Virus record (IMG/VR): IMGVR_UViG_3300009408_000012
Coordinates: 1 to 42,136 of that record
Strand: one strand, 5' to 3'
DNA length: 42,136 nt
From: a virus
Below, piece by piece: positions 1-42,136 of this stretch. Under the pieces are notes generated by a model. It was not told where the DNA came from. It did not search any database and worked only from the letters and a program-made list of their open reading frames with translations. Positions within the stretch are counted from its first letter, which is position 1. Each line of letters starts with the position of its first letter. Made by a program: the position numbers and the translations under genes.

Positions 1-22
1 AACTAAGGAGATAACGATGGGT
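1..22. repeat. Left copy of 22-bp terminal overlap
   Basis: The first 22 bases are identical to the last 22 (42115-42136). They contain the last codon and stop of the small lipoprotein gene (TAA at 4-6), and the ribosome binding site and start of the ssDNA-binding protein gene. Genes therefore continue unbroken across the junction. This is the signature of a circular assembly or a circularly permuted phage genome. 22 bp is too short for typical direct terminal repeats of the T7 type. Confidence 0.9.
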
Positions 23-355
23 AAAGTACAAGTAAAATTAGGTGACGGAGATGTAACTTATTTCCGAGCCAAGGAAATGAATATTGGTCAGAAAGTCTCT
101 GGCAAGTATGTTAAGCAAATTACTGACAAGTTTGGTAACCCTGCTTACAAGATTATCCTTGAAGACGGCACTACTGGCATTCTGAATAGCACTGGTCAAC
201 TGGCTAGTCTATTTGAGAAGGTTGCTTTGGGTAGCGATGTTGACGTAGTCTACCAAGGTAAGACTGAGATTGAGACGGGCAAGTGGGCTGGAACTGATGC
301 GCACGTGTTTGAGTTGTTTGCTGAAGACAGCAACGACGATGAGCTTCCTGCGTAA
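17..355 (+). CDS. Probable phage single-stranded DNA-binding protein
   Basis: 112 aa. The start is ATG at 17, preceded by AAGGAG at 5-10. The body is a compact alternating-strand sequence that fits an OB fold, with residues 20-60 predicted mostly beta. It ends in an acidic tail (residues about 102-112, EDSNDDELPA), as in SSB and T7 gp2.5, where the tail recruits replication partners. It sits directly before helicase and polymerase genes, which supports a role in coating ssDNA during replication. The family was inferred from tail, size and context rather than from a diagnostic motif, so another OB-fold protein remains possible. Stop TAA at 353-355, followed by a structured, U-run-ending element. 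Confidence 0.7.
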   Translation: MGKVQVKLGDGDVTYFRAKEMNIGQKVSGKYVKQITDKFGNPAYKIILEDGTTGILNSTGQLASLFEKVALGSDVDVVYQGKTEIETGKWAGTDAHVFELFAEDSNDDELPA

Positions 356-368
356 GCTCAATTATTTA

Positions 369-454
369 AGCGGGGTAACGAAGTGAGTCGGTAAGAGTCC
401 GAGTGTAAGTGAATCCCCTCCCTAGATACTCTCTAGGCTGCCCCGCTATTTTTT
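369..454 (+). ncRNA. Structured RNA element ending in a U-run (terminator or small RNA)
   Basis: A 7-bp stem, AGCGGGG (369-375) with CCCCGCT (441-447), closes a region of about 65 nt and is followed by six T (449-454), as in an intrinsic terminator. Inside are CCTAGA/TCTAGG (421-426/432-437) and TCGG/CCGA (388-391/399-402). It follows the ssDNA-binding gene by 14 nt and could limit read-through into the helicase operon, or be a stable small RNA. The 7-bp closing stem and a T-arm-like hairpin recall a tRNA, but the geometry is wrong (see rejected list). Confidence 0.5.
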
Positions 455-467
455 AGGCTAATTAATT

Positions 468-548
468 ATGTACGACGATAGTGATCCAGCCATAACCACT
501 ATAATCCTTTTGGGGTTATTATTTTTATCTTATACATGGCTTTTTTAG
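468..548 (+). CDS. Possible 26-aa single-span membrane peptide
   Basis: ATG at 468 opens a 26-codon frame: an acidic start (MYDDSDP) followed by one hydrophobic stretch (residues 10-26) that would span the membrane. No convincing ribosome binding site is present; upstream is T- and A-rich sequence after the hairpin. It lies between the ssDNA-binding gene and another tiny membrane gene. Called only because of the clean hydrophobic segment and position; it may be non-coding. Confidence 0.3.
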   Translation: MYDDSDPAITTIILLGLLFLSYTWLF

Positions 549-556
549 AGGATATT

Positions 557-709
557 ATGAATTATGGGCACGGAATACAATTAGTAGGCATAGGCGTTTT
601 GATGAGCAGCATATATTTAGCAGGAACTCCTCATTTCTATCCTATATGGTTTGCTGGTATTTTTGTAGGCGTTCTCCCTTGGGGAATATTAATCACAAAA
701 GAGATTTAG
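557..709 (+). CDS. Small membrane protein, 50 aa
   Basis: ATG at 557 with AGAGGA at 547-552. The 50-aa product has two hydrophobic segments (residues about 8-22 and 28-47) separated by a Pro/His turn, and a short charged end (TKEI). It therefore looks like a two-span inner-membrane peptide. Stop TAG at 707-709 lies 8 nt before the helicase start, and the helicase ribosome binding site overlaps the end of this gene, so the two are probably co-translated. Function is unknown; holin-like or superinfection-exclusion roles are possible but nothing shows either. Confidence 0.5.
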   Translation: MNYGHGIQLVGIGVLMSSIYLAGTPHFYPIWFAGIFVGVLPWGILITKEI

Positions 710-717
710 GAGATTAG

Positions 718-1563
718 ATGGCCGACTACCGAGGACTTTCGCCCGCAGAGAGGCGAGCACAGTACGACCTGGACCGCAAATTAATTAGAAATGCTCAGCG
801 CACTCGCGTGAGCTTCCTTGGTAGCCGGCTCTCCTTAAGGATGGGCGTGACAGTGATTGGCGGCTGTACCGGCAAGGGAAAGAGTACTACGAGCGCCAAC
901 TTAATTGCAGATTTTCACACGAGGTACCCTGGCAGGCAGGCTTTGGTTATTACCAATGAGGAAGTTTCGGCTGACGTATTGGACAGAGTTGCTTGCGTAA
1001 AACTGGGTACAGACTTTTACCAATATCGGGACGGCGCGGTCCCTGAGGAAGTAGATATGAGAGTAGCAGAGGAGGCCGAGAAGCTATTTGATCGTATTGA
1101 AGTGGTCTCCTCTAGCGGAGTAGACATGACTTGCTTAGAAGATGTGGTTGAAGTTCTTAACTACGCAGCGAGCCAAGAAAATATTAACTTAATTGCGGTA
1201 GACTACTTGCAGACGGTCACCTGGAGCAAAGAAAGGCCAGAATTAAATGCTTACGAAGTTTCGAAACGCCTCGGTCTCTTTCTTAAAGAGTACGGAAGAA
1301 AGGTTAGCATCCCTGTCATTATCTTTGCCCAGATACAGCCTCCGCCTAAGAGTGACGGCGATTGGATACCAGACTTTTCTAGCAGGGTACAAGGTGATAA
1401 AACCTTCGTTAACCATTGTGTTATGGCTATCGAAATCTTGCCGGACTTTGAGACTCAGACCACTAAGTTTTACATACATAAAGATAGATTTGGAGCTACT
1501 CAAGGTCACTCGCTCGATTTCAATTGGAAGCGCGGGCGACTCACGGAAAGAGGTGTGATGTGA
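718..1563 (+). CDS. DnaB-type replicative helicase (SF4 RecA-like ATPase)
   Basis: 281 aa, ATG at 718 after TAGGAG. It is a RecA-fold motor. Walker A is GGCTGKGKST (48-57, Lys55), the acidic NEE follows strand 2 (80-82), Walker B is LIAVDYLQ (158-165, Asp162), sensor FAQIQ is at 203-207, and the Lys/Arg-finger-like KDRFGATQG is at 255-263. This matches the C-terminal domain of DnaB and T7 gp4, which unwinds DNA at the fork. The usual N-terminal primase-binding domain is missing, so the protein is about 60% of DnaB length. No primase was recognised nearby, though the next gene has zinc motifs. It overlaps the next gene by 4 nt. Confidence 0.88.
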   Translation: MADYRGLSPAERRAQYDLDRKLIRNAQRTRVSFLGSRLSLRMGVTVIGGCTGKGKSTTSANLIADFHTRYPGRQALVITNEEVSADVLDRVACVKLGTDFYQYRDGAVPEEVDMRVAEEAEKLFDRIEVVSSSGVDMTCLEDVVEVLNYAASQENINLIAVDYLQTVTWSKERPELNAYEVSKRLGLFLKEYGRKVSIPVIIFAQIQPPPKSDGDWIPDFSSRVQGDKTFVNHCVMAIEILPDFETQTTKFYIHKDRFGATQGHSLDFNWKRGRLTERGVM

Positions 1564-2222
1564 AATGTTTAAAGTGTAGTAACAATGATGTAGACAATGT
1601 TTTACAGTATTATGGGACAACCTACTGCAATACTTGCCTCTACGGGCAGGTTAGTGATCCTGCGGATCAGGATACAGATGATGAGTTTGACGAAGCAGAT
1701 GAGACGGAGGTCCAAGTGGACGAAGAGTTTGACAAAAGAATTAATGCCTCAAAGACGGTGCTGCATCCTAAAGGTCACGTAGTAGACTGCTACTACTGCG
1801 GAAAACCTTGGGCTAAAGCTAAGGTAGACGTGCACAGCGGCGACCTAATACGAGGATCTGACTTTGAGAGTCTACAGGGGCAAAGATTGGGTAACGGGAC
1901 TCTGGTTAGATGCAACGAATGTGGGACCGGGCTGCAGCCCGAAAAACTTACGTCAAGACCAGTAAGGTATGACATTAAAATACTAAAACCGTTCACTAAT
2001 AATACAAAAGCAACTGCCAGCGGCAGGTGGAAGGCTGGACGCAAGCACATCAAAGAAGAGGTTGACCGAGCTATGGGCGCAGAAGAGCCACCTAAGACTG
2101 CCAAACCTTGCGACTGCGGGGCAGAGAAGGCCCAAACGACGCACGCCACGTGGTGCAGTGCTTACGAGCCCGAGAAGAGCAAAGAGAAGACGCCCTGGCA
2201 TTTTCAAGGAGGCTGCCTGTGA
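1560..2222 (+). CDS. Multi-zinc-motif protein between helicase and polymerase
   Basis: 220 aa from a GTG start at 1560 (AAGAGGT upstream at 1548-1554); its GTGA overlaps the helicase stop. Cys pairs are arranged as three putative zinc sites: CLKC...CNTC near residues 3-26, CYYC...CNEC near 79-122, and CDCG with later Cys residues near 190-205. The middle has a very acidic linker (residues 33-60). Zinc ribbons of this kind occur in phage primases and replication accessory proteins, and the helicase-X-polymerase order would suit such a role. No catalytic TOPRIM or primase motif was seen, so the function stays open. Confidence 0.75.
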   Translation: MKCLKCSNNDVDNVLQYYGTTYCNTCLYGQVSDPADQDTDDEFDEADETEVQVDEEFDKRINASKTVLHPKGHVVDCYYCGKPWAKAKVDVHSGDLIRGSDFESLQGQRLGNGTLVRCNECGTGLQPEKLTSRPVRYDIKILKPFTNNTKATASGRWKAGRKHIKEEVDRAMGAEEPPKTAKPCDCGAEKAQTTHATWCSAYEPEKSKEKTPWHFQGGCL

Positions 2223-4240
2223 GAGACAAGCCTAAATTCATAACCATCGACGTTGAAGCCACTGGCCTCAACCCTAGGAAGGACGTACTGCATGGGATTG
2301 GTATTGGCTACGAAGAGGATGTGCTTAAATATTATTCTGCTCCTATTGCGGACAAATCGATACTTGCGCTCCTGGCTGACAAAGATGTCCCAAAAGTTGG
2401 ACACAATCTTAGGTTCGATATTAAATTTCTTTCTGCCAATGGAATTGAAGTGGCAGGTAAAATATGGGACACAATGCTCATGGCGCAAATGCTGAACGAG
2501 AACGGCCCTCAAGGGCTCAAAGAGCTGGTAGAGCAGCACCTAGGAGACTGGGCACTCGAGCACAAGCGTGAGGTTGACCGCCTGACCGGCAAGCACCGCC
2601 TCAGGCACGTAGGAGAGCTGGCCGCCCTGCACTTAGCAAGCATAGAGAAGACGCAGAGCTACGACGAAGCCTACGCCGCTCAAGAGCTAGGGGACGCCAT
2701 AGCCGCGTATTGCAAGGAGGACTGTAATAATACTTATAAGCTTTTCGTCCTCTTCAGCAAGAAGCTCCGCGCGGTCCAAAAGACTTGGCGCTTTGAGTAC
2801 CAGAAGCAGAACACGCCTCTTGAGTACCTGACTAAGGAAATGATGCCTACTGAAGAGATGCTGGCTAAGCTTGAGCTTCGAGGCCTAAACGTAGATATGG
2901 AGAAGGTATCTAAGTATAAAGAAGAGCTAAGCAGCATTAACGCTAACTTGTTTACCTTACTTAACAAACGATGTGCTAAAGAGATAGCAGCCATAGAAGG
3001 AAGACTATATGAAGAAGAACTGGACAAGAGAAAGAGCGAAGCTGGCAAGGCAAAAGTTGAGAAGTCCTCCGAGAAGTACAAAACTAGATTTAATTGGCAG
3101 AGTAACGATCACCTTGGCGATCTTTTCTATAACCATCTTGGCTATACTTGCAGTAGCTATACTAAGAGCGGAAAGCCCTCTATGAGTGAGAAGGACGTCA
3201 AACTTCTCCCAAAAACTCTAATCATACAAGATTACCAAGCAATGAAGAAGAATCAAAAACTCCTTAGTACTTACACTGGAGAAAAGAAAGGTCTGGTAGC
3301 CAACCTTGAAGACGGGAAAGTATACGCTGAGTATCCGCAGAAGACAGTTACTGGTAGGCTTGCTAGCCGTAAACCGAATATGCAAAATCTGCCGCGTGGC
3401 CCAAGAGTTAGAGAGTTCTTCATACCGGACTCACCGGATAAGGCATTTATTTATTTTGACTACTCTCAGCTTGAGTTACGCGTTGCTGCGCATCTCTCTA
3501 GGGATGCTAAGATGGTTGCAGCCTACAACGAAGGTAAAGATCTCCACGAAATCACGGCATTTAACGCTGGCGTCGACCGACAACTCGGAAAAAAAGTAAA
3601 CTTTGCCATGATTTACAACGCTTCAGCCTGGCGCTTGAAGCAGGAGCTGGACCACTTGAGCATAGAGGAGTGTGAGCAGCTTAGGCAGGACTTCTTTGCC
3701 ACCTACTACGGATATGCCCAGTACTTAAAGAACCAGACGTCCTTCATGCGCCGCACAGGGACCACCATCTCAGAGCTTGGTAGGGTGAGAAGGCTGCCAC
3801 TGCTAATGTCCGCTCACGAGCGTTCTAAGGAGTTTAGAGGGGCACTGAATCAAGGGTACAACTTCCCAATTCAGAGCCTGGGTGCAAGCATAACTAAGCA
3901 GGCCATGTGTGAGCTTCACGACATAGGCTTTGACCTGGTCACACAGGTCCACGACTCAGTCATAATACAAGTTTCAAAGGACAAAACGATTATAGAAAAT
4001 TCGTGCGCTATAATCAAGGACGTAGCAGAGAGTGTTTACAAGCTGTGCGTCCCTTTAAAAGTAGACATGAAAGTACTTAACTCGATGTCTGAAGAAGACG
4101 TCATAGATATGGAGAACATAGAGTCTAACGACTCGGGTTACTCTAAAGGAGAAACACGTGAGCAGAAATCTAGCAAGAATCTCGGACTTTCGAACGGGAG
4201 TAAAGGACACCTTGGAAGCGTTGGCGGAATTAGAGGATAA
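2219..4240 (+). CDS. polA-like: Family A DNA polymerase with 3'-5' exonuclease
   Basis: 673 aa from GTG at 2219 (AAGGAGG at 2206-2212). The longer upstream frame lies inside the zinc-protein gene. Exonuclease motifs: DVE (Asp11, Glu13), GHNLRFD, and YCKEDC. Polymerase motifs: TGRLASRKPNMQNLP, motif A DYSQLELR (Asp414), O-helix R454-x3-K458-x3-F462-x3-Y466 (the equivalents of E. coli R754, K758, F762, Y766), and motif C VHDS (Asp579, Ser580). Two departures stand out: motif C has Ser where Glu is usual, and the O-helix glycines are Ala463 and Asn467. No 5'-3' exonuclease domain. The final 27 codons overlap the next gene. It copies the phage genome. Confidence 0.95.
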   Translation: MRDKPKFITIDVEATGLNPRKDVLHGIGIGYEEDVLKYYSAPIADKSILALLADKDVPKVGHNLRFDIKFLSANGIEVAGKIWDTMLMAQMLNENGPQGLKELVEQHLGDWALEHKREVDRLTGKHRLRHVGELAALHLASIEKTQSYDEAYAAQELGDAIAAYCKEDCNNTYKLFVLFSKKLRAVQKTWRFEYQKQNTPLEYLTKEMMPTEEMLAKLELRGLNVDMEKVSKYKEELSSINANLFTLLNKRCAKEIAAIEGRLYEEELDKRKSEAGKAKVEKSSEKYKTRFNWQSNDHLGDLFYNHLGYTCSSYTKSGKPSMSEKDVKLLPKTLIIQDYQAMKKNQKLLSTYTGEKKGLVANLEDGKVYAEYPQKTVTGRLASRKPNMQNLPRGPRVREFFIPDSPDKAFIYFDYSQLELRVAAHLSRDAKMVAAYNEGKDLHEITAFNAGVDRQLGKKVNFAMIYNASAWRLKQELDHLSIEECEQLRQDFFATYYGYAQYLKNQTSFMRRTGTTISELGRVRRLPLLMSAHERSKEFRGALNQGYNFPIQSLGASITKQAMCELHDIGFDLVTQVHDSVIIQVSKDKTIIENSCAIIKDVAESVYKLCVPLKVDMKVLNSMSEEDVIDMENIESNDSGYSKGETREQKSSKNLGLSNGSKGHLGSVGGIRG

Positions 4241-4523
4241 AGGGACTAAGTTCCAAATGTCTTTTGGCTTCGTTATGGCCATCCCTATGAACGACCTGAC
4301 CGTAGAAGAAGCATCTACCTATGCTCGCAAGTTTGACCAAGCCTTGGCTTTGTTGGACGCAGACTTAGCAGTAGAGCCTTATTGGACAATTGCAGAAGAC
4401 AGCAAAGTTAACAGAGAACTCGGAGAAAAGCTACATGCCAAAAACGAAGCGCGCAAAGCCCTTGAGAAGTCAGCTACGGCGGCTAAAGACGTCCTCACAG
4501 CAGGACTCAAGCAAGGGGTCTAA
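4158..4523 (+). CDS. Hypothetical protein, helical, after polymerase
   Basis: 121 aa. GTG start at 4158 with a strong site AAAGGAG (4145-4151). It begins inside the polymerase gene (83-nt overlap). The sequence is helical and charged, with an Ala/Lys-rich C-terminal helix (residues 92-121). No known motif was recognised. Its position between polymerase and a RuvC-like nuclease suggests a replication accessory role by context only. Confidence 0.7.
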   Translation: MSRNLARISDFRTGVKDTLEALAELEDKGTKFQMSFGFVMAIPMNDLTVEEASTYARKFDQALALLDADLAVEPYWTIAEDSKVNRELGEKLHAKNEARKALEKSATAAKDVLTAGLKQGV

Positions 4524-4953
4524 ATTAAGACTATTCATTGATCCAGCCAGCATTTCAAGTGGTTGGGCACTGTTTAGAGATGCTAAATTTCTGACTTCAG
4601 GCACCATAGCGGTCCCCAAGAAGCTGAACGTTTGGGACCGGCTAGCTTTGCTGCGCGTAGAGTACAATGACTTAGGCAGCACGTTGCAGCAGGTAGACGC
4701 CGTGCACTTCGAGAAGATTATGCAGACGCCGCGCGTCCAAAAGGCCGTGCACTGGAGCGTAGGAGTGATTGGCGCAGCGCTGGCACCCTACTCGATGCTG
4801 GTAGACGATTGCATTACTATAAGCAGCTGGCAGGCACACTGCCACTGGAAGGGCATCAAGGAGTGCTGGGAGGCCAGAGGGTACACCAGCGAGGACGAAA
4901 TGGCTGCGGTCGAAATGGGCCGCTGGTTCGTAGATGTAAGGAGGTGTGAGTGA
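4435..4953 (+). CDS. RuvC-like Holliday-junction resolvase family nuclease
   Basis: 172 aa from ATG at 4435 (GGAG at 4422-4425). A later start near the conserved core cannot be excluded, because RuvC proteins usually begin just before it. The core starts LRLFIDPASISSGWALF, matching the first RuvC strand with its catalytic Asp. Acidic residues follow in VHFEKI and the late DEMAAVEMGRW, fitting the RNase H-like fold with its C-terminal acidic helix. Such phage enzymes resolve recombination or replication branches before packaging. It overlaps the preceding gene by 89 nt in another frame and the next by 4 nt. The 30-residue Lys/Arg-rich N-terminus is extra. Confidence 0.75.
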   Translation: MPKTKRAKPLRSQLRRLKTSSQQDSSKGSKLRLFIDPASISSGWALFRDAKFLTSGTIAVPKKLNVWDRLALLRVEYNDLGSTLQQVDAVHFEKIMQTPRVQKAVHWSVGVIGAALAPYSMLVDDCITISSWQAHCHWKGIKECWEARGYTSEDEMAAVEMGRWFVDVRRCE

Positions 4954-5168
4954 TAACTATACTACTGCTAGCTTTGCTAGAATGCAGCAATATGACGGTG
5001 ATCAACGAGCACGGTGACTGGACGCCCAAGGATCAGCTGAACTTTGAGTTCGCACAAAAAGAGTGCCTGCGCCGCTACCCGGACTCGCCCTGCTTGAGGG
5101 TATTTCAGAAGACGGAAGAGGGATACTACCGCACACAATGTTGGAGAAAGAGGAACTATGAATATTAA
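4950..5168 (+). CDS. Small cysteine-containing protein with hydrophobic N-terminus
   Basis: 72 aa, GTG start at 4950 (AAGGAGG at 4938-4944), with GTGA overlap to the RuvC-like gene. Residues 1-11 are hydrophobic (ITILLLALLEC), resembling a short signal or anchor. The remainder has Cys residues at about 38, 48 and 64 and many aromatics, which suggests an exported disulfide-bonded peptide. No family recognised. A similar design (leader, then Cys-containing body) recurs at 7428-7697. Confidence 0.6.
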   Translation: MITILLLALLECSNMTVINEHGDWTPKDQLNFEFAQKECLRRYPDSPCLRVFQKTEEGYYRTQCWRKRNYEY

Positions 5169-5451
5169 AAGTAAAGCACTAAAACAGAGGTTACGGGGCA
5201 TCTCGCTACTGAAGACTGCACTAGAGAAACTGCGCTGGGCCGCTTGGACTCCCCCCGGAGAGGAAGAGATTGCTGGCTACGTGGTTGGACCTGGTCCTTT
5301 TGTAGCCTACGTGTCTGAGTTAGTGGTTGCCGATATGGCTAAAGAGGAAGACTACGCAGTCGCTGACGCTCCTGCGGAAGAGCTTAACGAAGCTATAATG
5401 AGTAGGGATTCTTCTGACGAAGTAAGCAAAGTATCAGGAAAAAAGGAGTAG
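5158..5451 (+). CDS. Hypothetical protein, 97 aa
   Basis: ATG at 5158 overlaps the end of the previous gene by 11 nt; AAAGAGGA lies just upstream. The N-terminal 30 residues are basic and helical. The middle contains a Pro/Gly patch (TPPGEEEIAGYVVGPGP, residues 36-52), and the C-terminus is acidic then Lys-rich. No known domain recognised. Ends 2 nt before the FmdB-like gene, so it is part of the same overlapping operon. Confidence 0.65.
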   Translation: MNIKSKALKQRLRGISLLKTALEKLRWAAWTPPGEEEIAGYVVGPGPFVAYVSELVVADMAKEEDYAVADAPAEELNEAIMSRDSSDEVSKVSGKKE

Positions 5452-5453
5452 AC

Positions 5454-5645
5454 GTGCCAACATACCTAGCTAAATGCACTAAGTGCGGAGAGGAGTTCGA
5501 ATATGGAGCCAAGATTACAGAACGTGATAGCACTCCCTCTTGCCGAAAATGCGGTGAAGAGACTAAGAGAGCGTGGACGGCTGCCAAAGGTGGTTTTATA
5601 CTTAAAGGGACCGGTTGGTATAAACCTGGCGGTTACGGAGGGTGA
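5454..5645 (+). CDS. FmdB-type zinc ribbon protein
   Basis: 63 aa. GTG start at 5454 with AAAAGGAG upstream (5442-5449). It opens MPTYLAKCTKCGEEFE and continues with SCRKCGEE, giving the CxxC-CxxC pairs of the FmdB/CxxC_CxxC_SSSS family. A Gly-rich tail contains FILKGTGWYKPGG, also typical of that family. Such proteins bind zinc; in methylotrophs they were proposed as regulators, but their phage role is not established. A second plausible gene starts inside it in another frame (5503). Confidence 0.85.
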   Translation: MPTYLAKCTKCGEEFEYGAKITERDSTPSCRKCGEETKRAWTAAKGGFILKGTGWYKPGGYGG

Positions 5646-5856
5646 CTTAGATCTGCAAATTATTGGCAATAGAGTATACATGGACGACGAAACGTTTGAC
5701 GCATTATTTGAGATGTCTAAATCAAAGGCTAAAACTAGGCAAGGCAAAAGAGCTGCAGTAAGTAGGATTATTTCTAAAGCTCTGAAGATAATGTTAGAGG
5801 AAGCACTTGCAATTGAGAAACTGGAGGAAGAAAATGGTAAATCGGACGATGTGTGA
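5503..5856 (+). CDS. Hypothetical protein overlapping the FmdB gene
   Basis: 117 aa from ATG at 5503 with AGAGGAG at 5488-5494. The first 48 codons lie inside the FmdB-like gene in another frame. The composition is normal for a soluble protein, with a beta-rich segment (KVVLYLKGPVGINLAVTEG) followed by a basic helical region (residues 74-110). If the long overlap is spurious, the next ATG in frame (5680) would give about 58 aa, but it has no clear binding site. No family recognised. Confidence 0.6.
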   Translation: MEPRLQNVIALPLAENAVKRLRERGRLPKVVLYLKGPVGINLAVTEGDLDLQIIGNRVYMDDETFDALFEMSKSKAKTRQGKRAAVSRIISKALKIMLEEALAIEKLEEENGKSDDV

Positions 5857-6064
5857 GGTATTAGAGGAGATGAGAAAAGCGTGTAAGGTAGGTAATTACT
5901 CCTACATGTTAGGCTTGATTGAGGAAGTCCAGACTATGGGTAACAGAATGGAAGCCTCGCTGTGGGATCAAAAAGCTCTTAAGTGCATTCGAGAAGAAAT
6001 TGAAAAAGCTGAGAAGGAGTTAAAGGATGTCAAAGAAAAAGTCAAAAGCAAACCTTCGGTTTGA
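5834..6064 (+). CDS. Small coiled-coil hypothetical protein
   Basis: 76 aa from ATG at 5834; GGAGG at 5823-5827 selects this start over one 27 nt earlier. It overlaps the preceding gene by 23 nt. Two helices are likely: residues 1-35 (MVNRTMCEVLEEMRKACK and on) and a Lys/Glu coiled coil in residues 45-75. No function recognised. The gene overlaps the following one by 38 nt. Confidence 0.6.
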   Translation: MVNRTMCEVLEEMRKACKVGNYSYMLGLIEEVQTMGNRMEASLWDQKALKCIREEIEKAEKELKDVKEKVKSKPSV

Positions 6065-6281
6065 GGCTAGTGATTTTGCTGGCATCCAGACTGGCTTTGG
6101 ATGTGAGTTTCTAGATGAAGCGGCTGCCACTGAATGTGCTCAAAGAGCTAATGAGCGTTTAACTACAATGCTTATGGAACTACCTAAGCTCCAGTACGGA
6201 TTTATAGGGCCTTACACACAAGATTGGACACAAGGTAAGGTTAGACATTGCCTTAAAAAAGGATTATTAATTATAACATAG
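6027..6281 (+). CDS. Hypothetical protein, 84 aa
   Basis: ATG at 6027 with AAGGAG at 6014-6019. The N-terminus MSKKKSK is the same as that of the next gene (6292). The middle has a Phe/Gly-rich segment and an Ala-rich helix (residues 30-45), and the tail is basic and hydrophobic. No family recognised. The shared start suggests a duplicated translation-initiation segment or simple convergence on Lys codons. Confidence 0.6.
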   Translation: MSKKKSKANLRFEASDFAGIQTGFGCEFLDEAAATECAQRANERLTTMLMELPKLQYGFIGPYTQDWTQGKVRHCLKKGLLIIT

Positions 6282-6291
6282 GAGGGTTTAG

Positions 6292-6999
6292 ATGAGCAAG
6301 AAGAAAAGTAAAACCGTTCTAGTGATTAGCGACCTTCAATACCCTTTTGCGCATAAAGACTCTCTGCCTTTCTTGAGGTCAGTCCATCGCAAGTACAAAT
6401 GTAACGAGGTAGTTTGCATTGGCGACGAAGTCGATATGCATGCAATCTCTGACTGGAGCAGTGACCCTGACGGCATGAGCGCAGGTGATGAGCTTCTTGC
6501 GGCACTCAGAGATATGAAGAAACTTTACAAGGCATTTCCTAAGGTTAGGGTATGCACAAGTAACCACACGGCTAGACCGTTCAGAAGGGCATTTAAGTAT
6601 GGAATTCCTAGAGCATTCTTACGAGACTACGCTGACTTTCTCGAAGCTCCTAAAGGATGGAGTTGGCACAGTCAAATTGAGATCGACGGAGTTAAGTATG
6701 AGCATGGGGAAGGTTTTTCGGGCCGCAACGGGGCAATCAAAGCGGCTGAGCAGAATATGCAGTCAACCGTCATCGGCCATATACATAGCTATGCTGGCAT
6801 TCAGTACAGCGCTAACCCTAGGTTTCTTATTTATGGGTTTAATGTGGGCTGCCTTATTGACAATCATGCCTATGCTTTTGCATATAATAAGAAATTCAAG
6901 CAGAAGCCTATAATTGGGTGTGGAGTAGTTATTAAAGGGACACCTATATTTGAAGCTATGAAGATGGATGGGAGGGGTCGTTGGACGGGAAAACTATAA
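6292..6999 (+). CDS. Calcineurin-like metallophosphoesterase
   Basis: 235 aa, ATG at 6292 after TAGGAGG. Motifs run in order: SDLQYPF (Asp14), GDEVD (Asp45), SNHTARP (Asn91, His92), EHGEG (His138) and GHIHSY (His163, His165). These are the metal ligands of the Mre11/lambda phosphatase fold. The first motif has Gln16 where many members have His, with His21 nearby. Such phage enzymes may act as nucleases or phosphatases; the substrate is not evident here. The last 19 nt overlap the next gene. Confidence 0.88.
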   Translation: MSKKKSKTVLVISDLQYPFAHKDSLPFLRSVHRKYKCNEVVCIGDEVDMHAISDWSSDPDGMSAGDELLAALRDMKKLYKAFPKVRVCTSNHTARPFRRAFKYGIPRAFLRDYADFLEAPKGWSWHSQIEIDGVKYEHGEGFSGRNGAIKAAEQNMQSTVIGHIHSYAGIQYSANPRFLIYGFNVGCLIDNHAYAFAYNKKFKQKPIIGCGVVIKGTPIFEAMKMDGRGRWTGKL

Positions 7000-7208
7000 C
7001 TGGATATGTGTGCTCTATTGCTTGGGACTGGGAAGCAGGTGGGTGTGTTTTAGGTATGATTATATACCCTAGCTTAAAGGCGCTAAAGGAAGGCCACCCA
7101 TGCTGGAAGAATTGCGGCGTAACAGCCATTAGTATGAAGAAGTTGGGCAATAGGGTGGAAGCATTACCTTTTAATATGAAGGATGACGATGCAAAACCGA
7201 CTAGTTAA
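6981..7208 (+). CDS. Hypothetical protein, TTG start
   Basis: 75 aa. The start is TTG at 6981, chosen because GGAGGGG lies at 6971-6977 and no ATG fits. It overlaps the metallophosphoesterase end. Trp, Cys and Gly are frequent in the first 50 residues (WDWEAGGC, HPCWKNCG). No domain recognised. It overlaps the next small gene by about 20 nt. Confidence 0.5.
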   Translation: MDGKTITGYVCSIAWDWEAGGCVLGMIIYPSLKALKEGHPCWKNCGVTAISMKKLGNRVEALPFNMKDDDAKPTS

Positions 7209-7425
7209 AATCAAGTTCTACGACCATGTCTCTACTAAGGGGGACGAGCACGGTGCTGGTGCTCTTAGCTGCGAGATTTTCGGGCTGCTCTTCAAAGAGG
7301 ACGGGCTGAGTTACTATGTGGCTAGCTGGGTTGGGGACGGCGACTTGAGCAGCAACAACACAGAAGTATTCGTTATTTTGAAGAGCACCGTAATCGGCAT
7401 AGTAGATCTAGAAGAGAAGGGGTAG
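7189..7425 (+). CDS. Hypothetical protein, last gene of the replication block
   Basis: 78 aa from ATG at 7189 (GAAGGA at 7178-7183; an ATG 6 nt upstream is less well placed). The sequence is beta-rich, starting MQNRLVKIKFYDHVSTKGDEHG and ending in short hydrophobic strands, like a small beta-sandwich. Function unknown. The stop (7423-7425) is two bases from the stop of the convergent lysis-region gene, and no terminator-like hairpin lies between them. Confidence 0.65.
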   Translation: MQNRLVKIKFYDHVSTKGDEHGAGALSCEIFGLLFKEDGLSYYVASWVGDGDLSSNNTEVFVILKSTVIGIVDLEEKG

Positions 7426-7427
7426 CG

Positions 7428-7697
7428 CTATTCAGAAGGGTCGTAGCACTGCATCCTAACTTGTCCGCCAGGAAAGAAGTAAAACTCAGACGTGCACGGC
7501 TTCTGCTGCTGCTTTGGGCAGGCTTCAAACAGTTTGTACTTAGCAATCTCTGCCATAAGCCTCTTGTCAGGTATGAAGGGCATGGCTGTCTCGCCTAAAA
7601 CCAAGTAATAGGTTGGGTCTGGGCATTCAAGGTCGTTGGCCCTCCCTAGCGTAGCGAACAAAAATAAACTGACCAATACTGCTAAAATTAATTTCAC
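7428..7697 (-). CDS. Exported cysteine-containing protein near lysis genes
   Basis: 89 aa. A clear Sec-type signal peptide is present: MKL, a hydrophobic core, then LGRAND with cleavage likely after residue 20. The mature part has Cys residues spaced for disulfides (LECPDP, EACPKQ, KPCTSE, MQCYDP). It is the last gene of the minus-strand late block and overlaps the XhlA-like gene by 4 nt. A periplasmic role at lysis is plausible, but no lipobox or spanin signature is present. Confidence 0.65.
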   Translation of the reverse strand: MKLILAVLVSLFLFATLGRANDLECPDPTYYLVLGETAMPFIPDKRLMAEIAKYKLFEACPKQQQKPCTSEFYFFPGGQVRMQCYDPSE

Positions 7698-7897
7698 GAT
7701 AACGCCTTTATAATTACAGCCAAAATGCCGGTAACCAACAAAGAGGTTATCGCAGCCACTCCAGCATTTTTGATTCGCAAACCGATAACTTCTTTCTTAA
7801 TCTCGTGAAGTATCTTCTCGTTGCGCTCGCCAATAGCCTTTAAGACGGCCACGTCAACGATTAAGTTGTGTAGTTCTCTTCCTTCTTCGCCATTCAT
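7694..7897 (-). CDS. XhlA-like membrane protein (holin partner candidate)
   Basis: 67 aa. An N-terminal charged helix with heptad character (residues 6-42, containing AVLKAIGERNEKILHEIKKEV) is followed by one C-terminal membrane span (residues 46-64). This is the layout of the haemolysin XhlA family, which assists holin-endolysin lysis in phages. It lies directly after another small membrane gene and before an exported protein, consistent with a lysis cassette. The family call is by architecture. Confidence 0.6.
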   Translation of the reverse strand: MNGEEGRELHNLIVDVAVLKAIGERNEKILHEIKKEVIGLRIKNAGVAAITSLLVTGILAVIIKALS

Positions 7898-7905
7898 TTC
7901 TGCTC

Positions 7906-8088
7906 CTAAAGTTTTCTTTTGGGTTTAAATTTCCGAGCAAGCTCTAAAGCTTTAGCTAGCGGCTTCTCTATTTTTTCCAGCACTGCATCGTCAGCCTTAG
8001 TCTTGGTATAACGTGCCAAGACTTTGAGCCCTCCCACGCAAGCTAGAACTGCCTCAATTATGTCAAATGCGTCTCTTAACCAATCCAT
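7906..8088 (-). CDS. Small membrane protein, candidate holin
   Basis: 60 aa; the ATG at 8088 follows the big virion protein gene by 1 nt, with GGGAGA upstream. The N-terminus MDWLRDAFDIIEAVLACVGGLKVLARYTKT gives one amphipathic or membrane helix, followed by a very basic tail ending KFKPKRKL. Size, tail and position before the XhlA-like gene resemble small phage holins. No experimental-type signature can be seen, so this is a contextual call. Confidence 0.5.
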   Translation of the reverse strand: MDWLRDAFDIIEAVLACVGGLKVLARYTKTKADDAVLEKIEKPLAKALELARKFKPKRKL

Positions 8089-8089
8089 A

Positions 8090-11000
8090 TTATCTCCCTA
8101 AAATTGCTTTCCTAAACTTGCCCGCCACGCTGTTAGGCGCCAACGGCTTAAGGCCGGTCGCGGCCCCAATCTTGTCCTCACTCGTAGCCACCTTGTGCAA
8201 CCGCTTGGCCATCTTAACTGGAGAAGCAAAGCTAGTGATAGGCGCCGTAGGCAATCTGCCCGCGCCCACCTGCTCGAATGCTTCAGCCGCAATTGGCAGC
8301 GCGTCCGCCGTAAATAGCCCGCCCACCGCTTGCAGAGGGTGCGCATTAGGTATCTCGTACCCGGTGAGTATCTTGAAAGCCGTGAGCTGCGCGTAGGGTA
8401 TCATAACCCGCTTGGCGATCTGCTCGACCGACCCTTCTTGCGCGTCCCCCACCAGCCTTGCAAATTGATTTCTTCCCCAAGTAGTGAAAGGTATGAACCG
8501 CCCAATTCCTTGACTCCAAGCACTTGGCGTATTTGCAATAGTGTAGGCAAAGTTAATACGCTGAGAGCGAATAATGCCTGCTAAGTTAGAGGCTGCTTCT
8601 TCACCTTTTTCAGCTAAAACCTTTTTAATCATATCTTTCTGCCCAAACAGCATGCCGTCCAAGGAAGCTAAGCCCTCTCTCTGAAAAGCGTCTTTGCCAG
8701 CCAAGAACCCTATGATGCGATTCTCTTGGTCAAGTCGGTTGAATGGTACCTTCCCAGGAGTGGCAAAGAATGAGGATACCTTTTGAATACCTTTAAGTAC
8801 TGGGTTAGATACTAACACATCTCCAGGTATCTCAGCAAAGCTATCTGGATCTCTTTGCCTCATAAACTTCATAAAGCCTTTAGCAAGATCTCTCATATCC
8901 TTGTTAAGAGCTAGTTTGCGTGCCCGAGCAACTTGAGCAGCGCCTACTTCAACGGTACCTACTAGTTCTGGCTGGAGAAGCTGCTTAACTATTACGGTTG
9001 GAGAGGAAAAGACTGTTCCGTCAAACATGGTCTGCCTAAATACTTTTTCGAACTCACTGACCGCATTGGGGTCGTCAATCAGTTCGGCAATGGCTCTAAT
9101 GTTGTCAGCGTTCTTGTCGACAACTTGGTTACCAAAGACTTTACGCATGTCTACTTTATTTGCAATGCCCAGCCCTGAAGCAAACTGCTCAGCCATCTTC
9201 TCAGCTTCTTTAGTACGACCCATGAATAGTAGTTTGTTAATCTCTGTGCCAGCCTCTCTTATTACTGGGGATAGATGCTTGTGTTTAGTAGCTGCATTTG
9301 AGTACGCTTCAGCTAGTTTAGTGAAGTCGGTCTCAAATAATTCAGGATCAAAATGTGTGGCCTGTCTAGTGTTGGTGTAGCCTGGTTCCACAATAGTTTT
9401 AGAAGTAGACGCCTTAAGTTCTGCTTTAGAAAGACGACCGGACTTCTTAATTAGAGGTATATACCCTTTAAGATACCCTACGGCTTTGCTAAAGCCACCG
9501 GATTCAGCTGCAACATTATCTAGTGTTTGCCGTATAATTCCTAACTGCTGCATCTGGTCAGCGTCAGGAAGGATACCCTTGTAAGTTGGTCGAAAGAAAG
9601 TTTTAGACAGCTGCTCTGCAGCAGGGTTAAACACTACACCTCCAGCTTCGCTTTCTACATACTGCATAACAGTAGTAATCTCATGTCTATCAATACCCAT
9701 CTTTTCTAAGGTTCTAACTGCTTTGCCGAATGTCTCCTGCATAACTATGCGCTCTTCCGAAGCAGCAAAGCGTGCCATAATCAATCTCTGAAAAGACCCA
9801 GTAAGCCGCGTCCCAAACTTCTTGTCAATACTGTTAGCCAACTCAATATTATTTACGATGCCGCCTAATCTAAATGTAAGAGGTGCTTTCTGTCCAGCTA
9901 CTCCAGCCATATTAACGCCAGACTTTTCTAATTGTTCAATAAATATAGCATGTTTCCAGTTGTTGGCCATACTGGGTTCAAGTAGTCCACGCTTAACTAG
10001 GGATCTAGCACTCTTCTCAGCAGTCTCAAAAGCGTTAGCCACTTTCTGAGGGTCTACATTGGCGCCGATTAAAAGTTTAGGGTTTACTCCAAAGGCTCTC
10101 ATAACTTTATTAGACAACTTACCTAAACCTCTGATGGCTGCTCTACTACCCACACCCAAAACTACTCCACCTACTAAACCCTCTGCAGCTGCTCCTGCCA
10201 AACGCTTTTCGTCCAATACTCCTTTGTCTATTTGCTTGAGGCCTTCATCTGCTGTAGTAACAGCACTGCCACCTAGACCAAGGTTAGCAGCAATCTTGCG
10301 GTACTGTGCTCTAGACATGCGGTCACTAACTCTCTTAATAACCACGTCAATTTTATTGCGATCCACTCCACCAAGTTCAGCTCTCTCAGCCACTTCCATT
10401 ATCTTCTTAAACTTCTTCTGCAGTTTGACTGAGGGACCTACAATCTTAGACACACCTTTGAGAAAAGGTGCTGCTGCCTTAAGAATGGCAGCGGCTCCTA
10501 TATCTATAAAGCTAGTAGATAAAGCTATAGCTTCCTCGTTGAAGCCTTTAGGTTTAAAATTCGCTACCTTAGGGTCGAGCGGTAAACCTGCGAGTTGTAA
10601 AGCTTGTCCAGCAAGATTATTGTCAAAACCGTGCCTAGCTGCAGTAACCAAGTCTTCAGGCCTAGATTGTGCTAGTCCTTCTTGAAGTAAGCCAGCTACG
10701 ATGCTAGGCTGCTGAGAAGGAGTGCCTGCCTGCTCTGAAGTTGCAGAGGGTAGTTGCCCCAGGATGCCCTGTGAGGGCTGCTGAGGTGGTTGGCTAAGGG
10801 TAGGGTCCACTTGACCTCTAGCAAGGCCAAGAGGAGGCGCTGAGGGGCCTAAAAAGGCAGCCTCTGGTTGAACTGCGTTGGGTATTGGCCCTGCTGGAGC
10901 TTGCGAACTCCCAAATATATCTGGCCCTACAATACCAGATGTTAGAGAGTCTTCTGGTCGTGAAGCGTTAGGTATTGGGCCAATTGGTTCTTGAGTAGTA

Positions 11001-11917
11001 GCCGGAGGTTGCTGTAAAGCTAAGAACTCCTCGTCTGAAAGGGCATCAATCTGCTCATCTGACATATCACCTAGAGATTTAGTTGCCTGACTTACGTTCT
11101 GCAGGTCTAAGAACTCCTTATCTGAAAGAGAGTCAATCTGCTCGTCCGACATAGTGTTAAGGTCTAACTTAGCAAACTCTGCTTGAGTTATTTGCTGGGG
11201 GGCTTGACTTATTCCAGGTAGTTGAGTCTGTTCTTGTGGAAAATCTTTTAATAGAGATGCTGGATCGACTAGGGCTGGAGCTGCTTGAGTACCTAGCTGC
11301 TGGTGTTGTGCTAGAGGAGTCTTCTGTATCACACGACTTTGATTAAATTCGTCAAAAGATATGAATTTCTCTGCTTTTCTAATTTTTTGGTTAGGCGCTT
11401 CCTGTCCATCAGGTGTAGTAAATCGATCACGCTCTCTCTGCCTTCTAGCTATTAATCCTTTAGACTCTTTTCCCGCGGTACTTTTAATGTCGAAAGACTC
11501 TCTAGATATATTATCTAAATTGCCGTCTTTAAATGCTTGTAAAAGGGCAGGGAACTTCTTGCTTATGCCAAAGTTTAAGTTACCTAAAAGAATCGAGTCA
11601 TTCTGACCTACTGTTCTAGGTTTAGTTTTGGGGAATCGAGTATTAAGATTAGTAGCCCGAGTTTGCAACTCTATTCGAAGCAGTTTATCTGCGTCTTCCT
11701 TTGTAAAAGAACCAATATTAAAAGTTGAGCCTCCTCTAGTAAACTTGCCTGCTTTCTGTTCTGCAGCCGTAAGCACAGAACCGTACCCTATATTATCCTC
11801 GCCGGGGTTTTCTTTATTAGTGGTTACTTTTAGAACCAAACCTTCTTCAGCCTTAGCTTGCTTTACGAGAGACTCTGTAACTCTGAATTGGTTCTTATCT
11901 TTATCCTTCTCCGCCAC
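8090..11917 (-). CDS. Large internal virion protein with N-terminal GH24-type muramidase domain
   Basis: 1275 aa, GTG start at 11917 sharing a base with the previous stop (TAGTG). Residues 15-170 look like phage lysozyme: EEGLVLKV (Glu25 is the likely acid), NIGYG (43-47), LNFGISKKFPAL and KGLIARRQRERDRF. Residues 200-425 are a Gln/Pro-rich linker with duplicated motifs (MSDEQID-S/A-LSD at 256 and 285; GPIPNA at 314 and 344). The rest is a long helical region with amphipathic hydrophobic segments. The design matches ejected podovirus proteins, such as T7 gp16, that drill peptidoglycan and carry DNA inward. No separate endolysin gene was recognised. Confidence 0.85.
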   Translation of the reverse strand: MAEKDKDKNQFRVTESLVKQAKAEEGLVLKVTTNKENPGEDNIGYGSVLTAAEQKAGKFTRGGSTFNIGSFTKEDADKLLRIELQTRATNLNTRFPKTKPRTVGQNDSILLGNLNFGISKKFPALLQAFKDGNLDNISRESFDIKSTAGKESKGLIARRQRERDRFTTPDGQEAPNQKIRKAEKFISFDEFNQSRVIQKTPLAQHQQLGTQAAPALVDPASLLKDFPQEQTQLPGISQAPQQITQAEFAKLDLNTMSDEQIDSLSDKEFLDLQNVSQATKSLGDMSDEQIDALSDEEFLALQQPPATTQEPIGPIPNASRPEDSLTSGIVGPDIFGSSQAPAGPIPNAVQPEAAFLGPSAPPLGLARGQVDPTLSQPPQQPSQGILGQLPSATSEQAGTPSQQPSIVAGLLQEGLAQSRPEDLVTAARHGFDNNLAGQALQLAGLPLDPKVANFKPKGFNEEAIALSTSFIDIGAAAILKAAAPFLKGVSKIVGPSVKLQKKFKKIMEVAERAELGGVDRNKIDVVIKRVSDRMSRAQYRKIAANLGLGGSAVTTADEGLKQIDKGVLDEKRLAGAAAEGLVGGVVLGVGSRAAIRGLGKLSNKVMRAFGVNPKLLIGANVDPQKVANAFETAEKSARSLVKRGLLEPSMANNWKHAIFIEQLEKSGVNMAGVAGQKAPLTFRLGGIVNNIELANSIDKKFGTRLTGSFQRLIMARFAASEERIVMQETFGKAVRTLEKMGIDRHEITTVMQYVESEAGGVVFNPAAEQLSKTFFRPTYKGILPDADQMQQLGIIRQTLDNVAAESGGFSKAVGYLKGYIPLIKKSGRLSKAELKASTSKTIVEPGYTNTRQATHFDPELFETDFTKLAEAYSNAATKHKHLSPVIREAGTEINKLLFMGRTKEAEKMAEQFASGLGIANKVDMRKVFGNQVVDKNADNIRAIAELIDDPNAVSEFEKVFRQTMFDGTVFSSPTVIVKQLLQPELVGTVEVGAAQVARARKLALNKDMRDLAKGFMKFMRQRDPDSFAEIPGDVLVSNPVLKGIQKVSSFFATPGKVPFNRLDQENRIIGFLAGKDAFQREGLASLDGMLFGQKDMIKKVLAEKGEEAASNLAGIIRSQRINFAYTIANTPSAWSQGIGRFIPFTTWGRNQFARLVGDAQEGSVEQIAKRVMIPYAQLTAFKILTGYEIPNAHPLQAVGGLFTADALPIAAEAFEQVGAGRLPTAPITSFASPVKMAKRLHKVATSEDKIGAATGLKPLAPNSVAGKFRKAILGR

Positions 11918-12741
11918 TACCTACCTCTATTTTTCTTATTTAACTCTTTTTGCTCATCTCTTGTAAGTGGCCTGACTTGCGGTCTAGGTATATTCACGGT
12001 ATCTCTTGCACCAAAGACATCAAAACCAGGAGCATCAGTAACGCTAGCTCCACTAGATATACCTAACTGCTTCATAGCGGCATCAAAGTCTGCTTCTTTT
12101 AATCCAGAAAGAGTCCTCAAATCCTTAAGATCCACCTCTGGCAACTTACCATCTTTGTCAGGCTTTAGCCTGCTCTGTATGTCTATAAAGGAGTTTTGGA
12201 TGCGCTGAGCATCGCTAGTATTGATACCTCTATTCAAATCTTGTTGCTCTTTTGCTACAGCTAGTCCCCCACCAGCTCTAACACGATCATTCATATTCTT
12301 TGCTTGAGCCTTGGTTACCCTACCTGACTTAAGCAGGTCTGCGGTTCCTTGGATTGTGGTAATTTTTAGGTTTTCTTTCTGCTTACGTTCTTCTAACCGG
12401 AAGCGCCGATCTTCTTGCCTGCCAAATCGGTCGCTGGCCTTCGCCAAAGCTTCTGGGCCTTTAGCCGCTGCAGCACTAAATACGTCTGGCTGGGCCTGCC
12501 CAAATGCCTGTATTGCAGGTGTCTGCACTAAAGCTTCTAAGAACGATTGGTCTTGAGCTGCTTTTTGCCTGTTCGCTTGCCTCTCCTGAAGAGCAGCAAT
12601 AGCTGACGAGTCTCCAGAGGCTGCTCGCCTGCTCAAGTCAAAGCTTTGCAGTCCAGATGTTAGGTTACTTAGAAAACTAGGTTCTTCTGCTTGCGGTAGG
12701 GATATATCTAAGGGATTCTTTTTATCTTTTTCTTCTGCCAT
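11917..12741 (-). CDS. Internal virion protein (helical)
   Basis: 274 aa, hydrophilic and mostly helical, Gln/Lys/Ala-rich (for example ALQERQANRQKAAQDQSF, residues 49-66), with Pro-rich ends. It lies between a Gln-rich protein and the 1275-aa muramidase-bearing protein, the place held in T7-like phages by the second of three ejection proteins (gp15). Its first residues (MAEEKDKKN) resemble those of its downstream neighbour (MAEKDKDKN), suggesting a shared virion-entry segment or duplicated start. No enzymatic motif was seen. Confidence 0.65.
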   Translation of the reverse strand: MAEEKDKKNPLDISLPQAEEPSFLSNLTSGLQSFDLSRRAASGDSSAIAALQERQANRQKAAQDQSFLEALVQTPAIQAFGQAQPDVFSAAAAKGPEALAKASDRFGRQEDRRFRLEERKQKENLKITTIQGTADLLKSGRVTKAQAKNMNDRVRAGGGLAVAKEQQDLNRGINTSDAQRIQNSFIDIQSRLKPDKDGKLPEVDLKDLRTLSGLKEADFDAAMKQLGISSGASVTDAPGFDVFGARDTVNIPRPQVRPLTRDEQKELNKKNRGR

Positions 12742-12750
12742 TGTAGCTCC

Positions 12751-13581
12751 TTATAACAATCCAAACAGTCCGCCTGAGCGTCCTTTACTTTCTTTTTCGT
12801 TCTCAGTAATCTGGCGCCCAAAGAGTTTAGCAATCTGAGCTTGCGATCCAAGATTTCCTTGGCTAGCATTGATACCTTGAAGTAAGGCATTCTGAGCTTC
12901 GCCACGACCAGCGGCTCCTGCCTGCTGCTGACCTAGTTGAGATGCGTTAGCTAGTTGCTGCAGTTGAGCTTGAAAGCCCGCTCCGGCTAGCTGCTGCTGG
13001 CCTTGCGCTATCTGCCCTGACTGAATTAAACCTTGTTGCCCTAACTCACGCACTGCTTGGCCTTGCGCAGCCTGTGCTGCTAGGGGGTTGGCCTGTAGAG
13101 CGCTTCTCTGAGCTGCTTGGGCTTGCAAGATTTGGCTAGCGGCCCCGCCTTGGCCGGCAAACTGTTGGGCGATATTACGCTGCTGCGCCGCCGTCTGGTT
13201 CTGGAGAGCTTGCTGCCCTTGAGCCGTCTGAGACTGCGCTAGAGCGTCGGGCGTCTGAGAGAATTTCGGAGCTTGCACGCCACCTAGCTGCGGTGCGAAT
13301 TGGCTGAACCCGGTCTGAAGTGACGGAACGCCCGCCTGAGCCTGCTGCGATTGGCTCTTCAAAAAGTCTAGCAAACCCCCCTGGCCTTGTATCTGCCCAG
13401 TAAGGTCTCCACTCAATCTTTGTAGTTCTGCTGCTTGAGCAGGATCTAAGGACAGTCGTGATTGAGTTGTTCCTCCTACATTTTGGTCGGTGGCTGTCCC
13501 GAATATACCCTGAAGGGCACCGATGCCGGTACCTATCGCTTGAGATACTGGATCAAGTCCAGCACTAGCTGCTGCTGCCAT
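12751..13581 (-). CDS. Gln/Ala-rich internal virion protein
   Basis: 276 aa. The N-terminus is AAAASAGLDPVSQAIGTGIGA, with Gly-zipper-like hydrophobicity. A long low-complexity region follows in which Gln and Ala make up about half of residues 60-240 (runs such as AQAAQRSALQ). The C-terminus is Gly/Leu. This is like the smallest podovirus ejection protein (gp14-like), which inserts in the outer membrane. It is the first gene behind a consensus promoter (13633-13661), so the internal virion and lysis genes can be expressed separately from the upstream structural genes. Confidence 0.65.
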   Translation of the reverse strand: MAAAASAGLDPVSQAIGTGIGALQGIFGTATDQNVGGTTQSRLSLDPAQAAELQRLSGDLTGQIQGQGGLLDFLKSQSQQAQAGVPSLQTGFSQFAPQLGGVQAPKFSQTPDALAQSQTAQGQQALQNQTAAQQRNIAQQFAGQGGAASQILQAQAAQRSALQANPLAAQAAQGQAVRELGQQGLIQSGQIAQGQQQLAGAGFQAQLQQLANASQLGQQQAGAAGRGEAQNALLQGINASQGNLGSQAQIAKLFGRQITENEKESKGRSGGLFGLL

Positions 13582-13632
13582 AATATTCTCCTAAGTGTTA
13601 ATCTTTTAGTCGTGTGCTTAACTTCTTTAGGA

Positions 13633-13661
13633 AGTATAGCACGTAAATTCGTTATTGTCAA
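13633..13661 (-). promoter_or_regulatory. Sigma-70-type promoter inside the late block, with overlapping dyad
   Basis: Minus strand TTGACA (13661-13656), 17-bp spacer, TATACT (13638-13633). A dyad ACTTC-TTTAG-GAAGT at 13621-13635 overlaps the -10 box and the start point, as an operator or a 5' hairpin would. It lies about 52 nt upstream of the Gln/Ala-rich internal virion gene. Confidence 0.75.
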
Positions 13662-13666
13662 GTCAA

Positions 13667-14797
13667 TTATGCTTTGATAATCCATCTAACGGACGCATTG
13701 ACCGGCCTAGTCTCTTTAGTGGAGGTTTGGGCATGTGTTCCTGCAGAATCTGCAGTATCTATATCGCCTAATACGTTGTGCGTATGTGTTGATCCAGTAG
13801 TATCAGTTGATTTTGCTCCATTACCAGTATAGGATGGTCCCCCACCATCTACTGGAGTAACATGGAAAACACCACTTCCACCAGTATTTGTACCTATAAA
13901 GTGGGTATGCGTTGATCCAATAGTGCCTGTAGTTAGAGTACCATTACCATGCAGATGTTGTTCAAATGAATGCCCCTGGACTGATCCCACATTGTCTCCA
14001 GTATTTCCTCCAGTAGCCATTGCTGTTCTGCCAGTTACATCTTCATCTAAGGTTGTGGCCTCGTCTTGTCCTCGCAAGAAACGCCCTCTATAATCAGGCA
14101 CGTTAAACGTAGTAGAATTGTCACCTTGTCCGTGAGTTTCTACAAGTGCTGCAAAGAGTTTAGCATATGTAGTTCTAGATACGGCTGAACCGTCACATGC
14201 TAACCATCCATCAGGTACAGTAGTGGTGGCCATGGATCTAACTTCTCCTACATAACCGTCTATAGTGCTCCAACGCTCACTGTCGTATATATTTTTCTGG
14301 CTAGTAGTAGTGTTGTAAATCTCTTCTCCATCTAAAGGATTAGTTATGGCGTCTCGCTGAACTGTAGTCATGCGAGGCATTTGAACGCCTTTAGTAGTAG
14401 AGTTGACCTGCAAAGCCGCTTGCCTACCGGTAGCTGCTGCTCCAGCATCATCAATGCGCAGAGCTGGGTAGTCTGAGCTGGCGCTGGTCACGTCAATAAA
14501 GAGAGAAGCATCACCCAGTGTTTGAGCACCAGTATCTGAGATCTTTAAGGCCGACTTAGTAGCTGCTAGAACGCCCGTCTGAGTGATAGTTAAAACGCCG
14601 GCATCTCCTGAGCTAGACATGGAAGCACAGAGGTCACTAGTTGTGACGTTCCAAGTGACCGGGCCGGTAAGAGTAGCTAGGTTAACTTGGTCCAGAGCGT
14701 TCATCGTTGCGATGAGGTCCGAATAGTTTGTATTTACCTCACTAGCTTTGGCGCTGGTTCCAGCACTAAAACTGTGGGTTACCGATGCTGTAGGCAT
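13667..14797 (-). CDS. Tail fibre with phage tail collar domain
   Basis: 376 aa. The N-terminal 140 residues are Thr/Ser-rich beta sequence for virion attachment and shaft. A module at residues about 133-180 (GVQMPRMTTVQRDAIT, then EEIYNTTTSQKNIYDSERW) recurs in the fibre at 25019-25804. Residues 185-260 are the tail collar domain (GEVRSMATTTVPDGWLACDGS, then YRGRFLRGQD). The tip has His-x-His clusters (TGSTHTHFIG, TGSTHTHNV), which in T4 short fibres bind iron, and a closing RPVNASVRWIIKA. It probably contacts the host surface. Confidence 0.88.
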   Translation of the reverse strand: MPTASVTHSFSAGTSAKASEVNTNYSDLIATMNALDQVNLATLTGPVTWNVTTSDLCASMSSSGDAGVLTITQTGVLAATKSALKISDTGAQTLGDASLFIDVTSASSDYPALRIDDAGAAATGRQAALQVNSTTKGVQMPRMTTVQRDAITNPLDGEEIYNTTTSQKNIYDSERWSTIDGYVGEVRSMATTTVPDGWLACDGSAVSRTTYAKLFAALVETHGQGDNSTTFNVPDYRGRFLRGQDEATTLDEDVTGRTAMATGGNTGDNVGSVQGHSFEQHLHGNGTLTTGTIGSTHTHFIGTNTGGSGVFHVTPVDGGGPSYTGNGAKSTDTTGSTHTHNVLGDIDTADSAGTHAQTSTKETRPVNASVRWIIKA

Positions 14798-14813
14798 GGT
14801 TTTCTCCTGTCAA

Positions 14814-15188
14814 TTACTTAGTTTTTGTCCAAACGTGTACTGAAGCAGCTGCGCCTGGAGCCGTAGCATCCGTGCCGCGAACCGCAGTAACTGCGATGGT
14901 CATTCCAACGCTGAAGTGGTCAAGAGCTATATTCTGCGCATCTTTACCAAAGTTACTTGAGGCAGGAATTCTGTAAACGAAGTCAGGAGCGGTAGTACCT
15001 ACGGTAACTGCAGCTGCTGCTTTGTTGAATACCTGCAAGAAAACCTCTGCAGTGTCGTTATTCTCTACTTCAAACCCAAAAAAGTTGCAGGGTGTAGCAG
15101 AGATCTCTACTTTAGATGCGTTCACTGCTGCAGTATATGTGTGGTCCATAGCTGCAGAAGGGTGTGCTGTTATATTGGCTGATCCCAT
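14814..15188 (-). CDS. Small structural protein, 124 aa
   Basis: A beta-rich protein (FFGFEVENNDTAEVFLQVFNK, then TIAVTAVRGTD) with Ala/Thr-rich loops and one Cys near residue 33. It sits between the nozzle/98-aa genes and the collar fibre, among virion genes. A head or tail accessory role is inferred from position. No named family could be assigned. Confidence 0.6.
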   Translation of the reverse strand: MGSANITAHPSAAMDHTYTAAVNASKVEISATPCNFFGFEVENNDTAEVFLQVFNKAAAAVTVGTTAPDFVYRIPASSNFGKDAQNIALDHFSVGMTIAVTAVRGTDATAPGAAASVHVWTKTK

Positions 15189-15198
15189 TGTATTCTCC

Positions 15199-15495
15199 TT
15201 AAAGAACTAAGAGCAAGCGAAAATCCTCGCTAGTCTTAGCCGATCTAATATCTATATTTGTTTCATCTACACCATGTCTTGGTATGTAAACGTCGCCCTC
15301 TAAAAAGAACCAAAGTTTAGGGCGAAACTTTAATCCGTGCTTTAAAACTTGTGCAGTATCTGCTGAACTGTTGGTAGTCCCAGTCATCTCAACAATCTTC
15401 ATATTATCCGAGCTAACATTCTCTAGAACCATCTGAAGAGATAGTATGACTCTCTTTAGTTCTGGATCAGTTACGTCTGGAAATAGTACTCTCAA
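15199..15495 (-). CDS. Small tail-region protein, 98 aa
   Basis: 98 aa, ATG at 15495. The first half is a helix (DVTDPELKRVILSLQMVLEN); the second half is beta-rich with aromatic residues (RPKLWFFLEGDVYIPRH). Located after the nozzle-like gene in the late operon. The hairpin TAAGCC-AAA-GGCTTA (15506-15520) and its AGGAG site separate it from that gene. Probably a small virion component; function unknown. Confidence 0.6.
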   Translation of the reverse strand: MRVLFPDVTDPELKRVILSLQMVLENVSSDNMKIVEMTGTTNSSADTAQVLKHGLKFRPKLWFFLEGDVYIPRHGVDETNIDIRSAKTSEDFRLLLVL

Positions 15496-15505
15496 TGTCT
15501 TCTCC

Positions 15506-15520
15506 TAAGCCAAAGGCTTA
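15506..15520 (-). terminator. Short intergenic hairpin enclosing a stop codon
   Basis: TAAGCC/GGCTTA with loop AAA. It includes the stop codon of the nozzle-like gene and has no U-run, so it is more likely an mRNA stability or processing element than a full terminator. Similar hairpins lie at 18727-18746, 19062-19078 and 20855-20869. Confidence 0.5.
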
Positions 15521-17512
15521 CTCTCTTCCAAATACTGAAGCACCTGATACCCAGCCTAGTAATGTTACTGGAGCTGCAGAGCCTTCTTGTAAGAATACTA
15601 GCTGCTGAAACTTTGCTTTGCGGTGTGGCTGGTACTCAAGCTGTCCTAAAGGACTTCCACCCCAAACTAACTCTATGCCTTCAATAACGTCATCGTCATC
15701 CGCCCACTCATTAGTGTCCCAGTCTCCGCCTAAAGACGGTAAAGTGAAGTTAGCACAGGATTCTTCTGAGTCAGAAAGGTCGTAAATGCTACAAAAAGTT
15801 AGATTGTAGGAGTCGTCTGCTCCAGTAGCAAAGATAGCCACGTCTTTATACAGCTTATCTAAGAAAGGTTGCTGCATTGAGTACGGTCTGGTCACTACTT
15901 TAAAACTAATGCCTAAAGTATCGTCATTGGTTCCGGTATTCATCTTATAGACCTTACCGTTATCTAGAATGTTACCGAAGAATACGTCAAAGTTTCCAGT
16001 ACTAGAATCTTCTGCCTGGTAAAATGATCCAACTTTAATTCCTGGATGCGTAGAGGAGTCTGCTCCTTCTGCATAAACGGTCCACCTAAAATCTGGATAC
16101 TGCTGGTAATCTCCTACAAGGACTGCGTCAGGCTCAGTAGAGAGTTCTGAAGAGAATATGGAGAAATATACGCGCTTATTGTGCGTATCGTTGATTGCAC
16201 TGACCTTCTCTACTTGAGAAGAAGTAAAGCCTGCAGCTCTAATAGTGGCTTGAAGTTGGTTAGCCACTGGCCGCACTGTTTGTGAGTTAGTAGCATACAC
16301 GTTATCTCTACCTAAGAACACATACTCGTTATATACCTGGGTACCTGCCCAATGAGATACGGCTCCTACGTTGTCAGATATCTCTTTGTATAAATATAAG
16401 ACGTTGTCTACGGCAGTATTATCAGGTATACCGATAGGGTCTAAGCGTCCAATCGAGCGATCTTTTAATACTAAAGGGATATCCTTAATCTGAGCCAGCC
16501 CTACGATAGCATCTCTAGAGCCATGCTTGCCGATAGTTTCTACTAAAGCCTTAACCTCAAAAGATTCTGGCTTAGGTCCTGCCTGCCCGATCTTAGAGAA
16601 ACGAAGTGCATTAGTCTTCTGAAAACTTGGATTAGTGATTAACTCGTCCGTAGTTACAAATACCCTGTTCTGGGCTACCATTGGGAATTTAGGTACCGTT
16701 GTAAAGTCCTCAATTCTGGAATTATCTAACTCCATCTGAGTGGTTAAAGAAGAGTCTGCAGAGTCGGACACAATACTGGTAGCAGAAATGGCTGCCGTTT
16801 TCTCAAAGAAGAGCTGGTTACCGTTGGCTACTGTCCTATACAATCTGATAGTATCTGCCGTAGTTGCATCTCCAGCAGTAATAGTCCAAGTAATCTTATC
16901 ATTTAAGGTTGCCGTAGTGCTAGCTGATAGGGTAGAGGGACTAGACTCGGCTCCCGTAGCAGCGTTGTAATATGTGTAAGCAGCTAGGTAGTCACCAGCT
17001 ATTAAACTGCCGCCTCCAGCAACTACTGCTGTAGGTGCCGTAGCTGGGAGAGTGATGCCGATCTGCCTGTTCTGAGCAATAGTGCCGTCATATATGAAGG
17101 GAGCTCTACCGGTAGTATTACCGTTGTAGAAAAAGAGTAGGTTGTCAAACTGCACTAAGCCAGGCCTGTCAGTTCCTGAGAGACTTGACTGAATCGCGGT
17201 CACAGAGCCAGAAGTAATCTTACCTAGAACTCCACCTGAAGCACTGCCGTCCGTCCCAAACACCACCTGCTCAGCGGTCCCTCCAGCCGTCTTAAACTCA
17301 ATGCCTGCTGTAACAGAGTTGCCCGTCCACACCACTGAAGTAAGTTGGTTAGAGTACCCGTCACGCTTAACATATCCAGGTCCAAACGCTGGCAAATTAG
17401 CATTTCTAGCCAAGCGGGAAAAACCTTCTGCCAAGGCGGTTAGGGGGCTTGTAGTATCCATCCCTAGCGAGTTGCCATACTCCACATCTTGTGAGAAGTT
17501 TCTTAAGCTCAT
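15518..17512 (-). CDS. Tail nozzle / tail tubular protein B-like
   Basis: 664 aa, almost entirely beta sequence with repeated strand-turn units, consistent with a beta-propeller. The opening SPLTALAEGFSRLARNANLPAFGPGYVKRDGYS, broken into short strands, resembles the start of podovirus tail tube or stabilisation proteins. It follows the adaptor gene with abutting ends (17513/17512), the conserved gp11-gp12 order of T7-like tails. It would form the tube through which DNA leaves. The family was assigned by size, fold and order. Confidence 0.72.
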   Translation of the reverse strand: MSLRNFSQDVEYGNSLGMDTTSPLTALAEGFSRLARNANLPAFGPGYVKRDGYSNQLTSVVWTGNSVTAGIEFKTAGGTAEQVVFGTDGSASGGVLGKITSGSVTAIQSSLSGTDRPGLVQFDNLLFFYNGNTTGRAPFIYDGTIAQNRQIGITLPATAPTAVVAGGGSLIAGDYLAAYTYYNAATGAESSPSTLSASTTATLNDKITWTITAGDATTADTIRLYRTVANGNQLFFEKTAAISATSIVSDSADSSLTTQMELDNSRIEDFTTVPKFPMVAQNRVFVTTDELITNPSFQKTNALRFSKIGQAGPKPESFEVKALVETIGKHGSRDAIVGLAQIKDIPLVLKDRSIGRLDPIGIPDNTAVDNVLYLYKEISDNVGAVSHWAGTQVYNEYVFLGRDNVYATNSQTVRPVANQLQATIRAAGFTSSQVEKVSAINDTHNKRVYFSIFSSELSTEPDAVLVGDYQQYPDFRWTVYAEGADSSTHPGIKVGSFYQAEDSSTGNFDVFFGNILDNGKVYKMNTGTNDDTLGISFKVVTRPYSMQQPFLDKLYKDVAIFATGADDSYNLTFCSIYDLSDSEESCANFTLPSLGGDWDTNEWADDDDVIEGIELVWGGSPLGQLEYQPHRKAKFQQLVFLQEGSAAPVTLLGWVSGASVFGRE

Positions 17513-18244
17513 TTAGCAGTCCGTCCAAAAGAGAATGGCGTTAATGTCAGTACCTGCGCCGTCTTGGCTGGCCTCGCGCCAATGCTTGATGCGAGCATTT
17601 TCTGTGTCACCTAAGTTGCGCATGTCGTCCTGGATGTCCGCCCGTATCAAGGCTAGGGCTTCCTGCTTCTTGATGCTTGCCCGGTCGTCATTCTCTCGGT
17701 CAAGAGCTACAGCTTTGATGTACTCAATGTAACTCTCTTGGTAGCGAAAAGGGATGCTCGGTCTCTCTGAGAGAGCCGTAGGCACTGCGGGGCTAATTTT
17801 GCCGTCAATCTTAAGGGTGTCATTCTGAAACGTTGGTGGCCAGATTATGATGCTATTCTCTCCGCTGCCTTCAGACCACACTTGCGGGTAAGAGGTAGAT
17901 TCGCCGTCGTCCGTCTCGGGATCTAGCCGCCTGACTTGCGTGGTGTCTAACCGCTTGAGCGTTAAGCTAGCCGCTGGAGAGAAAATAGTCTCTACATTAG
18001 TTATGGGCATATAGAAGCCGATATTGCCTACAGACAGTGCGTACTCAGACGTGCCGTTAGTGACGGTCAGGGACAAACCTTGCTTGTAGAGGAATGACCA
18101 GTCGTGCGCTTTGCAGAATCGGAATTCAGCCAAGCTTATAGTCTCTTCTATATATGTAGCAAAGTCGGTGCTAGTATTTCCTATGTAAGAAACAACTCGA
18201 TCAATAATTTCTTGGTAGGTAAAACCACCAGCGTTAGTTATCAT
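17513..18244 (-). CDS. Head-tail adaptor (tail tubular protein A-like)
   Basis: 243 aa. It begins with helices (TYQEIIDRVVSYIG, then EETISLAEFRFCKAHDWSFLYK), has a beta insertion (LTVTNGTSEYAL) and ends with long helices (YQESYIEYIKAVALDREND). This is the pattern of the phage adaptor protein family (P22 gp4, T7 gp11) that docks under the portal. It lies between the head genes and the nozzle, as expected, and overlaps the preceding 152-aa gene by 4 nt. Confidence 0.78.
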   Translation of the reverse strand: MITNAGGFTYQEIIDRVVSYIGNTSTDFATYIEETISLAEFRFCKAHDWSFLYKQGLSLTVTNGTSEYALSVGNIGFYMPITNVETIFSPAASLTLKRLDTTQVRRLDPETDDGESTSYPQVWSEGSGENSIIIWPPTFQNDTLKIDGKISPAVPTALSERPSIPFRYQESYIEYIKAVALDRENDDRASIKKQEALALIRADIQDDMRNLGDTENARIKHWREASQDGAGTDINAILFWTDC

Positions 18245-18699
18245 TTAGTCTCCTTAGCCGTGGCCATCTTCTGAGACCCACTGCTTCTGTCGTACGTAGA
18301 CTCTCCGAGCCCGCGACAGTCAAAAATCTTCTTGGTTTTTCTGCTGTCCAATAGACCCTTCCTGACTAAATTACACAGGATGGTCCTCCACCCGACAGCG
18401 GAAATGCGCCCTTCGCCAAACTTGTCAAAATGGAATACGTCGTACTCCGGCACAAAGCTCGCAGGTACCGGCCCAATATATTTGTCAACCCGCCCAGCCA
18501 TCGTATCTTCTAATAACTTAGATGCTGCTGCAGAAACGTAAGCCCGCCCGGTTGAGGTACGACCTTTACGCCCGCCACTGTTCCGCAAGTAAATGCCGGT
18601 CGAATGCCAGTCCCCCCGAATATGTCTAACTTCTTTAGTATTGACATATAGGTTAGGGTTCAGCTTAGCTAGTTTGCTTTGAAAGTCAAATAAATACAC
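18241..18699 (-). CDS. Hypothetical head-tail region protein, 152 aa
   Basis: 152 aa and strongly basic, with Arg/Lys/Gly patches (NSGGRKGRTSTGRAYVS) and a tail ending SQKMATAKETK. A winged-helix-like segment may lie at residues 100-135 (WRTILCNLVRKGLLDSRK). It sits behind a strong hairpin (18727-18746) and before the adaptor. No family recognised; a DNA- or RNA-contacting virion protein would fit the charge. Confidence 0.6.
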   Translation of the reverse strand: MYLFDFQSKLAKLNPNLYVNTKEVRHIRGDWHSTGIYLRNSGGRKGRTSTGRAYVSAAASKLLEDTMAGRVDKYIGPVPASFVPEYDVFHFDKFGEGRISAVGWRTILCNLVRKGLLDSRKTKKIFDCRGLGESTYDRSSGSQKMATAKETK

Positions 18700-18726
18700 A
18701 AGATCTCCAAAATTGAATTCAAATAG

Positions 18727-18746
18727 GAGGCCCCTTGCAGGGCCTC
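18727..18746 (-). terminator. Strong hairpin after the 97-aa head protein gene
   Basis: GAGGCCC (18727-18733) pairs with GGGCCTC (18740-18746), loop of 6. On the minus strand it is followed by a U-containing stretch (CCTATTTG). It lies between the 97-aa gene stop and the next gene start at 18699, so it can act as a partial terminator behind the capsid genes. Confidence 0.6.
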
Positions 18747-18749
18747 TAA

Positions 18750-19043
18750 TTAGAATGCAATATATCGGAATACTTTAGCACTCTCTGAAAGAGAAGTACC
18801 AATAGTAAATCCGGTAGCACTCAACGTAATACCGTTAGTAGCTAAGATACTTAGCTGAGCGGTATCATGATTGACAATAGCTAATGCTTTTGCATCTGCC
18901 ATGCCATTCATATGAATCCACAAGGAGTCACCATCTGTCTCGTTGTAAACGATAACACAGATAGGCTTATATCCAAGCGTGATTGTTTGAGCGGCTGCAT
19001 CTCCAGTATATGTACTGGAGTTACCTTCGTTTAATGCTCTCAT
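18750..19043 (-). CDS. Small head protein, decoration candidate
   Basis: 97 aa of regular beta sequence (AAQTITLGYKPICVIVYNETDGDSLW, broken by turns), ending RYIAF. It is directly downstream of the major capsid gene, with a hairpin on each side (19062-19078 and 18727-18746). A highly expressed small beta protein next to the capsid gene suggests a decoration or cement protein. This is inference from context; no family match is claimed. Confidence 0.6.
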   Translation of the reverse strand: MRALNEGNSSTYTGDAAAQTITLGYKPICVIVYNETDGDSLWIHMNGMADAKALAIVNHDTAQLSILATNGITLSATGFTIGTSLSESAKVFRYIAF

Positions 19044-19061
19044 GATTAGTCCTTTCTAAGA

Positions 19062-19078
19062 GGGAGCCAAAGGCTCCC
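19062..19078 (-). terminator. Hairpin directly after the capsid gene
   Basis: GGGAGCC (19062-19068) and GGCTCCC (19072-19078) with loop AAA, just after the capsid stop at 19084. No U-run follows; it may partly terminate or protect the capsid mRNA end. Confidence 0.6.
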
Positions 19079-19083
19079 CTTAG

Positions 19084-20031
19084 TTACAATGCTGAAGATG
19101 AACGGATGTTCATAACACGCTTAGAACCAGAATCAAGATACTTGGCAACAAAGCCATTAATCTTGTATCCGACTGTAGCGAATTGGTTGAGAGGGTTAGC
19201 GACTCCGCCAGACTTGTGATCTTTTACAATCATTTCTAGCGATTTGCCGTTAAGTTCTACAACACCAAATGCTTCTTCTCCTACGAGATAAGCATTGTGA
19301 ACGTCAATTCCACCGGCTCCGAGGCCAGCCCCAGAAGCAGTCTTATCAGAAACCATCAAACGGATACCGTAGATTTCTCCGAATTCACCGTTCATGATCT
19401 TAGGTTGAGCTTGACCAACAAATTTGTTGATGTCTAACCAAGAACCAGTAGCGGTATCAGACAGCATGTCGAACTGCTGAGAAGCAGCGAGTACTGCAGA
19501 GTACTTGCCCGACTCATGTGGTCCGATGAAGCTTGACTTTTGGTCGATCATTGCTTCAATCAACTCAGTGTGCGAAAGCACGTCACCGGCAACGATTGTT
19601 ACGTCAGAGACGCGATCGTTAACACGTTGAAGAGTTGATGCAGAAGCCAATTCTGCAACAATAAGTTGCTCGATTGAATCTGCAGCAGAACGTCCGAAAC
19701 GCTCAGCGAGCGAATCTAAAACGTCATCGATAGCTGTATCACTTAATAGGTCAGTAACTTTCGAAAACTGACCGTATTGAGCAACAGTAGCTGTAACGTT
19801 AGCTGTGGTAAAGTTGATCTCCGATGGAGCAACTCCTTCAGATAAAGCTGAAGTGGAGCCAGCGATTCTAGAATAGCGAAGCCATTTGACTTGCTTACCA
19901 TTGTTCTTAGGCAATCTTTGTTTTTTACCAAGATTGAAGAAGACAAGGCGTGGTTCTAGAACATCTAGCATTTTCTTTTCATAGTACAAATGCAAGTTAG
20001 CGCTATTTGTAGCTGTAGTTCCTAGTGCCAT
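19084..20031 (-). CDS. Major capsid protein, N4-gp56 family (HK97 fold)
   Basis: 315 aa. The segment GKQVKWLRYSRIAGSTSALSEGV followed by PSEINFTTANVTATVAQYGQFSKVTDLL is the family hallmark (strand, then a long loop ahead of the spine helix). A helix DSLAERFGRSAADSIEQLIV and a late core ending in GYKINGFVAKYLDSG complete the fold. It builds the icosahedral shell. Position after the scaffold gene and before the decoration candidate is standard. Hairpins bracket its 3' end, fitting high, separately controlled expression. Confidence 0.92.
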   Translation of the reverse strand: MALGTTATNSANLHLYYEKKMLDVLEPRLVFFNLGKKQRLPKNNGKQVKWLRYSRIAGSTSALSEGVAPSEINFTTANVTATVAQYGQFSKVTDLLSDTAIDDVLDSLAERFGRSAADSIEQLIVAELASASTLQRVNDRVSDVTIVAGDVLSHTELIEAMIDQKSSFIGPHESGKYSAVLAASQQFDMLSDTATGSWLDINKFVGQAQPKIMNGEFGEIYGIRLMVSDKTASGAGLGAGGIDVHNAYLVGEEAFGVVELNGKSLEMIVKDHKSGGVANPLNQFATVGYKINGFVAKYLDSGSKRVMNIRSSSAL

Positions 20032-20043
20032 TGTTTAGTCCTT

Positions 20044-20832
20044 TTAGTCTGCTCTTCCTAAAATCTTTCTCATCTCTTCTAGTGATAGATCTCCGAAACT
20101 AGTCGTAGTATCTTCACCTTCTGATGATGAGCTGTCAGATTGAGCAGCACGTTTTTCGTCTCTCGTCGAAAGACCATCTTTCTTCGAGCGCTCGATTGCT
20201 TGACTTTCGTAATAGCTTACATCACGACCTTTAGATGCCATATCCAAGAATTTTAATCCTTTAGCTGAATTTAGCATATCTTTGCCGAAAATGTCGCCAT
20301 ACTCTTTAGCAATGTCGAGCATAGTTTGTTCTCGTCTCTTGTAGTCAGGATTTTCCTTAGTCTGAGCATTATAGTATTCTTGAGCTTCTGCTTTATTCCG
20401 CGCTGATTGTTGCTTAGCTGTTTCTGCTTTATACGATGCACGGTTTTGCTTAGCTAGTTCTCGGATTGCCTGCTTAGGGTCGTCATCGAACTTACTATCG
20501 AACTCGTCAAAAGGGTCCACCTCAGGCTCTACTTGAGCTTCAGGCTGACTATATTGACTCTGTCTTTGCTGCGACTCCAGTTCTTGGATTCGCTGCTCCA
20601 ACGCTTCTCGCGCGCTTTCTGCTTGGGCTTTTTCAGAAGCCATCTTACCTGCGTAAGACTCTACTTCTTTGTAAGCGCCCAACACTTCGTCGAACGATTT
20701 ACCTACGAACTTAGTAGGGATTTGTGTACCATCTACAGCATTTGTAGACTCTTCAGAAGGTTGAGGACTAACCTCCTGCTCTTGACTTTGTTCTGAGGCT
20801 TCCTGCTGTTCAGAAGTTATCTCGTCTGCCAT
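20044..20832 (-). CDS. Capsid scaffold protein
   Basis: 262 aa. The N-terminal 35 residues are Glu/Gln/Ser-rich. A coiled coil runs through residues 55-100 (KEVESYAGKMASEKAQAESARE and on), the middle is acidic (DPFDEFDSKFDDDPK) and the C-terminus is short and charged (LSLEEMRKILGRAD). It lies immediately before the capsid gene, which fits an assembly scaffold removed on maturation. Low sequence conservation in this class limits proof. Confidence 0.8.
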   Translation of the reverse strand: MADEITSEQQEASEQSQEQEVSPQPSEESTNAVDGTQIPTKFVGKSFDEVLGAYKEVESYAGKMASEKAQAESAREALEQRIQELESQQRQSQYSQPEAQVEPEVDPFDEFDSKFDDDPKQAIRELAKQNRASYKAETAKQQSARNKAEAQEYYNAQTKENPDYKRREQTMLDIAKEYGDIFGKDMLNSAKGLKFLDMASKGRDVSYYESQAIERSKKDGLSTRDEKRAAQSDSSSSEGEDTTTSFGDLSLEEMRKILGRAD

Positions 20833-20854
20833 TGTGTTCTCCTTGGTTGAAAGG

Positions 20855-20869
20855 CTCTACTTTGTAGAG
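20855..20869 (-). terminator. Hairpin enclosing the stop of the 117-aa gene
   Basis: CTCTAC/GTAGAG with loop TTT; the stop codon of the 20857-21210 gene is in the stem. It lies 23 nt before the scaffold gene start, so it may insulate scaffold translation from upstream ribosomes. Confidence 0.45.
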
Positions 20870-21210
20870 TTATCTCTCTGTTTATGAAACATACCTACTC
20901 GGATATTGTGATCCAAATAGTCTAGAACGTTCTGGTAGCATTTGATTGCTTCTTGCATTCTGTATACTTTACCAGTGTCTCCGGTTACGTAAGGCAAGGA
21001 GTCCTTAAGTTGGTTGACCTGTTCTGTTAGAAATTTTTCGATAACCTTAAATCCTGCAGAATCTCGCATACTTTGTAATGCTTCTGCGGTGTCCAGCGCT
21101 TCTTGCTCCTCAACCTCAAGGAGATCCACATGAGCTTTCTGTTTTGGAGTTCCTGTCTCCGAATCATATAAGGCATTAGGATACCTGTAGTCTTCATCGT
21201 ATAGTCCCAC
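20857..21210 (-). CDS. Hypothetical head-region protein, 117 aa
   Basis: 117 aa, helical. An acidic N-terminal half (DLLEVEEQEALDTAEALQSM) is followed by a helix-turn-helix of charged residues (RMQEAIKCYQNVLDYLDHNIR). Encoded between portal and scaffold, 10 nt after the portal gene. Probably a small head assembly or virion protein; no family recognised. Confidence 0.65.
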   Translation of the reverse strand: MGLYDEDYRYPNALYDSETGTPKQKAHVDLLEVEEQEALDTAEALQSMRDSAGFKVIEKFLTEQVNQLKDSLPYVTGDTGKVYRMQEAIKCYQNVLDYLDHNIRVGMFHKQRDNSTK

Positions 21211-21220
21211 TAGTTACTCC

Positions 21221-23086
21221 TTACTGAGTTGGAAATCCCGGTCCCTGAGCATTAGGCTGAGGGGCACCTTGTCCAGCTGCTGCATTAGCTGCCTGTTCGG
21301 CTGCTAGCGCTCGCTGCTGCATAGCTTCTCTCTCTTCTTCTGTGCGCACGTATCTAGTCTGCTTGTTGCCTACTAGAGGACGTAGCATATCCATAGCTAA
21401 AGCATCCATCTTAATACTACCTGGCTGAGAGGCTTCCAAAGCCTGAACAAACTGAGCTACTGACTGCATCTTAGCTAGCTGACCCTGCGGCCCTCCAGTC
21501 TCTAGGTCTGTCTTAGCCTTGTAGTCAAACTTTCTAAAGAAAGAGTCTGTAGGAAGAATCGTAAAAGGGTTCTGCGAATTGGGGTCAGTAAGTTTAACCC
21601 ACTGGTCGTCCGTAACAAACTGCCTGTTGGTCATCATCATTATCCAAGCCATCTCTCTAAAGAACAACTCCGAAAGCAGTTGAGCCTTAAGTCCCACGCG
21701 CGTATTAGCAATATTCTGAATGAACTCTACGCCCGTAGCACTTCGACCAAAAGTTTTAGCAAACTGAGGAAGCTGAGGAGTAGAAGTGACAGACGAAGTT
21801 GCAGAGTTGATATCCGCTTGTAAGAAGCCCATCTCTTGCGAGCTTCCAATAGACGGGTCCTGAACCGGTAGAGGTTTGATACCATTTACGTCATTACTCC
21901 AAACCACTCCATTAGGCCTACTGTACAGGTTACTGCGATTAATCCCAGCAGCCCGATCCACAACGTACATAGGGTTAACAGACAAATTGATGTTATCCAA
22001 CCTCGCATTTCGGATAGTGTTCGCTTCTTTAATGAGGGGCCTGACTGCGAGCAGTTCAGGTACACCATAAAACTCGTTATCACGAACATAGTTAGGGCAA
22101 GCAACAAAAGGTTTAAACTTATAGTCGTAAAAGTTTCGCTCGTCTCTAATGAGTACGTCTCCATTTGCAAGTGTGATGAGGTACTCTTCAAATTTTCCGT
22201 CACCTTTAGGGTCCCAAAGTCCCCAGTATTCCCAGATCTCAATCTTGCCACCATCTTTGGCTCCACGGTCGTTATCGTTTAGCCGCTCGAAATCGTCTTT
22301 GAACTCGTCTGAGTAATATGGTGCTTGCCAGGCATCAGCACCTTTGTCTGACATAGACCTCTTCAGTAGGTCTAGGTTCTTGTATAAGCCAGAACTCTTA
22401 AGTTGCTGTCTAGTCTTAAACATCCTATGTACACATCCGCGCATGGCCTGTATGTCAGTAGACTTAGCACTCCAGTCTGGATAGAAATCGTGGATAGCTA
22501 TAATCTCTAAATCTGGCCCATCGTAGGTTACTTCTAGTACGTCACGCTTCTGCACGGTAGTTTCGCCCGTCTCAGGGTCTACTACACTAGACCTACGCAC
22601 CGTGTTTACCTCTTTAAATCGGTAAGGCACTTTAGCAATGCCGGTGCCGTCAATAAGCATAGACTTAATGAAGGCCGTAAACTTAGGAACAAACTTCATA
22701 TTGCGCATCTGCCAAGAGAAGAAGTCCGTCATAGGGTCTTCAAAAGGCTGGTCATTAATCTCTTGCCCCTCGAATTTGATTATCTCGTCGTCGCCCGTAA
22801 ATATGTTAGTAATCTGAGGAACCTGATTCTCGATAATAGTAAAGCCAAAAGGTAGTCTAAGGTTAGCACGCTGAATCATAGAGCGCCCCGTAGGAGCCCA
22901 ATTCTCATACATCTCTCTAGAGTCTTTAGCATTATCTAGGTGATTATCTCTGTAGCTAGCACTGCGATCCATGAACCTACGCACCATACTAATAGCACGC
23001 CGGTCTCTAACCATGCTTTTTAGCTGATCCTTGGTCTGAGGCGCTCTCTCAAAAGGGTCACTACCATTTCCTGATCTAATAGCCAT
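21221..23086 (-). CDS. Portal protein
   Basis: 621 aa. It starts with a helical, Arg-rich region (DRRAISMVRRFMDRSASYRDN). ENWAPTGRSMIQRANLRLP and a membrane-like helix come next, then a wing-type beta region and a C-terminal helical segment with an Ala/Gln/Pro-rich tail (AAEQAANAAAGQ). Length and layout fit podovirus portals, the dodecameric ring through which DNA is packaged and ejected. It directly follows the large terminase gene (8-nt gap), the usual motor-portal pair. Confidence 0.85.
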   Translation of the reverse strand: MAIRSGNGSDPFERAPQTKDQLKSMVRDRRAISMVRRFMDRSASYRDNHLDNAKDSREMYENWAPTGRSMIQRANLRLPFGFTIIENQVPQITNIFTGDDEIIKFEGQEINDQPFEDPMTDFFSWQMRNMKFVPKFTAFIKSMLIDGTGIAKVPYRFKEVNTVRRSSVVDPETGETTVQKRDVLEVTYDGPDLEIIAIHDFYPDWSAKSTDIQAMRGCVHRMFKTRQQLKSSGLYKNLDLLKRSMSDKGADAWQAPYYSDEFKDDFERLNDNDRGAKDGGKIEIWEYWGLWDPKGDGKFEEYLITLANGDVLIRDERNFYDYKFKPFVACPNYVRDNEFYGVPELLAVRPLIKEANTIRNARLDNINLSVNPMYVVDRAAGINRSNLYSRPNGVVWSNDVNGIKPLPVQDPSIGSSQEMGFLQADINSATSSVTSTPQLPQFAKTFGRSATGVEFIQNIANTRVGLKAQLLSELFFREMAWIMMMTNRQFVTDDQWVKLTDPNSQNPFTILPTDSFFRKFDYKAKTDLETGGPQGQLAKMQSVAQFVQALEASQPGSIKMDALAMDMLRPLVGNKQTRYVRTEEEREAMQQRALAAEQAANAAAGQGAPQPNAQGPGFPTQ

Positions 23087-23094
23087 TAATTCTC

Positions 23095-24804
23095 CTAGCA
23101 GGCAAATCCTGTATCACGATCTATATCCGAATTGGATGGCGAGTAGTCCTGCTCTTCTTGGTCAGAAGGACTTGGACGCATACGGTCCATCTCTTCGGTT
23201 AAAGAAGCAGCCATAACTAAATCGTCGTGTGCTCCAGGTGCCGCTTCTCTCCGCACGTTATTTCCTTTTTTGCTGGCAATACTCATATAGGTAGTCATTT
23301 CCTGTATAAGGTCTCTATCTAAAACCAGGATGTCACCTTGCCTAGCACTATTCTTAAAATTCTCTGTCACGATCAGCTTGTTGTTGGACGTCGTCAAGTA
23401 GCCCAACTTGTGCGTAGGCTTCATAGTCAACTCGTCAATAACCTTACGCTTGTATAAGTTAGAGTATTTTAACTCTTTGAGTACGTGAAGCACTACAGCT
23501 CCGTGGTTGTTAGCCTCAACGCATATATAAGCTTTGTTGTAATACCTAGCTAGCCTGTACAACTCGTGAGCAAATTCGCTAGGAGATAGATCGCACCATA
23601 TACGAGCGACGAGTCGCCCCGTCTCCTGGTCTTTGACGTAAGCTGCTCCTTTATCTCGACCAACTCCTCCAGCTGGATCAGCTCCCATTACATAGGTCTT
23701 AGAAGGATTGGGTGTCTCCCAAACAGATACTACACCCTTCTCGTCAGAGTAAAACTTAGATTTTCCACCATCTGTGACTAGGTAACCAACCTTTAAGGGG
23801 GAGCGGCAGTGGGCGCTCTGTGTCTTAATGATTGACTTTCCAAATACCGAGTTGGAGCCAGACATGAAGCAATCGATGTCGTTCGTCGGATACTCATTCT
23901 CAAAGCGTTCGCTGTCTCCCACGCAGTTGGCCTCTACGCACCACCGGCGCCAAAGAACGTGGTGTTCCTTGATCTGCTCTGGGTAGTCGTGAATCAGGCT
24001 CTTCTCGTAAGCCGTAAATTCGAAGTCGGGCGGTTTCACCCAGTCGTCTGGCATTTCTGGGTACGCCTCGTGCCAGGGTATGAAAAATCCTTTGTACGGT
24101 GCCAAGCTGCCCATCGACCGGTGCAGCGTCCACAGCCGGTAGAAGTCTCCCCCTTGACCTGCTGCAGTTGACTCCAGCGTAATCTCTCCATTTACAGGAA
24201 CTCCCTGAAGGGAACCTACTAAACGGTCGTCGTCTATTCTAGATGCTTCAGATACGTGGAGGAAATTTACTGTCTTTCCTCGGAAGTCAAACATGACTCG
24301 AATGCTAGATTCAAGAGGGTTTCCAAGTCCGTCACTCTCGAATGCCAATGTTGAGGAACTTGACTGCTTGGCGACAGGATTGTAAAGGTGCCCCCAATCT
24401 CTAGTGAACCAGTTGTATGAAAACTTTGTGATATCATTGAATATCGTTTCCACAGTTCGCTGCAAGTGACACAATATCCCCGCTCTCGTGTTCGGTTCCC
24501 ATAAGGCATAATCTAACCCTCTAATGCAGTTAAGCGTCGTAAATCCAATCTGCCTGCACTTTAAAATGATATTTCTCTTGGCTTTGTACTCAGTGTACTT
24601 AGCCTGCCCGCTATTCATGTGCAGGAACGTAGCCTTTTTAGTCAACTTGTCCTGGATGCGGTAGAGATTCTTAACGCGCTCGTCGTGCCCTAAGGCAATC
24701 ATCTCTGCCTTGAATGCGTGTTTTGCAGCTAACTCTCCGTCACTCTCAAATACTTCGAGTACTCGGTCGTAGGCCGTCTTAAACTTTTTCGTGTAGTGAG
24801 GCAA
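23095..24804 (-). CDS. terL: Terminase large subunit
   Basis: 569 aa. The ATPase domain has Walker A KCRQIGFTT (82-90), Walker B NFLHVSEA with Glu186, and coupling motif ESTAAGQGG (211-219). The RNase H-like nuclease domain has Asp376 (GADPAGG), Glu430 (CVEANNHG) and Asp527/Asp528 (GAHDDLVMA). This is the motor that pumps DNA through the portal and cuts genome-length units. The matching small subunit is far away at 39181-39573 in a different operon. Confidence 0.95.
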   Translation of the reverse strand: MPHYTKKFKTAYDRVLEVFESDGELAAKHAFKAEMIALGHDERVKNLYRIQDKLTKKATFLHMNSGQAKYTEYKAKRNIILKCRQIGFTTLNCIRGLDYALWEPNTRAGILCHLQRTVETIFNDITKFSYNWFTRDWGHLYNPVAKQSSSSTLAFESDGLGNPLESSIRVMFDFRGKTVNFLHVSEASRIDDDRLVGSLQGVPVNGEITLESTAAGQGGDFYRLWTLHRSMGSLAPYKGFFIPWHEAYPEMPDDWVKPPDFEFTAYEKSLIHDYPEQIKEHHVLWRRWCVEANCVGDSERFENEYPTNDIDCFMSGSNSVFGKSIIKTQSAHCRSPLKVGYLVTDGGKSKFYSDEKGVVSVWETPNPSKTYVMGADPAGGVGRDKGAAYVKDQETGRLVARIWCDLSPSEFAHELYRLARYYNKAYICVEANNHGAVVLHVLKELKYSNLYKRKVIDELTMKPTHKLGYLTTSNNKLIVTENFKNSARQGDILVLDRDLIQEMTTYMSIASKKGNNVRREAAPGAHDDLVMAASLTEEMDRMRPSPSDQEEQDYSPSNSDIDRDTGFAC

Positions 24805-24806
24805 GA

Positions 24807-25001
24807 TTAAGCAATGCCTTCATCAGACTCTGCTTGAGCTTTAACTGATGCTAATATGGCATCTATAGCTACTTGGTCTGCTGAAGAAAGTGTTATTGCT
24901 TTACCTTCTAGTTTCTGAAGATCTCCATCAGATACTGTATAACTGATATGTACTGCAGACTCTGTTACGTCTAATTGAAAATTATTTATTACTTTAGCCA
25001 T
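24807..25001 (-). CDS. Small hypothetical protein before terminase
   Basis: 64 aa, acidic, with short beta strands (VHISYTVSDGDLQKLEGKAITL) and an Ala-rich helix (QVAIDAILASVKAQAESDEG). It ends 2 nt before the large terminase start, so the two are likely translated together. No family recognised. Confidence 0.6.
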   Translation of the reverse strand: MAKVINNFQLDVTESAVHISYTVSDGDLQKLEGKAITLSSADQVAIDAILASVKAQAESDEGIA

Positions 25002-25018
25002 TATTTATTTCCTTTATT

Positions 25019-25804
25019 TTATGCAGAGGTTATTGCTTCCCAAGCACTTCCAGTATAAACATTTAATTTACTAGTTGTAGTGTTATACACTACTAACCCA
25101 TCAGCGGGAGAAGTTATGGCATCTCTGTTTGTTGTAGTCATCCTTGGGGGTAAAAATCCTTGAGTAGTAGAATCTATTTGTACTGAAGCAGTAGCGACAT
25201 TTGCTGCAGAAGTTCCAACACCTAACTCATTTTTAGCATATATATATCCAGGACGTAGCATGGTTGTACCAGCATCGGCACTACCTATCCCACCGAGACC
25301 ATCTTCTTGAGACCAAACAATCCAGCCGCCCGTAACAGTTCCAGCCATATTAATTCTTGAGTTTGATCCATTAGCAGATATTGTTACATCTCCAGTCCCG
25401 TTTCTTCCTATATCTACACCCGTTTTAGCTCTGACAGAGTCCGGCCTGTTGCCTGTGACATCTCCGATATCGGCTCCGCCATCTGTACTAAAGAAGAGAT
25501 CTTTATCTGCGATACGTACTTCACCAGTTCCTGACGGTGTAAGTATAATGTCTCCGTTAGCGCCGGAGTTTAAAAGTAACGCTCCTCCCGAAGCAAATAT
25601 TTTACGTAAAGAAGAGTCAATCTCAATCGCGGGTCCAGCACCGGTTGTTCCTATAATAAGATCATTAGAGATGAATACATCTTTAGGTGTTCCAGCAGCT
25701 CCCGTAGCACCAATGTCATATGTATTAGCTGGTGAGAATTTAAGATCCTCGGTAATGGCTCCAACGTCAAAACTAGATCCACTTCCTCCTACAATAAATG
25801 CCAT
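25019..25804 (-). CDS. Tail fibre or appendage protein
   Basis: 261 aa. It starts MAFIVGGSGSS, like the large fibre at 27392-30058 (MAFIVGFSP). The body is a repeating Gly/Ser/Asp beta sequence (GAGPAIEIDSSLRKIFASGG). The end carries GFLPPRMTTTNRDAITSPA then GLVVYNTTTSKLNVYTGSAW, the same module as in the collar fibre. Such ends are common in trimeric phage fibres before chaperone or tip regions. Probably a branch or tip of the host-recognition apparatus. Confidence 0.75.
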   Translation of the reverse strand: MAFIVGGSGSSFDVGAITEDLKFSPANTYDIGATGAAGTPKDVFISNDLIIGTTGAGPAIEIDSSLRKIFASGGALLLNSGANGDIILTPSGTGEVRIADKDLFFSTDGGADIGDVTGNRPDSVRAKTGVDIGRNGTGDVTISANGSNSRINMAGTVTGGWIVWSQEDGLGGIGSADAGTTMLRPGYIYAKNELGVGTSAANVATASVQIDSTTQGFLPPRMTTTNRDAITSPADGLVVYNTTTSKLNVYTGSAWEAITSA

Positions 25805-25962
25805 TATCTACTCCTCGACTTTTTAGTCTTAAATTTATGTGCAAATACCTTAGGCATCCCTTTAACGGGGTAAACCTTGATATGCTTGTGTGGCCTCTTT
25901 ACGAACATGTACACGTTTACACACGCGCTCGCCACTAGTAAGTATGTTAAAATCTGTTCCAT
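25804..25962 (-). CDS. Small basic membrane peptide, 52 aa
   Basis: ATG at 25962 overlaps the hydroxylase-like gene's stop (TGATG); the stop at 25804-25806 overlaps the next start. Residues 3-20 (QILTYLLVASACVNVYMF) form one membrane span; the rest is strongly basic (HKFKTKKSRSR). Inner-membrane topology with the tail in the cytoplasm is expected. The tight overlap on both sides supports translation. Function unknown; it might accompany the membrane enzyme upstream. Confidence 0.65.
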   Translation of the reverse strand: MEQILTYLLVASACVNVYMFVKRPHKHIKVYPVKGMPKVFAHKFKTKKSRSR

Positions 25963-26390
25963 CACTTCTTAATCTCTCGGTACTCTGTCCCCATAACCTT
26001 GTCCCAGAACGTAAACATCTGCGTGAGGTTCTTATCTAGATGGTCATGGTGTGCTTTATGATACTTTGCATTTCCCAACCAACTTTTAAACGGTTTAAAA
26101 AACATTTTATGAACTCTATTACTCCGCTTATATGTCTTTCTATGCGTCGTAGAGACCTCATAAGTAAATAAGAAGGCTAGCACAAATCCTATAGTGTAGT
26201 AACCACATATAGCTGATACAGTCATAGGTATTAACCATAGTACCATAAATTCCAAGAGGTGGAAATTAGGCTCATATGCTGAGTGATGTACCTTATGTAT
26301 CTCCCACAGAGCTGGTACTTTATGCATGGCTACGTGGCCCCAGTATAAATAAGCATCTAATATTAAAAGTATAAGTAGCGTACTTATCAT
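25962..26390 (-). CDS. Fatty acid hydroxylase / sterol desaturase superfamily membrane protein
   Basis: 142 aa. Di-iron histidine motifs are present in order: HVAMH (His19, His23), HKVHH (His32, His35, His36) and HKAHH (His111, His114, His115). The end FWDKVMGTEY matches the family's W-D-x-x-x-G-T close. Hydrophobic spans lie at 1-17 and 46-80. Known members use O2 to hydroxylate lipid, sphingolipid or carotenoid chains at the membrane. This copy is short for the family (often 200-300 aa) but keeps the motif series. It sits in the fibre region, with start and stop overlaps to its neighbours, so it is expressed with the late genes. The substrate is not evident. Confidence 0.85.
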   Translation of the reverse strand: MISTLLILLILDAYLYWGHVAMHKVPALWEIHKVHHSAYEPNFHLLEFMVLWLIPMTVSAICGYYTIGFVLAFLFTYEVSTTHRKTYKRSNRVHKMFFKPFKSWLGNAKYHKAHHDHLDKNLTQMFTFWDKVMGTEYREIKK

Positions 26391-26788
26391 ATCAGGCCCA
26401 AGATACTCTCACATTCCGTTAATATGTCACCATCACTAGTAGAGGTTTGCTCTAAAAGAGTCTTTCTTAGTATTCGGCACGTAGCTGCTGTTGGTGTCAC
26501 TAAAGCTAGGTCTAAGTTAGTTTGCTGCTCAGGTGCCAGCGTTAGACCCGCTAATGCCGTTGAGGCGTAAGATGTAAATGCCGTAAGCTCCGCTGCAGTA
26601 AATGCTATGAAGATGCTAACTAATGCAAATACGCAGATACCTCTAGCCCGATGCTTCTCCAAGTAGGGTAGTATGTCTATAGAGGTAGACCCAGTCCAAC
26701 CAGGATATTCTGCATCTAAAAGATCCGTCGTCTCTTGGCAAGTTACCTCATTTGAGTATGCAAACAATTCGTCTATAGTCTTGTACAT
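26387..26788 (-). CDS. Membrane-anchored hypothetical protein, 133 aa
   Basis: 133 aa with one clear membrane span (residues 50-75, GICVFALVSIFIAFTAAELTA). The N-terminal 45 residues are acidic and would be on one side. The C-terminal 55 residues contain several Thr and Cys (TAATCRILRKTLL, LTECESILGLI). The stop overlaps the hydroxylase-like start (ATGA), which suggests coupled translation and perhaps a joint role at the membrane. No family recognised. Confidence 0.6.
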   Translation of the reverse strand: MYKTIDELFAYSNEVTCQETTDLLDAEYPGWTGSTSIDILPYLEKHRARGICVFALVSIFIAFTAAELTAFTSYASTALAGLTLAPEQQTNLDLALVTPTAATCRILRKTLLEQTSTSDGDILTECESILGLI

Positions 26789-26794
26789 AAATCC

Positions 26795-27388
26795 TTAAGG
26801 TTTAACTGTGAAGGTTACTAAGTTAATAGCTGCACCAGCCCAATCAGAAGTTCCTGTACTACCTGTGTCAGGTATCTCTTTGTAGCCAATTGCTGCCCAC
26901 CTTGAATCGCCGGTAGCCTCTATCTCTACCGTCCAACCGTTAGTTAAACTAGTAAGAGCAGCGCTGTCCGTAGCCATTGCTATTGCAATCCTGTTGGGTC
27001 CTAGACTAGTTCCTGCAGGAGTCGTGGCCGTGCCAGTTGTCGTGTCTGTATCTTCTATAGGAGTGCCGCCAACGCCGGTTATCTCTGCCATAACTACTGG
27101 GCCTCCTGCGTCTCCTTTGCTGCCCGTAAGTGCAAAAGTAAAAGTCGTTCCTTCACCGCTAGCCACTTTCCAAAAGAAAGTATTTGCTACTGTAGAAGTC
27201 CATCCAGCAGGGGGTGTAAATGTTTCTCCCGCACCAATGGCGCTAGCTACTAGTAAAACTCCGTCGGCTGGAGCGGGATCTAAAGTTAGAACTGCGTCGA
27301 AACCATCGTTAGTTACGTCACTAGCTGACCTAGCTAATACTGGAGCATCTAATACTCCAGAAAAATGACATACAGGAAAAGTAAGCAT
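26795..27388 (-). CDS. Ig-like or jelly-roll tail appendage protein
   Basis: 197 aa, beta-rich and Thr/Gly-rich (TFTFALTGSKGDAGGPVVMAEI, TTTGTATTPAGTSLGPN). This is consistent with a compact beta sandwich such as those on phage tails that bind sugars. Encoded 3 nt after the large fibre gene and before two membrane genes. Assigned to the tail appendages by composition and place. Confidence 0.6.
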   Translation of the reverse strand: MLTFPVCHFSGVLDAPVLARSASDVTNDGFDAVLTLDPAPADGVLLVASAIGAGETFTPPAGWTSTVANTFFWKVASGEGTTFTFALTGSKGDAGGPVVMAEITGVGGTPIEDTDTTTGTATTPAGTSLGPNRIAIAMATDSAALTSLTNGWTVEIEATGDSRWAAIGYKEIPDTGSTGTSDWAGAAINLVTFTVKP

Positions 27389-27391
27389 AAC

Positions 27392-30058
27392 CTAAGCAAA
27401 CGCTAACTGAGACACACCGTACATGTTAGTACCGTCTGAAACAAAAGTAAGGATATCTATAGAGCTGGCTGCAGTACTCAAAGTAGGTGCGGTTCCGCCT
27501 GGCCACTTATATACTGTGCCATACACTAAAGTTCTAGACCCGGTAGCATCTTGTTTTACTATTACTGTGTATGATGCTCCTGCTTTCAAATTCGTGGGGT
27601 TATCTAAAGTTCTATTGCCTGCTAAGGTAACTGTTGAAGCTTGGTTTAGAGTCAAGTCCCAAGCAATGTTAGCTGCATCTGTAAGAGTGGTCTCAGCAAA
27701 GTATGCTTGACCTTTAAATTTAAAACTATAATCCGCTGAAGAGTCGTTAAATATTGCATCCGAAGTCTCGTTAAACTTAACCCTATCTACCAGAGCGTTT
27801 AAAGAGCTACCAGTAGATCCAGCAGGAGCTGTCTTAATAGTTATTGCTCCTCCTGCTCCGGTTCCTGTACCTCTTCCTCCAGTAATACTTAAACTTGCAC
27901 CACCTATATCAGTACCCGACCCTCCAGTACCGTTGTAAGACACTGCGTCGGTACCTGCAGATGCAGAAGTAACACCTGTCCCTAAATATACATCTTTAAT
28001 GGGAGCTACAGAACTACCTACTAAAAACTGATTAGTTGCTGTACTGGTGGCGCTTTGGCCTATAACAACGCAGGCCGTATGTGTTGCAGAGGCTGAGGTG
28101 CCTCCTATAGCTATACAGTAGGTAGCAGAGGCAATGCTGTCAGTACCTACTGCAAATGTGTTTGATGCAGAGGCTGTAGCAGACTTTCCTAAAGCTACGC
28201 TAGAAGATCCAGATGCTGAGGAACTTTTACCTATAGCTGTAGATGGGTTGGAACTAGCAGAAGCACTAACGCCCAATGCAGTTGAGTCGCTGCTAGAAGC
28301 ACTAGAAAAACCACCCAAAGCGGTTGACGAACTTCCTGCAGAAGAGGCAGATATACCTACAGCAAGGGAGTTACTTCCTACTGCGGATGTTCCTACCCCA
28401 AACTTCTCAGATGACGTTCCTAATCCAGGAGAACTTATAACAGAGGTAGTAACGGTAGTAGCAATGTCGCCAATAAACGAAGCGTCGCCCGTTGTCTTAG
28501 TTATACTTAAAAGGATATTTCCAGAGTTTAAATCACTAGCATCTGTAAGTTTAAATAAATCAGAGTCAGAGTTGTCAACTCCTAAAGACATAGAGGTTGT
28601 AGCTGCTGTGTCGTTCGTTCTAAAATTAATATAAGGATCGCCACTAGAGTCTCCTCCAGCTTCTAATGTTATAGAAGCATGTGATCCTACATTAGTATTA
28701 TCGCTGTTCTCAATAATTACCTGTACTGCACTACCCACTAAAGAATTACTAGTAGTAATATTGCCAGAATCGTCTACGGTAGTTGTAGATGTATTCTGAA
28801 TTAATTTTCCAGTTGTAGAGTCAAATCTTGCTATAGCGTTATCTGTTGAACTTCCAGGTCCAACTACATCCCCTGCACCACCTAACAGAGTCTCAGTTCC
28901 AGCATCATCGATCTGGTATATACCGCCAGACTTGCCGTAAATTTTCCAAGTACCGGTAACTGGCGTAGTGGGAGCTACAGACCGCTCTCCAAACTGTACG
29001 GTTTTTTCGTCACCTTTTATTACTATGTCAGTACCAACGGTACAGGTTCCATCCGTATCAATAGGACCGTCAAAATGGTTAGCAGAGGAAGCACCACTTT
29101 GCCAAATACCATATTGGTTGGCAATAGTGCCAGTGCCAATATCATTTAAATATAGACCGTAAGAAGTAGTTACAGTGGAGCTTGCGTTAGAAATTCCATA
29201 TAGTATGTTTGCGCCGTAGAGAGTTGTTACTGTGGAGGCAGCAGTTCCAAATCCGTTAATATCCGCACCGTATACGCGATCTATTGACCCGGTTCCTACT
29301 AACTCAGCTGCTGAAGAGAACCCAATAGCCATCCCTGAATTAGTTATTCCACTGTTTACAGTGTTGGTTAAGTAACTCCACCAACCGTAGCGTTTAAATA
29401 CGTGGTTAACTGTGTCGGTTACGTTTACGGTATTCTGGATACCTTCGATAATCTGCGTGTTGTCGGTTATAGTGTGTGCTATCTGAAGCTTGCCGCCTGC
29501 ATCTGGGGTGGCAGTTCCGATACCTACAGTGCTGTTGGAAGCATCTACAAAAAGGGTGGTAGTGTCTACTGTCAAATCACTAGGCATAGTGACGTTGTCT
29601 GAGTCGTCGACTAGAACACCGGTATTCTCTAGCTCGTGTGTGATGCCACTCCAGCGCGCTACAGCGTTGTCTGTGACCGCTTCAGCGGCTAGAGCTAGGG
29701 GTAGCTGACCCGTAGAGCCAGCCGTCCAGTAGTCGCCCGCCTCGTCCCAAAGAAGCCTAGCGTTGGTGCTAGTCCCTCTCTCGACTTCTAGGCCTGCATT
29801 CTCAGTAGGGGTTCCCGTAACGTCATCGTTAAGCATGATGATGTTGTCGCCCGTCGTGATGGTCGTAGAGGCTATTAGGGTGGTTACTGTGAGCGAGGCT
29901 ACGCCCGTAATGTTATCCGAGTCATCAATTATGACGCCTGAGTTTTGGATAATCTTGCCCGTAACTCCGTCAAAACGAGCTACAGCATTATCCGTAGCCG
30001 ACCCGGGACCTTGCACGTCCGTGGCCGCTACTGGGCTGAATCCGACAATAAATGCCAT
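27392..30058 (-). CDS. Large tail fibre with YadA-like head repeats
   Basis: 888 aa. Three copies of a motif like TDNAVARFDG-TGK-IIQN-DDSDN occur at about residues 20-50, 130-160 and 410-440. Residues about 560-680 are 14-residue repeats of the YadA/Hep_Hag type (SSSTALGGFSSASS, SNPSTAIGKSSSAS), which form a left-handed beta-roll trimer in adhesins. The C-terminus has DLTLNQASTVTLAGNRTL and YTVIVKQDATGSRTL, a common phage fibre end. Probably the main receptor-binding fibre. It is the first large gene of the minus-strand late block. Confidence 0.85.
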   Translation of the reverse strand: MAFIVGFSPVAATDVQGPGSATDNAVARFDGVTGKIIQNSGVIIDDSDNITGVASLTVTTLIASTTITTGDNIIMLNDDVTGTPTENAGLEVERGTSTNARLLWDEAGDYWTAGSTGQLPLALAAEAVTDNAVARWSGITHELENTGVLVDDSDNVTMPSDLTVDTTTLFVDASNSTVGIGTATPDAGGKLQIAHTITDNTQIIEGIQNTVNVTDTVNHVFKRYGWWSYLTNTVNSGITNSGMAIGFSSAAELVGTGSIDRVYGADINGFGTAASTVTTLYGANILYGISNASSTVTTSYGLYLNDIGTGTIANQYGIWQSGASSANHFDGPIDTDGTCTVGTDIVIKGDEKTVQFGERSVAPTTPVTGTWKIYGKSGGIYQIDDAGTETLLGGAGDVVGPGSSTDNAIARFDSTTGKLIQNTSTTTVDDSGNITTSNSLVGSAVQVIIENSDNTNVGSHASITLEAGGDSSGDPYINFRTNDTAATTSMSLGVDNSDSDLFKLTDASDLNSGNILLSITKTTGDASFIGDIATTVTTSVISSPGLGTSSEKFGVGTSAVGSNSLAVGISASSAGSSSTALGGFSSASSSDSTALGVSASASSNPSTAIGKSSSASGSSSVALGKSATASASNTFAVGTDSIASATYCIAIGGTSASATHTACVVIGQSATSTATNQFLVGSSVAPIKDVYLGTGVTSASAGTDAVSYNGTGGSGTDIGGASLSITGGRGTGTGAGGAITIKTAPAGSTGSSLNALVDRVKFNETSDAIFNDSSADYSFKFKGQAYFAETTLTDAANIAWDLTLNQASTVTLAGNRTLDNPTNLKAGASYTVIVKQDATGSRTLVYGTVYKWPGGTAPTLSTAASSIDILTFVSDGTNMYGVSQLAFA

Positions 30059-30067
30059 GACTTAAAC

Positions 30068-30232
30068 CTACTTGTTTCGGCTGTTTACTTTGTCCGTATC
30101 TTGAGAATTGAACGCTCCGTCAGCCACGCTTTTCTTTCGGGGGGAGGGGCCTTGGTCCTTGTCCTTGGAGGCGCCTTTGCCGTAGCCGCTTACATCTCTA
30201 GGTTTCATATCATTGTTTACATTTTTACTCAT
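30068..30232 (-). CDS. Tiny charged protein, 54 aa
   Basis: ATG at 30232 with AAGGA 7 nt before. Hydrophilic and Lys/Asp/Asn-rich, with a basic middle (GPSPRKKSV) and no hydrophobic core, so probably disordered or nucleic-acid-binding. It is third in a run of three tiny basic genes between the structured RNA and the fibre gene. No family recognised. Confidence 0.6.
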   Translation of the reverse strand: MSKNVNNDMKPRDVSGYGKGASKDKDQGPSPRKKSVADGAFNSQDTDKVNSRNK

Positions 30233-30241
30233 AGCGTATCC

Positions 30242-30376
30242 TTACTTCTTTGCTTTGGGCTTTTTTCTCTTAAAGCCTGCAGTGAATTGCTTGACCTTCT
30301 TAGGGTCTAATTTGGGTCCTTTTGCGCTTCCGCCTTTGCGGCCTTTAGCGGCTTCTTTCTTAGTGTGAAATGGCAC
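30242..30376 (-). CDS. Tiny Lys-rich protein, 44 aa
   Basis: GTG at 30376 with AAGGAG at 30387-30382 (minus). Of 44 residues, about 17 are Lys or Arg (KGRKGGSAKGPKLDPKKVK, FKRKKPKAKK), giving a very high positive charge. Probably binds nucleic acid. It resembles the small basic virion or DNA-condensing proteins of some phages in composition only. Confidence 0.6.
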   Translation of the reverse strand: MPFHTKKEAAKGRKGGSAKGPKLDPKKVKQFTAGFKRKKPKAKK

Positions 30377-30434
30377 GTGCTCTCCTTAGGTTCGACCGCT
30401 TAAGGGTCTGGTTTCTATCTAGGTGGCCTTGCGG

Positions 30435-30575
30435 CTACTTTTTTGGGCGGCGTTTCTTGGCCTTCTTGGGCAAGCTGACGATCGGGAAGCCTTTGCTGTT
30501 CTTGCGTCCGCGGTCGGCGGGGCTGGTCAGCGGGCGGTCTAAAATTATGGGGCGCGTCTTTTTCTTCTTAGGCAT
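30435..30575 (-). CDS. Tiny basic protein, 46 aa, first gene of the late block
   Basis: ATG at 30575 with a strong AAAGGAGG site. The ends are Lys/Arg-rich (MPKKKKTRP, KKAKKRRPKK) with a short hydrophobic centre (GFPIVSL). It is the first coding gene downstream of the putative large RNA on the same strand, so the RNA may also be its 5' leader. Confidence 0.6.
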   Translation of the reverse strand: MPKKKKTRPIILDRPLTSPADRGRKNSKGFPIVSLPKKAKKRRPKK

Positions 30576-30589
30576 GTAGCCTCCTTTAA

Positions 30590-31345
30590 AATCTGCCCGT
30601 CTGCCCGGACTGCCTCACCACTGCCCGTTTTGCGCGGACTTCCTGGGAACTGCCGTTCCTTTGAGCAGGTGACGCTCACGATGTGGGGTTGTTCTAAATT
30701 TTTTGCCAGGCAAGGAATTACACCCTGCGTCCTACGTCGCTTAGACGCATGCTCTAATGCACCGACTTTACGCTGTCACCACTTCTGAGCTACTGGCATA
30801 CTTGGCCAGGCCCGCCGCTCCCCCCTTGGGGCCCTAGGCTGCAAATCTGCGAGAAGTGCTACCTAGGGGCCTAAAACTTTTAGTCTCTCTCCGGCTTTCT
30901 GGTGATCATCCGCACGTATATTGCGTGGATCTCCCGGGAGCCGTAATTACTTTTAAAACTCTTTTTTGGCTGCTCTTCCATCTTTGCTCCTATTGTAGAT
31001 ACAGCTCGGACTATGTGGAATGCTTTAAGGGGGAGCGGGCGGTGTTTCCAAACGCTCTAGCCCTCAAGGTTCTTATGTGGAGCTTGTGGGCTCCCAGGGG
31101 CAAAGCCCCTCCACCTAGCCTCGCTGCTGGCCTTGTCGACTCTGTCCCTCTTTCGAGTTCCACAATTTGAGTCAAATTGTACCGTTAGCTTCAGTAGTAT
31201 TCAGCCGGGGTGCGGTTCAGGCCTTGACTGGTTTTGAGGTGCCAGCTGGCAGGTCTATCATTTCCTCGAACCCCTTGTAGGTGGTGCTTTTCAGCGTTCG
31301 GGCCGGTCTCGTTTCAAGAGTGAGGCGCAAGAACCCAACCTACAT
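30590..31345 (-). ncRNA. Putative large structured non-coding RNA
   Basis: About 760 nt without any credible reading frame on either strand, in a genome where genes otherwise touch or overlap. A consensus promoter (31351-31379, minus) ends right before it. Minus-strand stems include 7-bp ACAATTT/AAATTGT (31162-31180), AGGGGC/GCCCCT with triloop (31096-31110), TGCCAGCTGGCA (31240-31251), CCCTAGG/CCTAGGG (30832-30838 with 30862-30868) and CTGGC/GCCAG (30793-30809). Many purine-rich junctions suit tertiary contacts. The 3' end has repeated GGCAG elements before the AAAGGAGG of the first tiny gene. It resembles in size and style the giant phage RNAs such as GOLLD or ROOL, but class membership was not tested. 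It could instead be a very long leader. Confidence 0.6.
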
Positions 31346-31350
31346 CTACT

Positions 31351-31379
31351 ACTCTATCATGCTTTTGTCGATTTGTCAA
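31351..31379 (-). promoter_or_regulatory. Sigma-70-type promoter for the RNA and late block
   Basis: Minus strand TTGACA (31379-31374), 17-bp spacer, TAGAGT (31356-31351). An A/T-rich tract lies directly upstream (31381-31440), like an UP element. Transcription would start near 31345 and run into the putative structured RNA and then the late genes. Confidence 0.75.
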
Positions 31380-31380
31380 G

Positions 31381-31560
31381 CTTTTTTTTCAATTATTTTG
31401 CATTTTTTTTGCTCTATTTTCTAAGTGGCTGAAATTATAGGTTTTCTCAGTTTGGCGAGTTTTGTATTTTGCTCAATTTTTAGCTGATATGCACTAGAGT
31501 CCCCCATATATATCCTTGGGGGGGCAGGGCATGATTGGTGCTCGCCCCTCCAGGGGTTGG
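31381..31560. other. Gene-free A/T-rich tract and two G/C hairpins
   Basis: 31381-31440 is mostly A/T, with two runs of eight T. Two hairpins follow: CCCCC (31501-31505) with GGGGG (31518-31524), loop about 12 and A/T-rich; and CCCCT (31545-31549) with AGGGG (31552-31556). No credible gene. It separates the sigma-70 promoter from the sigma-54 cluster. An origin or a transcription insulator is possible, but nothing decides. Confidence 0.5.
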
Positions 31561-31571
31561 GGTGCACTGCA

Positions 31572-31588
31572 TTGGCATCATACTTGCA
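31572..31588 (+). promoter_or_regulatory. Near-consensus sigma-54 site, plus strand
   Basis: TTGGCAT-N5-TTGCA with GG and GC separated by exactly 10 nt, one mismatch in the -24 box (T for C). It lies about 180 bp upstream of the perfect plus-strand site and may be a secondary or decoy site. Confidence 0.5.
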
Positions 31589-31590
31589 GT

Positions 31591-31607
31591 AGCACAGCAC
31601 GTGCCAA
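31591..31607 (-). promoter_or_regulatory. Near-consensus sigma-54 site, minus strand
   Basis: Minus strand TTGGCACG-N4-GTGCT; the -24 box is perfect, and the -12 box has G for the first T but keeps GC at 10-nt spacing. It points toward the large RNA and late genes. Confidence 0.45.
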
Positions 31608-31634
31608 GATATACGTAGGTGGAGCAGCGTGCCC

Positions 31635-31652
31635 ATGCAACAATCGTGCCAA
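31635..31652 (-). promoter_or_regulatory. Consensus sigma-54 promoter, minus strand
   Basis: Minus strand TTGGCACG-ATTG-TTGCAT, a full match to the -24/-12 consensus with correct GG-GC spacing. Its start point would be near 31624, directing transcription leftward toward the putative RNA and late block. It diverges from the site at 31750-31767. Confidence 0.75.
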
Positions 31653-31749
31653 CTTAGCTGTACAATCGTTGGTCACCAATCGACCAGAAGTTCGACAGCA
31701 TCTTCTTGGCCAAAATTGTACGAGTGCTGCAATTACAGCAACTTAGCAT

Positions 31750-31767
31750 TTGGCACGCCGGTTGCAT
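31750..31767 (+). promoter_or_regulatory. Consensus sigma-54 promoter for the accessory operon
   Basis: TTGGCACG-CCGG-TTGCAT matches the -24/-12 consensus at every conserved base with 10 nt between GG and GC. Expected start near 31776, 66 nt before the ATG at 31842. Dyads TTGGT-C-ACCAA (31669-31679) and TGCTG-N6-CAGCA (31725-31740) lie upstream and could bind an enhancer protein or IHF-like factor. Confidence 0.8.
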
Positions 31768-31841
31768 GTAAATCAAGTAGGCACAAATGCCGACTAATCC
31801 AAGCTAAGCCAAGTAGGCCCGCTTAACCCAGGAGATAGACC

Positions 31842-32144
31842 ATGTCAGTAACAGTAACTACCCAAGAGAACCAAACGCAAGACGCAATGGCCCAAGTAAT
31901 CGCCGAGCTTAAGGCAGAGAATGCTAAGCTTAAGGCTAAGAAGGCTAAGGGGCTCAGCCTAAAGGTTAGCGCCAAGGGCGGGCTCAGCATCTACGGGATG
32001 GGCCGCTTCCCGGTCACACTCTACAAGAGCCAGTGGACGAAGCTACTCGCTGCCACTGAAGAGATCAAGACATTCCTCAAGGACAACGACGCCGAGCTGA
32101 AAGATAAGGGGGACGCGGCCAAAGTTGCAGCTAAGGCAGCTTAG
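31842..32144 (+). CDS. Conserved phage hypothetical protein, 100 aa
   Basis: ATG at 31842 after AGGAGA. An N-terminal helical coiled-coil part (IAELKAENAKLKAKKAKG) is followed by a core LSIYGMGRFPVTLYKSQWTKLL and a Lys/Ala helix tail. I recall a core of this type (GxGRFPVTLY-QW) in many marine and freshwater phage proteins of unknown function, but could not check. It is the first gene of the sigma-54 operon, followed by a strong spacer hairpin. Confidence 0.75.
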   Translation: MSVTVTTQENQTQDAMAQVIAELKAENAKLKAKKAKGLSLKVSAKGGLSIYGMGRFPVTLYKSQWTKLLAATEEIKTFLKDNDAELKDKGDAAKVAAKAA

Positions 32145-32198
32145 TAGGCTTGGCTAGGAGAGAAGTCCTCACTTCTCTCACTGCCTGGACAACTAAGC
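32139..32198 (+). promoter_or_regulatory. Intergenic RNA hairpin 1
   Basis: Outer stem GCTTAGT (32139-32145) with ACTAAGC (32192-32198). Inner perfect 9-bp stem GAGAGAAGT (32158-32166) with ACTTCTCTC (32171-32179), loop CCTC. It sits between the stop of the 100-aa gene and the ribosome binding site of the next, and may be an RNase site or stability element. Confidence 0.7.
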
Positions 32199-32210
32199 AA
32201 GGGAGTAAGT

Positions 32211-32474
32211 ATGGCGGGCACAAGTAATTTATGCAAGAATGGCGTATGTGACCTAAACATGTTTGACTTTTGCCGCTGCAATCCTAAACTAATAGCCAAG
32301 GAGAATACCGTGAGACTTTACGAAATACAGTACCGAGATATGTTAGGAGAAGTCAAGTACTACTACCTAGATGCTACTGATGCAACTGCGGCCAAGTCTC
32401 GCCTCTTGCTGGTTAACGACCACGTCCAAGAGATACTTAGTGCCTCGCCCTGCCTAGTGAGCAGAGAGAGTTAA
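32211..32474 (+). CDS. Hypothetical protein, 87 aa (or 54 aa)
   Basis: ATG at 32211 follows GGGAG. A second start, GTG at 32310, has AAGGAG and would give the last 54 residues only. The upstream extension is Cys-rich (NLCKNGVCDLNMFDFCRCNPK) and could be a zinc or disulfide knuckle. The core VRLYEIQYRDMLGEVKYYYLDATDAT is beta-then-helix. A tandem duplication (GCTGCAGATTG twice, 32482-32505) lies between it and the next gene. Function unknown. Confidence 0.6.
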   Translation: MAGTSNLCKNGVCDLNMFDFCRCNPKLIAKENTVRLYEIQYRDMLGEVKYYYLDATDATAAKSRLLLVNDHVQEILSASPCLVSRES

Positions 32475-32524
32475 GGTGTTGCTGCAGATTGGCTGCAGAT
32501 TGGTAATAGAATTTAGGAGGATGT

Positions 32525-33016
32525 GTGATTAAATATACTACGCAAGAGTGTAACGAGACGGGGCTACTTAGGATACGGGCGGCGAAAGACTTTGGAAGCA
32601 TTAAGGCGGGCGACCTAGGTGGCTTGATCCAGTTGGATTCTTGTCTAAGCCACTATGGCAACGCTTGGGTCTTTAGCAGCGCTCAGGTCTCTGGCAACGC
32701 TCAGGTCTTTGGCAACGCTTTGGTCTTTGGCGACGCTTGGGTCTTTGGCGACGCTAGGGTCTCTGGCGACGCTAGGGTCTCTGGCTACACTAAGGTCTCT
32801 AAGATATCAGATATATATACACTACAGCTAGAGAGGCACCATGCCACATTTCTGCCCTCAGGTATTAAAATAGGATGTCTCTTTGAATCTTACCAGTACT
32901 GGCTAGACTTAGATTCTCACCCTGACTACATCGACTCAAACGTGTTTGAAAGAGACCACGCCCTACTCACTATAGCCATATACTGCTATTTAGAGAGAAA
33001 CAACTTACCGCTGTAG
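32525..33016 (+). CDS. Hexapeptide/beta-helix repeat protein
   Basis: 163 aa, GTG at 32525 after AGGAGG. Residues about 46-92 are eight six-residue units of the form N/D-A-x-V-F/S-G (NAWVFS, SAQVSG, NAQVFG, NALVFG, DAWVFG, DARVSG and so on). These are encoded by near-identical 18-bp DNA repeats (about 32658-32800) and form a short left-handed beta-helix. Ahead is GSIKAGDLGGLI, often seen before such repeats in phage proteins; behind is an aromatic C-terminal domain. Related repeat proteins are known in bacteria and phages, but with unclear function. Unit number could vary by slippage. Confidence 0.75.
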   Translation: MIKYTTQECNETGLLRIRAAKDFGSIKAGDLGGLIQLDSCLSHYGNAWVFSSAQVSGNAQVFGNALVFGDAWVFGDARVSGDARVSGYTKVSKISDIYTLQLERHHATFLPSGIKIGCLFESYQYWLDLDSHPDYIDSNVFERDHALLTIAIYCYLERNNLPL

Positions 33017-33088
33017 TGGCCGACCAACAGCTTGACAGCAATGCTTAGAGGAGAGCAGCCCACCGCCCTCCCCCTAGCAGTGCAATTA

Positions 33089-33137
33089 AGCACTAAAAGA
33101 GAGCTTAGGTTCTCATTCGCTACCCTAAGGTAGTGCT
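33089..33137 (+). promoter_or_regulatory. Intergenic RNA hairpin 2
   Basis: AGCACTA (33089-33095) pairs with TAGTGCT (33131-33137), and CTTAGG (33104-33109) with CCTAAG (33124-33129). It ends 4 nt before the AGGAG of the next gene. A second, imperfect stem (TGCTTAGAGGAG with CTCCCCCTAGCA, about 33041-33080) lies upstream. Confidence 0.65.
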
Positions 33138-33152
33138 ACCAGGAGACATAAC

Positions 33153-33347
33153 ATGAGCCAGACTGAAATACAATACCGACAGAGTGAGCTAGACTGCTTC
33201 TTAGATAGCTTTGACTCAACCCCTACCGAGGTGGAGACCAGCGACTACGATTGGTTCCCCTTAGCATTGCTAGAGGACGAGCCTGAAGACGGCGGGAACT
33301 GCCCTAGTGAGAGTGACTGTGGGTGCAGAGAGTCTAAAGCTGCTTAG
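33153..33347 (+). CDS. Small acidic protein with Cys-rich tail, 64 aa
   Basis: ATG at 33153 with CAGGAG. Very acidic (for example EDEPEDGGNCPSESDCGCRE), net charge strongly negative, with three Cys near the end. It precedes the amidoligase gene by 72 nt. It might be the substrate peptide of the ligase pair, because amidoligases often modify acidic peptides or proteins; that is speculation from position and composition. No family recognised. Confidence 0.6.
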   Translation: MSQTEIQYRQSELDCFLDSFDSTPTEVETSDYDWFPLALLEDEPEDGGNCPSESDCGCRESKAA

Positions 33348-33396
33348 CCTCGCAGTCTGGGGAGGAAGTTTTACTTCCGCCCCCTTCTGAGCAGCT
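33338..33396 (+). promoter_or_regulatory. Intergenic RNA hairpin 3, before amidoligase
   Basis: AGCTGCT (33338-33344) with AGCAGCT (33390-33396). Inner GGGG (33359-33362) with CCCC (33380-33383), and GGAAGT (33364-33369) with ACTTCC (33373-33378), loop of three T. The 5' arm covers the end of the acidic gene; AAGGAG follows 11 nt later. Confidence 0.7.
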
Positions 33397-33419
33397 AAGC
33401 TCTTAACAAGGAGAAGACT

Positions 33420-34802
33420 ATGCCTCAAAGCACAGTAACCTATATAGATGATGTACCATTATATGATATAAAATACAAAACAGAACCAAAGAAACGCAAG
33501 TTTAAAAAGAAAGGAAAGACTAAAGGTAAGCTTAGAGGTGGGGGAATTCTGAAGGTTAAAGGCCTTAAGATCAAGTTCACCGATGTGACGGGCAAAGTTG
33601 CCACCGACAAGCACAACCTTGCAATCGTGCAAACTGAGAAGCTCATGAAGTCCTACAAGGAGATATCTAAAAATATTATAGAGTATGACCACGGCATAAA
33701 CAGCGTGATTCGGCGTACTCTACAGACTGCTAGAAGTAAAGCATCGTACCGTCCTGAATATCGCAATGTAACCATAAGCTATTTAGGTTTTGTGCGCAAA
33801 GCCACTATCTCTAGGAGTTTAAGTACTAAAAAGGGACTTCTTGAAGAGATTAGGTACACAGTCAAAGATGCTAGAGCAAACGCTAGAAGACCAAATACCA
33901 CAAGAAAAACACACCCAGTGTTTGGCGAGTGGTTTACTACTGGAGGAGTTAGGGACATGCCTGGCTTCTTTAGCAGGGCTTCTATAGGGTTAAAGATGAA
34001 AAGAGTGGAGGCTATTAAAAAGCCTACAACAGATGCTAAGTACGTTGGTGTAGAGCTAGAGTTCTTTAGCCCACTTGGTCGCACTGACATAAAAAAGGAA
34101 ATTGCTGAGCACAGCTTAGAGTATGTGTGCCAAGTAGTTGGGGACGGCTCACTACACGACACTGGAGGGTCACGCTGCCCTGAGTGTAGTAGCTGTGGTG
34201 AGTGTGAAGTAGATGGTGATTGCTGTACTCACTGCTCTAGTTGCGACGAAGGTCAATACAAGAATACTGACCGACTGCGGGGTAATGAGATGCGCATCTT
34301 AGATACTGAAGACAACATTGAGGAGACGGTCAAGAAAGTTACAGCAGCTATTGTAGGCTTTGGCGGTGAGGTTAACGAGCAGTGCGGCCTGCACGTTCAC
34401 TTGGATGTGCGCAACAGAGAGCCAGAGAAGGCCTATACAGCCTTAGCTAATGCTCAGAAAGCGTTATTTAAGACAGTGCCGCAGTCTAGAAGAGATAATG
34501 AGTATTGCGTTATTACTCGAAGTTCTAGGTTAAGCAACGTAGGCTCAGGGCGTTACTACGCTGTCAACCACGAATCTATTACGCAACATGGCTCAATTGA
34601 AGTTAGACTGCACGGAGGCACTCTTGATTCAGAGAAGATAAACAACTGGATTAGCTTACTCAAAATTATAATTGACACTCCGACAGAAGCGAGAGCCAGA
34701 GACAAATGGCCTGACACTGTGTCCGACTTAGCTATTGAATATAATATACCCGAGAGCTTAACCAATTATTATTTGCAGAGAGAACTAGAATTCGCTGCTT
34801 AA
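33420..34802 (+). CDS. Amidoligase (carboxylate-amine ligase fold) with inserted Cys cluster
   Basis: 460 aa. Residues 208-420 are the putative amidoligase domain: GVELEF (210-215), DGS (242-244), NEMRI (289-293), GLHVH (323-327), RYYAVN (378-383) and EVRLHGGTLD (394-403). This is the glutamine-synthetase-like COOH-NH2 ligase fold that joins an amine to a carboxylate using ATP. Between motifs sits a zinc-like cluster of eight Cys (253-275). The 200-residue N-terminus is basic (KKRKFKKKGKTKGK) and unassigned. The next gene is a class II glutamine amidotransferase, which would supply ammonia. Target unknown. Confidence 0.88.
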   Translation: MPQSTVTYIDDVPLYDIKYKTEPKKRKFKKKGKTKGKLRGGGILKVKGLKIKFTDVTGKVATDKHNLAIVQTEKLMKSYKEISKNIIEYDHGINSVIRRTLQTARSKASYRPEYRNVTISYLGFVRKATISRSLSTKKGLLEEIRYTVKDARANARRPNTTRKTHPVFGEWFTTGGVRDMPGFFSRASIGLKMKRVEAIKKPTTDAKYVGVELEFFSPLGRTDIKKEIAEHSLEYVCQVVGDGSLHDTGGSRCPECSSCGECEVDGDCCTHCSSCDEGQYKNTDRLRGNEMRILDTEDNIEETVKKVTAAIVGFGGEVNEQCGLHVHLDVRNREPEKAYTALANAQKALFKTVPQSRRDNEYCVITRSSRLSNVGSGRYYAVNHESITQHGSIEVRLHGGTLDSEKINNWISLLKIIIDTPTEARARDKWPDTVSDLAIEYNIPESLTNYYLQRELEFAA

Positions 34803-34817
34803 AGGAGACTTAAATAT

Positions 34818-35759
34818 ATGTGTAAAATTATGACGATTACAGGAATTAAGCAGCAGGACAAAGGTGACTTACTGCGCTTCTGCATGGAGGCACGTAGGCA
34901 TCTCACCGAGTACGACAAGGATGGTTTTGGCTACGCTGCAACTAATGGAACAGATATGTGGATGGAGCGCTGGTTAAACCCCGACGACTCTTTCATCTAT
35001 CGTAACCCTACCACTAAAAGCGACTTAGCGTTGATAGAAGCCTTTGAGAATAGTATCTCAACGCCTAACATCTACTCTTCTTACGGAGTGGTAGACAAGT
35101 CGCTGAACGATGCTACAACTATTACTCTACATGCTCGCATGAGTACCAACACAGTAAGCTTAGAGAATACCCACCCTTTCATCAAGGATGGTATTTCTTT
35201 AATCCACAACGGAGTGATACGCAATGCTAGCAAGTGGAAGAACACACTATCAACATGTGACAGCGAGGCATTGCTAACTAAATATATTAAAGACTGTGTG
35301 CAGTATGACCCTAGCCTAATTAAAGGCCTGTTTGAGGCAATGAATGGATACTTTGCAGTTAGCATGTTAGTACCATCTGACGACGGCTATGTCTTAGATG
35401 TATTCAAGTGCGATCAAGCTCAACTCTACTTTGCTAGAGTGCCTGAGCTAGGTGATGCTAAGGTGTGGGTAACTGACACTCAACACTTGTTAGAAGTATG
35501 TGAAAAGCTTGGATGGAGTATTCCTAAACTCTTCAGCTTTACAGAGCACACTATCGTACGGTGCGACACAGTAACCGGCGTGCCTATCTCTGTAGATAGC
35601 TTCCAAGATGACACGTTCTACTCTGGATATGACTACGGCACAGGAGAGTACAACGACGAGTATATGTATGAGGAAGGTTATTTGAGTAAAGCCGACAAAG
35701 CAGCAGAGAGGCGAGCTAAGATTGGCAGCCATATAACCAACTATCACAGAACTAGATAA
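34818..35759 (+). CDS. Class II glutamine amidotransferase
   Basis: 313 aa, beginning Met-Cys so that Cys2 becomes the N-terminal nucleophile after Met removal. Conserved pieces: TLHARMST (His105, Arg107), ENTHPF (116-121), HNG (130-132) and DSEALL (148-153), all of the Ntn-hydrolase glutaminase fold that releases ammonia from glutamine. The C-terminal 60 residues are acidic and Tyr-rich (GYDYGTGEYNDEYMYEE) with a basic end. It starts 15 nt after the amidoligase with an AAAGGAG site, so the two probably work as ligase and ammonia donor. Confidence 0.9.
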   Translation: MCKIMTITGIKQQDKGDLLRFCMEARRHLTEYDKDGFGYAATNGTDMWMERWLNPDDSFIYRNPTTKSDLALIEAFENSISTPNIYSSYGVVDKSLNDATTITLHARMSTNTVSLENTHPFIKDGISLIHNGVIRNASKWKNTLSTCDSEALLTKYIKDCVQYDPSLIKGLFEAMNGYFAVSMLVPSDDGYVLDVFKCDQAQLYFARVPELGDAKVWVTDTQHLLEVCEKLGWSIPKLFSFTEHTIVRCDTVTGVPISVDSFQDDTFYSGYDYGTGEYNDEYMYEEGYLSKADKAAERRAKIGSHITNYHRTR

Positions 35760-35771
35760 TAGAGTTAGTGT

Positions 35772-35807
35772 TTAGCTTGGCTGCCCACCTGGGGGCGGCC
35801 TTGCTAA
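35772..35807 (+). promoter_or_regulatory. Intergenic RNA hairpin 4
   Basis: TTAGC (35772-35776) with GCTAA (35803-35807), and GGCTGCCC (35779-35786) with GGGCGGCC (35793-35800, one G-T pair). It lies after the amidotransferase stop and just before AAGGAG of the next gene, as in the three upstream spacers. Confidence 0.65.
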
Positions 35808-35827
35808 CCTTTAACTAAGGAGACGTA

Positions 35828-35971
35828 GTGGTAAAAGATAGAAATGGGCTGCCCGTAGAGCCTAAAATAACTAAAGATGATGCAGCTAGTAGGCTAACGG
35901 ACATAAAGAATATTCTGGAAGACTTGGCTATAGCAGTTGACGACTTGCTAGAGGACTTGGAGGAAGTGTGA
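35828..35971 (+). CDS. Small acidic helical protein, 47 aa
   Basis: GTG at 35828 after AAGGAG (35817-35822). The second half is an acidic helix (NILEDLAIAVDDLLEDLEEV) with regular Leu spacing, likely a coiled coil or interaction helix. The stop overlaps the next gene's GTG start (GTGTGA). No family recognised. Confidence 0.55.
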   Translation: MVKDRNGLPVEPKITKDDAASRLTDIKNILEDLAIAVDDLLEDLEEV

Positions 35972-36129
35972 TTACTAATTTACCTAAAAAGAAACTAGAC
36001 TTTAAGAGGCCTACGCCAGACAACGTGTACAGCTTCTGGAAATATTACTGCCGTGTGTGGGGTTCACGCTCAGGCAGAGCTAACCAATTGGCGGCACACT
36101 ATAGCCGCAGCAAGGCTAAACTAGTATGA
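35968..36129 (+). CDS. Small basic protein, 53 aa
   Basis: GTG at 35968 with GGAGG at 35959-35963. Basic and aromatic (VYSFWKYYCRVWGSRSGRANQ), suggestive of nucleic-acid binding or a compact helical fold. It ends ATGA-overlapped with the next start at 36126. No family recognised. Confidence 0.55.
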   Translation: MITNLPKKKLDFKRPTPDNVYSFWKYYCRVWGSRSGRANQLAAHYSRSKAKLV

Positions 36130-36341
36130 ATGAGATAGAAGAATCTGAGATTATTATAGAGACCTACAATGGCACGCCGCTGGCCTGCCGAGTAGAAATT
36201 GACCACGTCAAAGGCAGAGTAGACATGTACATTCTACATGAAGGAGGCATGCGGCCCGAACACCACTTCTTTGGCGGAGATAATTCTGACCTAATAACGG
36301 TGCACGAGGCAGAGCAGTATCTCTACCGAGTGCTTAGCTAG
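36126..36341 (+). CDS. Hypothetical protein, 71 aa
   Basis: ATG at 36126 overlaps the preceding stop. The sequence is beta-rich in the first 40 residues (SEIIIETYNGTPLACRVEID), then a His/Glu region (GMRPEHHFFGGDN) and a short helix (HEAEQYLYRVLS). No motif of known function. Operon context links it to the accessory block. Confidence 0.6.
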   Translation: MNEIEESEIIIETYNGTPLACRVEIDHVKGRVDMYILHEGGMRPEHHFFGGDNSDLITVHEAEQYLYRVLS

Positions 36342-36355
36342 GGGGAGGCGCAGCT

Positions 36356-36568
36356 TTGGGCGACTTAATTAAAAACATGATTGGCAGGCCGAAGAAACTG
36401 ATCCGGCAGGTGTACCGCCTCAGGCTTCAGAGTAGGACGGTGCGTGCTGCAGCCAAAATTGGGCAGAAGCACGGCGTGCCCTTGGCGGCTTTAATCGAGC
36501 AGTTGTTGCAAGACTTCTGCAAACAATACAGGAGAACTCATGGACGCAGGAAGAAAAAAGAAACATAA
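36356..36568 (+). CDS. Small basic protein, possible ribbon-helix-helix type
   Basis: 70 aa with a TTG start at 36356, supported by GGGGGAGG (36341-36348). Very basic. A strand-like segment (RLRLQSRTV) is followed by two helices (RAAAKIGQKHGVPLAALIEQLLQDF), the arrangement of Arc/MetJ-like DNA-binding proteins. It could regulate this operon or others. The 28-nt overlap with the next gene is in another frame. The family call is tentative. Confidence 0.55.
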   Translation: MGDLIKNMIGRPKKLIRQVYRLRLQSRTVRAAAKIGQKHGVPLAALIEQLLQDFCKQYRRTHGRRKKKET

Positions 36569-36803
36569 GCGTAAGTGTAGGGTGTGCAGAAAGCGTGCTT
36601 GGCCCAACTACTTCTACTGCTTGCACTGCCACAGCCAAGTGGGCAAGGCAGACGAAGTGGAAGGAGTCAGCGAGATAACCGGCACGGGCTGTTCGCGCAC
36701 CGTCGGAGAATACAAGGTGTCGCTTAACGGTGACAGCTTGGCGGCTGGAGGGCTAGTCAGCCACGTTTGGCACAATATTAGAATAGGAGGACACAATGGT
36801 TAA
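36540..36803 (+). CDS. Zinc-knuckle protein, 87 aa
   Basis: ATG at 36540 after AGGAG. A Lys-rich start (GRKKKHKRK) is followed by CRVC (residues about 13-16) and CLHC (27-30), one CxxC-CxxC zinc site, then a Gly-rich tail with a late Cys. Probably nucleic-acid- or protein-binding. It overlaps neighbouring genes by 28 and 8 nt. No named family. Confidence 0.6.
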   Translation: MDAGRKKKHKRKCRVCRKRAWPNYFYCLHCHSQVGKADEVEGVSEITGTGCSRTVGEYKVSLNGDSLAAGGLVSHVWHNIRIGGHNG

Positions 36804-37005
36804 AATATTATACACGCACAAAGACAAGATGCTTGCCTACAGATGCGAGATTGGGACTGTGTACGAGTACGACAGAAGAGATGACGGTTTAGGCAATATG
36901 TATTGGGATCGCTGCGCAGAAATAGATTGCGATTTAGCGCCTCTCCTGTTCAACATGGCTCAGATTCCGCTGCCCGCCGAGTTCAAGGAGGATAAAAATG
37001 GCTAG
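36796..37005 (+). CDS. Hypothetical protein, 69 aa
   Basis: ATG at 36796 with AGGAGG in the end of the preceding gene. It has a beta start (VKILYTHKDKMLAYRCEIGT), a Tyr/Asp-rich middle (VYEYDRRDDGLGNMYW) and a short C-terminal helix. Ends overlap the next gene by 8 nt. Function unknown. Confidence 0.55.
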   Translation: MVKILYTHKDKMLAYRCEIGTVYEYDRRDDGLGNMYWDRCAEIDCDLAPLLFNMAQIPLPAEFKEDKNG

Positions 37006-37339
37006 AAACTACTGGCTGCTAGTAATTTTCTCGGTAGCGCTGGCCCTGTGCGCCTCCAGACCCGCCTACCCCTCAAGCTTTGAACACTTTGCTGTTGGAT
37101 ATATTGGAGGAAGTATCGTCAGCAAAGGAGTGGAGAAAGTGAGCCCTGACGACAAGTGGGCTAGGCTGTTTGTGCCTGTAGTAGTTATGGGCTTTGCAGG
37201 CTGGGTTCACGAGTGGACTCAGTTTCACGACAACGGAGGGCGCAGCTCAGATGTGGGAGAGGATATCGCAGCTGTTGCATTTGGAGCTGCTGCAGGAGCT
37301 GCTATGGAGATAGAATTTGACTGTTTAATTTGTCTTTAA
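36998..37339 (+). CDS. YfiM/DUF2279-like membrane or periplasmic protein
   Basis: 113 aa, ATG at 36998 after AAGGAGG. A signal-like N-terminus (YWLLVIFSVALALCA, with Cys near 18) is followed by FEHFAVGYIGGS, a middle hydrophobic span, a W-x-HEW motif (residues about 68-72), GRSSDVGEDIAAVAFGAAAG and a short Cys tail. The H-F-x-x-G-Y, E and S-D-x-x-x-D-x-x-A-x-x-x-G pattern is like the YfiM lipoprotein family. Location should be the envelope; its phage role is unknown. Confidence 0.6.
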   Translation: MARNYWLLVIFSVALALCASRPAYPSSFEHFAVGYIGGSIVSKGVEKVSPDDKWARLFVPVVVMGFAGWVHEWTQFHDNGGRSSDVGEDIAAVAFGAAAGAAMEIEFDCLICL

Positions 37340-37348
37340 GGAGGAAAA

Positions 37349-37597
37349 ATGGATAACTGCCCTAAATGTGGATCAGATTGGGTTGGAGATAAGATACCAA
37401 AGGATATTGTAGAACACTATGCAGGAACACACTGGAAAAGGGAGATAGGTATTGACGGTGGCAGGATGGGCATATATGACGGCACAGTAGCCTTGAAGTG
37501 CCCAGATTGCAAGGAAGTGGTGCCTAGAAATGGGTCTAAGTGGGCCAAAGAGATGTTCGAGGCATACCTGCAGGTAGGTAAGAAAACAGATGATTAA
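37349..37597 (+). CDS. Zinc ribbon protein, 82 aa
   Basis: ATG at 37349 after AAGGAGG. CPKCGSDW at the N-terminus and CPDCKEVV (residues about 51-58) form one zinc ribbon. Between them is a Gly/Tyr loop; after it a helix (KWAKEMFEAYLQ). Such ribbons are common in small phage proteins that bind nucleic acid or host factors. It overlaps the PQ-loop gene by 8 nt. Confidence 0.65.
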   Translation: MDNCPKCGSDWVGDKIPKDIVEHYAGTHWKREIGIDGGRMGIYDGTVALKCPDCKEVVPRNGSKWAKEMFEAYLQVGKKTDD

Positions 37598-37847
37598 GCT
37601 AATCGGCATAATTGGGGCGGCCTGCTTTGCCTTCAGCGCTGCTCCTCAGGCCTTCCAAGCCCTTAGGCAGGGACACAGCAAGGGTATCGCTGCGGGAATG
37701 CTGTGGATGTGGCTTGTGGGCGAAAGTTTCACTATGTTCTACGTGGCTTCACAGCCTACTTTGGACTGGATTCTGCTGGCTAACTATGCGCTCAACCTAG
37801 CGTTTCTAGCGCCAGTCTTTTACTTTAAGTACTTTGAGAGGAAATAG
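37590..37847 (+). CDS. PQ-loop (SemiSWEET-like) membrane protein
   Basis: 85 aa, ATG at 37590. Three membrane spans lie at residues about 3-18, 37-54 and 60-80. The first loop holds the signature APQAFQALRQGHSKGIAAGMLWMW broken as PQ, then a K-G-I-A helix start. That is the SemiSWEET half-transporter plan, where dimers pass sugars; the length is right for one such unit. Other PQ-loop proteins carry different solutes, so the substrate is open. Its stop abuts the stop of the opposing operon (37847/37848). Confidence 0.78.
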   Translation: MIKLIGIIGAACFAFSAAPQAFQALRQGHSKGIAAGMLWMWLVGESFTMFYVASQPTLDWILLANYALNLAFLAPVFYFKYFERK

Positions 37848-38063
37848 CTACTCAATCTCCTCAAGATTTCCTAAGACCTGGTAAACCTCAGTAGGTTGGT
37901 CAAGGGCGTCAATCAAGGCGTCCTTGGTTATCGTAGTTCGGTACATCTCGCTTGACTTGCTAGTTGGCGAAGTCCGGGTAATGCTAATAACTACGCGGTA
38001 GTCATCCTTGTGCCTGCCTAGGATGAATGCGTGCAGTTCAACCCCTCTAATCTTGTTGAACAC
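37848..38063 (-). CDS. Hypothetical protein, 71 aa
   Basis: The GTG start at 38063 is chosen because GGAGG stands just before it; the longer frame upstream runs inside the DUF3310 gene. The sequence is beta-rich with alternating charge (VELHAFILGRHKDDYRVVIS), then an acidic C-terminal helix (TKDALIDALDQPTEVYQVL). Last gene of the minus-strand operon. No family recognised. Confidence 0.55.
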   Translation of the reverse strand: MFNKIRGVELHAFILGRHKDDYRVVISITRTSPTSKSSEMYRTTITKDALIDALDQPTEVYQVLGNLEEIE

Positions 38064-38433
38064 TCCCGCCTCCGGCCTTTTCAGTGACTGCAATGAGTTT
38101 TTCAAGGTATGCCTGCGCTTTTCGGAGGTCTTCCAGGCCGTTTTTTCTCCTGTATCTAGTAATATATTTGACCACGTTACCCTCCAAATAGTTAAGGCCT
38201 TGAGATATAATATAATCCCAGCATTCAATACCTTGTACATAATGATCTGGCCTACCAATGGTATCACTGTCCACCACCGTTTTAACATGTAATCCCTCAC
38301 TTACTGGGTCAGCACTGTTGGCTTTTAGACCGCAAAAGCACCTAGGCTCTCCATTAAATGCGTGCTCTACAGGCTCACCTAAACCGCTAGGTAAACACTT
38401 TCTATATCTAAGCTTTGGCATTAGTATTCTCAT
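38047..38433 (-). CDS. DUF3310 protein with N-terminal zinc motif
   Basis: 128 aa from ATG at 38433; an ATG at 38421 is also possible and neither has a strong binding site. The C-terminal half DHYVQGIECWDYII followed by EGNVVKYITRYRRKNGLEDLRKA is the DUF3310 signature, common in phages and sometimes labelled nucleotide-kinase-like, though its role is not proven. The N-terminal half has CLPSGLGEPVEH and CFCGLKA, a probable zinc-binding knuckle. It overlaps genes on both sides. Confidence 0.82.
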   Translation of the reverse strand: MRILMPKLRYRKCLPSGLGEPVEHAFNGEPRCFCGLKANSADPVSEGLHVKTVVDSDTIGRPDHYVQGIECWDYIISQGLNYLEGNVVKYITRYRRKNGLEDLRKAQAYLEKLIAVTEKAGGGSVQQD

Positions 38434-38593
38434 TTCTATACTTCTCAGACTTAAATGTAATCTTCCCACAATGCCCACAAAGTTGCACCGAAAGAATTCT
38501 AAGAACTTTGCCGGTAGGCTTGTGAACGTGATCACCTGCCCAGCAGACTACCCAACTATGTTTGCACAGCAAGCTTTTAAGCCACTTCTTCAT
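38408..38593 (-). CDS. Small Cys/His protein, 61 aa
   Basis: ATG at 38593 chosen over an upstream Met because GGAAGG precedes it. Contains CKHSW near the N-terminus and CGHCGK later (residues about 9-45), a possible zinc site, with a basic tail (KSEKYRNENTNAK). It overlaps the CYTH gene end by 17 nt and the DUF3310 start by 26 nt. No family recognised. Confidence 0.55.
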   Translation of the reverse strand: MKKWLKSLLCKHSWVVCWAGDHVHKPTGKVLRILSVQLCGHCGKITFKSEKYRNENTNAKA

Positions 38594-39188
38594 TTTTACC
38601 TTCCAATTTAGGGGATATATAAAGCTCAAACAGGCTGGCCTCCTCAGACTTCATGCCGAACAGCCTCCTCAGAGGCCTCTCATGTAGCTTTATTTCGGCC
38701 ACAGAGGGCCCTTCTACCTCAAGTAATACCTTACCATCAGTGAAGCCACAAATGCTCACCACAACGCCCTTAGGAGCAAAAACAATAGCTTCATGCTTGT
38801 TGATACTTCCAACAGGCTTATTGCCAAGAACCGTATTAAGCAGTTTGCGTGTGTCCAGAATCTTCTCGACTGAGACATTGATCTCCATTCTGTCTAAGTT
38901 GCATCCTTTGTCTTTAGCCTTGACGGTAATCTCTTTGAGAGTCTTCTTATTGCCGTCCATATATTCACCGCTGGAGTTGCGAAGGCGCAGGAAGTCTCCC
39001 TTGCCAGGCACTTCCCAGTAGTCGTCCCGCGTGGTAGCGTAGAGTATGTCAGACTCAGTAATGCCAACTACTTTTAGGTAGTATTCTACCATCAACTTAG
39101 TTGCTTCAATATATTCTGCATCTAGCCAGAATTTAGATTCAATCTCTCTATGCTTTTCAGTTCCTACCATGTTTATCTCCTCACTCAT
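38577..39188 (-). CDS. CYTH-domain protein (triphosphate tunnel enzyme family)
   Basis: 203 aa from ATG at 39188 (GGAGGAG upstream); an ATG at 39170 with its own AGGAG would place the core closer to the start. Motifs: REIESK (the ExExK metal/phosphate motif), DDYWEV, DFLRLRN, ITVKAK, RMEINVSV and LLEVEGP, all strands of the eight-stranded tunnel. Family members hydrolyse thiamine triphosphate or inorganic triphosphate, or make cyclic AMP. Substrate cannot be told here. It lies between the small terminase and small zinc genes. Confidence 0.8.
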   Translation of the reverse strand: MSEEINMVGTEKHREIESKFWLDAEYIEATKLMVEYYLKVVGITESDILYATTRDDYWEVPGKGDFLRLRNSSGEYMDGNKKTLKEITVKAKDKGCNLDRMEINVSVEKILDTRKLLNTVLGNKPVGSINKHEAIVFAPKGVVVSICGFTDGKVLLEVEGPSVAEIKLHERPLRRLFGMKSEEASLFELYISPKLEGKNEEVA

Positions 39189-39573
39189 TATCTCCTCCAG
39201 GGAGCTTACGATACTTGTCAACATTAGCATTCAAGCTTAGACTCTTCTTAGGAGCATCCCAACCCTTATACTTAGCTAGCCGGTCCATACAGTCTAAAAT
39301 TTCCTTGTGTGTAGACTGCGGGTCTCTCATCTTCATCTTGAGGTACCTGACAGCCTCGTTACCTGCCTCAGGATACTCGTCTTCAATCAACTCATCCATA
39401 CGCTTTATGACCGCAGGGTTCTTCATAAGCTGAGCAGCAATAACGCTAGCACTCTTATTATCCTTAACGTCATATCCTGCTTGCTTTACTGCCTCAATCT
39501 GGGTGGTCCTAGGATTGAGAGCGGTACTTGCAAACTTGCGCTGCTTAGGTGTTAGTTTTTTCTTCTTTGACAT
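39181..39573 (-). CDS. terS: Terminase small subunit
   Basis: 130 aa. The N-terminal SKKKKLTPKQRKFASTALN followed by TQIEAVKQAGYDV is the helix-turn-helix of the terminase_2-type small subunit. A-x-L-x-K-N-P-A-V (residues about 46-56) and a central helical part follow. It binds packaging-site DNA and loads the large subunit. It lies over 14 kb from the large subunit on the map and in a separate operon with its own promoter at 40774-40802, which would allow earlier or separate timing. Confidence 0.8.
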   Translation of the reverse strand: MSKKKKLTPKQRKFASTALNPRTTQIEAVKQAGYDVKDNKSASVIAAQLMKNPAVIKRMDELIEDEYPEAGNEAVRYLKMKMRDPQSTHKEILDCMDRLAKYKGWDAPKKSLSLNANVDKYRKLPGGDNE

Positions 39574-40259
39574 TATAAACTAAACCTTGGTTTCTCAAAG
39601 CCTTTCTTAGCCGTATCTAGGTCAGTAAGCATGTCAGGCCAAATCGTCAGTATAAAGCTACCTACAGACTCTACGGCTGCCTTAGACCGCTGGTTAGTAG
39701 TGTCAGCATAGTATTGAGCTAAGAGTATCTTAAACTCTTGAAGTGCTGACTTTCTAGCGGGCTCCAGGTACTGCTCTGACACAGTCTCCTTCTTCTCAGC
39801 AGGAGCAAACGCTGAAGCAATAGTCGCTAAAGCACTCATGTCAAAGCCTTTCTTAGGCTCCCCCGTTAGCGGAGGAGTTGCAGTCTCTGAAAGCTCCCCC
39901 TCCGCTTTAAGATCTAAACCTTCTTTTTTAGCAAAGGCTCTAACTTTGCGCTTCTCAGCTAAAACCTTAGCAGTATATTCTCTCTCTAACTTAGCCACTG
40001 CCTCTGCGCTTAGAGATTCTCTTTGAGCCTCTGAAAGCTGCAGTTTAGCGGGCTTATTCTCAGTCTGTACTATGCCTTCACTGTATACTATAAACTCTGC
40101 TCCAGGGTATTGGCTCTCCAAGTCAGCCTTAGTGCAAGGAACTAGCCCAACTGCTCCGACTGGCTCATCCTCGTAGCTAGAAAGGAGTGCAGGTAAAAAC
40201 GTACCCGCATCCTGGTACACTGTATAATACCCACCTTTTTCTTTAACATGTATTCTCAC
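39573..40259 (-). CDS. Hypothetical protein, 228 aa
   Basis: GTG start at 40259 with TAGGAG. The N-terminus is a small beta domain (GGYYTVYQDAGTFLPALLSS). The middle is a Lys/Glu-rich helix (residues 75-115, SEAQRESLSAEAVAKLEREY and on), then a Pro/Gly linker and a C-terminal helical bundle. Its last base is shared with the start of the small terminase gene, so it may assist packaging or be an early regulator. No family recognised. Confidence 0.65.
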   Translation of the reverse strand: MRIHVKEKGGYYTVYQDAGTFLPALLSSYEDEPVGAVGLVPCTKADLESQYPGAEFIVYSEGIVQTENKPAKLQLSEAQRESLSAEAVAKLEREYTAKVLAEKRKVRAFAKKEGLDLKAEGELSETATPPLTGEPKKGFDMSALATIASAFAPAEKKETVSEQYLEPARKSALQEFKILLAQYYADTTNQRSKAAVESVGSFILTIWPDMLTDLDTAKKGFEKPRFSL

Positions 40260-40267
40260 GTCTTCTC

Positions 40268-40585
40268 CTACTTAAAATGCCAAGCCGTAGTAGCTACAGC
40301 CGTACCAATAACAAACCAAAATACCTTCTCACTTAATGATGTACTAATATCTAGGCTATCCTTAATAGCCTCGTTTCTCTGCTTCAAGAGCATTGTAATT
40401 GCCTCTTGGTCTGCCTTACGCTGCTCTTGACACTTAGACTCGCTAGCGTCACAGGCGCCCACAGCACGGTCACAGATAGCCAAGTCTACCTTGCAGTCCT
40501 CAGCCCCTAGGTTTGCGGTTCCTAAGATTAAGGCGATAAGCAGAACGTGCATTAGTATACTCTTTACGTAGCTCACTACTCTCAT
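40268..40585 (-). CDS. Envelope protein, spanin-like partner
   Basis: 105 aa from ATG at 40585 (AGAGG upstream); a GTG at 40609 is a weaker start. A signal-like hydrophobic N-terminus (residues 8-28) is followed by a charged domain with four Cys (EDCKVDLAICDRAVGACDASE) and a helix, then a second hydrophobic span near the C-terminus (VFWFVIGTAVATTAW). It starts inside the preceding membrane/coiled-coil gene in another frame, as Rz1 does in Rz. No proper lipobox is present, so the o-spanin identity is uncertain. Confidence 0.5.
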   Translation of the reverse strand: MRVVSYVKSILMHVLLIALILGTANLGAEDCKVDLAICDRAVGACDASESKCQEQRKADQEAITMLLKQRNEAIKDSLDISTSLSEKVFWFVIGTAVATTAWHFK

Positions 40586-40751
40586 CCTCAAGCCTCTTTC
40601 TTTTGGCACTATTCTTAGTAAGTTTAGCCTCAGCTGCGTTATATTTAATGGTAAGCTTCGCCTCTCGAGCGTCGCTCTTAGCCTTAGCGTACAGCAGGCC
40701 AGCGACCGTCAAACCAATGAATACTGCTACCGCTTTAATATTTTTCCACAT
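40500..40751 (-). CDS. Rz-like inner-membrane spanin candidate
   Basis: 83 aa from ATG at 40751, the Met properly spaced from AGGAG; an ATG 9 nt upstream touches that site. One N-terminal membrane span (residues 6-22, AVAVFIGLTVAGLLYAKAK) is followed by a periplasmic coiled coil rich in Lys/Glu (KLTIKYNAAEAKLTKNSAKR). This is the i-spanin plan. The next gene overlaps it by 86 nt in another frame. It is first in the operon behind the promoter at 40774-40802. Confidence 0.55.
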   Translation of the reverse strand: MWKNIKAVAVFIGLTVAGLLYAKAKSDAREAKLTIKYNAAEAKLTKNSAKRKRLEDESSELRKEYTNARSAYRLNLRNRKPRG

Positions 40752-40773
40752 TTTCAACATCTCCTACACCAAT

Positions 40774-40802
40774 ATAGTAACATACGGAATCCTATTTGTC
40801 AA
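40774..40802 (-). promoter_or_regulatory. Leftward promoter, copy C of a repeated promoter-leader
   Basis: Minus strand TTGACA (40802-40797), 17-bp spacer, TACTAT (40779-40774). Its segment TTACTATATTGGTGTAGG, with the following AGAT, is identical to that of the rightward copy at 40982-41025. It drives the 37848-40751 operon. Confidence 0.7.
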
Positions 40803-40816
40803 CTAAAAAAAATGTA

Positions 40817-40845
40817 TTGACAAATTTGATTTTATGTGTTACTGT
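40817..40845 (+). promoter_or_regulatory. Rightward promoter, copy A
   Basis: TTGACA (40817-40822), 17-bp spacer, TACTGT (40840-40845). The spacer and leader resemble copies B and C but have drifted after the -10 box. The 137 nt to copy B hold no well supported gene; an imperfect hairpin lies near 40938-40971. Confidence 0.65.
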
Positions 40846-40981
40846 ATGGGTGCAAGGATGTTTTACAATGATATCAATGCAGCAAAGATTTCACGGCTTA
40901 GGGGGATCGCATGGTTACTAGGTACATTGATAATGTTGGCGGAAGCGGGCAAAAAACTTCTGCGCCTCCCCCAAAAAAGTC

Positions 40982-41010
40982 TTGACAAATTCGATTTCGT
41001 GTGTTACTAT
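40982..41010 (+). promoter_or_regulatory. Rightward promoter, copy B, for the nuclease and replication block
   Basis: TTGACA (40982-40987), 17-bp spacer, TACTAT (41005-41010), then a leader with GTAGGAGA ending 8 nt before the nuclease ATG at 41033. Nearly identical to copy C in the reverse direction. Confidence 0.75.
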
Positions 41011-41032
41011 ATTGGTGTAGGAGATAGAAAAA

Positions 41033-41977
41033 ATGTTTAACCTTTTGCATAATCTAAACACTTATATAAAGAGCGGCAAGCGTTGGCGTTTCCGCGATTG
41101 GCGGGCTCACTACCCTAGTCAGGCCTTGTCTTGCCGCAGGGATCAGTATTGGTCTTTGATAGGGGAAGAGCGTACTAATCAGCCAGACTACCTCAGTAAG
41201 CAGCGTATGTTTATTGGCAACGCTTTGGAAGATGGCCTTATCAACCACTATATCAAGAATTTAGGTACTCTCAATGTCCACTTATTAGGCACTCAGGTTC
41301 CTGTAGGCCGTAGCAACCCCAACTGGAATGGTTACCTTGATGCTTTAGTTGGAGTCCTTGAGGACGGCAAGCTTACTAAATACTGTGTCGAGATTAAGAC
41401 TAAGACGGGCTTTGGGGCGGACATGATGTTCCGCAGTATGGAGCCTCAGGACAGTCATCTAGCTCAGATTGGGCTTTACTTAAAAGACTTGCAAGAGAAG
41501 GGTATTACCAATGAGGGAGTCTTACTTTATTATCTGCTTTCTAATAACAATATCGGTAACTTTGTCTCTGTCCATTGCCGTTATGACGCTGACACCGATA
41601 CCGTGGAAGCGTATTATGCTGAGAATAATTTCGGGAATGGAAAGCAAATCTCAGCAACTCAGAGTATTAAAGCGGTTGAAGAGAGATGGTTGGAGGTGGA
41701 GAAGGCCGTAGAAGAGAAGAAATGCCCTGCAGGAGACTTTAAATACAAGCATGCATATACCCCTGAATTTCTACGGGATATAAGCGATGCTCAGATTGAG
41801 AAGATTTTTAGCAACAAAGCAGTCATTGGTGACTGGCAAGTTCAATATAGTGACTACAAGGATAAGCAGCTAGAGTTAGACGGCGTAGCACTGGGAAACA
41901 CCATGGAAGAAAGAAGGGCAGCGTTTGCTGAGTATAAGCGGCGTCATCCAAAAGGTAGAAAAACGATAAAGGACTAA
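41033..41977 (+). CDS. PD-(D/E)XK superfamily nuclease (Cas4/RecB-like)
   Basis: 314 aa. Motifs: GNALEDGLINHY (Glu66), GYLDALV (Asp103), CVEIKTK (Glu120, Lys122) and AQIGLYL (Gln145), the catalytic series of RecB-type nucleases. SCRRDQYW (33-40) resembles the Cys near the start of Cas4-like enzymes, though a full iron-sulfur Cys set is not evident. The C-terminal part is charged. Such phage enzymes resect DNA ends for recombination or degrade host DNA. It is the first gene after promoter copy B, followed by the lipoprotein and ssDNA-binding genes. Confidence 0.85.
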   Translation: MFNLLHNLNTYIKSGKRWRFRDWRAHYPSQALSCRRDQYWSLIGEERTNQPDYLSKQRMFIGNALEDGLINHYIKNLGTLNVHLLGTQVPVGRSNPNWNGYLDALVGVLEDGKLTKYCVEIKTKTGFGADMMFRSMEPQDSHLAQIGLYLKDLQEKGITNEGVLLYYLLSNNNIGNFVSVHCRYDADTDTVEAYYAENNFGNGKQISATQSIKAVEERWLEVEKAVEEKKCPAGDFKYKHAYTPEFLRDISDAQIEKIFSNKAVIGDWQVQYSDYKDKQLELDGVALGNTMEERRAAFAEYKRRHPKGRKTIKD

Positions 41978-41979
41978 TA

Positions 41980-42120
41980 ATGACAACGATTAAATTTATA
42001 AAATCAGTAGGGCTAGGCTTGATCCTTGGGTTGGGTTTGGTATTTATTTTAAACAGCTGTGACGTTCCTGAGAAGAAGGCGACTAATCACACAGGAACAA
42101 CCATTACTACAGGAAACTAA
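41980..42120 (+). CDS. Small lipoprotein, 46 aa
   Basis: ATG at 41980, 2 nt after the nuclease gene. N-terminal MTTIKFIKSVG and a hydrophobic core end in LNSC, a credible lipobox with the acylated Cys at about residue 27. The mature peptide is only about 20 residues, Thr/Lys-rich. Its stop lies in the ribosome binding site region of the ssDNA-binding gene across the circular junction. Small phage lipoproteins often exclude superinfecting phages or serve as o-spanins; here the early position favours the former, as inference. Confidence 0.65.
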   Translation: MTTIKFIKSVGLGLILGLGLVFILNSCDVPEKKATNHTGTTITTGN

Positions 42121-42136
42121 GGAGATAACGATGGGT
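42115..42136. repeat. Right copy of 22-bp terminal overlap
   Basis: Identical to bases 1-22; the frame of the lipoprotein ends here and the ssDNA-binding gene restarts. Trimming one copy leaves a circle of about 42,114 bp. Confidence 0.9.

Follow-up and report, generated by a model that had tools for sequence, protein, structure and literature searches.

Why would a phage carry several binding sites for the host sigma-54 RNA polymerase (E-sigma54) packed into one short noncoding stretch and pointing both ways? Once bound to a promoter, E-sigma54 remains closed and silent until it is acted on by an AAA+ activator; to our knowledge, no other form of bacterial polymerase binds its promoters and then waits in this way. 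The window considered here, that is, the whole 42,136-bp stretch of DNA analysed, comes from an uncultured phage and is probably a complete circular assembly, given the 22-bp terminal repeat at the ends of the record. It holds four sigma-54 (-24/-12) sites inside 195 bp, two of them perfect and two with a single mismatch, which a sequence-only reading of the locus had taken for diverging promoters that tie phage development to a host nutrient or stress signal.

Four sites at the junction of two gene blocks

Both perfect sites proposed by the sequence-only reading, in opposite directions, are exact, and the two near-consensus sites that it placed alongside carry one core mismatch each (Table 1). 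The sites follow the TGGCAC-N5-TTGC core, in which positions -25/-24 are GG and positions -13/-12 are GC; for comparison, one published sigma-54 consensus reads TGGCAC-N5-7-TTGCT (PMC12316311). As for the mismatches, T at -21 is common in phage arrays, and the change at T-15 is of a type that sigma-54 sites tolerate. The sites run in the order + - - + with gaps of 4, 30, and 99 nt, the first two forming a convergent pair across the 4-nt gap.

The whole window contains no further perfect two-box match, which bears out an earlier manual check; single-mismatch matches outside the cluster number two (at 18158 and 22634), and matches with two mismatches or fewer number 37, compared with 22.2 ± 5.1 in shuffled sequence. 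When the window is scored with a weight matrix built from other phages only, the cluster supplies four of the five top scores, and the best 200-bp cluster sum reaches 75.5, against 31.5 as the maximum of 300 dinucleotide shuffles, a comparison that had been proposed as a check on the earlier reading. The clustering is far beyond chance, and the identity of the four as sigma-54 sites is strongly supported. A weaker match on the + strand may, speculatively, be a decayed fifth site. Short inverted repeats lie between the two perfect sites, their length equal to chance expectation, and no Rfam family matches in the window.

Table 1. Features of the sigma-54 cluster and its surroundings, in window coordinates.
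Feature	Position	Strand	Basis or remark
G-run GGGGGGG	31518..31524	+	sequence; element frequent near arrays
Candidate decayed fifth site AGGGCATGATTGGTGCTC (speculative)	31526..31543	+	matrix score only 5.9
Sigma-54 site TGGCATCATACTTGC	31573..31587	+	core C->T at -21; matrix score 18.1
Sigma-54 site TGGCACGTGCTGTGC	31592..31606	-	core T->G at -15; matrix score 12.9
Perfect sigma-54 site TGGCACGATTGTTGC	31637..31651	-	exact match, TTGGCACG-ATTG-TTGCAT at 31652-31635; matrix score 24.3
Perfect sigma-54 site TGGCACGCCGGTTGC	31751..31765	+	exact match, TTGGCACG-CCGG-TTGCAT at 31750-31767; matrix score 20.3
100-aa ORF, first gene right of cluster	31842..32144	+	open reading frame
Amidoligase (Amidoligase_2)	33420..34802	+	Pfam E 2e-14; phrog_2443
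Glutamine amidotransferase-like protein	34818..35759	+	PF13522 match under cut-off
Sigma-70-like promoter candidate facing late block	31351..31379	-	sequence; TTGACA-17-TAGAGT with TG
33-aa ORF	30880-30981	-	open reading frame
Short ORFs	30068-30232, 30242-30376, 30435-30575	-	mostly basic
Tail fibre gene, first large gene of leftward late block	27392..30058	-	phrog_9017
Terminase large subunit	23095..24804	-	cluster lies upstream of it, the arrangement seen in other array phages
Portal protein, SU10 type; query for relatives	21221..23086	-	family match

From the layout of the flanking genes, the cluster lies at the junction of a rightward operon and a leftward late block. The + perfect site has a predicted start at 31777, followed by a 65-nt leader with a good ribosome-binding site and then by ORF 31842, the product of which has no family match; no good rightward sigma-70 promoter was found in this stretch. 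The - perfect site, with a predicted start at 31625, faces the late block. Both starts lie one base from those given earlier (31776 and 31624). Only the rightward site is oriented toward a gene at the usual distance, an arrangement that array sites as a rule do not have. The cluster occupies noncoding DNA upstream of the late/terminase block, with the terminase 7 kb away in the downstream direction, beyond the tail fibre gene. Small ORFs are also present left of the cluster, before the tail fibre gene, and the region 30068-30981 on the - strand, previously read as a putative large RNA, is at least partly coding, since it contains at least three short, mostly basic ORFs and a 33-aa ORF. Several of the short ORFs there are preceded by ribosome-binding sites. 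In agreement with the earlier statement that no activator was recognised, neither a sigma-54 activator (bEBP, PF00158) nor an RpoN box (PF04552) scores over the cut-off in the window.

The same sites had also been proposed for comparison with related phages. A search with the portal protein returned 53 loci, mostly 57-64% identical, and no close relative of the phage. Perfect sites are absent from 25 portal-relative records, the amidoligase from 27, and the sigma-54 cluster from 310 kb (18 pieces) of portal-relative sequence; lone matches of comparable score do occur in related genomes. The cluster is not family-wide among the portal relatives. These relatives, which have neither the cluster nor the amidoligase, are too distant to refute the sequence-only reading.

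A recurrent arrangement in viral contigs

A divergent pair of perfect sites 80-110 bp apart occurs in 36 viral-contig stretches, compared with none for a scrambled control, and many of these stretches are arrays with sites in alternating orientation. The three-site alternating pattern has at least 120 matches in viral contigs, compared with three in bacterial genomes totalling 257 Gb; with a spacer of 6 rather than 5 nt, no viral match is left. Collapse of redundancy yields at least 107 arrays among the matches listed, in which 525 perfect sites stand against 96 single-mismatch sites. Among the matches listed in 37 long records, about 280 sites face 4 for the backward pattern. The element appears to be widespread in phages. 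One of the three bacterial matches (JAIXLO010000160.1) is a 383-kb contig in a Chitinophagales MAG that bears eight sigma-54 sites, mostly tandem, and sampled genes without a Pfam match; it is possibly a misbinned jumbo phage.

The array matrix derives from loci picked by the core motif, and the independent evidence lies in the free positions, the mismatch types, and the gap preferences. At the free positions, the matches listed have T-1 in 64%, G+6 in 70%, R+7 in 72%, and W+15 in 89%, so that the arrays listed prefer T before TGG, G and then a purine after CAC, and A/T after TTGC. Mismatches among the matches listed avoid G-24 (0), G-13 (0), G-25 (2), and T-14 (3), and are tolerated at T-15 (34), T-26 (21), and C-23 (17). 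Since both the free positions and the tolerated mismatches agree with sigma-54 recognition, the array sites are sigma-54 sites. Convergent neighbours among the matches listed are separated by 3-7 nt, and divergent ones by 5-10 or 16-21 nt with almost none at 11-15 nt. This is consistent with a constraint on the face of the DNA; helical periodicity across all pairwise distances is weak, and the divergent gaps are nonetheless clearly bimodal.

Among the matches listed, one locus, usually a long intergenic region ahead of the late/terminase block, holds the sites in most phages of 30-70 kb, and in larger phages the sites are distributed among several intergenic regions within a single module. Genes of the uncultured contigs were called naively; wherever both could be placed, the array is located upstream of the terminase gene, and in many array phages it is near terS/terL. 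Orientation follows no simple rule: where neighbouring genes run in one direction, 77 sites follow that direction and 92 oppose it, and sites at the ends of the arrays have no outward bias, both among the matches listed. G-runs occur within 150 bp of 65 of the 108 arrays among the matches listed (60%), compared with 12% of background windows, and are perhaps cos sites or parts of origins. In the flanks of several arrays (L055, L061, L118, L121, and L169), the G-run element often reads GGGGGAGGGGG and then TTGAC. A further element, GAGGGTCC followed by CACACAC, is conserved in one lineage (L055, L097, L121, L125, and L169), on the early-gene side of the array.

The window shares with the uncultured array phages (e.g., L055, L060, L061, L097, and L127) the motif and spacer rule, convergent pairs, a single noncoding region upstream of the late block, and a nearby G-run. 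These phages also resemble the window in that no phage activator was found, and the 36 divergent-pair viral records contain neither a bEBP over the cut-off nor an RpoN box. Like the array class, the window has at least three sites in 200 bp, both orientations, and a convergent pair separated by 3-7 nt, albeit with one partner mismatched. The arrays, however, comprise 3-17 tightly spaced sites, whereas the window has four with wider gaps; its cluster is a sparse, small member of a recurrent phage element.

Cultured phages and known precedents

When four array loci were compared with cultured phages by megablast, no match was obtained, and blastn with a second array (L060) gave weak partial matches only. 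An array query matched Pseudomonas Pakpunavirus and T5-like Vibrio phages; about 300 Vibrio records were among the matches. In T5-like Vibrio phages such as D419 (OZ195672 103219-107182), several strong sigma-54 sites directly precede the DNA transfer gene, in the midst of small genes. In the Pseudomonas set, Pakpunavirus and the distant phages XD2, Amme-3, UAVern, and Bitten retain both a convergent pair and a further, third site, with core bases invariant or nearly so and variable 5-nt spacers. The Pakpunavirus sites lie in early gene regions; like those of the related phages, they have apparently not been described as sigma-54 sites before. The third site is on the - strand in Kat-type phages and on the + strand in XD2, Amme-3, and UAVern, its distance of about 152 or 162 bp being unchanged. 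Given this flip and the lack of orientation bias in the arrays, occupancy rather than the direction of transcription seems to be selected. A sigma-70 promoter and the RNA-seq-supported ncRNA PAK_P4as16 lie between the conserved sigma-54 sites; in PAK_P4 (NC_022986 55650-55850), this ncRNA carries the sigma-70 promoter and is bracketed by the sigma-54 sites. PAK_P3 (NC_022970) has two strong divergent sigma-54 sites at 50797 (-) and 50946 (+), 149 bp apart, in the intergenic stretch ahead of gp81.

The window resembles these phages (Kat, PAK_P1, PAK_P4, XD2, Amme-3, UAVern, and Bitten) in two respects. The pair of Kat has a 4-nt gap, like that of the window, and most members carry a further site 151-162 bp past the pair, compared with 160 bp for the further + site of the window; Bitten has sites at both 152 and 187 bp. 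The window differs, however, in its extra - site 45 bp past the pair and in having no sigma-70 promoter between the sites, and the phages and their hosts are different. The other arrays lend no support to a general 150-bp spacing in common with Pakpunavirus, and the likeness may therefore be coincidence.

Sigma-54 promoters in phages are already known from YuA, whereas the alternating arrays appear undescribed, no description of them as a phage element having been found in the largely open-access literature searched. The YuA record (NC_010116) annotates three -24/-12 late promoters with high activity, and Ceyssens et al. reportedly showed in 2008, in J Bacteriol, that the sigma-54 late promoters of this phage depend on rpoN. 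Like the window, YuA carries genomic -24/-12 sites without a recognised sigma factor of its own. Its sites, however, are single promoters in the late region, annotated along the direction of the genes, whereas those of the window are near-perfect, clustered, and mixed in orientation, and thus do not conform to the YuA type of late promoter. On the annotated + strand, the three YuA segments (38392-47312) score poorly with the array matrix (-0.4, -16.1, and -13.5), and the sites seem to deviate strongly from consensus.

A precedent of another kind comes from E. coli, in which E-sigma54 naturally represses sigma-70 promoters, and basal transcription is held off by the consensus C at position -12 (PMC4551910). 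As in the role proposed for the arrays, silent E-sigma54 on promoter-like DNA alters transcription by occupancy, but the E. coli cases are single chromosomal sites rather than phage arrays. Phage interference with the host sigma-54 enzyme is likewise known, by proteins rather than DNA sites: Xp10 P7 (PMC5053324) and T7 Ocr (PMC7064336) both inhibit E-sigma54.

Docking sites, promoters, or packaging signals

The explanation that we favour, to which we would give a little less than an even chance, is that host E-sigma54 docks at the cluster with high affinity and is held there in closed complexes that stay silent, as a decoy or a roadblock. With no activator at hand, the enzyme would form stable but silent closed complexes on the array sites, and the replicating phage DNA would sequester scarce host E-sigma54; alternatively or additionally, the complexes would serve as roadblocks between transcription units, beside sigma-70 promoters. 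Host sigma-54 responses, including those for membrane stress, RNA repair, nitrogen, and surface genes, would be blunted as a result. From their anatomy, we infer that arrays in general act as occupancy sites, whether sponge, roadblock, or both. The broader proposition that many virulent phage lineages carry arrays as sponges, promoter-like sites selected for occupancy that trap host sigma-54 RNA polymerase in silent complexes and switch off host sigma-54 stress responses during infection, is put forward more tentatively still. Several features count against docking: the window has only four sites, one of them weak, and wide gaps; its two perfect sites diverge, which is also classic promoter geometry; and arrays upstream of late genes may be drivers or silencers of those genes.

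That the sites are ordinary sigma-54 promoters, with transcription of the amidoligase operon from the + site and of the late block from the - site under a host nutrient or stress activator, is possible but on the whole doubtful. The perfect sites, the correct spacing to ORF 31842, and the high-activity promoters of YuA speak for it, and the amidoligase operon may plausibly have a genuine sigma-54 promoter, since the + site is well placed and no good rightward sigma-70 promoter is nearby. The sequence-only reading is thus partly supported, but its idea of diverging promoters that tie development to a host signal is weakened in three ways: the late block has a sigma-70 candidate of its own, arrays lack orientation bias, and the homologous third site is flipped among Pseudomonas phages. 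Two further points count against ordinary promoters: the space from array to gene often contains a strong sigma-70 promoter, and the YuA promoter segments score low with the array matrix. For the window itself, where sites are few and the outward one is well placed, a conventional amidoligase-operon promoter is nearly as likely as occupancy. The two may coexist, in that the outermost + site of a docking cluster may double as such a promoter when a host activator is active. An action confined to the locus, in which E-sigma54 closed complexes repress or insulate adjacent sigma-70 promoters and phage timing follows the free host sigma-54 enzyme, is improbable, although E. coli offers a precedent and the convergent pair of Pakpunavirus abuts the sigma-70 promoter of the ncRNA. 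Strong outward sigma-70 promoters are indeed enriched beside arrays (26%, compared with 3% on the inward strand, among the matches listed), but for most arrays among the matches listed the sigma-70 promoter is tens to hundreds of bases away, and arrays of nine or more sites exceed the needs of one promoter.

We give still less credence to the idea that a phage protein binds the array for packaging (as a pac/cos site) or for replication, the resemblance to sigma-54 sites being secondary. Arrays are often 0.6-2.3 kb upstream of the terminase large subunit, and G-runs adjoin them, as they can cos/pac sites. This idea is weakened by the diversity of the terminases and by the positions of the arrays: the same motif accompanies terminases of at least six families, the distance reaches 4-13 kb in other phages and 7 kb in the window, and the motif also turns up among the early genes of Pakpunavirus and, in T5-like Vibrio phages, close to the DNA transfer gene. 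In addition, the motif obeys the mismatch rules of sigma-54. Chance, or repeats without function or selection, is scarcely credible; lone matches of this score do occur in related genomes, but the shuffle tests, the 6-nt spacer control, and the conserved cores with variable spacers across diverged phages all oppose it, and for the array class this reading is refuted statistically.

If the docking explanation is true, the arrays would let phages interfere with a stress regulon of the host through DNA alone, free of any protein, and would account for the long noncoding regions conserved in many phages. The sigma-54 enzyme would be well suited to a DNA trap because it binds promoters and then waits. 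The proposal is open to test, given that conserved versions exist in cultured Pseudomonas phages, that RNA-seq is available for PAK_P3 and PAK_P4, and that phage Amme-3 and P. putida KT2440 form a pair safe for laboratory use. Phages plausibly meet active sigma-54 responses in the host: a homologous Rtc operon is under RtcR/sigma-54 control in Salmonella and E. coli (PMC9879122), and during PAK_P3 infection the host operon encoding RtcA/RtcB rises about 80-fold (PMC4933390).

Follow-up and report, generated by a model that had tools for sequence, protein, structure and literature searches.

An amidoligase and glutaminase-like gene pair in a phage operon with a putative sigma-54-type promoter

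Can a ligase gene and a glutaminase-like gene lying side by side in a phage genome be read as one amidating module, what might such a module act on, and what would switch it on? The locus that raises these questions is in the virus record IMGVR_UViG_3300009408_000012, 42,136 bases from an uncultured bacterial virus, the whole of which was analyzed and is called the window here. Profile matches place the terminase large subunit, the portal, and the major head protein on the minus strand of the window; a family A DNA polymerase and a DnaB-type helicase are on the plus strand, and a metallophosphoesterase is also encoded. Among the matches listed, known portals share no more than about 25% identity with that of the window, the terminase found no relatives in the scan when used as a single-protein query, and searches for Rfam families and tRNAs in the window returned no match. 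The plus strand carries the three successive ORFs that an earlier, sequence-only reading had singled out, at 33153–33347 (an acidic protein of 64 aa), 33420–34802 (the ligase, 460 aa), and 34818–35759 (the glutaminase-like protein, 313 aa). Each is preceded by a Shine-Dalgarno-like AGGAG or GGAG, and the ligase and glutaminase genes, 15 nt apart on the same strand, belong to one operon. The reading that we favor, with moderate confidence, is that the pair is a phage accessory module for glutamine-dependent amidation, carried in a sigma-54-type operon.

The ligase belongs to the Amidoligase_2 family, keeps every conserved catalytic residue, and has a glutamine-synthetase-like fold. It scores well over the curated cut-off of PF12224 (54.3 bits against 22; E = 2.2e-14), is matched by the PHROG amidoligase family at E 6e-16, and contains the GVELEF, GLHVH, and RYYAVN motifs by which it had been recognized from its translation. 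Seven columns (D242, H325, H327, R357, N383, E394, and R396) are invariant in 68 of 68 aligned ligases, and G210, E212, E214, S244, and E290, which include the GxExE motif, are kept in at least 90% of the 68; the window ligase has all of them, and a check for motif loss in relatives, as had been suggested, found the catalytic motifs kept. In the structure model, the catalytic domain (about residues 205–460) is mostly at pLDDT >85 outside a Cys-rich insert described below. When residues 203–460, the glutamine-synthetase-like domain, are compared with solved structures, the best match is glutamine synthetase (Z 14.2, ~200 residues, 3.4 Å), and YbdK-type carboxylate-amine ligases (Z 13.4–13.7) and the plant glutamate-cysteine ligase (Z 12.8) also match. 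The window ligase shares its fold with the glutamine synthetase/YbdK carboxylate-amine ligase superfamily (Z 13.4–14.2) but differs from it in size and is only ~9%–16% identical in sequence. A sequence search for a solved structure of an Amidoligase_2 relative found none. The phage records hold no close relative of the protein, their best matches being <36% identical over part of it, and single-protein scans with it found no relatives in viral contigs or in genome contigs. By analogy with these enzymes, it is predicted that the window ligase probably carries out ATP-dependent amide ligation.

Two additions, both picked out in the sequence-only reading and both confirmed, set the window ligase apart as a variant of the known phage ligases, which lack them in our alignment. 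The first 200 residues (33420–34019, plus strand) are basic (pI 10.4, with 47 K/R and 17 D/E) and mostly of low confidence in the structure model. This long N-terminal layout is common to one relative only, IMGVR_UViG_3300009155_000791 (L015/L095), which is also the closest relative and the sole close contig found; its ligase is 33% identical over window ligase residues 181–409, has a similar long N-terminus, and has no Cys insert. The insert itself, with eight Cys in residues 253–275 (34176–34244, plus strand), lies between the conserved stretches around D242/S244 and E290 and is modeled at pLDDT near 55. It is absent from 100 other ligase loci, in which the densest 45-residue stretch contains 4 Cys, versus 9 in the window ligase (one of the 9 outside the insert). 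The insert may bind metal. In a search for homologs of it, close matches fell in neighboring ligase residues rather than in the insert, and one weak match over the insert, an annotated membrane protein, was not taken as a homolog.

The 313-aa neighbor appears to be a divergent class II (GlmS/PurF-type) glutaminase-like protein with Cys2 and the glutamine-binding motifs intact. It starts MCKI, with a Cys directly after the initiator Met, in keeping with the Cys2 nucleophile proposed earlier, and C2 is invariant in 12 of 12 aligned sequences (the window protein itself included). Also invariant in the 12 are M1, H105, R107, T110, N117, H119, P120, H130, N131, G132, D148, and S149, among which R107, H130-N131-G132, and D148 are glutamine-binding/oxyanion residues. 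The N-terminal Cys and the R-x-x-T, HP, HNG, and DS motifs are those of GlmS and PurF glutaminase domains, and a profile built from the 12 sequences finds GlmS in the PDB at E 3e-23, PurF as well, and, as a weak match, the class II amidohydrolase EgtC (E about 1e-4). The single sequence matches GlmS only weakly (E 0.4), and its match to GATase_6 (PF13522; E 2.7e-5, 24.6 bits) is below the curated cut-off of 27, so that we label it glutaminase-like, class II by motifs, rather than a curated GATase_6 member. Unlike GlmS and PurF, it is stand-alone, with no fused synthase domain, and very divergent in sequence; that tblastn against phages found no relatives points the same way, and the single-protein scan of viral contigs found none either. 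Its predicted structure had a pLDDT of 35 and was discarded.

Iyer et al. 2009 is said to be the founding comparative-genomics prediction for amidoligase/glutaminase pairs. The sequence-only reading assigned the window pair to that kind, and the comparison with other loci agrees with it. Our sample comprises 100 distinct ligase loci, drawn from 13 phage records, 7 genome contigs, and 80 viral contigs, one of which is represented by its longer copy. It excludes copies of the window, as well as L015 and L096, which are duplicates, and falls into 57 ligase clusters at 60% identity; since only the best 80 of 282 viral relatives and 13 of 39 phage records were taken in, the pairing frequencies describe this sample only. 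Within the fetched stretches, 19 of the 100 loci (12 of the 57 clusters) have a glutaminase homolog near the ligase, and in eight loci (six clusters) it is directly downstream (<150 nt). No glutaminase is seen in the fetched stretch for most clusters (45/57), and ammonia for the ligase therefore does not have to come from one. A gamma-glutamyl cyclotransferase homolog is present in the locus of 27 of the 57 clusters, and 23 have neither partner. The closest relative cannot show the pair, because its contig ends inside the ligase.

Similar pairs are found in other phages. In phiEco32/LUZ24-type multi-gene amidoligase modules the ligase and GATase are in one operon, as in the window, but several known phage modules also encode a cyclotransferase, ATP-grasp enzyme, or COOH-NH2 ligase; none of the window ORFs of at least 40 aa has a profile match to any of these three, and we therefore do not file the window pair as a module of the phiEco32/LUZ24 type. 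The Arthrobacter phages Waltz and Ottawa have a directly adjacent PF12224 ligase and PF13522 GATase in the same order as the window. An amidoligase and class II GATase are tabulated for the LUZ24-like phage UFV-P2 (PMC3890496), and phage tf carries an amidoligase/GATase pair according to its description (PMC3517423). The window pair is a new, divergent member of a phage kind already known, for which the reaction is itself a prediction. Amidoligase/glutaminase modules occur widely in phages and are unexplained; the divergent two-gene version described here, which does without the usual additional enzymes, is a compact one for biochemistry.

If the pair is indeed an amidation module, the glutaminase would use Cys2, the nucleophile after Met removal, to release ammonia from glutamine; the glutamine-synthetase-like ligase would activate a substrate carboxylate as an acyl phosphate at the expense of ATP; and ammonia or an amine would attack the acyl phosphate to give an amidated product. 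We infer both the enzyme activity and the transfer of ammonia between the two proteins from the features described above. Carboxylates of the host envelope are our first guess at the substrate, held at low confidence; a small metabolite and then a phage protein are the guesses that come after it. A different chemistry, which we consider possible though unlikely, would have the ligase attach an amino acid or peptide as a tag to a protein or small molecule, with the glutaminase in a separate role, such as that of a gamma-glutamyl hydrolase trimming or recycling the product. The structural relatives of the ligase do include an amino-acid-joining enzyme, the plant glutamate-cysteine ligase; the cyclotransferase so frequent in the sampled clusters has gamma-glutamyl compounds as its substrates; and the glutaminase profile does reach EgtC. 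Yet that profile is far closer to GlmS/PurF than to EgtC, and the window lacks a homolog of the cyclotransferase, of the ATP-grasp enzyme, and of the COOH-NH2 ligase.

The most surprising part of the locus is a promoter hub. Sigma-54 (RpoN) promoters follow the consensus TGGCAC-N5-TTGCW, with GG-N10-GC, and sigma-54 needs an ATP-using activator and often serves nitrogen genes. Two perfect −24/−12 sites of this type, TGGCACG-N4-TTGCA, lie back to back with 99 bases between them and occur nowhere else in the record (two observed versus 0.015 expected). One (TGGCACGATTGTTGCA, 31636–31651, minus strand) points leftward to the structural operon, and the other (TGGCACGCCGGTTGCA, 31751–31766, plus strand) points rightward to a gene at 31842 and to the pair. 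When GG/GC is fixed and one mismatch allowed, a second leftward site is added (TGGCACGTGCTGTGCT, 31591–31606, minus strand, one mismatch), and the full set of three sites in the 42-kb record is confined to a single divergent gap of 662 bases (0.023 expected; reached in 0 of 2,000 simulated sequences). Scans of the window for sigma-70 promoters and terminators gave about as many sites as shuffles.

The sequence-only reading had the pair heading a sigma-54-type operon; the strong site is there, but other genes head the operon: four ORFs come between the site and the ligase, which lies ~1.65 kb beyond it as the fifth. The first gene, 75 nt after the site (31842–32144, plus strand), encodes 100 aa of unknown function with no PHROG match, and a 45% identical homolog heads the same operon in the closest relative, L015/L095. 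It is followed on the plus strand by a small ORF of 87 aa (32211–32474), a 163-aa repeat protein matching a PHROG of unknown function (32525–33016), and the acidic gene. The pair would be expressed in this rightward accessory operon from the putative sigma-54-type promoter; we infer the use of the promoter, and the timing that it would impose, from the motif. The leftward sites, back to back with the rightward one, face the packaging and structural genes, and because of this arrangement both operons would be switched on by an active host enhancer-binding protein. The hub is seen again in L095, where four sites by the same one-mismatch criterion occupy the stretch from the leftward genes to the first rightward gene (0.0115 expected; reached in 0 of 2,000 simulations); a leftward ORF of 176 aa is in that stretch too, and a fifth site lies upstream of the ligase region. 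Among the 100 amidoligase loci, the exact TGGCAC-N5-TTGCW is found in L095 and L102 only. As such sites are not general to amidoligase loci, we claim no link between the ligase and this type of promoter.

Similar hubs occur in other viruses. A scan of viral contigs for two perfect outward-facing sites, 85–115 bases apart, found 12 contigs, which amount to about ten lineages since L112, L113, and L115 share one hub. The scan design guarantees two sites per contig; what counts as evidence is the spacing control given below and the sites beyond those two. Many of the hub contigs have such further sites, up to ten perfect ones within about 510 bases. A profile-supported terminase or portal gene reads away from the hub in the window, in L095, and in eight further lineages (L105, L106, L107, L108, L109, L110, L111, and L113), with other ORFs between the hub and that gene in L109 and L110. 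In L104, the genes that read away from the hub are replication genes (helicase and polymerase), and in the fetched stretch of L114 the genes searched include some of replication type, while neither a terminase nor a portal was matched. The sites in some contigs form tandem arrays.

These hubs bear on two further explanations. It is improbable, in our estimate, that the two genes serve as an auxiliary metabolic module, supplying the nitrogen or amino-acid metabolism of the host and switched with nitrogen status. The common service of sigma-54 to nitrogen genes would suit such a role. Nitrogen metabolism is the role proposed for the pair of Phage-ZRK32 (PMC10945688), and the pair of the OM43 phages is listed among auxiliary metabolic genes, with cell-wall modification against superinfection suggested (PMC10580990). 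Against this, there is no known metabolite product, and the same hubs are found in 12 records with no PF12224 match, which indicates that promoters of this type are not specific to nitrogen enzymes. A still lower probability goes to the view that the motifs are due to chance or are some other repeat element, with an ordinary promoter driving the operon. The sigma-54 activator domain is found in none of the 14 records (the window, L095, and the 12 hub contigs), while the same profile matches in all 14 control genomes, and tandem arrays of sites could be repeats. However, the site counts are far above those of shuffles; the 12 contigs with sigma-54 spacing compare with 0 for a control with one extra base inside each site; the reversed pattern scores 0 in all 14 records; and the spacer bases vary among 44 sites, with a preference for a flanking T and for C/T before TTGC.

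We keep to a sigma-54-type operon for the pair; besides the two additions to its ligase, what distinguishes this copy is its position at a sigma-54-type hub shared with the late genes. We also tentatively propose a wider model, as a real but somewhat doubtful possibility: a set of phages that includes the window would have packaging/structural operons and divergent accessory operons under back-to-back host sigma-54 promoters, with no activator of their own. Actual use of the hub by sigma-54, as judged from the motifs, we rate somewhat above this full model. If the model is true, virion production and glutamine-burning amidation would be gated by a host enhancer-binding protein, in response to, for example, nitrogen/glutamine status, stress, or motility; if the hub works, it would link host stress or nitrogen signaling to phage late gene expression. 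Among the papers listed by our literature searches, none appeared to describe phage structural genes driven by sigma-54 promoters. Sites for the host global regulator CtrA lie before phage genes in Alphaproteobacteria phages (PMC9437464), in a manner similar to that proposed here; by comparison, the regulator in our case would be sigma-54, the evidence consists of motifs only, and the hubs are back to back beside packaging genes.

The acidic ORF before the ligase (33153–33347, plus strand) is probably a gene, because the codon score favors its frame (+0.164 per codon, versus −0.36 and −0.76 in the two shifted frames and −0.46 on the reverse strand). Its product is, as previously described, acidic and Cys-containing (pI 4.05, 17 D/E, 3 K/R, 4 Cys). 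It has no family match in Pfam or PHROG searches, and searches of 50,697 phage records and of the fetched ligase loci found no homolog. The suggestion that it travels with the pair as a substrate did not hold up: an ORF of 40–90 aa with pI <4.3, ending at most 300 nt upstream, accompanies two of 93 ligase ORFs (those of the window and L034), the 93 being the ligase ORFs that start at least 400 nt into their locus, with L015 and L095 counted apart. By eye, L015 adds a 47-aa acidic Cys-containing ORF (pI 4.05), missed in the count because the ligase ORF of L015 had been taken to start at a GTG further upstream. That the acidic gene generally travels with the ligase/glutaminase pair appears, from this comparison, refuted or at best open. 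It is very unlikely that the 64-aa peptide is a dedicated substrate or carrier for the ligase, for while it is encoded directly before the ligase by a likely gene, and the stop codon of the L015 ORF overlaps the ligase start, such ORFs are as rare as the count indicates, the two peptides have no sequence similarity (phmmer, E up to 10), and only that of L015 looks like a zinc ribbon (CPCC...CGNC). Three matches of the acidic protein at E 2 are short stretches inside a restriction enzyme of haloviruses.

Perfect sigma-54-type promoter sites, both back-to-back and arrayed, occur in 14 viral records: 12 IMG/VR contigs (L104–L115), the window and L095, its only close relative (IMGVR_UViG_3300009155_000791). 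Each record carries its sites in a single cluster, or hub (31591–31766 in the window and 7276–7561 in L095), the neighbors of which are mostly terminase and portal genes reading outward. None of these 14 hub records encodes a sigma-54 activator gene. Approximately 1 kb of the window (30600–31630) separates the leftward sigma-54-type sites from the leftward genes; reading it for ORFs gave no convincing candidate, and Rfam gave no match there.

Within the rightward operon of the window, stable hairpins (z −1.9 to −3.5) are seen in the intergenic gaps at 32140–32213, 33012–33152, 33345–33419 and 35758–35830, and they lack T runs. The same operon encodes a repeat protein (32525–33016) built of V-G-N/D-A-x-V-F/S-G units, which matches PHROGs of unknown function and whose gene has DNA-level similarity to phage records of Streptococcus, Ruminococcus and Curvibacter.

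On the minus strand, the window encodes a protein of 1275 aa that carries a phage lysozyme domain at its N-terminus (8090–11917) and, inside the structural operon, a fatty acid hydroxylase-superfamily protein (25962–26390; PF04116, E 1e-17). Among the other virus records, one amidoligase locus (L031) has two amidoligase genes (4641–5855 and 8373–10052), and L126, from a hub-bearing record, encodes a homologue of a CobT-like cobaltochelatase subunit (4581–6536, plus strand).
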